In this document: one piece after another, positions 1 through 49,436 of the stretch
Layout: every line of letters begins with the position of its first letter
Numbering within the stretch: position 1 is the stretch's first letter
Source: Chloroflexaceae bacterium
GTDB taxonomy: Bacteria > Chloroflexota > Chloroflexia > Chloroflexales > Chloroflexaceae
Assembly: GCA_025454695.1 (NCBI GenBank)
Contig: JALONX010000001.1
Coordinates: 1 to 49,436, forward strand
Reading direction: 5' to 3'
DNA: 49,436 bases
Notes under the pieces: model-generated
The model's input: only the letters and a program-made list of their open reading frames with translations
Database searches by the model: none
Told to the model about the DNA's origin: nothing
Made by a program: the position numbers and the translations under genes

Positions 1-336
1 GGCCCGCCAGTCGTCCCAGGCATAATCGGCGGCGGCGGCCCGGCGGATGATCCCGGCATTGTTGACCAGAATGTCGAGCCGCCCCAACTGGCGTATGGTG
101 TCGTCTACCAGGCCTGGCACGGGCGCAGTGCTGCCCAGGTCGGCAGTGAGTCCGAGGCCACGCCGCCCGGCAGCTTCAACGGCGGCCAGGGTTGCCGCGT
201 TGTGCCCGGAACGCGAGACAATCGCCACATGGGCACCGGCCTGCGCTAGCGCCACTGCAATGCCCTGGCCCAACCCTTTGTCGCCACCCGTCACCAGGGC
301 TACCTGTCCGTCGAGGCGGAAGAGATCAGCCGTCAT
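1..336 (-). CDS. kduD: KduD-like 2-dehydro-3-deoxy-D-gluconate 5-dehydrogenase (SDR family), 3' end outside the window
   Basis: The reverse strand encodes the N-terminal 112 residues of a short-chain dehydrogenase, starting at ATG 336 behind an AGGAG box; the C-terminus runs off the left edge. The Rossmann glycine motif appears as TGGDKGLGQGIA near residue 16, and the NNAG motif near residue 93 continues as NNAGIIRR. This NNAG-[IL]IRR context and the GLGQG spelling are typical of KduD, the NAD-dependent enzyme that reduces 5-keto-4-deoxyuronate-derived 2,5-diketo-3-deoxygluconate to 2-keto-3-deoxygluconate in pectin breakdown. The YxxxK catalytic pair lies outside the window and cannot be checked. 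The gene is the last visible member of the minus-strand uronate operon, separated from the exporter by a 386-base palindrome-bearing gap. It could instead be a gluconate 5-dehydrogenase-like SDR, but the neighbours favour KduD. Confidence 0.8.
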   Translation of the reverse strand, partial: MTADLFRLDGQVALVTGGDKGLGQGIAVALAQAGAHVAIVSRSGHNAATLAAVEAAGRRGLGLTADLGSTAPVPGLVDDTIRQLGRLDILVNNAGIIRRAAAADYAWDDWRA

Positions 337-722
337 CGTCTATGCTCCTGTGTTGGTATTGTAACGTTAATTGAGGATATGCCCGGTTTTTTGTTGATCC
401 AGACTTTAGTAGTCTGTTCAGGAAGTTTCCTCGTATTTCTAGAGCAACACGCTTCAGCGTGTTTTGGGCTTCCAGACGCCGAATTCATTCGGTGGATGAA
501 GCCGGGCAGGTCTGACAACGAAGTCTTTTTGCATGTATGACGCCTGCTCAATCCCCCCTGACCCCCTTCGGAAGGGGCGAACGCGGCTCTGGGTTGCGGA
601 AAGCCACCCTTCCCTAGGAGAGTGGGAGGCTTCGCCAGGCGTTCGGCTCCAGCGACTGCAAGTGGCGCAAGGAGCAGCGCCACACCGGGTGCCCCCACCC
701 CGCTCGCCGCGCAGGCGAACTG
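337..722. repeat. Gene-free gap with small palindromes (REP-like) inside the uronate operon
   Basis: I find no credible reading frame in these 386 bases. They contain an 8-bp hairpin, AACACGCT/AGCGTGTT (446-463), a palindrome CCGAATTCATTCGG (479-492) and a CCCCTTCGGAAGGGG hairpin (563-577). These look like dispersed repetitive extragenic palindromes. The gap is far longer than the other spacings in the operon (mostly overlaps or under 50 bases), so it may attenuate or process the transcript before kduD. Confidence 0.5.
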
Positions 723-2516
723 CTAATCGAGCGCCTGCAGCGCACACATGCGGGCATACACCCCACCACGGGCCAGCAGGCTGAGGTGATTACCCGTCTC
801 CACCACCCGCCCGCCATCCAGCACGATGATCTGATCAGCGGCGCGGACGGTGGCAAGGCGGTGGGCAACGATAAAGGTGGTGCGCCCCTGCATCAGCCGG
901 GCCAGCGCCTGCTGAATCAGCGCTTCCGAGTCGGCGTCCAGAGCCGAGGTCGGCTCGTCGAGAATGAGCAGACGTGGGTCGCGCAGCAGGGCGCGGGCAA
1001 TCGCCAGGCGCTGTTTCTGCCCGCCCGAAAGCCGGGCACCGTTCTCACCGATCAGGGTGTCTACGCCCTGTTGCAGCCGTTCCACAAATTCCAGGGCGTT
1101 GGCGTCGCGCAGGGCTGCCAGCAGGCGCGACTCGTCAACATCGCTGGCACCATAGGTCACATTTTCGCGGATGGTGCCGCTGAAGAGCAGCGTTTCCTGG
1201 GCCACCACCGCCACCGACTGCCGCACCGCCCGCATGTCCAGGCCGTTGATGTCGTGCTGGTCAATGGTCACCTGGCCTGCACTGGGCCGCGCAAAGCCAA
1301 TCAGCAGCTGCAACAGCGTGCTTTTGCCCGCGCCGGACGGCCCGACAAAGGCGGTGACGGTGCCGGGTGTCGCATGAAACGACACATCGGTGACCGCTGC
1401 CAGGCCACTCTGTGGGTATTGGTAGTGTACCTGCTGAAAAGCCACCGCCCCGTGCAGCGCGGGCAGCAGGCGCTTGCCTGCGTTGTGTTCCAGGTCGGGG
1501 CTTTCTAGCACCTCGCCAATGGAACGGAGCGATTCCACGCCCCGGCCAATTTGCGGCACCAGTTCCACCAGCTTCAGCACCGCATCAATCAGGGCCGAAA
1601 ACAGGCCAGTGAGCAGCACCACGTCGCCAATGGTAATCGGCAGGGCCTGCGTGTAGTAGATGTAGCCAGCACAGATCAAACAGATGGCACTGGCCAGATG
1701 CAGTGTCACCCACGAGAGGCCGCCGAACATGGCGTCCAGCCCATCCAGGCGCAGGGCGCTGGCCCGCACTTCGTTCAGGCGGCGCTCCACCCGTTCCAGT
1801 TCGTCGTTTTCCACCCCGTGGGCGCGGGTCACGGGAATAAGGCGGATCATCTCGATCAACTGCCCGGCCATGCCCTCGATCTCGGTGCGGAAGGCCCGAT
1901 TCGTCTCGGCCATGCGCCGCCGGAAGACCTGGCGCGTGAGGGCAGCGGCGGGCACCGCCAGCAGAAAAAAGACCAGAAACCAGGGCGCACGCAGGCTGAT
2001 CATCACCACGGCAATGCTCACGCCCAGCACCACCGCGGGCAGGGTGCGGAGCACCTGACGCGTCATCAGTTCCAACTGCTCTACATCGCGTAGCACCTTG
2101 GCTTGCAGCGCCCCGCTGGGGTGGCGCTGGTAGAAACCAATCGAGAGCTGCTGCAAGCGCTGGCAAATAGCGGCCCGCAGCTTCAGTTCCACATTGCGGA
2201 GCGCCCGGCTCAGAAAGCGGGCATGGGCGTAGTTCATCGGGGCGTTCTGGGCCACCAGCACCAGCATCAGCCCCCCAGTGATCCAGAAGTCGAGCAGCAG
2301 CCGGGGGTCGCGGTTGGCCACCAGATCAATGATGCGGGCGGTGAGCACCGGAATGAAAAAGGTTGGGCTGTGTTTGATAACATAGAATACCAGCGCCCAT
2401 GCAATGCTCGGCCAGTCGTCACGGTAGAGCGCGGCCAGGGTGCGGATGGGCCGCCTGCCGTTGTAGTGGGCTGCGCCATTGGGGCGGGGCGGGCGTTCCA
2501 CCAGTGAGCCGTTCAT
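723..2516 (-). CDS. ABC exporter, fused membrane and ATPase domains (ABCB/MsbA type)
   Basis: This 597-residue protein has an N-terminal six-helix exporter membrane domain (about residues 35-325) and a C-terminal ATPase. The ATPase shows Walker A GPSGAGKST, signature LSGGQKQRLAIARALL, Walker B LLILDEPTSALD and the H-loop IVAHRLATVRAAD. It is a complete half-transporter that would act as a homodimer, or pair with a partner not seen here, in the cytoplasmic membrane. The start at 2516 has an AAAGGAG box at good spacing. It lies 14 bases after the DUF2264 gene in the uronate operon, where an exporter is unexpected because the rest of the operon is import and catabolism. The substrate cannot be read from sequence. 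Protection from a toxic intermediate, or export of a signal or glycan, are possibilities. Confidence 0.85.
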   Translation of the reverse strand: MNGSLVERPPRPNGAAHYNGRRPIRTLAALYRDDWPSIAWALVFYVIKHSPTFFIPVLTARIIDLVANRDPRLLLDFWITGGLMLVLVAQNAPMNYAHARFLSRALRNVELKLRAAICQRLQQLSIGFYQRHPSGALQAKVLRDVEQLELMTRQVLRTLPAVVLGVSIAVVMISLRAPWFLVFFLLAVPAAALTRQVFRRRMAETNRAFRTEIEGMAGQLIEMIRLIPVTRAHGVENDELERVERRLNEVRASALRLDGLDAMFGGLSWVTLHLASAICLICAGYIYYTQALPITIGDVVLLTGLFSALIDAVLKLVELVPQIGRGVESLRSIGEVLESPDLEHNAGKRLLPALHGAVAFQQVHYQYPQSGLAAVTDVSFHATPGTVTAFVGPSGAGKSTLLQLLIGFARPSAGQVTIDQHDINGLDMRAVRQSVAVVAQETLLFSGTIRENVTYGASDVDESRLLAALRDANALEFVERLQQGVDTLIGENGARLSGGQKQRLAIARALLRDPRLLILDEPTSALDADSEALIQQALARLMQGRTTFIVAHRLATVRAADQIIVLDGGRVVETGNHLSLLARGGVYARMCALQALD

Positions 2517-2530
2517 GGGCCGGTCTCCTT

Positions 2531-4324
2531 TCAGGCATCAATCTGCGGCGGGGTGGCCCACAGTTCGTCCCAGGTTGCGCTCTCGGCCCGGCCAATCACG
2601 GCGCAAACCAGCCAGTGTTCGCCCGGCTCGTGTGCGCCATGCAGGGTGGGCAGAACGGTGCGCGGGTGCAGCAGGTTGGTGTTGGGCGAAGGGCGCACCA
2701 CCTCGCCCCGCCGCCCGCCCGCCAGGTCGCGCAGGCCGCTCCAGCCTGCCGGGTAGCGCGCCAGGGCAAAGCCAGGGCCAGACTCGTCGCTTCCCTGGGG
2801 TTGGCCGGGGTCATCGCCGCTGCGGTCAAGCGCCCAACCGCCCTCAGCGCTCAGCAGGCGGCGGGCGCTGCGGATGCGATGGATGCGCACATGCCAGGGC
2901 AGGCGCGGCAGCAGCCAGGTTTGCACCTCCACATCAGGCCAGGGCTGCCAGCGCGAGTAGACGTGGGCGGCGGTGATGTTGGCTTCCAACGGCTCGGTGC
3001 GGGCACGGAAATGCAGGCCATCGTCGCTCAGAGCCAGCGTGTTGTCGAAGGCTCCCTGCACCAGGCCATAGGGGCCAGCCGGCACGCTGACGCCGAACTG
3101 GGTGGAATAGGCCATGCGGCTGTACTTGGCTTCGCCACCCCTGGCCCATGCGCCGTGCTGCAAGCCGCTGAGCGCAAACATATGCCCACCGTCACGGCAG
3201 ATCAGCATGCCAGCGTGGGGCTGGGGCGAAACCGGCGGCAGTTCCGGCAGCGGCAACTCCTCGGCAAGCCAGAAGGGGTGATCGCCGGGCAGGGCCAGCG
3301 GCAGAAAAGCCTTGAGCGCCCAGTAGGGCGAGCCGGGCGAGTTGTAGTCTTCGGCCATGTGCAAGTTGGGGTAGACATAGCCGATGGAGAGCGTACCATC
3401 GCCGTTGAAGATGGGCTGTTGTAGCCACCAGCGCAGGTGCCGCAGCAGCAGGCCCTTCAGCACGCCCCAGGGCAACGCTTCTACCCCGGCATAGGCCAGC
3501 GCCCCCCAGAACGCGCCCTGCGCGAAGCGATAGGTCATGCTGCGGCCAAAGGGCAGCGCCGCGCCACCGGGGGCAAACCAGGCCACGAAGTCGTGGGCAA
3601 AGCGGGCGGCCCGTTCGCGGTAGTGCCTGGCCCGCTCGGGGTCTGTCCCGCCCATCACCTCGGCGTAGATCAAGCCATAGAAGTGCAGCGCAAACGGCAG
3701 ATAGTAGTCGCGCTGCACCCGGGGGGCCGGGCCGTCGTTGTACCAGCCGTCGCCCAGGTAAAAATCCTCGATCCGGTTGAGCGAACGTTGGCTGGCGGCC
3801 TGGTCGGGTGCGACGCCCACGCGGGCCAGCCCCATGTTGACCAGCACCCGGAAGAAGTGCCAGTTGTTGTCGGAGGTCTCGGTACGGTTGATCGTGTGCA
3901 GCCACGCCACCAGATTGGCCCGCTCGGACTCACGCAGGGGCAACCAGCACTGTTCGGGGGCTAGCACCAGGGCAAAGCCAATGGCGGCCATTTCTACCAG
4001 GCGCTGGTTGCGGGGCGAGGGCCAACCCCAGAACTCGGGGTGCTGCGGGTCGCTCCCGGCGGCCAGGCCACGAACCACACGCTGCCAGTGGGCGTAGGCC
4101 CCGCCGCCCGCTGCCAGCGGGGCCAGCCCCCAGAGCGGGCGGGCAAAGCCCTCCAACTCGGCGCAGGCATCGGCATAGTGGGCACCTGTGTGGCCCAGGC
4201 GCACCCGCGCCCCGCCGGGGCTAGCATATGGCTCCAGCGGGGCCAGCAGGTCGCGCAGGGCGTCGGCCATGTCGGCGCGGGTGCGGAGTGGGTTGGTGGC
4301 AATCGCGCCCAAACGGCTGCTCAT
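2531..4324 (-). CDS. DUF2264-domain protein of the uronate operon
   Basis: The 597-residue product matches the DUF2264 pattern: an (alpha/alpha)-toroid-like N-terminal half with NNWHFFRVLVNMGLARVG, DGWYNDGPAPRVQRDYY and FALHFYGLIYAEV, followed by a beta-rich C-terminal half. There is no signal peptide, so it should be cytoplasmic. DUF2264 genes commonly sit in pectin and rhamnogalacturonan utilisation loci. I recall that some members were assigned to a beta-glucuronidase glycoside hydrolase family, but I cannot confirm that here. A role in hydrolysing imported uronate-containing oligosaccharides is the most economical reading. The start ATG (4324-4322) overlaps the stop of the IolB-like gene in an ATGA arrangement, so translation is probably coupled. 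Confidence 0.7.
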   Translation of the reverse strand: MSSRLGAIATNPLRTRADMADALRDLLAPLEPYASPGGARVRLGHTGAHYADACAELEGFARPLWGLAPLAAGGGAYAHWQRVVRGLAAGSDPQHPEFWGWPSPRNQRLVEMAAIGFALVLAPEQCWLPLRESERANLVAWLHTINRTETSDNNWHFFRVLVNMGLARVGVAPDQAASQRSLNRIEDFYLGDGWYNDGPAPRVQRDYYLPFALHFYGLIYAEVMGGTDPERARHYRERAARFAHDFVAWFAPGGAALPFGRSMTYRFAQGAFWGALAYAGVEALPWGVLKGLLLRHLRWWLQQPIFNGDGTLSIGYVYPNLHMAEDYNSPGSPYWALKAFLPLALPGDHPFWLAEELPLPELPPVSPQPHAGMLICRDGGHMFALSGLQHGAWARGGEAKYSRMAYSTQFGVSVPAGPYGLVQGAFDNTLALSDDGLHFRARTEPLEANITAAHVYSRWQPWPDVEVQTWLLPRLPWHVRIHRIRSARRLLSAEGGWALDRSGDDPGQPQGSDESGPGFALARYPAGWSGLRDLAGGRRGEVVRPSPNTNLLHPRTVLPTLHGAHEPGEHWLVCAVIGRAESATWDELWATPPQIDA

Positions 4325-5145
4325 CGTTCGGCCTGTTTAATCAGTGGCACCGTCTTCTGCACCCAGGCAATGTCCGGGTCGAGGGCCACGGCCTGAGTGC
4401 GCCCGGTGCCCGCCAGAAACCAGAGGAAGTAGTTGGTGTAGCCGGGGGCGCTGCATGTGGTATGGTAGCCATGCGGGGCCATAAAAATGGTCGAATCTTT
4501 GATGGTGTAGGTCTGGTCGAAGCCCCGTTCCGGGCTGTAGTGGCGACAGAGGCCAAAGCCCTCGGCGGGGTTGACGCGGAAATAGTACATCTCCTCGTGA
4601 TAGACCTCGTGCGGCAGATTCTCCACCTCGTGCTTGTGGGGCGGGTAGGTGCTCCAGTTGCCCGACGGTACAAAGGTTTCGCCCACCAGCAGTTTGGCGG
4701 CAGGCAGGTCGGGCTGGCTGCTGGTGGTAAGAATATTAAACAGCGTGCGGCTGAAGTTCGCCGCGCCTGCATCCACCTGCGTCACCTGCTCAGGGGCAAT
4801 CACATATGGCTCGGTCTGCAGATCGGACGGCGCGGAACACATGCCTGCGTCGAGGTTGCCGTGGGCGGTGATGACATAGCTGCTGCCTGCGGGCAGGTAG
4901 ACGGCGTGGGGCTTGCCCGCAAAGGGGTTGGGCCGCCCGCCGACACGGGCGAAGGTTTTGCCTGCCACCTGCACGGTGCAACGCCCGCCAAACAGCACCA
5001 GCAGCACCTCACGGTCGCCAGTGGTGCCGTCAAAACTGGCGCCATCGGGCAGCACCAGCCGGGCAAAGTCGAGCAGCGTACATGGGTTCGTGTCGAGCGC
5101 ATTGGCACCCTGGCTGGCACCAACACGAGTAAAATAGCTAGTCAT
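4321..5145 (-). CDS. IolB/KduI-family isomerase (5-deoxy-glucuronate isomerase-like cupin)
   Basis: This 274-residue bicupin resembles IolB more than classical KduI. It has NWSTYPPHKHEVENLP (residues 163-178), a following EEMYYFRVNPAEGFG block, and GYHTTCSAPGY with a late metal histidine. H170, H172, E184/E185 and H228 are the expected metal ligands. IolB isomerises 5-deoxy-glucuronate in inositol catabolism, while KduI isomerises 5-keto-4-deoxyuronate in pectin catabolism; both belong to one fold family. No other inositol gene (iolA, C, D, E, G) is present, but KdgF, Ogl and KduD are, so I infer that this protein does the KduI step here. It starts at 5145 behind a strong AGGAGG, 9 bases after the ogl stop. 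Confidence 0.8.
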   Translation of the reverse strand: MTSYFTRVGASQGANALDTNPCTLLDFARLVLPDGASFDGTTGDREVLLVLFGGRCTVQVAGKTFARVGGRPNPFAGKPHAVYLPAGSSYVITAHGNLDAGMCSAPSDLQTEPYVIAPEQVTQVDAGAANFSRTLFNILTTSSQPDLPAAKLLVGETFVPSGNWSTYPPHKHEVENLPHEVYHEEMYYFRVNPAEGFGLCRHYSPERGFDQTYTIKDSTIFMAPHGYHTTCSAPGYTNYFLWFLAGTGRTQAVALDPDIAWVQKTVPLIKQAER

Positions 5146-5154
5146 AAGAACCTC

Positions 5155-6318
5155 CTATAGCTCAAGCAGATAGAGCTGCACCTGACCATCCCGATCGGAA
5201 GCAACCAGCAGACGCCGCCCGTCCCAGCTCCAGGTGGGGTGGCAATGGCTCTCCTGGCAGACCCAGGAGGTGCCGTGAGTCCAGAGCGGAGTTATCTGGG
5301 CCGTTTCGCCGCTGATGTCAATCAGTATAATCGCATCCACATCATCACCTGCCAGCATAGTGCCCGCCGGGTTGGCATGATAGTGGTTACAGGCAAATGG
5401 CATGGCAAACGTGCGCAGCAGCCTGCCGCGCCCATCCAGCAGGCCCACATAGGGCTGAAAGCCGCTGTGGTCGTGAAAGCTCACCTCGCTGGCCACCGCC
5501 TGGGTACGCTGGCTGGTGATGGTGCCATCGTGGCCGGGGCCACGGTTATCGAAAAAGATGTTACCGTCCATCGTCCAGAACTCGTGCCCCACCGAGTCCT
5601 GCTCGCCCTGGCGAAAGGCGGGCCGCGCCGTGCGGCTCACCGTGTCGAGCAGCCAGATGCGCTGGGTCACCAGGTGCCACGGCCCTTCGTGGCAAAACAG
5701 GGCCATGGTGGGGTCTACCGGGCTGAACTGAAAATGGGCTAGTTGACATGTGTCCCGGTAGATTTCAAAACTGCCTGTGCCATCACTGTGAGCGAGCATA
5801 ATGCGCCCATCTTTGATGCCGTAGTAACGTTCCTTAAAGCCGCTGTAGTTCGGCCCCCGGTCAGCCCCCGGCTCGTTACGGTCGAAGCCCACAAACCGCC
5901 CATCGGCGCTGATGGAGGGCCGCCCCAGGGTAAAGCCATCGCGCTCCTCATGCACCACGGTAACGCTGCCGCTCTGGCTGTCGAGCAACTTCACCTGGTT
6001 GCCCACCACATAAGCCAACAGGCGTCCATCGGGGGTTTTGGTAGCCTTAAAAACTGGCTCGGCCTCATCGGTCAGCTGGGTGATCTCGCCGCTGCCCAGC
6101 TCCATGCGGAACAGGTTGTAGTGGGCCTGGTGGGCAGGTCGCCGTTCGCTCGCGCCACGGTCAGAAAGAAAAACAATGCTATCACCGCCCTGGTTGAAGG
6201 CGTTGTCGGTAAAATAGAGATGCACGTTGTGGCCAACACTGGTGAGCTGGCGCATGGTGCGCCCGCTGGACTCATCGTGCAGGGTGCGGCCCTCGGCGGG
6301 CCATGTGCGGCCAATCAT
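5155..6318 (-). CDS. ogl: Oligogalacturonate lyase, polysaccharide lyase family 22
   Basis: The 387-residue product is a seven-bladed propeller-type protein with the PL22 signatures CHEGPWHLVTQRIWLLD (from about residue 209) and GHEFWTMDGN (from about 244). Further conserved histidines lie in CNHYHANP and ESHCHPTWSWDG. PL22 enzymes cleave short oligogalacturonides in the cytoplasm by beta-elimination, giving unsaturated galacturonate; the absence of a signal peptide fits. An upstream ATG would add ten residues, but I chose the ATG at 6318 because an AGAGGA box precedes it and it overlaps the KdgF stop codon as ATGA, like other junctions in this operon. The products feed directly to KdgF and the IolB-like isomerase on either side. 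Identity is strong; the real substrate range (galacturonate or another uronate) is inferred. Confidence 0.9.
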   Translation of the reverse strand: MIGRTWPAEGRTLHDESSGRTMRQLTSVGHNVHLYFTDNAFNQGGDSIVFLSDRGASERRPAHQAHYNLFRMELGSGEITQLTDEAEPVFKATKTPDGRLLAYVVGNQVKLLDSQSGSVTVVHEERDGFTLGRPSISADGRFVGFDRNEPGADRGPNYSGFKERYYGIKDGRIMLAHSDGTGSFEIYRDTCQLAHFQFSPVDPTMALFCHEGPWHLVTQRIWLLDTVSRTARPAFRQGEQDSVGHEFWTMDGNIFFDNRGPGHDGTITSQRTQAVASEVSFHDHSGFQPYVGLLDGRGRLLRTFAMPFACNHYHANPAGTMLAGDDVDAIILIDISGETAQITPLWTHGTSWVCQESHCHPTWSWDGRRLLVASDRDGQVQLYLLEL

Positions 6319-6641
6319 AGGAAATCCTCTCGCAGCGGCGTGAAGCAATCGAGCAGCACGCAGGCCGTGCGGGTGATCACCCCGTGGCGCACGTTGGGCG
6401 GCACATAGTAGCTGCTGCCTGGGCCAAGTTTGATCATCACATCGTCCATTAGCAAATCCAGTTCGCCCTGCACCACATAGCCAATCTGCTCGTGAGGGTG
6501 GCTGTGCATGGGCGCATGCACACCAGCAGGAAAACGAAACTCCACCGCCATCAACGTGCCGCCGTAACTCAACACTCGCCGTTCTGCCCCTTCCGGGGTG
6601 GTTGTGGCTGGCTCGTCGGCACTACGGGCAAGCACTTTCAT
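6315..6641 (-). CDS. kdgF: KdgF-like cupin, unsaturated uronate to 5-keto-4-deoxyuronate conversion
   Basis: This 108-residue single-domain cupin carries MHSHPHEQIGYVVQGE, with H46, H48 and Q52 as likely metal ligands and H86 as the fourth, in PPNVRHGV. D98 in LLDCFTPLRED sits where KdgF enzymes have a catalytic aspartate. KdgF speeds ring-opening of 4,5-unsaturated monouronates released by Ogl and by unsaturated uronyl hydrolases, giving the linear 5-keto-4-deoxyuronate. The length is normal for the family. Both ends overlap neighbours by four bases (ATGA with the enolase-superfamily gene upstream and with ogl downstream), so all three are probably translated in step. Confidence 0.88.
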   Translation of the reverse strand: MKVLARSADEPATTTPEGAERRVLSYGGTLMAVEFRFPAGVHAPMHSHPHEQIGYVVQGELDLLMDDVMIKLGPGSSYYVPPNVRHGVITRTACVLLDCFTPLREDFL

Positions 6642-7735
6642 AAGGTTGAACTCCGCAACTCGGCGGTGCGCACAAATGCTGGCTGAAGCTCCACCCCCCA
6701 GCCGGGGGCGCTGGGCAGCGGCAGGGCACCATCCACCACCTGCGGCATCGGCGTGTAGATCGATTCGGCCCAGGGCACGTCGTTGTCAATACGATATTCC
6801 TGGTAGTGGGCGCATGCAGGCATGGCCACCGCCAGGTGCAGCGAAAAGACCTGGAGCATGGAGTGATTGGCGCAATGGGGCGTACACACCACGCCCGACA
6901 GGTCGGCCAGTTCGGCCACGCGCCGGGCACGGCTGATACCGCCAAGGTAACCAATGTCGAGCTGCACAATGTCTACGGTACGGCTGTCAATCATGCGCTT
7001 GAGCGCCCGCACGTCCCAATCCTGTTCGCCGCCCGCCACGGGAATGTCGAGCGCGTCGGCCACCAGTTTGGTATTTTCCGGCTCGTCAAAGGGGCAGGGT
7101 TCTTCAAAATGAAAGTAGCCGTGCCGTTCCAGCATGCGCCCCACCTGAATAGCCTTCGATGGCGAGTAGCTGCTGTTGGCGTCGGCGCTAATGTCCACGT
7201 CGGGGCCGAGCGCCTCACGCATCAGCGGGATGATCTGTTCGGTGCGGCCAGGCCAGGCATCGGCGTCGCGGCTCATGCGCCCACCGATTTTGATCTTCAC
7301 GCAGCGGAAGCCGTGAGTCCGCACCGCTTCAGCCATGCGCTCGGCCTCCTGCTCCGGGGTAATCTTACGACTCAGGCTGGAAGCGTACATAGGCACCCGT
7401 TCGCGCACGGCCCCGCCCAGCAGCCGGTAGACTGGTTGGCCCGTCAGCTTGCCGAGCAAGTCCCATACGGCGGTTTCCACCCCGCACAGCGCCCGGCATT
7501 TGATGGTGCCATTGTATTTGTAGTTGTCGCGCATGGCCCGGTCAACCAGCGCTCCCACGTCCCAGGGGTTGGCCCCCAGAAACAGCGGGGCGATCAGCTT
7601 GTGCAGCGCCGCCACGCTGAGGTCGGCCCCGTGGCATGCGGTTTGGCCCAGGCCCTCGTGGCCGTCGTCGGTGCGCAGGCGCACGGCGGCCACTTTATCT
7701 TTGTGCAGCAGGGTTTCAATATGGGTAATTTTCAC
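6638..7735 (-). CDS. Enolase-superfamily acid-sugar dehydratase (mandelate racemase subgroup)
   Basis: The protein has the capping domain plus TIM barrel of the mandelate racemase group. Catalytic and metal residues are all present: KIKIGG (K147 and K149), metal ligands in SADAN (D185), HFEEP (about 211) and AGGEQ (E237), and a D260 (QLDIGYLGG) and H287 (CTPHCAN) dyad. Such enzymes dehydrate or cycloisomerise sugar acids; the exact substrate cannot be named, but a uronate-derived aldonate, aldarate or lactone is likely. I chose the GTG start at 7735 (365 residues): it begins VKITHIETLL, the usual N-terminus of this family, and lies four bases after the GH88 stop. An ATG at 7804 would add 23 uncharacteristic residues overlapping GH88. 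Confidence 0.82.
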   Translation of the reverse strand: MKITHIETLLHKDKVAAVRLRTDDGHEGLGQTACHGADLSVAALHKLIAPLFLGANPWDVGALVDRAMRDNYKYNGTIKCRALCGVETAVWDLLGKLTGQPVYRLLGGAVRERVPMYASSLSRKITPEQEAERMAEAVRTHGFRCVKIKIGGRMSRDADAWPGRTEQIIPLMREALGPDVDISADANSSYSPSKAIQVGRMLERHGYFHFEEPCPFDEPENTKLVADALDIPVAGGEQDWDVRALKRMIDSRTVDIVQLDIGYLGGISRARRVAELADLSGVVCTPHCANHSMLQVFSLHLAVAMPACAHYQEYRIDNDVPWAESIYTPMPQVVDGALPLPSAPGWGVELQPAFVRTAELRSSTL

Positions 7736-7739
7736 GGCA

Positions 7740-8864
7740 TCACCAGCACGTTTCGTGGAGGCCTTCGAGCTTCTGCAAGGCTTCCAGATAGTAGTAATCG
7801 CCATAGATCAGCGACACATCAATATTCTGACCTTTGGGCAAGTTGCCGGTTGCGTGGCCCAGCAGGGCATCGTAGGCCGGGTCGTGCAGCATGCCACAGC
7901 GGGTGGTGAGTGCATGCAGCAGATCAGCGGCGGCGTTGGCGTAGGGCAACCCTTCGCCAGAAGGAAGCAGCGTCGCCAGTTCAAGCAGGCCCGAGGCGGC
8001 AATCGCGCCCGCCGAGCTGTCGCGGGGGCTTGTGGCGGCATCAGGGGCGGCGAAGTCCCACGGCGGCACGCCTTCGGGCGGCAGGGCGGCAATAAAGCTG
8101 TCGGCCACGCGGCAGGCCGTAGACAGAAATTCGTTGAGGTGGGTGTAGCGGTAGGCCAGGGCAAAGCCATACAGCGCCCAACTCTGCCCGCGACTCCAGC
8201 AGGAATCGGGGGCGTAGCCCTGGCCGCCACGGGCCTCCTGGGGTGCGCCTGTTTCCTGGTCGAAGCGCACCACATGATGGGTTTCGCCACTGGGGCGCAC
8301 GTGGGTGCGCATGGCGGTGCGGGCGTGGGCAATGGCCACGTTGCGGAAGCGCGGCTGGTTAAAGGTTTCTGCCGCCCAGAAAAGCAGGGGCAGGTTCATC
8401 ATGGTGTCAATAATCACCAGGCCGCGCCGATCTTCGGTGTTCCAGGCTTCAATAAAAGCCCCAACCGGGTTGAAGCGTCCCATCAACAGGTTGGCGGCCA
8501 GAAAACCCCGCCGCCGAGCTGCCAGGTCGCTGGTGAGCTTGTAGCGCATCACCGCCGTTGGGCTGAACTGAAAGCCAACATCATGGTGCAGCAGCAACAG
8601 CCGGTCATCGGTCACGGCCTGTTCCAGGCCCACCTCGGCAGCGGTGGCGGCAGCAAGCAGTTCGTGGTCGCCGCTGCAGCGGTAGGCCAGCAGCAGCAGC
8701 CCAGGCCAGAAGCCCGAAGTCCATTCGTCGGCGCTGTGGGTGATGTAGCGACCCTCGCGGGTGGCATGCAGGTAGGCCCCGCCGAGCCGGGCGGCAAGGG
8801 TGGTGACACGAGTTTCGGCGGCAGCACGGGCGCTGGCCACCCACTCCAGATGTGTTGTCATCAT
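7740..8864 (-). CDS. Unsaturated glucuronyl/galacturonyl hydrolase, glycoside hydrolase family 88
   Basis: The 374-residue (alpha/alpha)6-barrel protein shows the GH88 blocks WTSGFWPGLLLLAY, HHDVGFQFSP (D95), VIIDTMMNLPLLFWA (D153), CWSRGQSWALYGFALAYRYT and YGDYYYLEAL. D95 and D153 match the two essential aspartates of GH88. These enzymes hydrate the double bond of the non-reducing-end unsaturated uronic acid left by lyases, which releases the residue. There is no signal peptide, so it acts on imported oligosaccharides, and the freed unsaturated uronate is the KdgF substrate. ATG codons at 8864 and 8861 are both possible, behind AGGAG. It lies 44 bases after the importer ATPase gene. GH105 is the close alternative, but the block order fits GH88 better. 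Confidence 0.88.
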   Translation of the reverse strand: MMTTHLEWVASARAAAETRVTTLAARLGGAYLHATREGRYITHSADEWTSGFWPGLLLLAYRCSGDHELLAAATAAEVGLEQAVTDDRLLLLHHDVGFQFSPTAVMRYKLTSDLAARRRGFLAANLLMGRFNPVGAFIEAWNTEDRRGLVIIDTMMNLPLLFWAAETFNQPRFRNVAIAHARTAMRTHVRPSGETHHVVRFDQETGAPQEARGGQGYAPDSCWSRGQSWALYGFALAYRYTHLNEFLSTACRVADSFIAALPPEGVPPWDFAAPDAATSPRDSSAGAIAASGLLELATLLPSGEGLPYANAAADLLHALTTRCGMLHDPAYDALLGHATGNLPKGQNIDVSLIYGDYYYLEALQKLEGLHETCW

Positions 8865-8908
8865 CAGGTAATACTCCTCATCGTTTCGGTGGTTCGGTTG
8901 TCGCTTGG

Positions 8909-9994
8909 CTAGGGTGATGCGCCTGCAACGGCGCTGGTGTCTACACCACGCAGGGTGAGTTCTTCGGCAAAATGGCAGGCCACATGGTGACCCGACGCTA
9001 GCTCACGCAGAACCGGGATTTCCACCCGGCAGCGCTCCTTCGCGTAGGGGCAGCGGGGGTGAAAATGGCAGCCGCTCGGCGGGTTGGCCGGGTCGGGCAC
9101 TTCGCCCTGGAGGACGATGCGGCTCCGGCGCGCCCGTGGGTCGGGCCGGGGCACGTTGGCAAGCAGGGCCTCGGTGTAGGGGTGGCGCGGCATGGCGAAG
9201 AGTTTGCTGGTCTCGGCCAGTTCCACCACGCGGCCCACATACATCACCGCCACGCGGTCGGAGATGTAGCGCACGACGCTCAGGTTGTGGGCCACAAACA
9301 GGTAGGTCAAGCCCAACTCGGCCTGAAGGTCTTGCATCAGGTTGAGAATCTGGGCCTGCACGCTCACGTCGAGGGCGCTCACGGCCTCGTCGGCCACCAC
9401 CAGCCGGGGGTTGGTGGCCAGGGCGCGGGCAATGCCAATGCGCTGGCGCTGCCCGCCCGAAAAGGCGTGGGGGTAGCGACTCATAAACTCAGGCGGCAGC
9501 TTCACACGGTGCAGCAGCTCGGCTACCCGCGCTTCTAGCTCGCGGCCCTGGGCCATGCCGTTCACCCGCAACGGCTCGCCCACAATGTCGCGCACAGTCA
9601 TGCGCGGGTTGAGCGAGGCAAACGGGTCTTGAAAGACCATTTGCACCGCTTTGCGGTAGGGCTTCATTTCGGCGTCGCTGAGGCGGGCCAGGTCGGCCAC
9701 GTGGCCGTTGTCGCCACGGAAGAGAATGCGCCCGGCGGAGGGCGGCTGTTTGTAGGCCCGCACAATGCTGCGGCCCGTGGTGGTTTTGCCACAGCCGCTT
9801 TCGCCCACCAGGCTCAGGGTTTCGCCGGGGCGCAGGGCAAAGCTCACCCCGTCCACCGCCTTAACCTCGCCAACTTTGCGTTGCAACAGGCCCTTGCGAA
9901 TGGGAAAATACATTTTCAGGTCTTCCACCTGAAGGAGGGCTGCGTGCTGCGTGTTGGGTGCTGAGTCCGCTTCGTGCAAGACTACGTTGTGCAT
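8909..9994 (-). CDS. Opp/Dpp-type ABC importer ATPase, second subunit (OppF-like)
   Basis: This 361-residue ATPase has Walker [10 protein letters not shown], signature [16 protein letters not shown], Walker [17 protein letters not shown], and the C-terminal OppF/DppF extension with [14 protein letters not shown], whose cysteines probably bind an iron-sulfur cluster as seen in this family. It pairs with the OppD-like ATPase to power uptake. In saccharolytic bacteria Opp-type systems often carry oligosaccharides, and this one is embedded between a heparinase-like enzyme and GH88. The start at 9994 overlaps the OppD-like stop as TAATG, with GGAGG six bases upstream. Confidence 0.9.
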
Positions 9995-11067
9995 TAGTGG
10001 CCTCCGGTGGTGGTGAGCGGCAATGATGCCAGTTGCACAGCCTCAGAACTCAGTTCAACACCCTGGTTGTGGTGGAGCCAGCAGCGGGCATGGTGTTCGG
10101 CACCCACCTGCACCAGCGGCGGGGCTTCGGTTTTGCACATGTCAAGCCGGTTGATGATGCGCTCGCGGCAGCGGGTGTGAAACGGGCAGCCGCCAGGGCG
10201 GGCGTAGGGATGGGGCACCGTGCCGGGAATCGCCGCCAGCCGGGCGCGGGTAGCGCCTTCCAGCCGGGGGATGGAGGCCAGCAGGCCACGGGTGTAGGGG
10301 TGCTGGGGGTTGTAGAAAATATCGTCTACGCTGCCCTGTTCCACCACCTGCCCCAGGTACATCACCGCCACGTCATCGGCCATTTCGGCCACTACCCCCA
10401 GGTCGTGGGTAATCATCACCACCGCCATTTCCAGCTCGGCTTGCAGCTTCTGCAACAGCTCCAGAATCTGGGCCTGTGTCGTCACATCCAGAGCGGTGGT
10501 CGGCTCGTCGGCAATCAGCAGGTTCGGCTGGCAGATCAGGGCCATGGCAATCATTGCCCGCTGGCGCATGCCGCCGGAAAGCTGGTGCGGGTAGGCATCA
10601 AAGCGCGCTTCCGGGCGAGGAATGCCCACTTTCCGCAGCATCTCAATCGCCACCGTGCGGGCTTCGGCCTTGCTGACCTTGAAGTGCAGGCGGAAGCTTT
10701 CGACGATCTGGTTGCCGATGGTATACACCGGACTGAGCGAGGCCATTGGCTCTTGAAAAATCATGGCTGCTTCACGGCCTCGGAAGGCCCGCATTTCCGG
10801 GCCTTTGCGGTCGTAGTCCAGCAGGTTCACCACATCGCCAGGGCCACGGTGGTAGCGAATGGCACCGCCCACAATCTTGCCCGGCGGTGTGACAATTTGC
10901 AGCAGCGAGCGGGCCATAATGCTTTTGCCGCAGCCGCTTTCGCCCACCACCGCCAGCGTGCGGCCACGCCGTATGTGCAGGTGTACGCCGTCAACGGCTT
11001 TGACCAGCCCGTCGTCGAGAAAAAAGTGAGTTTGCAGGTTTTCAACTTCAAGCAGCAGGTCGTTCAT
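9994..11067 (-). CDS. Opp/Dpp-type ABC importer ATPase, first subunit (OppD-like)
   Basis: The 357-residue product has Walker [10 protein letters not shown], signature [16 protein letters not shown], Walker [17 protein letters not shown], the H-loop [12 protein letters not shown], and the C-terminal Opp extension with [11 protein letters not shown]. It is the first of the ATPase pair for the neighbouring permeases. The Walker A ends in KSI where KST is usual, a mild deviation at the position after the magnesium-binding serine. I start it at ATG 11067 ([11 protein letters not shown]), preceded by AAAAGG. An upstream ATG at 11106 would add 13 residues that look unlike the family. Confidence 0.9.
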
Positions 11068-11105
11068 AATTCGCCTTTTCCCCTCATCCCGGCACCTCTG
11101 CCACA

Positions 11106-12284
11106 CTACGCATAGGGATCTGCAGCGTCGCGCAAGCCATCGCCAAGGAAGTTGTAGGCAATAACAATCACCACCACCACCAGCGCCGGGACAATCAACC
11201 AGGGGGCCGTGGCCACGGCGCGAATATTCTGGGCATCTTGCAGCAGCACGCCATAGCTGATAATCGGCTCCTTTAAGCCCAGGCCAAGGAAGCTCAGGCT
11301 GGTTTCACCCAGAATGCGTCCGGGGATGGTCAGCGTCAGCGAGGCAATGATGTGGCTCACAAATGAGGGCAACATGTGGCGGAAGATGATGCGGCGCTCG
11401 CCGGAGCCGCTCACCCGTGCTGCCATCACAAAATCTTCTTCGCGCATGGCGAGAAAGCGCCCACGCACCACACGGGCCATGCCCGTCCAGCCCAGCAACG
11501 ACAGCACCAGCGTGATGGCAAAATAGACCCACAGCGGCGGCCAGGTCAACGGAATAGCCGCGCTGAGACCCATCCAGAGCGGCAGGCTAGGAATGGCATC
11601 AATAAACTCAACCACCCGCTGAATAACCATATCTACCCGGCCACCAACGTAGCCGGAGATACCGCCGAGCGTGACGCCGAGCAACAGACTCACAAACACG
11701 GCTGCCAGGCCAATGGAAAGCGAAATGCGTGTGGCATGCACCATGCGCGAGAAGAGGTCGCGCCCGAGCCGGTCGGAGCCAAGCACACTCACCTGTTGTG
11801 CGCCATTGCTGGCCCCAAACAGGCGCGTGTTGGTTTCAAACAGGCCCAGCAAGCGGTAGGGTTCGCCCTGCACAAACAGGCCCATGTCAATCCGCTGCTC
11901 GTGATCCAGCACATACATCCGGCGTAGCGACTCGGCATCAATCGTACTCTTCAGCCCCAGGGCAAAGGGCCAGGTCAGCCGCCCATTCTCGATGATGTAG
12001 ATTGGCTGGGGCGGCGCATAGGTGCGGTTGGACTGGGTCACTGTCGGGTCATAGGGCGCAATGGCATCGGCGAAGATCGCCACCAGAAACAGAAAGCCGA
12101 GCACCGCAAGCGAGACCTTCGCCAGGGTGTGCTTGCGGAAGCGCCACCACATCAGCTTCCATTGCGATGCCGTAGCAACCGCCCGCCCGCTGGCGTCTTC
12201 CCGTTCCAGGGCCGCTAGTTCCTCGGCTACATCCGCCGGGAGGGCTGGCTGCATGCCATTGGGCAGATTACGCGCAACATCCAT
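11106..12284 (-). CDS. Opp/Dpp-type ABC importer permease (OppC-like)
   Basis: The 392-residue permease has a long cytoplasmic N-terminus, a first membrane helix (around residue 65), then an unusually long extracytoplasmic stretch of about 100 residues before LGSDRLGRDLFSRMVHATR and five further helices. The EAA-type coupling loop is visible around AARVSGSGERRIIFRHMLP. The long loop between helices 1 and 2 is seen in OppC proteins of sugar-linked systems and may contact the binding protein. I chose ATG 12284 behind GGGAGGG. An ATG at 12323 would overlap the OppB-like gene by 26 bases and lacks a good ribosome site. Confidence 0.88.
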   Translation of the reverse strand: MDVARNLPNGMQPALPADVAEELAALEREDASGRAVATASQWKLMWWRFRKHTLAKVSLAVLGFLFLVAIFADAIAPYDPTVTQSNRTYAPPQPIYIIENGRLTWPFALGLKSTIDAESLRRMYVLDHEQRIDMGLFVQGEPYRLLGLFETNTRLFGASNGAQQVSVLGSDRLGRDLFSRMVHATRISLSIGLAAVFVSLLLGVTLGGISGYVGGRVDMVIQRVVEFIDAIPSLPLWMGLSAAIPLTWPPLWVYFAITLVLSLLGWTGMARVVRGRFLAMREEDFVMAARVSGSGERRIIFRHMLPSFVSHIIASLTLTIPGRILGETSLSFLGLGLKEPIISYGVLLQDAQNIRAVATAPWLIVPALVVVVIVIAYNFLGDGLRDAADPYA

Positions 12285-12297
12285 AGTAACCCTCCCG

Positions 12298-13281
12298 CTA
12301 CTGGTAACGTATCCGTGGATCAAGCCAGGCTAACAAAATGTCGGAGATGAGCACGCCCAGCACCGAAAGAATGCTCAACAAAAAGATGTAGCTCCCGGCC
12401 AGGTACATGTCTTGCGAAAGCAGCGATTGCAGCAACAGTGGGCCAGCGGTGGGCAGGCTCAGCACAATGCTGGTGATGGTGGCCCCGGAAATCAGGCCGG
12501 GGAGCGTGTCGCCAATGCCGCTGATGAAGGGGTTGAGCGCAACACGAACGGGGTGTTTCGCGGTCAGGTGCCATTCGGTCAACCCCTTGGCGCGGGCCGT
12601 TTCCACATAGGGCTTGTGTAGCTCATCCAGCAGGTTGGCCCGCAAGATGCGGATCAGCCCGGCGGTGCCATTGGTGCCAATCACCACCACTGGAATCCAG
12701 AGGTGCCCCAGCAAGTCCCACACTTTGGCCATGCTCCAGGGTGCGCCCTCAAATTCGGGCGAAAAGAGACCACCAACGCTCATGTCGAAGTAGAAAAAGG
12801 CCACCCACATCAGCACCAGGGCCAGCAGAAAGTCGGGTGTGGCCAGGCCGATAAAGCCTGTAAACGACACGGCGTAGTCGCCGACCGTATTTTTGCGCAT
12901 GGCGGCATAGATGCCCATGGGAATGGCCACTGCCCAGACAAACACCGTGGTGGCCAGGGCTAGCAGAAAGGTGAGCAGCATGCGCTGGCCAAGCAGGTCG
13001 GCCACGGGCTGCTTCCACTGGAAGGAGTAGCCGAAGTCGCCCACGAGAATGCCGGTAAACCACTTCCAATACTGCACATACCAGGGCTGGTCAAGGCCGT
13101 AACGCTCGCGTAGCTGTTCAACCCGTTCCAGGTCGGCCTGGTCGCCGCTGGCAAGGGCGCGAGCTTCAAACGAGGTGAGAAAGTCGCCCGGTGGCAGCTG
13201 GATGATAAAAAACGTTACTAGCGAAATTGCCAGCAGGGTGGGGATAAAATAGAGCAGCCGCCGGAGAATGTAGCTGGTCAT
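12298..13281 (-). CDS. Opp/Dpp-type ABC importer permease (OppB-like)
   Basis: This 327-residue permease begins MTSYILRRLLYFIPTLLAIS, the standard OppB/DppB N-terminus, has six membrane helices, and carries the coupling-loop block ETARAKGLTEWHLTAKHPVR followed by ALNPFISGIGDTLPGLISGA. It forms the membrane channel with the OppC-like protein. The start is ATG 13281 with GGGAGG six bases upstream; a longer version from 13317 would add a non-hydrophobic stretch absent from relatives. It follows the binding-protein gene by 62 bases. Confidence 0.9.
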   Translation of the reverse strand: MTSYILRRLLYFIPTLLAISLVTFFIIQLPPGDFLTSFEARALASGDQADLERVEQLRERYGLDQPWYVQYWKWFTGILVGDFGYSFQWKQPVADLLGQRMLLTFLLALATTVFVWAVAIPMGIYAAMRKNTVGDYAVSFTGFIGLATPDFLLALVLMWVAFFYFDMSVGGLFSPEFEGAPWSMAKVWDLLGHLWIPVVVIGTNGTAGLIRILRANLLDELHKPYVETARAKGLTEWHLTAKHPVRVALNPFISGIGDTLPGLISGATITSIVLSLPTAGPLLLQSLLSQDMYLAGSYIFLLSILSVLGVLISDILLAWLDPRIRYQ

Positions 13282-13343
13282 TGGAGCCTCCCGCCTTGGC
13301 CCCTGGCTGCCCCCCACACGGGAGCAGCCAGAGGTGCAATTGC

Positions 13344-15395
13344 CTACGCCTCGCGGATGAAGAACTGTTCGGGCTTGGCAGCGGCTGGTTGGGGCCAGTT
13401 GTAGGCGTCGAACATGGTGTCGGGCACGTTGCCGTAGCTGTTCTTCACAATGCCAAAGCTGGGGGCGGGCAGCGAAATGCCCATGACAAAGAACTGCTCT
13501 TTGGCGATGCGCAGAATCTCCTTCATCAGGCGGGCCTGCTCGGCCTCGTCGGCGGTGCCACCGAGCTGCTTGTAGAGCTTAATCTGTTCCTGCACCGGGG
13601 CGGGCGGCTCCTCGGCCCCTTCGCCCTCGGGATCATCTACCCAGAGCCACCAGGCCATGCCAAAATGGCTTTCCTGGTTAAAGGGCATGTAGAAGGCTGG
13701 TTCGAGAATGATGTCGAAGCCGTTGCCGCCATTGCCCGACCAGACCGTGGCATCGTGTTCGTTGGCGCGGGTGCGCTGGCGGAAGAGCGTGCGCTCCACT
13801 TCCGAGAAGACGGCGGTAATGCCCAGGCTGGACCAGCTAGCAATCGCCTGATCCATTCCGTCGCGCTTGCGGTCGGCGAGCAGCACAAATTCAATCGGTT
13901 TGCCATCGGGGCCGGTGCGTTTGCCATCGGCACCTTTGGCATAGCCAGCTTCATCGAGCCATGCTTCGGCCTGAGCCATGTCATAGGTGGTGAACTGGGT
14001 GCCCATCTCCTCGTCGGCAAAGACGGAGCCGGGCTGGGGGGCGGCCTGCCAGGGCTGGCCCTGGCTCACAAACACCAGGTCAATAATTTCCTGGCGGTTA
14101 ATAGCGACGGAAAGAGCCTGACGGAAGAGCTTGTTGTTAAAAATCTCGCGCTTCACCGGGTCTTTATGGGTCAGGTTCAGCGAGATCACATTGGTGTTCA
14201 TGCTGGCCGAGTTGGTGTCGAAGAAGCGGAAGCCGCCCTTGTCGCGGCCATCGGCCAACACTGGCTTGTTGCGCAAGTCGCTGATACGCCGATCCTGCAA
14301 GCCAATCTCGCCGTTCAGGGCGCTGAGCAGCAGCACTTCCCGGTCGCTGACGATGCTGTAGCGCACGGTGTCAATGTAGGGCAGCTGCTGGCCGTCGGCA
14401 TCCACCTTCCAGTAGTAGGGGTTGCGCTCGGCATTTAACACCTGGCCGTCGCCCAGCCGGTTCTTCAGTACCCAGGCCGTCAGCGTGGGCAGTTCGGGGT
14501 TCTGGTTGCGGCTGTTGATGCCGCTGAGGGTAAAGGCAACCTTGTTTTCCCACAGGTCAACCCAGCCCGACAGGCCCGCAGCGGCCACGTCCTTCTCCAG
14601 GTCGGGGTTGAACTCGGGCAGGAACTTCTTGGCGTATTCGGCCTGGTAGTGGGTTAATTCCAGCCCGCCGGGAATGGCCAGGCGCTGCAAGAAGAGACCA
14701 TTGGGCGCGGGCCACTCAAACACAATCGTGGTCGCATCGGGGGCGGTCACGGTTGGCCCCACATCTTCGCCATCAACGCTGATCTCCATCCAACCGGGGA
14801 AATTGCCATTCAGCTCCTCGTTGCCACGAATTGTCTCGGCCCAGAAGAGGATGTCGGCGCTGGTAAAGGGCGTCCCGTCCGACCATTTCACACCTTCGCG
14901 GAGCTTGAAGGTATACTTCGCGCCACCGTCCTCCACCTCCCAACTCTCCGCCAGATTTGGCTCCACAGCTGTCCATTCCAGGTTCCAGCGCACCAACCCA
15001 TCGTAGAGAATAGATTTCAATAGGGTAACGCTGTCGTCCTCTTCCATGCCCATCGTCCACTCGCCGCCGTAGACGCCAATCTGGTCGAGCACCTGCACCA
15101 CCAGAGGATTCTTGGGCAGGCGCTCGGCTACTGCTGGCAAGCTGCCAGCCTGCACCAGTTTGGCCAGCATGGGGGCCTCTTTGTAGGCAGCGGGGGCCGC
15201 AGCAGCAGCGGTGGGCGCTACTGCTGCGGCCGTGGGCGCAATTGCCGCTGCGGTGGGGGCTACTGCCGCCGCCGTGGGGGCGGTGGTGGGGGCGGGCGCG
15301 GGCGGCGCAGCACAGGCGGCAAACAGGCCAGCTGCACCAGCGGTAGCCGAGAGACGCAGAAACTGACGGCGAGACAACTGCGAAGACTTACTCAT
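13344..15395 (-). CDS. Extracellular solute-binding lipoprotein, family 5, with Tat signal
   Basis: The 683-residue product is the substrate receptor of the importer. Residues 5-15 contain the twin-arginine motif QLSRRQFLRLS, followed by a hydrophobic stretch and the lipobox LFAAC, so Cys28 should be lipidated after Tat export. A low-complexity linker rich in Ala, Pro and Thr (about residues 30-70, with repeating VAPTAAA units) tethers the domain to the membrane. The rest matches SBP family 5 of peptide/oligosaccharide systems, for example YTFKLREGVKWSDGTPFTSAD. ATG 15395 lies ten bases after AGGAGG; an in-frame TTG at 15401 would be only four bases away. Its position right after the heparinase-like gene suggests binding of uronate oligosaccharides. 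Confidence 0.9.
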   Translation of the reverse strand: MSKSSQLSRRQFLRLSATAGAAGLFAACAAPPAPAPTTAPTAAAVAPTAAAIAPTAAAVAPTAAAAAPAAYKEAPMLAKLVQAGSLPAVAERLPKNPLVVQVLDQIGVYGGEWTMGMEEDDSVTLLKSILYDGLVRWNLEWTAVEPNLAESWEVEDGGAKYTFKLREGVKWSDGTPFTSADILFWAETIRGNEELNGNFPGWMEISVDGEDVGPTVTAPDATTIVFEWPAPNGLFLQRLAIPGGLELTHYQAEYAKKFLPEFNPDLEKDVAAAGLSGWVDLWENKVAFTLSGINSRNQNPELPTLTAWVLKNRLGDGQVLNAERNPYYWKVDADGQQLPYIDTVRYSIVSDREVLLLSALNGEIGLQDRRISDLRNKPVLADGRDKGGFRFFDTNSASMNTNVISLNLTHKDPVKREIFNNKLFRQALSVAINRQEIIDLVFVSQGQPWQAAPQPGSVFADEEMGTQFTTYDMAQAEAWLDEAGYAKGADGKRTGPDGKPIEFVLLADRKRDGMDQAIASWSSLGITAVFSEVERTLFRQRTRANEHDATVWSGNGGNGFDIILEPAFYMPFNQESHFGMAWWLWVDDPEGEGAEEPPAPVQEQIKLYKQLGGTADEAEQARLMKEILRIAKEQFFVMGISLPAPSFGIVKNSYGNVPDTMFDAYNWPQPAAAKPEQFFIREA

Positions 15396-15436
15396 GGTCA
15401 ACCAACCTCCTTGTGTGGAACCAACTCTGGCACGAA

Positions 15437-17299
15437 TTATTGCGGCGACCGGAAACGCCCATCCGCCCCGGTCAGTGGAAGAATCTGTAGTGCAATGGTC
15501 GCCGTCAGTGCGGCTACCCGACAGCGCAACGTCACCCGGTTCACGTCTCGCGGGCCGCCCCGCAGGTCTACCGCAGGGATACGCTCAACCCCAACCTCAA
15601 GCTGGTCTGGGTCGAACTGCACCTGCAGCCGCCCATGCGCCCCAACAACGAGCAGGCAGCCTGGTTCAACCAGGTGTACTGGCATCAAGCTGATCAGCAC
15701 GCTGGCAAACGAGCCAGCGCCCGAGCGAAACACGGCCTTGTCACACAGCGCTACCACAGCCTGCGACTCCACCCGCTGCATGGTTAGTCGTCGCTCCAGC
15801 GACAGCAGATCGGCTGCCGGTGGGTAGGCCGGGGCCAGATCGAGGGCGAAGGTGTCGCTGGTGGGCTGCACTTCCCAGCGTGCCCAGGCGCTGCCGCCAG
15901 GGCCAGCTATCTGTTCCTGCCCATTCACCAGCGGCACGTTGTGGCCCAATGAGCGGTTGGCCAGCAGGGTGTAGCGCGTAGCAGGGCGGAAGGTGTCGCG
16001 GGTGTAGCGCATAGCCCCCAGGTCGGCGAGCAGGGTTTCGCCCTGCCAATGCACCACAAACGAACCAACATCGTTCTGGTTGTGTGGCTCGGCATTGTGG
16101 CCACCCTTGGCCGCCAGCACCAGGCCATTGGGGTCGGCAGCGTTAGCCCGGGCGATAAACCACTGGATGTTGGGGAAAAAGTCGGCTGTTGGTTGGGCTG
16201 ATTCATGTGGTGCAGCTGCCTCATCGCCATACCAGAACAGATCGCGCAGCTTTTCCGCAGCGCCACGGTTGGTTAACACCCGCTCTGCCGGGCTGGTCTG
16301 GTCGAGCTGGGCCAGTTCGGGCAGGTTGTAGCGGCGGGCAAGAAAATGCAGCAGAGCAAACTGAGGCCGTCGATCCAGGCCGGTGTCGGAAAAGGGCACA
16401 AACCAGCCCGGACTCAGCTCCATGCGGGCCGGGAAGCGGGCAATCTGGCGCAAGCGGGGGTGGGCCAGCAGGTCAATCTGGCCGTTGGTGCGGGCGGCCA
16501 GCAACTCACCCAGGGCAGCCACAAAGAACATACCCTTTTCCCAGTAGCCCACCCCTTCGGGCGTGCCGCCGTCATCGCCAAAGGTGGCCAGGTAGCGGCC
16601 AATCCCTTCCAGGGCTTTGGCCAGCACGGCAGCCAGGCGCTCAACATCTGGTTCGAGGTAGAGCGCGGCGATGGCGCTGCCACCGGCGCACACCGGCATC
16701 CAGTTGTTGATCTTTTTAGGGCCATAGCCAAGCCAGGGATAGTCGTTGCGGGCCAGAAACGCATGGGTGCTGCGCCGACTCACCTCGTGGCGGATGCGAG
16801 CGCGGGCGGCCAGGTGCAGCGCGTCATTCAGAAGATAGTCGGCCTCAGCCAGGGTTACCGCAGTAATGGCCGAGTAGAGATCCACCAGGGGCTGGTTTGG
16901 GTCTGGCAGGCCAAGGGCATAATCGGCGGCATGGGACGGAATCACCCAGCTACTCTCTTCGCAGATAGCCCAGATCTCATCAAGCGCGGCGTCGAGAAAG
17001 CGCCCCTGCCCTTGCAGGCATTCAGCCAGCGCAAATAGTATCAGGCGGGTGCGGCGCTGCTCGTGGGGGGTTTCGTATGGCTCACGGGCACCGTCGCGCT
17101 GAAAGGCAAGAAAGGCTGTGGCAGGAATGGGGGGTGTAGGCTGCACCAGGGCCGTCTCAGCACGATTCAAAATGTCGCGCCCTACCGCTGTAGCAGCCAG
17201 CGGCTGCCAACGTTCCCGCTCCGCCAGTGTGGGGAAGGGGAATACACCAGAGGTGTTACGCAGGATGTCGGCGATCAATGCCGAGTCGGTGGGGGGCAT
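15437..17299 (-). CDS. Heparinase II/III-like protein, first gene of the uronate operon
   Basis: This protein of about 620 residues has an alpha-toroid N-terminal half (YGPKKINNWMPVCAGG, GGTPEGVGYWEKGMFF) and a heparinase II/III-type beta-sandwich half beginning near GGHNAEPHNQNDVGSFVVHW (about residues 395-415). This is the arrangement of PL12, PL15, PL17 and PL21-type lyases and related uncharacterised enzymes. It has no signal peptide, so it probably trims imported oligosaccharides inside the cell. The start is placed at ATG 17299 (MPPTDSALIA), with AGGGA upstream; a start at 17332 would fall within the operator zone. It is transcribed from the operator-rich promoter at 17358-17386. Lyase activity is inferred, and the uronic-acid substrate is not readable from sequence. 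Confidence 0.75.
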   Translation of the reverse strand: MPPTDSALIADILRNTSGVFPFPTLAERERWQPLAATAVGRDILNRAETALVQPTPPIPATAFLAFQRDGAREPYETPHEQRRTRLILFALAECLQGQGRFLDAALDEIWAICEESSWVIPSHAADYALGLPDPNQPLVDLYSAITAVTLAEADYLLNDALHLAARARIRHEVSRRSTHAFLARNDYPWLGYGPKKINNWMPVCAGGSAIAALYLEPDVERLAAVLAKALEGIGRYLATFGDDGGTPEGVGYWEKGMFFVAALGELLAARTNGQIDLLAHPRLRQIARFPARMELSPGWFVPFSDTGLDRRPQFALLHFLARRYNLPELAQLDQTSPAERVLTNRGAAEKLRDLFWYGDEAAAPHESAQPTADFFPNIQWFIARANAADPNGLVLAAKGGHNAEPHNQNDVGSFVVHWQGETLLADLGAMRYTRDTFRPATRYTLLANRSLGHNVPLVNGQEQIAGPGGSAWARWEVQPTSDTFALDLAPAYPPAADLLSLERRLTMQRVESQAVVALCDKAVFRSGAGSFASVLISLMPVHLVEPGCLLVVGAHGRLQVQFDPDQLEVGVERIPAVDLRGGPRDVNRVTLRCRVAALTATIALQILPLTGADGRFRSPQ

Positions 17300-17336
17300 A
17301 ACATTGTCCCTACAAGCAAAACAGTGCCACAAATTG

Positions 17337-17400
17337 TTTCAGAAAGCTCTCCTCCGTATATTACATTGTTTCTGAAAAAGTGTCAAACTGTTTTCAGAAA
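17337..17400 (-). promoter_or_regulatory. Uronate operon promoter with three dyad operators
   Basis: On the minus strand TTGACA (17386-17381) and TAATAT (17363-17358) are separated by exactly 17 bases, a near-consensus sigma-70 promoter. Three 9-base dyads of the form TTTC[AT]GAAA occur at 17392-17400, 17369-17377 and 17337-17345: upstream of the -35, inside the spacer, and just after the expected start site. This is a classic repression layout. The LacI-type regulator encoded immediately upstream is the obvious ligand, by inference. Confidence 0.8.
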
Positions 17401-17424
17401 GAGCGTGATAAAAATGCAAAAACA

Positions 17425-17456
17425 GCAAGGCCGGGAGATATGTCTCCCGGCCTTGC
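17425..17456 (-). terminator. Intrinsic terminator of the lacI-type gene
   Basis: A perfect 14-bp stem (arms 17425-17438 and 17443-17456) with a 4-base loop lies 26 bases past the regulator stop codon. On the minus strand it is followed by TGTTTTTGC and further T-rich sequence. It insulates the regulator from the operon promoter downstream. Confidence 0.8.
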
Positions 17457-17481
17457 AAAAAAAAAGGGCAGTAGAGTGGAG

Positions 17482-18552
17482 TCAGGACACGAGCAATTCA
17501 TTCGCCCGGCCAGGGCGATAGCTAGCGTTCGGGGTAGTGGTGGGAGGCGGGCCAACCGTTTCCCGTTCCATCAGGCTCACCCCCAGCAGCACCCGTTGCA
17601 CCGGGCCATCAGGGTCATTCGCCCGTTCCTGCAGGCGGCGCACGGCCAGGGCACCCATTTCGAGCTTGGGCACGTAGATGGTGGAAAGGCGTACCGTGGT
17701 CAAATTCGAGAGTTCAATATCGTCAAACCCCACCAGCGAGAAGTCCACACCAGGGATCATCCCGGCATCGCCCAGGGCCAGCAGCGCCCCATAGGCACTC
17801 ACATCGTTGACACAAAACAGGGCGGTACAACCAGTATCCCGTTGCAGCAGCTCTGTCACCGCTTCACGGGCAGCCTGGGGCGACATGGAAGAGCTAACAA
17901 CCCAGTGCGGGTCGGGGGTGATACCCGCCGTGTGCAGGGCCGCTTCATAGCCCTGCAAGCGGAGCCGGGTGGTGTAGCGGTCACGCCCATGGAGGTAGGC
18001 AATCCGTCGGTGGCCTGCGTCAATCATGTGGCGCACCGCTAGCTGCGCCCCAAGAAAGTAGTCGGGCAGCACCGCATCTACCGGTTGATCCACCACATTG
18101 TTGATCAACACCAACGGATAGTCGTGGCGTTGCACGGCAGCAACATCATTGCTGGTGAAGGGGCCAACCAGCAGAATACCGCTGTCAGCGGGCGGTTCCA
18201 GCCGTTCGAGCTGTTCATCCAGGGGGCTACCGTCGTCAAGGGCAAAGCGCATGCTGATGCGTTGCCGCCGACACTCACTTTCAACGCCGTGGAGAATATA
18301 GCCATAAAAATCGCCGAGCATTGCCGCCAGGCCCACCCGGTTATGCACCCGTACTAAAAAGATCAGGTTGCGCAGCGGTGGCGTATCCTGGCGCGTGGCA
18401 CGAACGCGGGGACGATAGCCCAGCTCTTCGCTGGCACTCAACACGCGCTCGCGCACCTCTGGTGACACTGTTGCCGCGTTGGTAAACACCCGCGAGGCTG
18501 TACTGAGTGAGACTCCCGCCGCGCTCGCAACTTCTCGCAGATTTGCCGCCAT
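17482..18552 (-). CDS. LacI-family transcriptional regulator, probable repressor of the uronate operon
   Basis: The 356-residue protein starts MAANLREVASAAGVSLSTAS, the LacI helix-turn-helix (residues 3-23), followed by a hinge helix region (VRERVLSASEELGYRP) and a periplasmic-binding-protein-like effector domain with the typical FCVNDVSAYGALLALGDAG and FSLVGFDDIELS blocks. It should act as a dimer that releases DNA when a catabolic intermediate binds; in pectin systems that is often 2-keto-3-deoxygluconate, but the inducer here is unknown. ATG 18552 has an AAGGA box. The gene lies upstream of the operon in the same direction, separated by its own terminator. Confidence 0.88.
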   Translation of the reverse strand: MAANLREVASAAGVSLSTASRVFTNAATVSPEVRERVLSASEELGYRPRVRATRQDTPPLRNLIFLVRVHNRVGLAAMLGDFYGYILHGVESECRRQRISMRFALDDGSPLDEQLERLEPPADSGILLVGPFTSNDVAAVQRHDYPLVLINNVVDQPVDAVLPDYFLGAQLAVRHMIDAGHRRIAYLHGRDRYTTRLRLQGYEAALHTAGITPDPHWVVSSSMSPQAAREAVTELLQRDTGCTALFCVNDVSAYGALLALGDAGMIPGVDFSLVGFDDIELSNLTTVRLSTIYVPKLEMGALAVRRLQERANDPDGPVQRVLLGVSLMERETVGPPPTTTPNASYRPGRANELLVS

Positions 18553-18569
18553 GCTAACAATCCTTTTTC

Positions 18570-18612
18570 ATTTGTTTCAGGCTGATTGTAGCATATTCTC
18601 TGAAATTTTCAA
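18570..18612 (-). promoter_or_regulatory. Promoter of the lacI-type gene with imperfect operator copies
   Basis: On the minus strand TTGAAA (18612-18607) and TACAAT (18590-18585) are 16 bases apart. An imperfect dyad, TTTCAGAGA, lies in the spacer, and a half-site CCTGAAAC lies just downstream of the -10. Both resemble the operon operators, which suggests autoregulation. The operator match is partial. Confidence 0.55.
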
Positions 18613-18640
18613 GAAGTTTAGCGGGAAAAACACAGCGAGT

Positions 18641-18781
18641 TTAAAAACAAATCCTGGTGAACGTGGGGGTAAGTTCAACCTCTACCAATCGTTGTGACAA
18701 GTGCTCGATCAACTGAATTTGATCAGGCACAGGCAACCGCTCCGCCTGGGCCAACACCTGCGTAAGTGTTGGCCATTTCAT
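18641..18781 (-). CDS. Small 46-residue protein, antitoxin-like fragment
   Basis: An ATG at 18781 preceded by AAAGGAG at six-base spacing opens a 46-codon frame ending TAA at 18641. The product begins MKWPTLTQVLAQAERLP and continues with VPDQIQLIEHLSQRLVEVE. It is an amphipathic, helix-forming protein of the sort seen at the N-terminus of small antitoxin-like or addiction-module proteins (the pattern LP..DQ..LIE.L). No toxin gene adjoins it, so it is either an orphan or a remnant. The strong ribosome site argues that it is translated. It ends about 30 bases before the -35 of the lacI-type promoter. Function is unknown. Confidence 0.5.
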   Translation of the reverse strand: MKWPTLTQVLAQAERLPVPDQIQLIEHLSQRLVEVELTPTFTRICF

Positions 18782-18873
18782 TGCGATCTCCTTTCCCGTC
18801 CATCCTACCACGGTGGTGCATGCAGCGCGAAGGACGCCAGGAAGCCTCCCGCGTCCTCCGCGCCCTCAAAAGC

Positions 18874-18993
18874 TGTCTGAAAAGCCGCTCGCAAAGGCGC
18901 AAAGCACACAAAGGTGTACAGATGAACGTGTTTGAGCCAGCCCTTTGCGCCTTTGCGGCGTTGCGAGAGCAAAAAAAGTAGCCTTTTCAGACA
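18874..18993. repeat. Nested inverted repeat, MITE-like palindromic element
   Basis: Outer arms TGTCTGAAAAGC (18874-18885) and GCCTTTTCAGACA (18981-18993) and inner arms GCAAAGGCGCAAAG (18891-18904) and CTTTGCGCCTTTGC (18943-18956) are inverted copies. The roughly 120-base unit has no coding capacity. It resembles a small non-autonomous palindromic element. No clear target-site duplication is visible. Confidence 0.55.
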
Positions 18994-19012
18994 CACTCTC
19001 AGCGGGAACTTG

Positions 19013-19564
19013 TTACTCCGCCTGCGTCACCAACTCTTCGCCAGCTACCCAGCCCTCGCGCCCGTCGGCGCTCACGCGCACGCGCCACCAGGTGTAATTA
19101 TCGGCGGGCGAAGGGCCTTCCAGCAGGGTCAGGGCGGTACCAGGGGGCAGCGCATCCAGCACTTCCGAGCCGAGGCCGGGGGCACTGCGGCGGCGTAGCG
19201 GCATGCCGCCTGCTTTGCGCACCCATGCCGTCACGCCCACCCCCAGGGCCGGTGGCCCGGCAGTAACAGCGGGGGCGGCAGCGGCAGCGGCAGCGCCAGC
19301 AGCGGCAGCAGCAGTGGCACCAGCAGCAGCGACAGCGCCAAGGGCACCAGCGGCAGCAGCCCCAGCACCGACTTTCGCCTGATTGGCCAGAGCGCCAATC
19401 TGCTTTTCTAGCTCGCGGGCACGGGCCTGGGCATCCTTCAGCACTTCGGTAGTGGCCGCAGCGGCATCGGGCGAACTGCCCATTTGCTCCACCAGCATCG
19501 AAATCTCTTTGTTGCGCTGCTCCAGCTCCTTCTGCAACGCGGCCATTTGTTCTTGCAATGACAT
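19013..19564 (-). CDS. Coiled-coil, Ala-rich linker and SH3-like domain protein
   Basis: This 183-residue protein has three parts. Residues 1-65 (MSLQEQMAALQKELEQRNKE onward) are a predicted coiled coil, residues 66-115 are an almost pure Ala/Gly/Val low-complexity segment, and the C-terminal 70 residues form a bacterial SH3-like domain (PLRRRSAPGLGSEVLDALPP, then TWWRVRVSADGREGWV). There is no clear signal peptide; the Ala-rich stretch might span or associate with a membrane. SH3-like domains of this type usually bind cell-wall peptides or proteins. The start is the ATG at 19564 with AGAAGGGA upstream; codons further upstream read as repeat-like DNA. It has no operon partner and the role is unknown. 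Confidence 0.7.
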   Translation of the reverse strand: MSLQEQMAALQKELEQRNKEISMLVEQMGSSPDAAAATTEVLKDAQARARELEKQIGALANQAKVGAGAAAAGALGAVAAAGATAAAAAGAAAAAAAPAVTAGPPALGVGVTAWVRKAGGMPLRRRSAPGLGSEVLDALPPGTALTLLEGPSPADNYTWWRVRVSADGREGWVAGEELVTQAE

Positions 19565-20067
19565 AGCATGTCCCTTCTGGCTAACACGAGTTACGCGGTT
19601 GTGAACAAGCGTTTGGATCGCGAAGGGCGCGAAGGCCAGCGAAACGCACGAAAGACAGTCATATTTCATGATTTTCGCGCGTTTTTGTGGGTTTCGTGTT
19701 CCAAAGCCTGCTCACCGCGTAACTCCTGTAACTAACACCATCTTCCTTCCGGCGGCGTGAATGGCTTATGATAGCATACTCGTGATGGGTGAAGCGTGCG
19801 CGTGCTACGCAGACCGAAGACCAAAGACCGGAGACCGAGGCCTGCAAACGGCCTTCTGCGTGAAACGCGCTGCGTGAAACGTAAATTGTGAAACGTGCTG
19901 CGTAGTGTATGAAACGTGCTGTGTACTGCGTACTGCGTGCGGCGTGAAACGTAAAACGTGGTGCATATCCCGTTTCTCATACTTCATCATTCATACGTCA
20001 TACTTTTCGGGCGTGGCTCCCGTCCCCGGTCTGCCCCGCAAGAAACTTTTCCCGCTAATCCCTGGAA
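19565..20067. other. Gene-free stretch with degenerate GAAACGTG-type repeats
   Basis: No credible coding frame is seen on either strand. Around 19875-19960 there are several degenerate direct copies of a (T)GAAACGT(G) word alternating with TGCGTACTGCGT-like words. The same word family recurs at 23619-24004, so this belongs to a repeat family shared by both ends of the NEW3/ABC operon region. Confidence 0.5.
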
Positions 20068-20094
20068 AAATTTCCTCACAAAATTAGGAAATTT
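20068..20094. promoter_or_regulatory. AT-rich dyad abutting the riboswitch promoter
   Basis: The arms AAATTTCCT (20068-20076) and AGGAAATTT (20086-20094) form a perfect 9-bp dyad with a 9-base spacer, ending five bases before the -35 box. It could be a protein operator giving a second layer of control, or an upstream terminator-like hairpin. It does not clearly match an MntR or Fur consensus. Confidence 0.4.
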
Positions 20095-20099
20095 AACCG

Positions 20100-20129
20100 T
20101 TTACACACCAGCGTTGTCTCTGCTATAGT
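20100..20129 (+). promoter_or_regulatory. Sigma-70 promoter of the manganese-riboswitch operon
   Basis: TTTACA (20100-20105) and TATAGT (20124-20129) are 18 bases apart. Transcription would start near 20136, about 17 bases before the aptamer, the usual distance for a leader riboswitch. Confidence 0.65.
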
Positions 20130-20152
20130 CCGTAAGGAAAGCTTATGTATCT

Positions 20153-20260
20153 GGTTGGGGAGTAGCCACCTGCACTGGCAGGGATGAACAGTCGTCAGGA
20201 CGGTGCCCAGCACCCGGCTGTTCATGCGCGACTGTTTGAGTCCCGTGGGCGAGACCACCG
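20153..20260 (+). ncRNA. yybP-ykoY (manganese) riboswitch aptamer
   Basis: The leader shows the family's conserved blocks in order: GGGGAGTAGCC (20157-20167), AGTCGTCA (20190-20197), CACCCGGCTGTT (20211-20222) and GGCGAGACC (20248-20256). The helices can be traced. P2 is CCTGC/GCAGG (20169-20173 with 20178-20182), P3 is ATGAACAG/CTGTTCAT (20184-20191 with 20218-20225) with inner GGTGC/GCACC, P4 is GACT/AGTC (20230-20233 with 20239-20242), and P1 closes GGTTGG against CCACC. This is the four-way-junction fold of Mn2+-sensing riboswitches, which normally turn on metal exporters. Confidence 0.9.
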
Positions 20261-20297
20261 CAACACTCGTGTTGTGGTGATCTCGCCTTTTGGTTTT
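20248..20297 (+). terminator. Riboswitch expression platform: intrinsic terminator
   Basis: A 17-bp stem (20248-20264 with 20271-20287, one C/A mismatch, six-base loop) is followed by TTTTGGTTTT. Its 5' arm starts with GGCGAGACC, the last conserved aptamer strand, so aptamer closure and terminator formation exclude each other. Ligand binding should therefore stop termination and turn the operon on. Confidence 0.88.
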
Positions 20298-20318
20298 GTA
20301 AAAAGAAAAGGAGGTTGT

Positions 20319-21500
20319 ATGCGCCGTTTTGTGTTACTCACCATGGTGACAGCCCTGGTTCTGCCCACGCTGCTGCTACCGGCGGCGGCCCACGCCCAGG
20401 GCACCCAGCAAGCTACCGGCAGCCCGGCCCTCGAAATTTCCACCCCTTTCCCCGCAAAAGTGATTGGCATTGGCGAAGAACTGACCCTGGATTTGAACCT
20501 GCGCGGCAATGGCAGCAGCAAGATTGTCAATCTTCAGATGCAAGACGTGCCCGCCAACTGGAATGTCTCCTTCCGTGGCAACGGGCGCATGGTGAACTCC
20601 GTGTTTGTGCTGCCCAACGAAGCCGCCGAGGTTGACCTGCGGATTGAGCCGCCTGCCGATGTTCAGTCGGGCACCTACAACTTTACCGTGCTGGCCGACG
20701 ATGGCAACGGCAGCCGGGCCAGCCTGCCGCTGCAAATGACGGTGCAGGATCGCCTGCCGCCAAAGCTCGCCATTGAAAGCGAGCGGCCCACCCTGCGGGG
20801 CGAGCCAGGCAATGCCCTGCGCTTTGATGTTTCGCTGCGCAACGAGGGCGACACCGACATGACGGTTGACCTGAACGCCCAGGCTCCCGGCGGCTTCACC
20901 GTCACCTTCCAGAGCGGCGGGCAAGACGTGACCAACCTGCCGATTAGCGGCGGGGCCACCGAGCGGGTGACGGTTGTGGCCGAACCCCGCGACGATGTGC
21001 AGGCGGGCAGCTATCCCTTCTCCATCACTGCCCGCAGCGACGCCGCTGAAGCCAACATCCCGCTGACGGCAGAACTGGTGGGCCGAGCCAATCTGGTCTT
21101 CACCACCCCTGACGCACGGCTTTCTGGCCAGGCCACCCTGGGTAGCGACAACAACTTCAAGCTAACGGTGCGCAACGATGGCACTGCACCGGTGCGCGAC
21201 ATCAGCCTGAACGCCTCGGCACCCACCGGCTGGACAACCACCTTCGACCCGCCAACCATCACTGAGCTTGGCCCGGGCCAGCAGCTAGAGGTGAACGCCA
21301 ACGTGCGCCCGGCAGACCAGGCCGTAGCTGGCGACTATGTGCTGAACTTTAGCGCCCGCCCGGCTGAAGGCACCACCCGCACCATGGACTTCCGCGTCAC
21401 CGCCGTCACCTCCACATGGTGGGGTATCGTCGGCGTGGTGCTCATCGCCGTCGCCATCGGCGTGGTGGGCATGGCCGTCATGCGCTTTGGCCGCCGTTAG
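20319..21500 (+). CDS. Secreted, membrane-anchored NEW3-domain protein of the Mn-riboswitch operon
   Basis: The 393-residue protein begins with a signal peptide (MRRFVLLTMVTALVLPTLLL, cleavage likely after AHA near residue 25). It has three immunoglobulin-like NEW3 repeats with recurring blocks such as ITLTVRN-type strands and V.AGDY.. motifs (for example QSGTYNFTVLADDGNGSR and QAGSYPFSITARSDAA), then one C-terminal helix (around residues 365-386) ending MRFGRR. The bulk is thus outside the membrane. ATG 20319 has AAAGGAGG at four-base spacing. It is the first gene after a manganese riboswitch and is followed by an ABC ATPase and permease, so I infer a surface accessory to a metal-responsive exporter. 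NEW3 proteins are often annotated only as predicted membrane proteins. Confidence 0.85.
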   Translation: MRRFVLLTMVTALVLPTLLLPAAAHAQGTQQATGSPALEISTPFPAKVIGIGEELTLDLNLRGNGSSKIVNLQMQDVPANWNVSFRGNGRMVNSVFVLPNEAAEVDLRIEPPADVQSGTYNFTVLADDGNGSRASLPLQMTVQDRLPPKLAIESERPTLRGEPGNALRFDVSLRNEGDTDMTVDLNAQAPGGFTVTFQSGGQDVTNLPISGGATERVTVVAEPRDDVQAGSYPFSITARSDAAEANIPLTAELVGRANLVFTTPDARLSGQATLGSDNNFKLTVRNDGTAPVRDISLNASAPTGWTTTFDPPTITELGPGQQLEVNANVRPADQAVAGDYVLNFSARPAEGTTRTMDFRVTAVTSTWWGIVGVVLIAVAIGVVGMAVMRFGRR

Positions 21501-21508
21501 GGAATTAG

Positions 21509-21645
21509 CCACAAAGGGCACAGAGAAGAACTGAGAACCGAGAACCGAGAACCGAGAACCGAGAACCGAGAATCGGAATGCGTCACTCGTCACTCGTCAC
21601 TCGTCACTCGTCACTCGTCACTCGTCACTCTCTGTGCCTTTGTGG
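21509..21645. repeat. Two heptamer tandem arrays flanked by an inverted repeat, inside the operon
   Basis: Arms CCACAAAGGGCACAGAG (21509-21525) and CTCTGTGCCTTTGTGG (21630-21645) are inverted copies differing by one base. Between them lie GAGAACC repeated five times plus one variant (21533-21574), then GTCACTC repeated seven times without error (21582-21630). The element separates the NEW3 and ATPase genes. Confidence 0.9.
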
Positions 21646-21665
21646 TGAGCATAAGGAGTAATGTG

Positions 21666-22616
21666 ATGGTAGAAGTTGTACTTGAAACCCAGAATTTGAC
21701 CAAGCGCTACGGCGACTTCGTAGCGGTGAATAACCTTAATCTTGTGCTTGGTTCAGGTCAGGTCTTCGGGTTGCTGGGGCCAAACGGCGCGGGCAAAACC
21801 ACCTCCATTCTCATGCTGCTGGGGCTGACCGAACCAACCAGCGGCTTTGTGCGGGTGCTGGGGCTTGACCCTACCCGCAACCCGCTGGCGGTGAAGGCCC
21901 GCGTGGGCTACCTGCCCGACCAGATTGGCTTTTATGATGAACTGACCGCCCGTGAGAACCTGGGCTACATCGCCCGGCTCAACGGCATCAGTCGCCCGGA
22001 GGCGAAACGCCGCATCGAAGCGGCCCTGGAGCGCATGGGCCTGGCCGAAGTGGCCGAAAAGCGCGTGCGCACCTTTTCCCGTGGCATGCGCCAGCGGCTG
22101 GGGCTGGCCGAACTGCTGCTCAAGCAGCCCCGCATCATCATTATGGACGAGCCAACTCTAGGACTCGACCCGGAAGCCGCCCGCGATTTTCTCAATCTCA
22201 TTCGCGAGCTGAAAAACGACAACATCACCGTGCTGCTTTCATCGCACATGCTGCACCAGGTGCAGGCCGTGTGCGACCGGGTGGGCCTGTTTCACAAGGG
22301 GGTGATGGTGCTGGAAGGCAGCGTGCCAGAGCTAGCCCGCAACGTGCTGGGCGGGGCTTACCGCATCCATGTGCAGGCCGAAAGTCGCAACGGCGATGTG
22401 GAACACGCCCTGCAAGGGTTGCCTGGTGTGCTAGCCGTGCAGCGCCCCGCCGCCAGCCAGTATGTGGTGGAAGCCGCCCACGACCTGCGAGCCGAGGCGG
22501 CCCAGGCAGTTATTCAGGCGGGCGGGCGGCTGGCCGCGCTGGACATGGCCGAACCGAGCCTCGACGACATTTACACCCGCTATTTCCAGGAGGTGCAGCA
22601 TGGCGCTCGCAACTGA
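21666..22616 (+). CDS. ABC transporter ATPase of the Mn-riboswitch operon
   Basis: The 316-residue ATPase has Walker [10 protein letters not shown], signature [19 protein letters not shown], Walker [16 protein letters not shown] and the H-loop [10 protein letters not shown], with a C-terminal extension of about 90 residues typical of CcmA/NatA-like export ATPases. The signature has SRGMRQ rather than SGGQ, which is common in this subfamily. ATG 21666 follows AAGGAG. An overlapping ATG at 21661 is out of frame. It pairs with the permease downstream, whose start overlaps its 3' end. Together with the NEW3 protein it forms a three-gene unit that is presumably manganese-inducible. Confidence 0.9.
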
Positions 22617-23586
22617 GACCCTGCGCCCAGCCCGGGTGCGCGAAGGCTCGCCCTGGACGGGGCTATGGGCGGTGGTGGCCAAAGACATGGCCGACCACCT
22701 CACCAGCACCCGCATGCGCATTCTCGAACTGCTGATTGTGCTGACGGCGGTGGGCACCGTGTTTGCCGCCACCGAGAATCTGCGCGACACGGTGGGGCAA
22801 GATCGCTTTCTCTTTTTGCGCCTTTTCACCACTGGCCAGGAGCCGCTGCCTGCTTTTATCGGCTTTCTGAGCTTTCTGGTGCCGCTGCTAGCCATCGGCC
22901 TGGCCTTCGATGCCATCAACGGCGAGTTTAACCGCCGCACCATGTCGCGGGTGCTGGCCCAGCCCATCTACCGCGATGCGCTGCTGCTGGGCAAGTTTCT
23001 GGCCGGGCTGTTCACCCTGAGCCTGGTGCTGACGGCGATCTGGCTGTTGATTATCGGCATGGGGATTTTGCGGCTAGGCGTGCCGCCGGGCGGCGAGGAG
23101 GTGGGGCGGCTGCTCTTCTTCCTACTGGCGACCATCTTCTACGGCGGCATCTGGCTGGGGGTAGCCCTGCTCTGCTCAACGGTATTTCGCCAGACAGCCA
23201 CCGCTGCGCTGACAGCTCTGGCGGTGTGGCTCTTCTTTATCATCTTCTGGGGCATGCTCGCCAACCTGGCCGCCCGCACCCTTGCGCCGGTGCAGCTGGG
23301 CACGCCCCAGGAGATTATTGCGCAGGTGGAAACCAGCCAGGCCCTGGCCCGCCTTTCGCCCAACACCCTGTATGTGGAAGCGACCATCGGCCTGCTGAAC
23401 CCGTCCACCCGCTCCTTTGGCCTGGTGCTGCCAACCCAGCTGCAAGGAGCTTTGCTCGGTGCGCCGCTCCCGCTCGACCAGAGTCTCATCCTGATCTGGC
23501 CCCAGCTCACGGCCCTGATCGCCATCACAATCCTGCTCTTCGCCCTGAGCTACGTCATCTTCCAACGGCAAGAGATTCGGGCTTGA
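22600..23586 (+). CDS. ABC-2 type transporter permease of the Mn-riboswitch operon
   Basis: The 328-residue product has six likely membrane helices and the ABC-2 layout: a short cytoplasmic N-terminus with [20 protein letters not shown], a first helix, then [20 protein letters not shown] followed by [15 protein letters not shown], which is the amphipathic coupling block of NosY/NatB-like permeases. A long extracytoplasmic loop lies around residues 225-290. ATG 22600 has CCAGGAGG upstream and overlaps the ATPase stop by 17 bases. By homology it exports something from the cytoplasm. Given the riboswitch, Mn2+ or a Mn-stress-related product is the working guess, though ABC-2 permeases rarely move metals directly. 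Confidence 0.88.
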
Positions 23587-23618
23587 TGCTCGCGCACACG
23601 GCACAGCGGCTATACAAA

Positions 23619-23665
23619 TGAAACGTGAAACGTGAAGCGTGGCAAAAATCACGTTTCACGTTTCA
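23619..23665 (+). terminator. Long hairpin after the Mn-riboswitch operon
   Basis: Arms 23619-23634 and 23650-23665 are a perfect 16-bp inverted repeat built from the GAAACGTG word, 33 bases past the permease stop. It lacks a clean T-tract, so it may be a stabilising or processing hairpin rather than a strong terminator. Confidence 0.5.
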
Positions 23666-23994
23666 CGCTTCACGTCACGCATTAGGTCACGCATTAGGTC
23701 ACGCGGACTAAAGTCCACACTACGTTACGTTTCACGCTTCACCTTACGCGCTATGTTACGCGGACTAAAGTCCACACTACATTACGCTTCACGTTCCACC
23801 TCACGCGCTATGTTACGCGGATTAAAGTCCACACTACATTACGCTTCACGTTTCACGTTTCACGCTTCACGCCCCGCATTAGGTCACGCGGACTAAAGTC
23901 CACACTACATTACGCTTCACGCTTCACGTTTCACGCTTCACCTTACGCACTATGTCACGCGGACTAAAGTCCACACTACATTACGCTTCACGTT
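23666..23994. repeat. Array of about 57- and 71-base repeats with GGACTAAAGTCC cores
   Basis: Five copies of a palindromic core occur at 23705, 23762, 23819 (with one base change, GGATTAAAGTCC), 23890 and 23961, each followed by ACACTAC. They are separated by variable runs of TTTCACGCTTCACG and TTACGC words. The period is 57, 57, 71 and 71 bases. No coding frame is plausible. The same core occurs as a perfect inverted pair at 47090-47146. Confidence 0.85.
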
Positions 23995-26079
23995 TCACGC
24001 TTCACGCCCCGCCTCGTCCAGCATCGCCTGCAAGCTCTGGCGCGACTCTTCGGTGTCGGTGTGGGTGGGGCCAAGCACCTGTTCACGAATGGCCAGCGCC
24101 CGCTGCATCAATGAAATGGCGCTTTGCAAATCGCCCTGGTAGGCATCAATCACCGCCAGATTGTTGAGACTCAGGGCCGTTTCCGCATGGTCAACCCCCA
24201 GGGTCTGCTGGCGCATGCGCAACGCCCGTTCACAATAGGGGCGGGCAGCAGTGTAATCGCCTATTTCACACAACAATTCACCCAGGCTGTTGAGCACACC
24301 CGCCGTGGCCACATGGGTTGGGCCATACACCTGTTCGTGCAATTGCAGCGAGCGGGTGTAGAGCAGCTGGGCCGAGCTGTAGTTGGCTGCGTCATACATC
24401 AGCCCGGCCAGGCTATTGAGACTCACCAGCGTGTCGGGGTGGGCTGAACCGTGGATGACCTCGCGAATTTGCAGCGCACGTTCATAAAGCGGGCGAGCTT
24501 TATCATATTCACCCCTGGCATAGAACACATCACCCAATTGGGCGAAACTTAGCGCTGTATTGGCGTGGTAGGGGCCAAGCACCTGTTCACGGGTTTGTAA
24601 TGCCCGCTGGTAGAAGGGCAGCGCTCCGGTCTGGTCGCCTACGAGCCGTAGATATGTGCCGAAGATGCTGCACAAATCGCCTGCCCGCTCGTCGTTGCGG
24701 GTGCAGGCGGCCTCCGTCACATGGCGCACATGGTTGTGGAGCGGGCGCACCCCGGCGAGCAGGCCCTTCTCCAACATTGGTGCAACCACATCAAGTAGCG
24801 CTTGCTCAATCACGGCCTGCCCCTGCGAGTCGCGCATCGTGCGCTGCACAAAGACCGCCACCAGCTGGTGAATGCTCAGCTTGCCATCGCTCGCCAGATC
24901 GAGAAAGCCAAGATTCAACAGCCGCTGCATAGGATCGTCGGGACGTGAGCTTTTTATCTCTTCACCAGGGCGACTCTTAAGCACACCGCGCACAAAGCCC
25001 CAGTTCTCGCGGGCTGGCTCCGGCTTTGTCTCGATTTTTGCCTCCACGCGGGGCGGCGCAGAACCGCTGCGCGGGTCAACGGGGGCTAATAGCAGCAGTT
25101 CACGGGGTGTTGGTTCGCCTGGGGCAAGAAACGAGGCCCGCTGCAACACCCCACGGGCGATGGTATCGTTGGTGTCAGCCGGGTTCAAGTGGCCAAAGCT
25201 CAGTGCAAAGGCCCGCCCGGCGTGCAGCTCGTGGTAGCTCAGGGCCAGGGCCGCTCCACCGGCCTGCAACACGGGATGATCAAGCAAGGAGCGGTTGCGC
25301 AGGGCTTGCAGGTAGGCGGCTGGGGTTGCCCCAGGCACATGTTTGAGGTAGCGCCCGGCCAGGTTCAGGGCCACCGGCAGGTCATCCAGCTCAGCTGCAA
25401 TGGGGGCAACCTCTTCATCGGCCAGGTCGGGGCGAAAGTTTCGCAGCAGCTGCGTGCTGGCCTCGCGAGGGAACACACCCAATGGCAAGGCCGACACATG
25501 CAGCGCAGCATCCCAGCGCAATTTGCGGCTGGTAACAAGCACCAGGCAGCCGCCGCTGGTTGGTCGCCAGCGGGCCAGGGTCGCATCGTCCTCACAGTTA
25601 TCAAACACCAGCAGCCGAGGTGCAGGCGAGTGCCAGGCCTGCTGCACCAGGCGCACCTGCTCGGCTAGCGGCAAATCACTATAGTTCAGCTGCTGCACCA
25701 GCCCGCCAACCCCACAGGCTGCCACCTCTCCCGGCAGGTTCTGGGGGTCGCTGGCATTGAGCCAGAAGACGCCGCCAGTGAAGAACTGGCCATAGCGATG
25801 GACAAATTCCACTGCCAGGCTGGTTTTGCCAATGCCACCGAGGCGGGCCGCTGCCGCAACCTGACCAATCACGGGTGTGAGGCCCTGCTTAAGTAAGCGG
25901 GCCAGCGTGCGCATTTCAGCCTCGCGGCCAACAAAATGCGGGTTTCGAGCAAACGGCATACGGGCTGGGATTGGCAGGGGGGCCACCGGGGGCAGCGGTT
26001 CGAACTCGCCCACTGGCATGGCATCAAGCCGTCCCAGGGCTTCCACCAGGTTCAATGAATTAAAAGATCCATCCATCAT
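23995..26079 (-). CDS. STAND-type NTPase (NB-ARC-like) with C-terminal TPR repeats
   Basis: This 694-residue protein has a 48-residue Pro-rich N-terminus, then an NB-ARC-type ATPase. The ATPase has HFVGREAEM (48-56), P-loop RLGGIGKTS (79-87), Walker B LLVFDNCED (156-164), sensor TSR (183-185) and the helical-domain motif LDDLPVALNLAG (231-242). Residues 480-690 hold about five kinesin-light-chain TPR repeats (patterns such as YDKARPLYERALQIREVIHG). STAND proteins are signalling switches that oligomerise on ligand binding. No effector domain is visible at either end, and no partner gene adjoins it, so it may be regulatory or a solitary immune-type sensor. The start at 26079 (MMDGS) is the first in frame, and the gene converges on the riboswitch operon through the repeat array. 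Confidence 0.82.
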   Translation of the reverse strand: MMDGSFNSLNLVEALGRLDAMPVGEFEPLPPVAPLPIPARMPFARNPHFVGREAEMRTLARLLKQGLTPVIGQVAAAARLGGIGKTSLAVEFVHRYGQFFTGGVFWLNASDPQNLPGEVAACGVGGLVQQLNYSDLPLAEQVRLVQQAWHSPAPRLLVFDNCEDDATLARWRPTSGGCLVLVTSRKLRWDAALHVSALPLGVFPREASTQLLRNFRPDLADEEVAPIAAELDDLPVALNLAGRYLKHVPGATPAAYLQALRNRSLLDHPVLQAGGAALALSYHELHAGRAFALSFGHLNPADTNDTIARGVLQRASFLAPGEPTPRELLLLAPVDPRSGSAPPRVEAKIETKPEPARENWGFVRGVLKSRPGEEIKSSRPDDPMQRLLNLGFLDLASDGKLSIHQLVAVFVQRTMRDSQGQAVIEQALLDVVAPMLEKGLLAGVRPLHNHVRHVTEAACTRNDERAGDLCSIFGTYLRLVGDQTGALPFYQRALQTREQVLGPYHANTALSFAQLGDVFYARGEYDKARPLYERALQIREVIHGSAHPDTLVSLNSLAGLMYDAANYSSAQLLYTRSLQLHEQVYGPTHVATAGVLNSLGELLCEIGDYTAARPYCERALRMRQQTLGVDHAETALSLNNLAVIDAYQGDLQSAISLMQRALAIREQVLGPTHTDTEESRQSLQAMLDEAGREA

Positions 26080-26439
26080 TGCATGTGCCTGCCTTTACCT
26101 GCAGCGACGTGGCATCTACAGATAGATAAGCTTCAGGCGCGATCATACCAGAAACTATAGAGAATTGCGAGTAAAACATTGGTTAAGCTTCATACAATGA
26201 TAAACAGTTTCACACAGATAAGAAGTTACGAAAGAAATGGATTTATTTTTATGTATGCAGCGTTTGAGTAATAACGTGGTGATTCCTGCTTTTCCCTTTT
26301 ATATATGACAATTTATTTATAAATGTTGGATAAATTGTAAAGATAGCGTACATATGGATGTATTATAGTAACGAGGCTGATGTAGTAAGGCTGATAGTAG
26401 GTACTGTTTTCAGCCCCAAGCCTGGAGTTAGGATATATC
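26080..26439. other. AT-rich divergent intergenic region before the EPS operon
   Basis: These 360 bases separate the divergent STAND and Wzz-like genes and are much more AT-rich than their surroundings. They contain TATTATAGT (around 26358) and other -10-like words but no convincing -35/-10 pair that I can defend. I see no coding frame. The promoter of the plus-strand EPS operon should lie here. Confidence 0.45.
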
Positions 26440-27498
26440 ATGTTGCGTCTTATTGCACTGCGCTTACTTGAGAGCTTCTTTCATCATCGTTGGCGCTATC
26501 TTCTGCCGCTTGTACTCATGGTAGCAGCATCGGGGGTGTTTCTTCTGGTTGCACCGCCGCAGTTTGAAGCTCGTGGTGCCGTGTATGTGCAGCGCGAAAC
26601 CTTGCTTGGAACCCTTTCTGCCGTGCGCGATGGTGGCTCCTACCAATGGTCCAGCCCTTCGCAGATGACGACAACAGAAGTAAATGCGCTGTTGCGCACT
26701 GACACCTTTGCACGGAGCATTATTGCTAACACGAAATGGGCCGATCGCCTCCAGCAGGGGCCACGCGAGATTGACCAGGTCTTGATTGATTTCCGCCGTG
26801 CCGTTCGCGTGCAAGCCGAAGGCAATAACACTGTCTTCTTTATTGGGTCTGATGATAACCCGGAACTGGCCCAGCAACTGGCTGGCCAGACCATGCGGGC
26901 CTATGTAGACTGGCGTGCCACCTCTGATCGCAAAGACAGTGAAGTAGCTCAAGCCTTCTTTGCCGACTTGATGAAACGTTACAATGCGGAATTGGAAGAA
27001 AAGCGCCAGGAACTGCGCGATTATTTGATAGCTAATCCCGACCCGGTTCGTGGTGACCGGCCCTCAGAGCAGAAGGTTGAAATCAATCGCCTGGAAGCGG
27101 CGGTGGACGAAGCCACGAAACGGGTGAACGAAACCCGCGAGAAGGAAGAAAACGCACGTCTCTCGCTTTCAAAAGCCACCAGTGATGCCTTGCAGAACTA
27201 CCGCGTCATTGACGAACCAGTGCTGCCCAACCAGCCGCCATCCTTGCTCCGCCGTGTTGCCTTCACCGTCGGTGGGTTTTTGGCCGGTGGTGTTCTGCTC
27301 AGCTTGCTCTGGATGCTGTTTAACATCTTTGTCGAACGCCGTCTGGTCTTTCCAATTGATGCTCACTATGGCATTAACGCACCGGTATTAGCGCTGATAC
27401 CCTACCGCCCCATCACCATTCCTTCCACAAACCCGGAACTGGCTGGCGGACGTGTGTCTAATCGGTTGATAGACGAAAAAGTCGTATCTGGCGCCTAA
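26440..27498 (+). CDS. Wzz-like polysaccharide co-polymerase (chain-length protein), copy 1
   Basis: The 352-residue protein has a helix at residues 18-38 (LLPLVLMVAASGVFLLVAPP), a large extracytoplasmic part with a coiled coil (about 170-250; MKRYNAELEEKRQELRDYLI), and a second helix (about 285-308), followed by a short cytoplasmic tail. This is the Wzz/PCP topology that sets polymer length in Wzx/Wzy pathways. It has no tyrosine-kinase domain. Its N-terminus (RLLESFFHHRW, then VYVQRETLLGTLSAVRD) clearly resembles the protein at 43752 (RLLESYFRHRW, VRKETLLDTLNQVR), so the two are paralogues. It is the first gene of the plus-strand EPS operon. Confidence 0.8.
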   Translation: MLRLIALRLLESFFHHRWRYLLPLVLMVAASGVFLLVAPPQFEARGAVYVQRETLLGTLSAVRDGGSYQWSSPSQMTTTEVNALLRTDTFARSIIANTKWADRLQQGPREIDQVLIDFRRAVRVQAEGNNTVFFIGSDDNPELAQQLAGQTMRAYVDWRATSDRKDSEVAQAFFADLMKRYNAELEEKRQELRDYLIANPDPVRGDRPSEQKVEINRLEAAVDEATKRVNETREKEENARLSLSKATSDALQNYRVIDEPVLPNQPPSLLRRVAFTVGGFLAGGVLLSLLWMLFNIFVERRLVFPIDAHYGINAPVLALIPYRPITIPSTNPELAGGRVSNRLIDEKVVSGA

Positions 27499-27845
27499 CT
27501 CCCGCAACCTTACCTCCCAGGCCAGAGCAGCAGTACTTACAAAATTGGTACTGCTGCTCCCAATACCATAAGTTAGTACACACGCCATTCACGCCAGCTG
27601 CCTGGAAGAACGAACCATCCCGTCCCATCCACGTCGAAAGTTCACACTGGGCCGTGTATGAAGAATACTTCATTCATACACATAGCCGGACACACCCCGT
27701 CGTGTGACTATTTCAGTCTGGCAGAGTCATTTCTTTATGCTCTGGTTTGCGATCTGATGGAAACTGACTATTAGTTACCGTAGGTGTTGTGCGTCTCCGC
27801 TCATAGTTGATATAGGATAGTCCTGGTACTGTCCTGAGAAACCTT
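27499..27845. other. Gene-free gap with a 12-bp hairpin
   Basis: No coding frame is plausible in these 347 bases. A perfect 12-bp hairpin, GAGCAGCAGTAC (27525-27536) with GTACTGCTGCTC (27548-27559), follows the Wzz-like stop by 27 bases. It has no T-tract, so it may be a weak terminator or a processing site. A further promoter for the glycosyltransferase genes is possible but not evident. Confidence 0.5.
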
Positions 27846-28961
27846 ATGAATCTGGTTCTTTCTCAGACACACATACAACAGCAAACACACATCGCACGAA
27901 GCTTGATTGTCAGTGGCGTCAATGTTACCAGGCTTCCTGACACCAATCATAATCCTATCCCTGACATTCAACCACTTCGTACATCGCTCCAGGCCGACGT
28001 GATTGATAGCGAGAATTTCGCTGAGCGGCACCCGCTAGTGTGGGTAGCACGGCGCTGGTTGGGGCCAAAGTGGGCCATTGCTGCTTCGGTGTTGCAACGC
28101 GCCAAACACTACGATGTCATTCTTGCCACGGGCGAAGATGTGGGCATTCCTTTAACCATGCTGATGGCCGCCAGCCGGGTGCGGGTGCCACTCATTATTA
28201 TCTGCCACAACATGATCGCTAAGCGGCCATCAGTGGCGCTAGGCAAACTCCAGCTGCACAAAGCGGGGCATATCTTTCTGTGCATGTCGCCCGCTCAAGT
28301 AGAACTCCTCCATCAGCGCTATGGCATTAGCAAAAGCCAGCTCCACTTTATTCACTGGCATGTCGATCATCGGTTTTTCCACCCCATGCCCAACGTGCCC
28401 GTAAAAAACCAGATTTGCAGTGCTGGCATGGCCTCCCGCGACTACGCCACCCTGATTGAAGCGACACGCGGGCTGCCGGTTGAGGTCAAAATCGCCGCCG
28501 ATAGTGCCTGGTATCAGCAATCGTTGAACTTTTCGCCCGAGCGTTTGCATCCACAGGTTGAAGTGCAAAGTGCTGGCGACTATGTGGGCCTACGCCAACT
28601 CTACGCTGAGTCGCAGTTTGTGGTGCTGCCGCTTGAGTCCGTACCATTTGCCGCTGGCTACTCGGTGAAACTCGAAGCCATGGCCATGGGCAAAGCCCTT
28701 ATCACCACCCGCATGGAACAACCGCTTGGTGCTATTCGCGATGGGTGGAACGGTTTTGTGGTTGAACCTGGCAATGTGGAAGAGATGCGCCAGTGTATCC
28801 AATACCTGCTGAACCACCCGGAAGAAGCCCGCATTATGGGGGCCAATGCCCGCAAAACCATTGAAAATATGTATACGCTCGACCATTTTCAAAACCGTGT
28901 ACTACATATTATTCAACACGTGATGCAACGCCGCAGCACCGAGGGAAACACGACGAGATGA
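27846..28961 (+). CDS. Glycosyltransferase, GT-B fold (GT4-like), EPS cluster
   Basis: The 371-residue protein has a weakly conserved N-terminal domain (ILATGEDVGIPLTMLMAASR, IIICHNMIAKRPS) and a recognisable GT4-type C-terminal half. There VVLPLESVPFAAGYSVKLEA and MAMGKALITT stand in for the usual E-x7-E nucleotide-sugar block, with GFVVEPGNVEEM downstream. It is cytoplasmic, with no signal or membrane helix, and should add one sugar to the lipid-linked EPS repeat unit. It is clearly paralogous to the partial gene at 48533 (shared QICSAG, RDYA, FIEATRGL, VKI.A.SAW and RQLYAES). Its stop overlaps the next gene as ATGA. The sugar specificity is unknown. Confidence 0.8.
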   Translation: MNLVLSQTHIQQQTHIARSLIVSGVNVTRLPDTNHNPIPDIQPLRTSLQADVIDSENFAERHPLVWVARRWLGPKWAIAASVLQRAKHYDVILATGEDVGIPLTMLMAASRVRVPLIIICHNMIAKRPSVALGKLQLHKAGHIFLCMSPAQVELLHQRYGISKSQLHFIHWHVDHRFFHPMPNVPVKNQICSAGMASRDYATLIEATRGLPVEVKIAADSAWYQQSLNFSPERLHPQVEVQSAGDYVGLRQLYAESQFVVLPLESVPFAAGYSVKLEAMAMGKALITTRMEQPLGAIRDGWNGFVVEPGNVEEMRQCIQYLLNHPEEARIMGANARKTIENMYTLDHFQNRVLHIIQHVMQRRSTEGNTTR

Positions 28962-30193
28962 AAACACTGATTATTGCGCCATTCAGCCCGTACCCCCTGG
29001 TGTTTGGCGGGGCCATTCGGCTCTATCATCTCATCAAAATGTTTGCGGCCACCTCGGAGGTCACCCTGGTTGCCTACCGCATCTGGAATGTGGACGATGC
29101 GAGTGTGCGCCATTTGGAAAGCATCTGCAAAAAGGTAGTGATGGTGGACGAAGCTCCGCTAGAAACCCGCCCCAAATGGCAACTACAACTCCGTGGCATG
29201 GTGGGGCCAAAAACGTTTCAATATCACTCCTTCTATTCACGGGAATTCCAGCAAGCCCTCGATCGGGTGACCGCCCAGGAGCGCTTTGACACGATTGTGG
29301 TTGAACAATCGCAAATGGCCTATTTTCAGCACCGCCAGCCAGGGGCACTGCACATTCTCGACCTACAAAACATTGAATACGAACTGCTGGAACGGCGGGT
29401 ACAGGTGCAGCGCAACCCGCTCAAACGGGCGGCCCTTGCCCTTGAAGCGATAAAATTTAAGCGAGCGGAACTGGCCCTGTGCCGCCAATTCGACATGGTC
29501 TTTACCCCTTCGGATCGAGAGCGCGATCACTTGCGGCGGCTACTGGCACCCATACCGGTGGAAACGCTGGCCAACAGCATTGACCCTGACTTCTTTGCGT
29601 TGCGCCCGCTTCAGCCCCTGGCCAACCAGATTACCTTTATCGGCACGACCCATGTAGATGCTAACCGTGATGGGTTGTGCTACTTCATGGACGAAATGTT
29701 CCCGTTGATCGAAGCCAAAGTGCCTGACGTGCATTTCAGCATAGTGGGCGGCAAGCCCCCCGCCGATGTACGAGCTTTTGGCCAGCGCCCGAATGTTACC
29801 GTCACAGGCTTTGTGGATGATGTGCGCCCCTATATGGCGGCAGCTAAAGCCCTGGTGGTGCCCTTGCGCAGCGGTGGTGGCACCCGCCTGAAGATTATGG
29901 AAGGATTGAGCTTCGGTGTGCCCACCGTGTCCACCTCAGTCGGGGCTGAAGGTATCAGTGTAGTGGATGGCGAACACATTCTGTTGGGTGACACGCCTGA
30001 AGCATTTGCCGCACATATTGTCCGTGTGCTGAACGACGAAGCGCTGCAACAGCGCCTGCGGATACAGGGGCGGCAGCTGGTAGAAGAGACTTATTCCTGG
30101 CAGGCAGTTGGGCGCACCCTCCAACGCTATCTTCAGGCAGCACCGGGCCGCCCTAGTGCTGGTTGGCAACCATCGCAGCTACGGAGTCAATAG
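28958..30193 (+). CDS. Glycosyltransferase, GT4-like, EPS cluster
   Basis: This 411-residue GT-B enzyme begins MKTLIIAPFSPYPLVFGGAI, a typical glycosyltransferase family 4 start. Its C-terminal domain has ITFIGTTHVDANRDGLCYF, FSIVGGKPPADVRAF and VTGFVDDVRPYMAAAKALVV, then PLRSGGGTRLKIMEGLSFGV with the E-x7-E-like segment that binds the nucleotide sugar. There is no membrane helix. Its ATG overlaps the stop of the previous gene by four bases, so the two are translationally coupled. The donor and acceptor sugars cannot be deduced. Confidence 0.85.
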   Translation: MKTLIIAPFSPYPLVFGGAIRLYHLIKMFAATSEVTLVAYRIWNVDDASVRHLESICKKVVMVDEAPLETRPKWQLQLRGMVGPKTFQYHSFYSREFQQALDRVTAQERFDTIVVEQSQMAYFQHRQPGALHILDLQNIEYELLERRVQVQRNPLKRAALALEAIKFKRAELALCRQFDMVFTPSDRERDHLRRLLAPIPVETLANSIDPDFFALRPLQPLANQITFIGTTHVDANRDGLCYFMDEMFPLIEAKVPDVHFSIVGGKPPADVRAFGQRPNVTVTGFVDDVRPYMAAAKALVVPLRSGGGTRLKIMEGLSFGVPTVSTSVGAEGISVVDGEHILLGDTPEAFAAHIVRVLNDEALQQRLRIQGRQLVEETYSWQAVGRTLQRYLQAAPGRPSAGWQPSQLRSQ

Positions 30194-30224
30194 TGTCATA
30201 CATCTTCACGAAACGGAACAGGCT

Positions 30225-31424
30225 ATGGCATTGATCATCTCGATTCTCACCTATGCGTTGCTGGCGGTAGAAATTGGCCTGGCGCTGCTGGTTGGTTACT
30301 TACTTCTACTCACCATAGCGGCGCTCTTTGCTCGGCGTACCACTGCCACCCACCAGAGCGGCGCAACCCATCGCTTTGCGATCCTGATTCCGGCCCATAA
30401 CGAAGAGCGCCTGTTGCCGATTCTGCTGGAAAACTTGCACCAGCTAGATTATCCCCGTTCACTTTACAGCATCCATGTCGTTGCCGACAACTGCACCGAC
30501 AATACGGCAGCGGCGGGGCGGGCAGCTGGCGCAACCATGCATGAACGGCACGACACCAGCCAGATTGGCAAAGGCTATGCTCTGGAATGGTTATTGCAGC
30601 AGATCTGGCAGCGCAACGTGCAACACGACGCGGTGGTTATCCTTGACGCCGACTCAGTCGTTTCCCCCAACTTTCTGCGGGTAATGGACGCCCGCATGGC
30701 CCGTGGCGAACGCGCCATTCAGGCCTACTATGCCGTGCGTGATGCTGAGCAAAGCTGGAGCGTGAGCCTGCGTTCGATTGCACTGATTGTGCTGCACTAC
30801 CTGCGCCCACAGGGCCGCATGGTGCTGGGCGGTTCTGCTGGCCTCAAGGGCAATGGCATGGTCTTCGCCGCCGATATTATGCGCAACTACCGCTGGTCTG
30901 GGTCGCTCACGGAAGACCTAGAATACCACATGGCCCTGATTCTGAATGGCGAACGGGTGATGTTTGCGCCGGATGCGATTGTATGGGCTGAAATGCCCAA
31001 CTCGCTCGCCGCCTCAAACTCGCAGAATGCCCGCTGGGAACAGGGGCGAGTGGAGATGGTGCGCAACTATGTGCCTCGCCTGCTCTGGAAGTCGGTGCAG
31101 CGGGCCAAGTTTGTGCTGTTTGATGCAGCGATGGAACAGATTATTCCACCCTTCTCGATCGTCACCATTGCCAGCGTTGTGTGTTTGCTGGCCGCCCTGG
31201 TGCTGCAAGCACCGCTGGCTGTCTGGCTGGGGGTGGCGCTGGTGGTGGGCCAGGTTATCTATGTAATCACCGGGTTGGTGCTGGCCCGCGCACCGGGCAA
31301 GGTTTATCAAGCCCTGCTGTATGCGCCTATTTTTGTCATCTGGAAAGTGCTGCTGTATGGGCGTGTCCTGGCAGGTGGTAGCCCCAAAGGCTGGGTGCGC
31401 ACTGCCCGCAACGATGTACGATAA
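30225..31424 (+). CDS. Membrane glycosyltransferase family 2 (processive-type) protein
   Basis: The 399-residue protein has an N-terminal helix (ILTYALLAVEIGLALLVGYL) and a GT-A domain with ILIPAHNEE, VVADNCTDNT, VVILDADSVV (the metal-binding DxD-like pair) and SLTEDLEYHMALIL. A QNARWEQGR block corresponds to the QxxRW motif of cellulose- and hyaluronan-synthase-like enzymes, and C-terminal helices follow (around residues 315-385). This architecture can extend a polymer or glycosylate lipid intermediates at the membrane. I place the start at ATG 30225 (MALIISILTY), 31 bases after the preceding stop. An upstream in-frame ATG at 30108 overlaps that gene and lacks support. Confidence 0.83.
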   Translation: MALIISILTYALLAVEIGLALLVGYLLLLTIAALFARRTTATHQSGATHRFAILIPAHNEERLLPILLENLHQLDYPRSLYSIHVVADNCTDNTAAAGRAAGATMHERHDTSQIGKGYALEWLLQQIWQRNVQHDAVVILDADSVVSPNFLRVMDARMARGERAIQAYYAVRDAEQSWSVSLRSIALIVLHYLRPQGRMVLGGSAGLKGNGMVFAADIMRNYRWSGSLTEDLEYHMALILNGERVMFAPDAIVWAEMPNSLAASNSQNARWEQGRVEMVRNYVPRLLWKSVQRAKFVLFDAAMEQIIPPFSIVTIASVVCLLAALVLQAPLAVWLGVALVVGQVIYVITGLVLARAPGKVYQALLYAPIFVIWKVLLYGRVLAGGSPKGWVRTARNDVR

Positions 31425-31628
31425 AACGTTCATAACCTAACAAGGGTGCGGAGTTGCTCATACATCCACCAAGATGAATATTTAACTATATTCAAAAACA
31501 GCAAATTGCGGCAAGGTTTAACGAATCTTCATTTTTAACCAGTTTCCTGTCAGAAATTTGTTGCTTTACCTTGCTACAATATTTAGCGGATTGTTAGGAG
31601 ATTTGTGTGGAAGATGGAGATTTAGACG

Positions 31629-32369
31629 ATGCGCTCGATGCTTCTTGAAACGCATACTGATCCAAAAGCATCTCAGATGCTCGAAATCTTCGCCCAGCGT
31701 CGCTTCTATAGTGCTCGCATGCAGCAGCGAGTGCGCCTCACGCTGCTCTGGTGGGTCGTGCGCACAAAAATCAGCCAGAGCCTTAAACGCACGCTGGATA
31801 TAGGTATTTCCGTTATTGCACTGCTGTTTGCTGCCCCCATTATGCTGCTGACGGCACTTGCCATTAAACTCGACTCGCCTGGCCCGGTGTTCTTTCGACA
31901 AACACGGGTAGGTAAGTGGGGTGAAACATTTGATTGCTACAAATTCCGTTCCATGCACATTGACGCGGAAGAACGTTTGAAAGAGTTGATCGCCAGGAAC
32001 GAAGCCGATGGCCCGGTATTTAAGATAAAAAATGATCCGCGTATTACGCGGGTGGGCCGCATTATTCGCAAACTGAGTATTGATGAACTACCACAAATCT
32101 TCAATGTCCTTAAAGGCGAGATGAGTTGGGTTGGCCCTCGTCCAGCTATTCCGCGCGAAGTGGCCCAGTACACCTACGAACAGGTGCAACGGCTCCAGGT
32201 TATTCCTGGTATTACCGGATTGCAGCAGGTGTCGGGTCGCAGCAATGTGGATTTTAAGCGCTGGATCGAGCTTGATCTCCAGTACATCGCTGAGCAGAGC
32301 CTCTGGAAAGATATCCAGATTCTGCTCAAAACCATCCCGGCAGTTCTTTTCAGTCGCGGTGCCTACTAG
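31629..32369 (+). CDS. Polyprenyl-phosphate sugar-1-phosphate transferase (bacterial sugar transferase, WcaJ/ExoY type)
   Basis: The 246-residue monotopic phosphoglycosyl transferase has a re-entrant hydrophobic helix (about residues 55-80) and then the full catalytic set: KFRSM, DPRITRVGRIIRKLSIDELPQ (broken here into DPRITRVGRIIRKLS and IDELPQ) with the DE dyad, and GEMSWVGPRPAIP. It starts EPS repeat-unit assembly by moving a sugar phosphate from a nucleotide sugar to undecaprenyl phosphate. It keeps every residue that the chimeric protein at 34009 has lost, so it is the likely active initiator of the locus. ATG 31629 has GGAG upstream. A -10-like TACAAT lies near 31574 in the 204-base gap before it. 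Confidence 0.9.
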   Translation: MRSMLLETHTDPKASQMLEIFAQRRFYSARMQQRVRLTLLWWVVRTKISQSLKRTLDIGISVIALLFAAPIMLLTALAIKLDSPGPVFFRQTRVGKWGETFDCYKFRSMHIDAEERLKELIARNEADGPVFKIKNDPRITRVGRIIRKLSIDELPQIFNVLKGEMSWVGPRPAIPREVAQYTYEQVQRLQVIPGITGLQQVSGRSNVDFKRWIELDLQYIAEQSLWKDIQILLKTIPAVLFSRGAY

Positions 32370-32413
32370 CACTTCTTGCTCTCGCCAAACCCTGTGTAGA
32401 AAGCGACATTGTT

Positions 32414-33931
32414 ATGGGTCAGACTATTGTTTTAATGGGTGTACCAATTGAAGACCTGACGATGGACGAGGCTATGGCCCGTTGTGAACAGTATATTCGT
32501 CATGGTCGAGCAGCGGGAAGCCCCCATTATGTGGCCACTGCCAACACCGATTTCGCCGTTATTTCACTCTACGACCCCGACTTGCGGCGGCTGTTGCTAG
32601 AGGCCGACATGACCACAGCTGATGGGATGCCGCTGGTGTGGGGCGCACGGCTGCTGGGCTTGCCAATCGAAGGCCGGGTTACCGGGTCGGACATGTTGCC
32701 AGCCCTGGCTGAACTAGCCGCTAAAAACGATTTCTCGGTCTTCTTTATGGGTGCGCGGCCTGGCGTTGCCACCCGTGCTGTTGAGGTGTTGCGGGCCAAA
32801 AACCCTGGCCTGAACGTCGCAGGGATCCTTTCGCCACCCAACGCCGCGCTGCTCGACATGGATCCAACTATTGTGGAAACGATACGGGCAGCTAAGCCTG
32901 ACCTGCTGGTGGTGGCCCTGGGCACGCCCAAGCAGGAAAAGTGGATCAAAATGCACCTGCACGAACTCGGTGTGCCGCTGTGCATCGGTGTGGGCGCTTC
33001 CTTTGACTTCCTGGCGGGCACGGCCAAACGCGCGCCGGTGTGGATGCAAAAGGCTGGCCTCGAATGGTTCTTCCGCCTGGTGAACGAGCCACGGCGGCTC
33101 TGGCGGCGTTATGTCCTCGACATGTTCTATTTTAGTGTCTTCTTTGCGCGCCAGTGGTGGGAAATGCGCCGCAAAGGGCCAAACCAGCCCTTGCCACCCC
33201 TCGACATGGGCACAATGGACGACGCCACCATTCTGACTATTCAGGGGCGTATGGATGTACAAAACCAGCAGGCCTTTATTGACAAGGCACAGCAGGCACT
33301 GGACAAACACCCCTACCTGATTGTGGACATGAGCGGGGCAACGTTCCTGGATAGCTCGGCCCTGGGGACACTGGTGAACCTGACGAACCGGGCGCGAAAA
33401 GCTGGTGGTCAACTCTGGCTCACTGGCGTGCCAGCACCCATCTACAATCTGTTTACCATGCTGCGGCTGGAAAACTTCTTTGAACTACGGCCTGATGTGG
33501 CCAGTGCGATCGTTGAACGGCATAGCCTGCCTGAGTCGCTCGTGGCCCAGGAACGAACGGCTTCCCACTGGGGCGTTTTTTCCATGCCCCGCATTGTAGA
33601 TGCCACCAACGCCCCGGCCTTGTATGAGCGCTGCTCCCAGCTCATGGCAACAAATCCGCGCGTGATCCTCGACTTTAGCGAGACCGTTTTTCTTGCCAGC
33701 GCGGGCCTGGCCATCCTGGTTAAGCTGCATCGTTATGGTCAGGAACACAATGGCATGGTGCGCCTGGCCAACTGCACCCGTGATGTGGCCCGCAGTATCC
33801 AACTAGTTAAGCTCGACACACTGTTCACCCTCTACACTGATGTGGAAGCCGCAGCCCAGGCCCAACTCCCGCCATCGGTGGCGGTGCCAGCCAGTCATAT
33901 ATCGCTGCCGGTAGCGCCGAACAGATCATAA
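32414..33931 (+). CDS. WecG/TagA-family glycosyltransferase (GT26) fused to two STAS domains
   Basis: Residues 1-250 are a GT26 enzyme: TADGMPLVWGARLLG (68-82), ALGTPKQEKWI (168-178) and FDFLAGTAKRAP (197-208), followed by the membrane-associating tail with WWEMRRKG. GT26 enzymes transfer N-acetylmannosamine-type sugars to a lipid-linked primer. Residues 266-372 form one STAS domain with FLDSSALGTLV, where Ser314 matches the phosphoserine of SpoIIAA and RsbV. Residues 383-487 form a second, with FLASAGLAILV, where the serine (429) remains but the preceding aspartate has become Ala428. Fusing an EPS glycosyltransferase to anti-sigma-antagonist domains is unusual. A STAS, a PP2C phosphatase and an RsbW-like kinase follow three genes later, so I infer phosphorylation control of the enzyme. 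Confidence 0.88.
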   Translation: MGQTIVLMGVPIEDLTMDEAMARCEQYIRHGRAAGSPHYVATANTDFAVISLYDPDLRRLLLEADMTTADGMPLVWGARLLGLPIEGRVTGSDMLPALAELAAKNDFSVFFMGARPGVATRAVEVLRAKNPGLNVAGILSPPNAALLDMDPTIVETIRAAKPDLLVVALGTPKQEKWIKMHLHELGVPLCIGVGASFDFLAGTAKRAPVWMQKAGLEWFFRLVNEPRRLWRRYVLDMFYFSVFFARQWWEMRRKGPNQPLPPLDMGTMDDATILTIQGRMDVQNQQAFIDKAQQALDKHPYLIVDMSGATFLDSSALGTLVNLTNRARKAGGQLWLTGVPAPIYNLFTMLRLENFFELRPDVASAIVERHSLPESLVAQERTASHWGVFSMPRIVDATNAPALYERCSQLMATNPRVILDFSETVFLASAGLAILVKLHRYGQEHNGMVRLANCTRDVARSIQLVKLDTLFTLYTDVEAAAQAQLPPSVAVPASHISLPVAPNRS

Positions 33932-34008
33932 TCCTCACGTGCAGCGTTGGTACGCTGCATCAACATCGCTGTTCCGACGTTGTGCTTTCAATCTTGCGGT
34001 GATCGTGT

Positions 34009-35739
34009 ATGCATATTTTTCTACTTGCGACAAATGAACATTCTGCACTTTATCCGTTAACTGATACCTTGCCTGCACCACTGCTACCAATTGCCAACCG
34101 TCCTGTCTTGGAACGTACCATCGAAGTTCTGGTGCGGGCTGGCTACAAGGATATGCTGGTCAGTTTGTATCAACAGGGTGGACAAATTGCGGCCTACTTT
34201 GGCAGCGGTAGCCGCTGGGGGGCGCAGATTCAGTATGTCACTCAGCAGGAGGCCTGGGGATCGGCAGGTAGCCTGAAATGGGCCAGTAACCTCTTGAAAG
34301 AGACCGTGCTCGTGCTCCCCGGCCACGCCGTGTTTGATCTCGATATTGAAGCCGCCCTGGCGTTTCACCACCAACATGGCGGCCCTGCCACTGCGATTGT
34401 GCAGTCGAGCAGCTACCGAGGAACGACCCTGATGCAGGCCGATGCGCAGGGGAGGCTCGCGGCCATAGGGCAGGGGTTGCCCAATACAACCCTGGCACCA
34501 ACAGGAGCCTACATTTTTGAGCCGGACGTGCTCCAGTATATTGCGCCCGATAGGGCAGCTAGCTGTGAAGATGATCTGCTACCGGCCCTGTTACGGGCCG
34601 GTGTTGCTGTGTTCTGCCATCAGATGACAGGTTACTGGAACCCGCTGGATAGCGTGCGGGCCTATTATGATGCCCAGCAAGTCTATCTCTATAGTGCCTA
34701 CCGGCAGGCCCACGGCCACCTGAAGGGCAACGACGGGCCACCGCAGCAGGTGCGCTACCCCACCATGAAGGGGCGGCAAATGGCCCCAGGCATATGGGTT
34801 AGCCCAAACACCATCATTCACCCGGCAGCCCAGCTAGCTGCACCGCTATGTGTTGATGAACACTGTTGGATTGACCACGATGTGGAGCTAGGGCCTGGTA
34901 CTGTGATCGGGGCAGGCTCAATTGTTGACTACGGCGCGACACTCTACCATAGCACAGTGTTAGAGCACACCTATGTGGGCCAACTGGTGAACCTGGAGCA
35001 CCGCATTGTGCAGGCAAATACCCTGATTGACCCGACCTCTGGCGATGTTAGCCCGGTGGTTGACCCTTTTTTGCTGGCAGCTGCAATGCCCACCACAACA
35101 GTGGCGAACACGTTCTGGCGCATGATTACCCGTGTTATCGCGCTCGGTACGCTGGTGATGGTAATGCCTTTGCTGTTGTTCCTGACGCTTCTGGCCTTTA
35201 TCAGCACGGGTCGGTTTGTGGAGCGTCAGCGCCGGGTGGGCCAGCGCCATGCGAGTCCCACTGGCTCGCCAGCGTCACAGCAATTCACTGTCTACGCATT
35301 GCCCACCCGGCGTGCGAGTGGCAACCCGACACGCATTGGCGCGTGGATGGAATGCTACGATTTTCAGCGATTGCCCGAATTGATCAACGTCGTGCGGGGC
35401 GACATGGCCCTCGTTGGCGTAAAACCGCTATCGCCTGATGAAGCAAGCCAACTCACCGAAGCTTGGCATCAGCGGCGCTACGATTATGCACCAGGTTTCA
35501 CTGGTCTCTGGTACACTCGTGTGGTAGATACTGATCTCGATAGTACCCTTGTGAATGATGTGTATTATGTTGCTACCCGCAACTGGCGGAGCGATCTGCA
35601 CATCCTGGTTCAAACACCATCAGCCTGGATAAACCGATATACCCACCGTGCTGCGCCGCACCGTACCCCCGTGTCTCAGGACTACGGCAGGTCGTCTGAC
35701 GCATTAAGCAGCACCCGCCAGGAAGAACCCGCTGCTTAA
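34009..35739 (+). CDS. Chimeric protein: degenerate nucleotidyltransferase, left-handed beta-helix and degenerate phosphoglycosyl transferase
   Basis: The 576-residue protein has three parts. Residues 1-230 look like a sugar-1-phosphate nucleotidyltransferase (LYPLTDTLPAPLLPIANRP, EAWGSAGSLKWA), but the GxGTRL loop reads TNEHSAL, the PK lysine is alanine (PAPLL), and the metal site NGD reads PGH. Residues 262-330 are left-handed beta-helix hexapeptides (GTVIGAGSIVDYGA). After a helix (370-398) comes a bacterial sugar transferase-like domain with LPELINVVRGDMALVGVKPL, where the catalytic DE of DELPQ is replaced by QR (453-454) and the KFRSM block is absent. Both enzyme parts therefore look inactive. 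It may act as a membrane scaffold or sensor that binds a nucleotide sugar or the lipid substrate. The frame is intact, so simple decay is unlikely. Confidence 0.8.
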   Translation: MHIFLLATNEHSALYPLTDTLPAPLLPIANRPVLERTIEVLVRAGYKDMLVSLYQQGGQIAAYFGSGSRWGAQIQYVTQQEAWGSAGSLKWASNLLKETVLVLPGHAVFDLDIEAALAFHHQHGGPATAIVQSSSYRGTTLMQADAQGRLAAIGQGLPNTTLAPTGAYIFEPDVLQYIAPDRAASCEDDLLPALLRAGVAVFCHQMTGYWNPLDSVRAYYDAQQVYLYSAYRQAHGHLKGNDGPPQQVRYPTMKGRQMAPGIWVSPNTIIHPAAQLAAPLCVDEHCWIDHDVELGPGTVIGAGSIVDYGATLYHSTVLEHTYVGQLVNLEHRIVQANTLIDPTSGDVSPVVDPFLLAAAMPTTTVANTFWRMITRVIALGTLVMVMPLLLFLTLLAFISTGRFVERQRRVGQRHASPTGSPASQQFTVYALPTRRASGNPTRIGAWMECYDFQRLPELINVVRGDMALVGVKPLSPDEASQLTEAWHQRRYDYAPGFTGLWYTRVVDTDLDSTLVNDVYYVATRNWRSDLHILVQTPSAWINRYTHRAAPHRTPVSQDYGRSSDALSSTRQEEPAA

Positions 35740-35753
35740 AGGAGAAGGATGCG

Positions 35754-36092
35754 ATGAATTTTGAGACTCGCTTTAGCAATAATATTGCTATTCTTGCCCT
35801 GGCCGGGCGTTTTGATACCAACACGGCCCCACCCGTCGCTGCGTGGCTAGAAAAGGCTACCACAACCCCACCGGCGCAAGTTGTGGTGAACCTGGCCCAA
35901 ACTACTTTTGTCGATTCAACGGCGCTGGCCACGCTAGTGCAAGCCCTCAAGCGTAGTCGCCAGGGCCAGGGCGATGTGCATTTGTGTGGCTTACAACGCT
36001 CGGTGTACATGATTTTTGAACTCACCCGCCTCGACAAAGCCTTCAACATTTTTGTGGATGAAGATCATGCGATAGCGGCCTTTACCGAGTAG
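35754..36092 (+). CDS. STAS-domain anti-sigma-factor-antagonist-like protein (RsbV/SpoIIAA type)
   Basis: This 112-residue single STAS domain begins MNFETRFSNNIAILALAGRF and carries TTFVDSTALATLV, with Ser55 at the position phosphorylated in RsbV and SpoIIAA. Such proteins switch partners: unphosphorylated, they bind an RsbW-type kinase, and the kinase phosphorylates them to end the interaction. It lies 14 bases after the chimeric gene with AAAGGAGAAGG in the junction, and directly before the PP2C phosphatase and kinase. It probably competes with, or works beside, the STAS domains fused to the GT26 enzyme. Confidence 0.88.
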   Translation: MNFETRFSNNIAILALAGRFDTNTAPPVAAWLEKATTTPPAQVVVNLAQTTFVDSTALATLVQALKRSRQGQGDVHLCGLQRSVYMIFELTRLDKAFNIFVDEDHAIAAFTE

Positions 36093-36185
36093 CGTTATGA
36101 AAAACCATTTCAGCAATGGTGCTGGTCGCCCATATACTCACCCCAAAGGAGCTGGTGTGCAGTTCCGTACACATGGTAAGGTTTT

Positions 36186-37802
36186 GTGGTTACTTTTAAG
36201 CGTGTCTTTCAAAAACGATCATTGCACGCTGATGCAAACCGGTTGGCACCCCTCGTTGTTAGTACTCCGGTAAATCGTCATACTATGCTTGTTGCACTCC
36301 TGAGTTCTCAATATGCCCGCTTTACCACGTTGGCACAGGCATGGCTGAGTAGTGGTGCCACCAGCTTTGGCGTCTATCAGCAGGGCCGCCCGCTGGCCTA
36401 CTGGCCCATTGGGCAAAAGTTGGCCCAGCCGAGTCTGACGGTGCCCATTCAAGTGGGAAGTGAGGTGGTTGGCGACGTGCGCGTGTCGGGCGTGCATGGC
36501 CAGCAGCACGAAGCTCGCCTGCGGGCCGATGCCGACATGATCGCGTACATGGTGGCACTTGAGAATGAGCTGCAAGGCATGACTGCAGAACTGGTGACCA
36601 GCCAGGATCAGCAATTGTCGCTCTACCGGCTGATGCAGACAATGCGCAGCCATGTAACTATTGAAGAAACCCTGCAAGCGCTGGTACACGAAGCGCTGCG
36701 CATGGTCAAAATTCAGAGCTGTTTTGCGTTGTTTGTTGCGCCCGACCGTGACCCGCTGTTTGTGCAACACCCAACGACAACCATCAATGAAGAGCTGGCC
36801 TGGCGCTGCTACTGGCATGCCCAGACCATGGAGCGAGAACTCCTGCTGCCGAACCCTGATGATACAGCGTGGGCTTCGCTCCCGGTGGAAAGCTTGCTTT
36901 TTGTGCCCATTCACGTTCGTGGCACCATGATGGCCGGGTTGGGCCTGGTGAACCGTCAGGGTGGCGAGTTTTTTGCTGTAGACCTGAAGCTGGCCCGTGC
37001 GATTGCTGACCAGGTAAGCGCCCAGATTGAGAAGGTGCTGCTCTATCAGGAAAGCTACGACCAGGCTAAGCTACGGACGGAAATGGAATTAGCCCGTCGG
37101 GTACAGCTGGATCTGCTGCCGCGCCATGTGCCCCAGGTGCCCGGTTTAGATATTTATGCCCATTCACGGCCTGCCTACCAGGTGGGCGGCGACTTTTTTG
37201 ACTTTATCAGCGAACAGGGCCGCCCGTTCATCTTTTCGGTGGGCGATGTGACCGGCAAGGGCCTTTCGGCGGCGCTGCTGATGACCATGACCCGCAGCGC
37301 ACTGCACAGCAAGGCGCTGTTTATCCCTGACCCTAACCCTGAAATTGTGATGCGCCAGTCACACGAAGATTTGTATCACGATTTCACCCAGGTGGGAGTG
37401 TTTGCGACGGCTTTTGTTGGCCAGTATGAACGGGCCACTCAGCGCCTGATTTACGCCAACGCCGGTCATTCGCCGGTGATCTATCGCCCACGTGATGGCG
37501 CACCCCTGCTGCTGCGAGCCGACAGCACCGCGATTGGGGTATTTGCGGTAAGTCACAGCAAAAACCAGACGATCCAGATGCGCCAGGGAGATTTGTTGAT
37601 TGTTGCAACGGATGGTTTCAGTGATGCTCGCAACCACTCCGACGAAACATTTGACCACGAACGCCTCCTGTATATGGCTGACCGTCTGGTGCAAAAGTCG
37701 GCTCAGGAGATTGGCCAGGCCCTTTTTGATGCCGTGGATCGGTTTAGTAGCGGTCGTCCCCAGGACGACGACCAGACTCTGGTCGTAATCAAGGGAATGT
37801 AG
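36186..37802 (+). CDS. GAF-domain PP2C-type serine phosphatase (RsbU/SpoIIE family)
   Basis: The 538-residue protein has a non-conserved N-terminal region (1-130), a coiled segment and GAF domain (about 145-285), a linker helix (ELARRVQLDLLPRHVPQ), and a SpoIIE-type phosphatase domain to the end. Phosphatase metal sites are visible in YQVGGDFFDF (D336), SVGDVTGKGLSAALL (D354), YANAGHSPVIY and IVATDGFSDARNH. It should dephosphorylate STAS phosphoserines in response to whatever its GAF domain senses. The start is a GTG at 36186 with TAAGG close upstream; a later ATG (MLVALLSS) is possible. It lies 93 bases after the STAS gene and four bases before the kinase gene. Confidence 0.9.
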   Translation: MVTFKRVFQKRSLHADANRLAPLVVSTPVNRHTMLVALLSSQYARFTTLAQAWLSSGATSFGVYQQGRPLAYWPIGQKLAQPSLTVPIQVGSEVVGDVRVSGVHGQQHEARLRADADMIAYMVALENELQGMTAELVTSQDQQLSLYRLMQTMRSHVTIEETLQALVHEALRMVKIQSCFALFVAPDRDPLFVQHPTTTINEELAWRCYWHAQTMERELLLPNPDDTAWASLPVESLLFVPIHVRGTMMAGLGLVNRQGGEFFAVDLKLARAIADQVSAQIEKVLLYQESYDQAKLRTEMELARRVQLDLLPRHVPQVPGLDIYAHSRPAYQVGGDFFDFISEQGRPFIFSVGDVTGKGLSAALLMTMTRSALHSKALFIPDPNPEIVMRQSHEDLYHDFTQVGVFATAFVGQYERATQRLIYANAGHSPVIYRPRDGAPLLLRADSTAIGVFAVSHSKNQTIQMRQGDLLIVATDGFSDARNHSDETFDHERLLYMADRLVQKSAQEIGQALFDAVDRFSSGRPQDDDQTLVVIKGM

Positions 37803-37806
37803 CAGC

Positions 37807-38235
37807 GTGAAAGCACGAGAACCAGAAATGATACAACTCAATCTACCAGCGTCATTCACTTACCTTCACATTCTAAGTGATTGTATCACTACGATGCTTT
37901 CGCATGTTGATACGGTCAACGACCGCGACCTAGTGGTGTACAACGTACAACTTGCCGCTCACGAAGTGTGTACCAATATCGTCAACCATGCCTATGAAGA
38001 AATTGAACAGGGGCGCATTGACATCAAGCTAGTGCTGCATTTCCAGCCTGCGCAACTGGTGATTGAATTTCAGGACACCGGGCGACCATTCGACGTTACC
38101 ACGGTGCCCGAACCAAACCTGGAAGAACCGCAGGTGCATGGGTATGGGATGTTTCTGATTAAAAATTTGATGGACAGCGTGACCTACACACCGCAATCTG
38201 ACGGCAATCGGTGGCAATTGATCAAACATTTGTAG
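37807..38235 (+). CDS. RsbW/SpoIIAB-like serine kinase (GHKL ATPase)
   Basis: This 142-residue GHKL ATPase has an N-box, LAAHEVCTNIVNHAYEE (E53, N57), a G1 box, FQDTGRPFD, and a G2 box, VHGYGMFLIKNLMD. Proteins of this kind phosphorylate STAS antagonists and, in the free state, hold a sigma factor or another target. No sigma-factor gene is present in the window, so its target may be the STAS-fused glycosyltransferase, by inference. The coordinates use the GTG at 37807, which has AAGGGA upstream; an ATG at 37828 (MIQLNLPASF) is an almost equally good start. It lies four bases after the phosphatase stop. Confidence 0.88.
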   Translation: MKAREPEMIQLNLPASFTYLHILSDCITTMLSHVDTVNDRDLVVYNVQLAAHEVCTNIVNHAYEEIEQGRIDIKLVLHFQPAQLVIEFQDTGRPFDVTTVPEPNLEEPQVHGYGMFLIKNLMDSVTYTPQSDGNRWQLIKHL

Positions 38236-38249
38236 GAAAGGACAGTCCC

Positions 38250-38669
38250 ATGGCGACCATTCTCGTGGTCGATGATTACCTACCCAGCCACCGTCTGTTT
38301 TCGTATATTTTGCAGCAGCACGGCCACAGCGTCATCACTGCTCTTGATGGGTTTCAGGCGTTGGAACGACTAGGTGAGTACGCAATTGATCTGGTGCTGA
38401 CCGACCTTGCCATGCCAAAGATGGACGGCGTGAGTCTGTTGCAGCAGATTCGGGCCGATGAGCGCTACACCAGTCTGCCCGTGGTGATGGTAACTGCAAG
38501 CGGGCAGGAGCGTGACAATCTACGGGCCTGTTCAGCAGGGGTTTCATCGTTTCTCACCAAGCCAGTCGACTCTGAAGAGCTACTGCAAACAGTTCAACAG
38601 TTACTTCCTGATGGCAGTCGCGAACGTGTGTGGCTACCGGCCTTCCCACCGCGCCCTTCGAGCGCGTGA
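38250..38669 (+). CDS. Single-domain response regulator (CheY-like receiver)
   Basis: The 139-residue receiver starts MATILVVDDYLPSHRLFSYI. It has the acidic pair D8/D9, phosphoacceptor D52 in LVLTDLAMPKMDG, T82 in VMVTASGQ, and K104 in FLTKPVD. It has no output domain, so it acts through protein contacts. ATG 38250 follows AAAGGA. It is the last gene of the operon, 14 bases after the kinase gene. A histidine kinase is not encoded nearby. It probably feeds a second signal into the partner switch or the EPS machinery. Confidence 0.9.
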   Translation: MATILVVDDYLPSHRLFSYILQQHGHSVITALDGFQALERLGEYAIDLVLTDLAMPKMDGVSLLQQIRADERYTSLPVVMVTASGQERDNLRACSAGVSSFLTKPVDSEELLQTVQQLLPDGSRERVWLPAFPPRPSSA

Positions 38670-38690
38670 GTCGCACCGTGCATACGAACT

Positions 38691-38742
38691 GCTTCAACAA
38701 AAAACCGTCTCTGGCTGCATACCAGGGACGGTTTGTGTTGAA
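38691..38742. terminator. Bidirectional terminator between the converging EPS operons
   Basis: A long hairpin lies between the receiver and lipoprotein genes. Its inner stem is AAACCGTC.CTGG (38702-38714) against CCAG.GACGGTTT (38722-38734), and an outer GCTTCAACA/TGTTGAAGC pairing extends it. A-rich and T-rich flanks fit use in both directions. Confidence 0.8.
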
Positions 38743-38759
38743 GCACCACACGGCGCGGT

Positions 38760-39587
38760 TTAGCGTTCTACCAGAAGATGCACCGCGTCAATAAAGAATG
38801 GAGCGCGAAAGTCTGGCTCGTTCATAATCACAATGCCGGTGATATACTTGTAGTCCACCCGGTCGTAGTCATCAAGCCAGAGATCCAATTCGGCCCATAC
38901 GCCAGGCGGAATATCTCGTTTTAAGCCTAAGCCCCGCAGGCCAATTTCATCAAAGATGAGCGTATTGGGGGGAACCTCTTCCTTAAATTGCACCGAGGTA
39001 TCGCCTTCAACCCAGTAGGAATACGTATTGCTGCCCAAAATCTTGATTATTAAGCTATCTCGACTGAGGTACTCGGCACCGCCACTGATGCGGAAACGGA
39101 TGCCCAGTACCTGTTTGCGTTCATACAACCCTTGATGGCTGGGCTTCACTCCAAACAACACACCGCCAAAGGCAGCTTTGCCTCGCCCTTCAAACGTTAT
39201 ACGGTCGGCAAAACCCGCGTTTCTACTCGCGGGGTTAAATTGCATGTCCCAACTCTGGCTCACCGTCCAATCTGGATGAAAGGCACCATCGTACACTGGC
39301 ACCTCGCGGATGCGCTCGGCCAGGCGGTCGGGGCGGGTGTCGCGTGAGGCTAGCACAGACCCAGGGGGAAGCGGTGTTGGCACAGGAATGGGAGTGGGGG
39401 TGGGCGCGAACTGCACATTCACCGTTGGCACGGGCAGCACAGCCCCATCGCGAAAAAATGGCGCAATCGTGGGCGTAGCTTCGGGAATCAGCGCCTCGCG
39501 TGGCTCGTTCAGACCACACCCTACCAGCGCAACAACGCTAAGCAGCAGGGCAGCAGCAGTTTTGGGTAATCGTTGCACCATAGACAC
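38760..39587 (-). CDS. Lipoprotein with Pro/Thr linker and beta-sandwich-like C-terminus
   Basis: This 275-residue protein has a lipoprotein signal (AAALLLSVVALVGC, lipobox Cys at about residue 24). A Pro/Thr-rich tether follows (APTPTPIPVPTPLPPG), and then a domain of about 190 residues with GLYERKQVLGIRFRISGG and WAELDLWLDDYDRVDYKY that looks like a carbohydrate-binding beta-sandwich. It should sit on the outer face of the cytoplasmic membrane. A GTG at 39587 or the ATG two codons later is the start. It is the last gene of the minus-strand EPS operon, 15 bases after the polymerase-like gene, so it may help hold or release the polymer. I do not recognise a named family. Confidence 0.65.
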   Translation of the reverse strand: MSMVQRLPKTAAALLLSVVALVGCGLNEPREALIPEATPTIAPFFRDGAVLPVPTVNVQFAPTPTPIPVPTPLPPGSVLASRDTRPDRLAERIREVPVYDGAFHPDWTVSQSWDMQFNPASRNAGFADRITFEGRGKAAFGGVLFGVKPSHQGLYERKQVLGIRFRISGGAEYLSRDSLIIKILGSNTYSYWVEGDTSVQFKEEVPPNTLIFDEIGLRGLGLKRDIPPGVWAELDLWLDDYDRVDYKYITGIVIMNEPDFRAPFFIDAVHLLVER

Positions 39588-39602
39588 TAAACATAGCTGG
39601 TA

Positions 39603-41204
39603 TTATGCCAGGGGACGGAGGCCTTCTGGGGCTTTGCGCTGCCGTTGCCAGGGCCAGCGCTGCGGTGGCAGCGCCACCGGCGTATCTACGATGCGTGGCA
39701 GAATGGCAAGCAACGCCATGCAGGTGCCAAGGTAGATCATACTCTGCGGATCCCAGGACATATCTACATAGGCATAGACAAAATGCATAACGACGTAGCT
39801 CAACGCCATAAAGGCAATCGCTCCCATATCGCCTCGGGGCATTTGTAGCACGGTGCGAATGCCCTGTGCCAGCGACAACCCAATGAGAAAGATGACAGAA
39901 AGGAAGCCACCAAGCCCGGCTTTCATCCAGATCCAGACAATCGAATTGTGGGTGAAATACTCCCACCAGGCAAAAAAGCTAATATCAGCCATAGGCCGGA
40001 TGATCAGGAATTTTTGTCCAAACCCCACTCCCATCCACGGGGATGTCTGGATGGTGTAGAGAATATTGGCGTTTTCAAACATGCGGTAGACACTCGACGA
40101 CTCTTCTTCTGTTCCTACAGTAGGCGCGATAACCGAGCGCACCACACGGGCTGGCAACGTGATAAGCGAACCGCCCGAGCGTGCCCCACCACTATTCCAA
40201 AACACCGCTAGATAGATCGCAAACAGAATTGCCCCAGTTGGCACAATCAGCCAGAAGAGCCGCCGATTGGTGACATAGAGATACACAAGGAAGAGAATGG
40301 TTGCCACACCCAGGGCTACATAGCCCGCGCGGCGCTGGTTGGCAACATAGGCGATCAGCATAAATGGCAGCAACGCGACAATATATGAGAGCTTTTTGTA
40401 GGAACCGCCGAAGTACCACAGGGCAAACGCCAGCACAAAGATCGAATTCAACTGGATCGAAAAGGCATGTTCGGCAATACGTAGCACAGAGGTGATGCGA
40501 AACTGGAGTTCGGTTGCGACAAACCAGGCTCCTACCAGTGAGTTGATGCTCAGCGCAATGATCGCACACCACACCAGGATGTTGATATGTTCGCGCTTCT
40601 CAATCAGGTTCGTCACCAGAATAATCATCAAGGGCAGATAGTAGATCGAGCGCACTTCCCACAGTGCAATCACCAGATCGCCGCCCCGTGACATGCCAAA
40701 CACAAAACCGATGGTTGCAAAGATAATAAACACAATCGCTGGTAGAACCAACACATTGGCGTGTAGTGGCACATGCCGCCGCATAATGCCCCGCCCGAGC
40801 CACGACACCAGTGTGACAACCAGGGTTATCTCCAGCGGGTTGAAGATCAACGCCCCGTGGACATAAAAGAGCGACTCAATGCTCGATAGGTTTTTAACAA
40901 AGGGATACCACGGCATCAACAGTGCGTCGCCCGCCAGCGAAAATGCCAATGCCATGTAGACACCATAACGGGGCTGGTAGATCATTGCTGCGACACAGGC
41001 AAGGAAGATCGTCCAACCAATCGCATTTGGCGCAGGTGTACCCCGCAATAGCAGCAGCGCCACCGCACACGACAACGCAATCCATCCTACAAACCAGTAA
41101 AGCAGGCTGGTGCGGTTGTAGCGTGCCTGGGCACTCGCCGTGAGAATCCGGTTCACCGCTGGCAGGGTTTGCGCAATGGTGTCACGGGGAGGTCGAGCAA
41201 TCAT
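39603..41204 (-). CDS. Wzy/O-antigen-ligase-like membrane protein
   Basis: The 533-residue product has about twelve membrane helices and a large extracytoplasmic loop between late helices (around residues 370-440). The loop contains SSVYRMFENANILYTIQTSP and then WMGVGFGQKFLIIRP and EYFTHNSIVWIWMKAGLGGF. The pattern GVGFG...HN....W...G is the Wzy_C / O-antigen ligase signature. Such proteins polymerise or ligate lipid-linked repeat units outside the membrane. I chose ATG 41204 (MIARPPRDTIAQ) with AGGAG upstream rather than a start 21 codons earlier. It lies 28 bases after the small membrane-protein gene. Polymerase is favoured over ligase because Wzx and Wzz-like genes are in the same operon. 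Confidence 0.85.
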   Translation of the reverse strand: MIARPPRDTIAQTLPAVNRILTASAQARYNRTSLLYWFVGWIALSCAVALLLLRGTPAPNAIGWTIFLACVAAMIYQPRYGVYMALAFSLAGDALLMPWYPFVKNLSSIESLFYVHGALIFNPLEITLVVTLVSWLGRGIMRRHVPLHANVLVLPAIVFIIFATIGFVFGMSRGGDLVIALWEVRSIYYLPLMIILVTNLIEKREHINILVWCAIIALSINSLVGAWFVATELQFRITSVLRIAEHAFSIQLNSIFVLAFALWYFGGSYKKLSYIVALLPFMLIAYVANQRRAGYVALGVATILFLVYLYVTNRRLFWLIVPTGAILFAIYLAVFWNSGGARSGGSLITLPARVVRSVIAPTVGTEEESSSVYRMFENANILYTIQTSPWMGVGFGQKFLIIRPMADISFFAWWEYFTHNSIVWIWMKAGLGGFLSVIFLIGLSLAQGIRTVLQMPRGDMGAIAFMALSYVVMHFVYAYVDMSWDPQSMIYLGTCMALLAILPRIVDTPVALPPQRWPWQRQRKAPEGLRPLA

Positions 41205-41232
41205 GCGAACTCCTGAAGTAGTAACCCTAGAC

Positions 41233-41376
41233 CTACAACTGTCCCCAGAAAAAATAGCCTGCGGCAACCAGCAAGGTTAATCCCATTAATGCCGAAATGG
41301 TGTACGACATAGGCTTATGGCGCAGGGCAATCCCAAGGATGATGCTCAACAGCATGTAGCTGAGGAAAATCCGCAT
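41233..41376 (-). CDS. Small 47-residue membrane protein of the EPS operon
   Basis: A 48-codon frame runs from ATG 41376 to TAG at 41233. The product starts MRIFLSYMLLSIILGIALRH and continues with KPMSYTISALMGLTLLVAAG and YFFWGQL, giving two hydrophobic helices separated by a short basic turn. The ribosome site AGGAG overlaps the stop of the CpsD-like gene, four bases away, so translation is probably coupled. It sits between the CpsD-like and Wzy-like genes in a tightly packed operon and may be a small stabilising subunit of the EPS assembly complex. I know of no named relative. Confidence 0.7.
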   Translation of the reverse strand: MRIFLSYMLLSIILGIALRHKPMSYTISALMGLTLLVAAGYFFWGQL

Positions 41377-41380
41377 CGCC

Positions 41381-42175
41381 TTACTCCTGCGGAATCATGT
41401 TCAGCAACCAGCGTGGCGTGTGGATTTGCACCTGGTTCATAATTACGCCCAACACCTGGAGGTGCTTCACTTCATCCAGGGCCAGTTTCACCGTGTTGAC
41501 GGGTGTAACACCCTGGTGTACCACCATGCACACGGCCTCGCTCAACGAAGCCAGGGCTACCGCATCGCTGGTGGCTGCAACCGCTGGCACATCCAGAATG
41601 ATATGATCAAACTGTTCGTTCAGCGTGGCGATATGCTGTTTCAGTTGGTCACTACGGGCCATAGCTGAACGGTCGCGTAGCAGCAGATTACCTGCTGGCA
41701 GCAACGAGAAATTCGGCAACGAAGTGCGTACTACCGCATCTTCAAGCGAAGTCACGCCGCGCAGCACAGCCCCAATGCCCTGATCATCCGTAGGGGGCAA
41801 CTCTGGCGTGCTGCTCTGGTTTTTGGCCCGGCGACCTTTGGCAGCGGGCATGGGGGGCTGCCCCGCAATGTAGCGATGCAAGCTGGGGTTCCACCAGTTC
41901 AGCTCCACCAGGCACACCCGAGATGCCGCCAGGTCACTCGCCAGAGTGGCCGCCATCGCCAGAGCGGTGTAGGTCACGCCCTCTTCACGCAGCGCAGCGA
42001 CACAGGCCATGCTTTTGGGCAGCGCTGTCTGGTACATCAAGTTGGTGAGCATGCGGCGAAGATTGGTCACCGTTTCCGCTGGAAAGGCACACAGCGTCTT
42101 TCCATCCATTGTTTGAACCATCAATGCCATCTCGGCGCTTGCTGGTGCCGCTTCCCGCGATTTACGTGCGAACAT
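41381..42175 (-). CDS. CpsD/Wze-like ATPase with degenerate nucleotide-binding site
   Basis: The 264-residue protein has the MinD/CpsD (BY-kinase) fold layout. A region aligned with Walker A reads ALREEGVTYTALAMAATLA (61-79), where the family has EGKT or EGKS; the essential lysine is Val67. Walker A' reads VCLVELNWWNPSLH (88-101), with the usual D-x-D changed to E-x-N. Walker B, HIILDVPAVAATSDA, is largely kept. The usual C-terminal tyrosine cluster is missing. It is probably not an active tyrosine kinase but could still bind the Wzz-like protein as a structural partner. It is 5 bases from the Wzx gene and 4 bases from the small membrane-protein gene. Confidence 0.8.
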   Translation of the reverse strand: MFARKSREAAPASAEMALMVQTMDGKTLCAFPAETVTNLRRMLTNLMYQTALPKSMACVAALREEGVTYTALAMAATLASDLAASRVCLVELNWWNPSLHRYIAGQPPMPAAKGRRAKNQSSTPELPPTDDQGIGAVLRGVTSLEDAVVRTSLPNFSLLPAGNLLLRDRSAMARSDQLKQHIATLNEQFDHIILDVPAVAATSDAVALASLSEAVCMVVHQGVTPVNTVKLALDEVKHLQVLGVIMNQVQIHTPRWLLNMIPQE

Positions 42176-42180
42176 GGGGG

Positions 42181-43740
42181 TTATACTCCTGTTGTGCTTG
42201 TGGTACCTGTGGTACTGTTGGTACTCGTGGTACTACTGCTTGTTGTTGTTTTGCTTACGGCAGATACTGGCGACACTACAGCTTGTCCCTTTCGGGCCAG
42301 CTTGTCGCGCACATACTGCACAATGACATTCAACTCTTTTTCTGGAACGAGCCGGAACAGCAAGCCCAGGCCAACGTAGGCACTTACGCCAACAAAGACA
42401 GGGATGAGGATAAATTGGTCACGGTTGAGCCACACTAGCCCAAACATGAGCAACCCGGCCAGCAAAGTGCGCAGCGCCACCCGCACGGTAGCCCAGGTTA
42501 AGGTGCCTTTTGGCAGCAAAAACCAGCCTGCAATGAATTGACCAACTTCGGTAATAAGAAAACTGAACGCGCCACCCAACGCACCAATACCAAACACCCG
42601 CTCACTCCAGGGCACCAGCACCAGGTTTAGCGGTATTGTCACCACAACCGAGATAAAAATACACAATGTCCATGTGTTCTGTCGGTCAATGGCCGTAAAG
42701 TATTGGCCCAGCAGCACATTCACGTACATAAAAATCAGCACCACACCCATTACTGCGAGAATGTGGCCGGTTGGAATATATGCCTCACCGTACAACAGTA
42801 ACACCAGCGGGTCGGCAATGGCCAGCACACCCAGACCAATCGGCACGCTGATGATCAACATCAGGTTGAAGCTACGTTGCAACATCGGCGCAACGGTTTC
42901 TGGCGCGTGAGCATGTGCCCGGGCCATTGCCGGAAAAGTGACCGTAGTAAACACCACCGCAGCAAACAACAGCGTGCCAAACAGGTTCGCCGCTGCGTCA
43001 TACCAGCCAACTTCCGTCGTGCTGACCAACGGCGCAATCGTCAATACATCTACCTGGATGTAGGCCACCATGCTAAAAGCGCTCATCACGTAGGGCAGGC
43101 TGTTGCGCAACATTGCCCTGGCCCGCAACATGTGAAAGCGCAACGGAATACGGTGATGGCGGTAGAGAAACCAGACTTGCAACACAAACAGCACCAGCGC
43201 CGCCAGCACCATCACCCAGGCAACCGCAAACACCCCCAGGCCCATCAGCAACACCGTTACACCTGTCAGAGTATTTACCGCCTTGCTGGCAATGTTGGCA
43301 ATTGAGATGTAGTGCATCGTTTCCAGGCCTTGCAAAGTAGCCTGGGTTGCACCAGCCAGTTGCACAAAAAGAATGGACAGCCCGACAATATGCACCAGAA
43401 CAAGGTTTGTCCCTAACGACTCACCCATAAACCAGACATAGCCGGTGACCACCAGGGTGCCAATCAGGTAGAAGGCGATGCGTAAACCATACGACGTACC
43501 CAGCAACTCACCCGCCAACCTGGGGTCACGGGCGACTTCCTTGGTGAGCATGATATCCATGCCAAAACTGATAAACACGCCCACCAGTGTCCAGATCGAG
43601 GTTGCAACAACCAGCATGCCAACGGACTCAGGCCCCAGCACACGGCGCATGAAGATCATAAACACCAGGGTCAATGTCCAGGTGATGATTTGCGAGATCA
43701 TCAGCGCACTGGCATTGCGAACAGCAGTTGCGTTTGCCAT
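42181..43740 (-). CDS. Wzx-like polysaccharide repeat-unit flippase (MOP superfamily)
   Basis: This 519-residue protein has about fourteen membrane helices, begins MANATAVRNASALMISQIIT and contains MRRVLGPESVGMLVVATSIW, the standard start of MOP-family polysaccharide exporters. It should flip lipid-linked EPS repeat units across the membrane. The last 25 residues are almost entirely Ser, Thr and Gly with a few Asn and Lys, encoded by a GTGGTACT-like nucleotide repeat. That tail is unlike the family and could vary in length by slippage. It lies 11 bases after the Wzz-like gene. Confidence 0.88.
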   Translation of the reverse strand: MANATAVRNASALMISQIITWTLTLVFMIFMRRVLGPESVGMLVVATSIWTLVGVFISFGMDIMLTKEVARDPRLAGELLGTSYGLRIAFYLIGTLVVTGYVWFMGESLGTNLVLVHIVGLSILFVQLAGATQATLQGLETMHYISIANIASKAVNTLTGVTVLLMGLGVFAVAWVMVLAALVLFVLQVWFLYRHHRIPLRFHMLRARAMLRNSLPYVMSAFSMVAYIQVDVLTIAPLVSTTEVGWYDAAANLFGTLLFAAVVFTTVTFPAMARAHAHAPETVAPMLQRSFNLMLIISVPIGLGVLAIADPLVLLLYGEAYIPTGHILAVMGVVLIFMYVNVLLGQYFTAIDRQNTWTLCIFISVVVTIPLNLVLVPWSERVFGIGALGGAFSFLITEVGQFIAGWFLLPKGTLTWATVRVALRTLLAGLLMFGLVWLNRDQFILIPVFVGVSAYVGLGLLFRLVPEKELNVIVQYVRDKLARKGQAVVSPVSAVSKTTTSSSTTSTNSTTGTTSTTGV

Positions 43741-43751
43741 AGCAATGTTAC

Positions 43752-44837
43752 CTATGCGCTTGCACGGCCAGGGGCTGCTTGTTGTTCAGACGAAGCGGAC
43801 GGTTTCGGGGTGGATATGAGCTGAGTTACCCGCTGCTGAGTCTCGTTAGGGTTTGACCGTGCAACCTGTGCCAGAACCGGAAGTTCCAACTCTTGCACCA
43901 CATCGGCGGCCACGCGAAAGCTCTTGTCTAACACCAGCAGCATCACTGCACTGAGGATGCTCAACAACAAACCAACGCTCAAAAACACCGTTGGATACAT
44001 CCAGCGGTCGAGGAGGGTTTCTGCTCGCTCAGGAACACGGGGCGAGTCCACAACAACGTAGGTCTGGTCTACGTCGCGCTCGGTTTGCGAAAGGGCCAGG
44101 CGGGCACTTTCCTCGCGGGCGAGAATACTGCGCAGGCGCTCATTCGCCAGGTCAATCGCATCGTTATACTGCTTGATCTGGAGTTCTTCTTCCACCGGGC
44201 GGTCACCCACCACCGGGGCCGGGCGCACAGCCAGGTAATCCTCCAGGGCTTTACGGGCGTTGACGAGATCCTGCTCATACGGCTTCACAACCTCGCTAAA
44301 AAAGTCGGTTGCTGCCGTCCCCTCCTGCACATCACGGCTGATCTTCCACGCCCGGTAGGAGGTAGCGGTTGCACTGGCCATCTGATAGGCTAACTCTGGC
44401 GTTTCTGCTTCCACATAGAAGCGCACCAGATTGTCGCCCTCGGTTTCCACAAAGAACGACTCACGGTAGAGCCGAATGGTGCGATCAACTTCCCTCGGCC
44501 CCATCGTCATACGGGTACGCAGATCAGTCTGGTCAATCACCGCCCGCACAAAGGCCTCGGTGCCAACTAGCTCCTTAAACTCGTTGACCGTGCTAAGGGC
44601 TGGGGTAGACACCTGCAACGTGCCACCACCTACAAGCCCTTCATCGCGCAGCTGCCGCACCTGGTTCAAGGTGTCAAGCAAGGTTTCTTTGCGTACATAT
44701 ATAGACGCATGGGAAATATACACCGGGCTGGCTAGATAGGCTACTGCGGCAAGAGCCATAATACACAGAGGCAAAAGGTGCAGCCAACGATGGCGAAAAT
44801 AGCTTTCGAGCAGCCGCAACGTGACACGAGGCACCAT
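43752..44837 (-). CDS. Wzz-like polysaccharide co-polymerase, copy 2
   Basis: The 361-residue product has a helix at about residues 17-37 (LLPLCIMALAAVAYLASPVY), a long extracytoplasmic region with a coiled coil (about 175-260), and a second helix (about 285-308) followed by a cytoplasmic tail of some 50 residues ending in an Ala/Ser/Pro-rich segment. It is a chain-length co-polymerase paralogous to the gene at 26440. The start is ATG 44837 (MVPRVTLRLLESYF) with AAAGGAAAG upstream. A start six codons earlier is also in frame. It heads the minus-strand EPS operon (Wzz, Wzx, CpsD-like, small membrane protein, Wzy, lipoprotein). Confidence 0.83.
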   Translation of the reverse strand: MVPRVTLRLLESYFRHRWLHLLPLCIMALAAVAYLASPVYISHASIYVRKETLLDTLNQVRQLRDEGLVGGGTLQVSTPALSTVNEFKELVGTEAFVRAVIDQTDLRTRMTMGPREVDRTIRLYRESFFVETEGDNLVRFYVEAETPELAYQMASATATSYRAWKISRDVQEGTAATDFFSEVVKPYEQDLVNARKALEDYLAVRPAPVVGDRPVEEELQIKQYNDAIDLANERLRSILAREESARLALSQTERDVDQTYVVVDSPRVPERAETLLDRWMYPTVFLSVGLLLSILSAVMLLVLDKSFRVAADVVQELELPVLAQVARSNPNETQQRVTQLISTPKPSASSEQQAAPGRASA

Positions 44838-45428
44838 GAAGTCTTTCCTTTGCACACCGTCGGCGAAACCACAGTCTCGTCAAAAGCTGACACTGTGGCG
44901 GGGGTTCCCGTTGGTCTGCTGGTTAACAAAAAGATAGTCTGCAAACAACCTGTTGCATGTTACTAAACTACTATACCGAGGGTTTCTTGCGTTACCTTGA
45001 ACATAAGACCGAATTAGATGTATAAAAGTTTACGCATCATGTAATGTCCCTTCCCACAATAGTGTAATCCACCTGCTTCTGCCATGGACTATATAGCAGT
45101 ATACATCGCATTACCCTCAGAGCATTGACTGCAACAACCCGCTATCGTAGTAATTTCTATTCCTTTACGCTAAAACGCGAATATTATACCGGCACACTTA
45201 CCTTTTTTTGAGAAACTATAAACCTGATGATAACACTCTTTTTCAGAGGCAGACCCTTGATGCGCGGCACGCTCTGTTGTGATACATTGATCTTCTATTT
45301 ACCATTAGATGAACGTTTTGTCATTTTCGCTGCGAATAGTGTCCACAACGTTTCACTGTTTTGTGGTATGGTACTTTCGTTTGCGGCATTGCCACGCGCC
45401 GTTGGTTTTTGCAGGAGGAGTACCATGT
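44838..45428. other. Divergent AT-rich regulatory region between EPS operon and glycosidase gene
   Basis: These 590 bases carry no supported gene. They are AT-rich and must hold promoters for both the minus-strand EPS operon and the plus-strand glycosidase. For the plus strand, TTGATG (45257-45262) and TGATAC (45280-45285) are 17 bases apart. For the minus strand, TATAGT near 44973 is a possible -10, without a clear -35. Confidence 0.45.
45257..45285 (+). promoter_or_regulatory. Candidate promoter of the lipoprotein glycosidase gene
   Basis: TTGATG and TGATAC with a 17-base spacer lie about 145 bases upstream of the start codon. The -35 is good and the -10 is weak, and no operator is evident. 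Confidence 0.4.
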
Positions 45429-47066
45429 ATGGCGGTTCGTTCTTTTCGCTGTGGTAGGGTTGCCCTGCTGTTCGCCGTTTGTTTCATTGTGGCGGGCTGC
45501 ACAGGCCTTACCGACCGCTTCACCCAACCGCCTTCGCTGCTGGGCGCACCAACAGCAGCCTCGCAGCTTGCTGAAAGCACCGCTGGCACGATCAGCATCA
45601 ATGCTGCTGGCCCCAGCCGTATGGTAGACGCCCGCCTGCTCGGCACCAATGTGCCCGCCTGGCTCAACCCCACTCGCCTCACCAATGCCACTTTTTTGGC
45701 CCACACCGCTGCCAGCGGCGCAACCGTGCTGCGCCTGCCCGGCGGCAGCTGGAGCAACAGCTACAACTGGCTGGCCTGCGAACGCGATCGGGTTGACCCC
45801 TGTGATTGGGCCGCCCGCCCAAGCGATTTTGTCACTTTTCTACGAACCAGCGGGCGCGAAGGCATGTGGACAATAAATTTTAACGGCACGGCGAAAGAAG
45901 CAGCGGCGCTAGTGGCCTTTTTTAATGGCGTTGTCACTGATGAACGGCCAATCGGCGTGGATCAGCGGGGCCGCGACTGGCAAACGGTAGGGTATTGGGC
46001 ACGCCTGCGCCGCGACAATGGCAACCCCGAACCGGTGAACATTCGGTTATGGGAGGTGGGCAACGAGATTTATGGCGGCAAAAAGGGCACCGGCAAAGAC
46101 TGCGCCGATTGGGGCTGGGAAGATGGCTGGACATGTGACGGCACCGAATATGTGCAGGGCCAAGGCGAGGGCAGCGAACGACGCGAGGGTTTTCTAGAGT
46201 TTCGCAACGCTATGCGGGCAGTTGACCCCAACATCCAGGTTGGTGCAGTTGGCATTCCCACTCAGCGTGAGTGGAACAACTGGGGCAACGAAGTGATTGC
46301 CGCCGCAGGCCAGGAGATGGATTTCTACGTCATTCACCAGTATGCCTTTTTTGAACGGCCCGACTCACCCGAGCAAATTCTGGCCGAGCCGCAGCGCACC
46401 TGGGCCGCGATGATGGCAGATGTGCAGGCCGCCTTCGCGCAACATGCCAACGGGCGGCAAATCCCCATCGCCGTCACCGAATATAACCTCTTCTCGTTTC
46501 AAGAAAACGACACCGAAGCGCTGATGAGCCGGGCGATTAACCTGCTACACCTGGCTGATACCATTGGTCAATTAGCGACCCACGGCTTCAGCATGGCTAA
46601 CCAGTGGAACATGGCCAACGGCGTCCCGGTGGGCTTCGGCAACTATGGCCTGCTCGACAGCGAAACCTTCGCCCGCAACCCCCAGTACTATGCGTTCCCG
46701 CTCTGGGCCAACTTCGGGCGCGAACTGCTGCCCGTCACCTCGTCGTTCGCCGCCGACACGGAATTGAGCGTCTACGCCGGGCGAAGCGACGGGCAAACGC
46801 TGACGTTGCTGGCCATCAACAAAACCAACCGCCCGCTGCGGGCCAGCATTGGGGTTGAGGAGGTGGAAGCTCTAGTGGGCGGCACTGCCGACGTGGCCCA
46901 GGCCGACTCGCTCGACGACACGCAGGTGCGCTTTAACGGCAGCACCAACCCGAATCCCAGCCTTAACGAACCGACAGGCAGCACGCTGCAACCCAACGGC
47001 ACCAGCGTCACCTACACCTTTGCGCCCTACTCCGTCACGCTGCTGCGGCTCACCGTGAAGCCGTAA
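45429..47066 (+). CDS. Lipoprotein glycoside hydrolase of clan GH-A (GH51/arabinofuranosidase-like)
   Basis: The 545-residue protein has a lipoprotein signal (VALLFAVCFIVAGC, Cys24) and a TIM-barrel hydrolase domain. Visible motifs are LRLPGGSWSNSYNW (101-114), the acid/base block LWEVGNEIYGG with E213, and the nucleophile block PIAVTEYNLFS with E351. Pairs of WE-x-GNE and TE-Y-N are typical of GH51 and GH39-like arabinofuranosidases or xylosidases. The C-terminal part is a beta-sandwich. ATG 45429 has GGAG nine bases upstream. An extracytoplasmic, membrane-anchored glycosidase beside Wzx/Wzy genes is probably an EPS-trimming or chain-release enzyme, but growth on plant arabinan is an alternative, given the uronate operon in the window. 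Confidence 0.75.
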   Translation: MAVRSFRCGRVALLFAVCFIVAGCTGLTDRFTQPPSLLGAPTAASQLAESTAGTISINAAGPSRMVDARLLGTNVPAWLNPTRLTNATFLAHTAASGATVLRLPGGSWSNSYNWLACERDRVDPCDWAARPSDFVTFLRTSGREGMWTINFNGTAKEAAALVAFFNGVVTDERPIGVDQRGRDWQTVGYWARLRRDNGNPEPVNIRLWEVGNEIYGGKKGTGKDCADWGWEDGWTCDGTEYVQGQGEGSERREGFLEFRNAMRAVDPNIQVGAVGIPTQREWNNWGNEVIAAAGQEMDFYVIHQYAFFERPDSPEQILAEPQRTWAAMMADVQAAFAQHANGRQIPIAVTEYNLFSFQENDTEALMSRAINLLHLADTIGQLATHGFSMANQWNMANGVPVGFGNYGLLDSETFARNPQYYAFPLWANFGRELLPVTSSFAADTELSVYAGRSDGQTLTLLAINKTNRPLRASIGVEEVEALVGGTADVAQADSLDDTQVRFNGSTNPNPSLNEPTGSTLQPNGTSVTYTFAPYSVTLLRLTVKP

Positions 47067-47089
47067 CCTCCAACTTTAAGAAGAGGAAC

Positions 47090-47146
47090 GTAGTGCGGAC
47101 TTTAGTCCGCGTAAGTACATGTAACGCGGACTAAAGTCCGCACTAC
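47090..47146. repeat. Perfect 23-bp inverted pair of the GGACTAAAGTCC repeat
   Basis: Arms 47090-47112 and 47124-47146 are perfect inverted copies with an 11-base loop, and each arm is itself nearly palindromic around GCGGACTAAAGTCCGC. The same core, followed by CACTAC, forms the array at 23666-23994. It lies 24 bases past the glycosidase stop. Confidence 0.9.
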
Positions 47147-47168
47147 CGACATAACGTAACACTCAAAC

Positions 47169-47197
47169 GCCGCTGAGGAGGTACATTCCTCAGCGGC
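47169..47197. terminator. Hairpin between converging glycosidase and gmd genes
   Basis: The stem GCCGCTGAGGA (47169-47179) pairs with TCCTCAGCGGC (47187-47197) over a 7-base loop. It lies between two converging stop codons and can serve both strands. A T-tract is not evident on either side. Confidence 0.65.
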
Positions 47198-47226
47198 CTC
47201 TGCATCCTCGACGGTGAAATGACTCG

Positions 47227-48532
<1,306 letters not shown>

Positions 48533-49436
48533 ATGGCTGTAGCATCGCGTTCTCGCCTGCATTCCCGCACGCACGCTGCACCAGTTCTGCTTATCAGTGG
48601 TGTCAACATTAGCAACCCAAACACTATCCCTGCCGAACGCCCCCGCCCCGACTACACCCTGATTTTTAAAGAACTCACTCCCGTAGTGCTGGATCTGCAA
48701 AGCGTCACCACCACAACGAACCCACTGTTGCGGCTCATCCGCACCTCCACCGATCCACACTGGGCAATTGCGTTTGCAGCGTTGCGGCAGGCTCGCAACT
48801 GCCAGCAGATTGTTGCCACCGGCAACGATGTTGGCTTCCGGCTAGCCTTTCTGTTCAAACTTTTCCGTATCAAGACGCCACTCCATGTGTGTTGTCACAA
48901 TGCGGGCACGCGCCAGCGTGATTTCTTCCTGGGCAAATTGAAAGTCGGCAGCGCCATCAGCCGTTTCCTCTGCCTCTCTTCTGCCCAGGCTGAACTCTTC
49001 AAAACGCGCTATGGCATTACGGATGATAAAATTATTGTTACTTCTTGCGCCATTGACCAGCAGTTCTTTCGACCTATGCCTGAGGTAACCGTAAAACACC
49101 AGATTTGTAGTGCCGGGCGGGCCGACCGCGATTATGCCCTTTTCATTGAAGCCACCCGTGGGCTGGGGGTGGAGGTAAAAATTGACGCCAACAGCGCCTG
49201 GTGGCAGGAAGACCTGAACATCGCGGTAGACAAGCTGCCCGACCATGTGGAAGTCTTTCTAGGGCGCACCACCATGCAGCTCCGGCAACTTTACGCTGAG
49301 TCGAAGTTTGTGGTAGTACCGATTAAACATGTGCCCTTTGCCGTTGGCTACACCGTGGCCCTGGAAGCAATGGCCATGGGCAAACCGGTGATCATGACCC
49401 GCACGGGCCAGCCTGGCGACTTTCTCCGCGACGGCT
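48533..49436 (+). CDS. Glycosyltransferase, GT4-like, paralogue of the 27846 gene; 3' end outside the window
   Basis: An open frame from ATG 48533 (with AAAGGAATAA upstream) runs to the right edge without a stop, giving 301 residues. It begins MAVASRSRLHSRTHAAPVLL and shares with the protein at 27846 the blocks QICSAGRADRDYALFIEATR, SAWW near VKIDAN, LRQLYAESKFVVVPI, VPFAVGYTVALEAMAMGKPV and HVCCHN. These are the nucleotide-sugar-binding half of a GT4-type enzyme. The N-terminal third is more divergent. The C-terminal end is missing, so completeness cannot be judged. It likely adds a sugar in the same EPS, perhaps the deoxy sugar made through Gmd. Confidence 0.82.
   Translation, partial: MAVASRSRLHSRTHAAPVLLISGVNISNPNTIPAERPRPDYTLIFKELTPVVLDLQSVTTTTNPLLRLIRTSTDPHWAIAFAALRQARNCQQIVATGNDVGFRLAFLFKLFRIKTPLHVCCHNAGTRQRDFFLGKLKVGSAISRFLCLSSAQAELFKTRYGITDDKIIVTSCAIDQQFFRPMPEVTVKHQICSAGRADRDYALFIEATRGLGVEVKIDANSAWWQEDLNIAVDKLPDHVEVFLGRTTMQLRQLYAESKFVVVPIKHVPFAVGYTVALEAMAMGKPVIMTRTGQPGDFLRDG

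Follow-up and report, generated by a model that had tools for sequence, protein, structure and literature searches.

Published outputs of partner-switching systems other than sigma factors, enzymes among them, include SiaC-SiaD, HsbA-HsbD, BgrV-BgrR and CapK-CapS, and the original prediction for the locus analyzed here, which held that such switches usually control sigma factors, overstated the case. CapK is a GHKL kinase that phosphorylates a STAS domain fused to the effector CapS, and the CapS dimer splits; VapK-VapS-VapC likewise contains a GHKL kinase acting on a STAS serine (PMC13373217). The effector is a DNA-binding repressor in CapS (or a toxin partner in VapK-VapS-VapC), it bears one STAS domain, and the passages on these systems describe no free STAS or PP2C module. 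In SiaABC-SiaD and HsbRA-HsbD of Pseudomonas, a kinase- and phosphatase-controlled STAS(-like) protein acts directly, in trans, on an enzyme, a diguanylate cyclase with a link to biofilms (PMC8457831, PMC5085249). Nor are partner switches new to polysaccharide loci. SypA/SypE of Vibrio fischeri (PMC4517449) and HmpUVW of Nostoc (PMC8256260) have a non-sigma or unknown output, a stand-alone STAS protein whose target is described as unknown, and no glycosyltransferase fusion. The unphosphorylated form is the active one in both SypA and SiaC. A glycosyltransferase-STAS fusion needed for the polysaccharide layer is known from Anabaena (all4160; Wang et al. 2007, as cited in PMC8256260), with the STAS domain at the N terminus. 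Finally, the GT26 enzyme TagA consists of a catalytic core and an appendage that brings conserved arginines into the active site; its dimers are inactive and its membrane-bound monomers active, this control being attributed to membrane contact alone, and it has no STAS domains (PMC6493773).

The present locus, in a 49,436-nucleotide stretch of DNA from a Chloroflexaceae bacterium (the window), brings these elements together. It shares with CapK-CapS a GHKL kinase gene and a STAS serine on an effector, with the Pseudomonas systems the proposed direct action on an enzyme, with the Vibrio and Nostoc loci the polysaccharide context, and with TagA the catalytic core and the appendage with its arginines. 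The effector here is a GT26 enzyme without a DNA-binding domain that carries two STAS domains in cis at its C terminus and is encoded with a full switch module. A literature search, mostly outside subscription papers, found no account of a GT26-STAS protein encoded alongside such a module. Polysaccharide partner switches, enzyme-directed ones, a kinase-controlled effector-STAS fusion and one STAS-glycosyltransferase are already known, and what is new is their combination. We infer that the fused GT26 enzyme is probably the direct target of the module, which would bind, phosphorylate and gate it. The arrangement suggests that polymer synthesis is switched directly at the enzyme and not via gene expression. 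The cassette comprises the following features.

31629..32369, + strand: phosphoglycosyltransferase (Bac_transf; Pfam, 230.7 bits), with the catalytic DE dyad present (RKLSIDELPQ)
32414..33931, + strand: GT26 (WecG/TagA/CpsF) glycosyltransferase-STAS1-STAS2 protein of 505 amino acids (Pfam; TagA structure match)
33203..33529, + strand: STAS1 domain, residues about 264 to 372, with FLDSSALG at 311 to 318
33563..33865, + strand: STAS2 domain, residues about 384 to 484, with FLASAGL at 426 to 432
34009..35739, + strand: nucleotidyltransferase-hexapeptide-sugar-transferase fusion, apparently a double pseudoenzyme (Pfam; orthologue alignment)
35754..36092, + strand: free STAS protein (RsbV/SpoIIAA-like) with the motif FVDSTAL (Pfam STAS)
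36186..37802, + strand: GAF-SpoIIE/PP2C phosphatase, likely start at 36285 (Pfam GAF and SpoIIE; relatives)
37807..38235, + strand: RsbW-like serine kinase of the GHKL type, N, G1 and G2 boxes present (Pfam HATPase_c_2; alignment)
38211..38669, + strand: stand-alone CheY-like receiver, likely start at 38250 (Pfam Response_reg; relatives)

The six genes named in the original prediction are real and stand in the order given there, with the free STAS protein, GAF-PP2C phosphatase, RsbW-like kinase and receiver after the fusion. Its gene list missed the gene at 34009 to 35739, which belongs to the cassette. The phosphoglycosyltransferase at 31629 to 32369, also outside that list, is a cassette member as well. 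Enzymes of the Bac_transf type initiate the lipid-linked repeat unit. The PP2C protein and the receiver probably start at 36285 and 38250, respectively, as opposed to the upstream starts of their open reading frames. An Rfam search of the window gave no matches, and promoter and terminator scans gave scores at the level of shuffled sequence.

Pfam and the location of both STAS motifs bear out the predicted domain composition of the fused protein. The GT26 domain (PF03808) matches residues 64 to 233 with 214 bits and is followed by the C-terminal appendage typical of the family, a short linker, STAS1 and STAS2. Mapping on the TagA structure places TagA residues T37, D65, R83 and Q167 at T42, D70, R88 and Q174 of the window protein, and R214 and R221 at R221 and R228 of its appendage, where both arginines are invariant; all six equivalents are conserved across the fusion family. 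About 15 to 20 residues separate the appendage from STAS1 in the window protein, and the linkers of relatives are proline-rich and span 18 to 82 residues. An AlphaFold run of the fusion on a single sequence gave a pLDDT of 45, too low for interpretation.

The two STAS domains have diverged in their phosphosites. Ser314 of STAS1 aligns with Ser58 of SpoIIAA, and the Asp-Ser of the DS[STA] motif is kept in 29 of 29 fusion copies, in agreement with the canonical phosphoserine context that had been predicted for this domain. The predicted change of aspartate to alanine in STAS2 is part of a loss fixed across the family: aspartate is absent from all 28 readable copies, replaced by alanine in 20 and serine in 8. 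The serine that follows is retained in 27 of the 28, and STAS2 could still be modified. A tree built from 108 STAS domains places STAS1 and STAS2 in one group each and joins the two in a single group (support 98/86); since they are sisters, a single fusion and a single tandem duplication suffice to explain the arrangement. The cassette's free STAS proteins form one clade of 27 and group with the first STAS protein of a paralogous module (support 95/82), which has the order free STAS, PP2C, kinase, second free STAS and receiver and is found on another contig of the window genome (C912) and in other genomes. The second free STAS of that module is a conceivable source of the fused domains, and the STAS tree speaks neither for nor against it. 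In one genome, G222, glycosyltransferase genes and a polysaccharide-flippase gene flank the paralogous module.

The fused domains are also more variable than the free STAS and GT26, with a mean identity of 0.47 to 0.51 for STAS1 and STAS2, 0.70 for the free STAS and 0.77 to 0.79 for GT26. This faster evolution of the fused domains is a point against the direct-target reading. It would also fit neutral hitch-hiking, in which the fusion would be a frozen accident of its polysaccharide operon and the STAS domains idle, but the invariant STAS1 phosphosite, the strict co-occurrence detailed below and the presence in one genome (G403) of two cassette copies, both with switch genes (one without a visible receiver near a contig end), make this explanation extremely improbable.

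The protein encoded between the fusion and the free STAS gene appears to have lost both of its activities. Families of nucleotidyltransferases usually carry the signature GG-x-G-x-R...PKP, and the nucleotidyltransferase domain of this protein is without it. In the sugar-transferase domain, the DE of SIDELPQ in the 31629 enzyme is replaced (FQRLPEL in the window, HRLPEL and similar elsewhere) in 10 of 10 aligned orthologues. Of the 28 genomes with the fusion, 27 also encode the pseudoenzyme (Fisher 2e-19, a P value that ignores relatedness), which likely has a scaffold or regulatory role.

STAS domains are able to assemble, as in the stressosome. The fused pair could accordingly be a docking or assembly scaffold that joins GT26 in one complex with the phosphoglycosyltransferase and the double pseudoenzyme, and perhaps with the free STAS; the pair would then not be phosphorylated as a switch, and the free STAS would be the sole kinase substrate. 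The universal loss of the STAS2 aspartate and the conserved pseudoenzyme adjoining the fusion both favor such a role, which nevertheless seems unlikely: the Asp-Ser of STAS1 persists in every copy at a domain identity of only about 47%, and in genus g9 (G380 and G416) the kinase gene alone among the switch genes is kept beside the fusion. The PP2C gene of these two genomes lies on another contig, where in G380 it is accompanied by a free STAS and a receiver.

The FVDSTAL motif of the free STAS, with its phosphorylatable serine, is conserved in orthologues. In the kinase, residues E53, N57, D90, G92, G112 and G114 of the N, G1 and G2 boxes are invariant in the alignment, and the best match in the PDB is RsbW (6m36). 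The metal-binding motifs of the PP2C domain (GGDF-D, GD-x-GKG, TDGF and DDQT) are present and likewise invariant. By sequence, the free STAS, the GHKL kinase and the PP2C phosphatase can all be assigned to the RsbU/V/W type.

An initial search across 400 genomes of Chloroflexota retrieved full-length fusions only from the family of the window and from one genome of a second family in the same order. A profile search of the whole order set then gave 29 copies in 28 of 82 Chloroflexales genomes, a few of them truncated at contig ends or interrupted by an apparent frameshift (G402, G404, G409 and G429); the fusion is present in 26 of the 41 genomes of the window's family (f1) and in two genomes of family f3, and the other two families have none. 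Chance or an assembly artefact is ruled out by these 29 copies in 28 genomes, single-contig ones included. A genome-contig scan with a single protein as query, instead of an alignment, returned one distant GT26 only. A plasmid search yielded GT26 matches only, none of which spans 80% of the query; the longest, from Pelagibacterium, covers 66% of it and has no STAS match in Pfam.

Linkage to switch genes is consistent, as had been expected if fusion and RsbW/RsbU-like genes belong together: at least one lies beside the fusion in 24 of the 27 loci that can be judged (those not cut by a contig end). The complete seven-gene cassette occurs in 15 loci in one order, namely phosphoglycosyltransferase, GT26-STAS-STAS, pseudoenzyme, free STAS, PP2C, kinase and receiver, and in most relatives the phosphoglycosyltransferase gene immediately precedes the fusion. 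Fusion and module lie on different contigs in genus g6 (G222, G260 and G267), which counts against the direct-target reading. Fusion and pseudoenzyme are present or absent together within genera: three genomes of g2 have both and three neither, seven of g3 have both and one (G086) neither, and in g4 one genome (G375) has both and three neither. The module PP2C is present in 27 of the 28 fusion genomes (Fisher 8e-15, a P value that again ignores relatedness). Its pattern is looser than that of the pseudoenzyme, with a close PP2C but no fusion in six genomes; in one of these (G359) the contig breaks off at the expected position of the fusion, and in another (G421) the PP2C may be that of the paralogous module. 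An apparent frameshift in the PP2C of G086 fits decay, although it could be a sequencing error.

In three genomes (G094, G198 and G230) the free STAS, PP2C, kinase and receiver are all intact although the fusion is absent, which implies that targets besides the fused enzyme exist or can exist for the module. The proposal that the glycosyltransferase is the target is supported by the cis layout, the conserved phosphoserine and the gene linkage, but is weakened by these genomes in the form of a sole target. These three genomes, together with 31 sigma-70 region-2 matches in the window genome, would suit a module that controls transcription via a sigma factor or other regulator encoded elsewhere, with the fused enzyme serving as no more than a side target or as a sensor for the module. 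The absence of a sigma factor from the module, noted in the original prediction, extends further than the cassette. There is no sigma-70 family gene on the window's contig (C651), all 31 matches being elsewhere in the genome, and the fusion-bearing cassette loci show no match to the genome's sigma proteins; the one exception lies about 8 kb beyond the locus, in G118. Moreover, six cassette-bearing genomes, three of them single-contig, have nothing above the curated cut-off of the SigB/F/G model (NCBIfam TIGR02980), which one control genome passes; this model covers the SigB/F/G type, and a sigma factor of another class may be a target. Judged from these searches, the module lacks the cognate SigB/F/G-type sigma factor that would place it in the sigma-factor-controlling Rsb/SpoIIA class. 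With the module also accompanying the fusion in 27 of 28 genomes, transcriptional control as its main output appears quite improbable.

If the fused enzyme is the direct target, the kinase would dock on STAS1 and phosphorylate Ser314, the PP2C phosphatase, driven by its GAF domain, would strip the phosphate from STAS1, and the free STAS would compete for the kinase. By analogy with TagA, the switch would probably act by setting the monomer/dimer or membrane state of the enzyme. The phosphorylation or occupancy of STAS1 would decide between a tethered pair of GT26 chains and separate chains that can settle on the membrane, and the GT26 appendage, which here runs straight into STAS1, would couple the switch to this state. 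In this way the switch would gate transfer of the second sugar on the lipid carrier and, with it, polysaccharide output. The dimer splitting of CapK-CapS, combined with the dimer/monomer control of TagA, predicts activation of the enzyme by the kinase and inactivation by PP2C. An active phosphorylated form is a guess based on CapS and TagA, held by a slight preference; the opposite polarity, with the unphosphorylated form active, is nearly as likely on the precedent of SypA and SiaC. A joint reading, tentative and on balance doubtful, is that phosphorylated Ser314 would turn an inactive GT26 dimer into an active membrane monomer, with the STAS2 domain that lacks aspartate as a fixed dock and the double pseudoenzyme as a scaffold.

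The conserved glycosyltransferase-STAS fusion, with its kinase and phosphatase genes, offers a concrete target class for STAS proteins of polysaccharide loci. If direct control of the fused enzyme is true, stand-alone STAS proteins of other such loci (SypA and HmpV) may act on glycosyltransferases too. The carriers of the fusion are relatives of the green filamentous bacterium Chloroflexus, and in these relatives of mat-forming phototrophs a committed step of polymer synthesis would be under post-translational control by serine phosphorylation, without a sigma factor.

The GT26-STAS fusions contain a proline-rich linker of 18 to 82 residues between the C-terminal appendage of the GT26 domain and STAS1 (loci L057 to L072 and L188 to L199). 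The genome that carries the window also encodes a second GT26 protein, as follows:

Contig C815, 2734-3414: additional GT26 gene that lacks STAS domains

Such a plain copy is present in most genomes of f1, the family of the window within Chloroflexales.

In two relatives, G380 (loci L142 and L072) and G416 (locus L199), the partner-switch module is divided over separate contigs. In both genomes, the kinase gene remains beside the GT26-STAS gene and the PP2C gene is located elsewhere, accompanied in G380 by the free STAS and receiver genes. In G086, a fusion-lacking member of the Chloroflexus-like genus, an apparent frameshift interrupts the PP2C reading frame (locus L143, 9810-11337). A paralogue of the partner-switch module, encoding two free STAS proteins, occurs at locus L074 (contig C912 of the window's own genome) and at loci L148 to L153; in genome G222, it sits amid glycosyltransferase genes and a flippase gene.

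The fusion is accompanied by a further gene in 27 of 28 genomes:

Window, 34009-35739: apparent double pseudoenzyme with nucleotidyltransferase and phosphoglycosyltransferase domains

Catalytic signatures are missing from both domains of this conserved protein.
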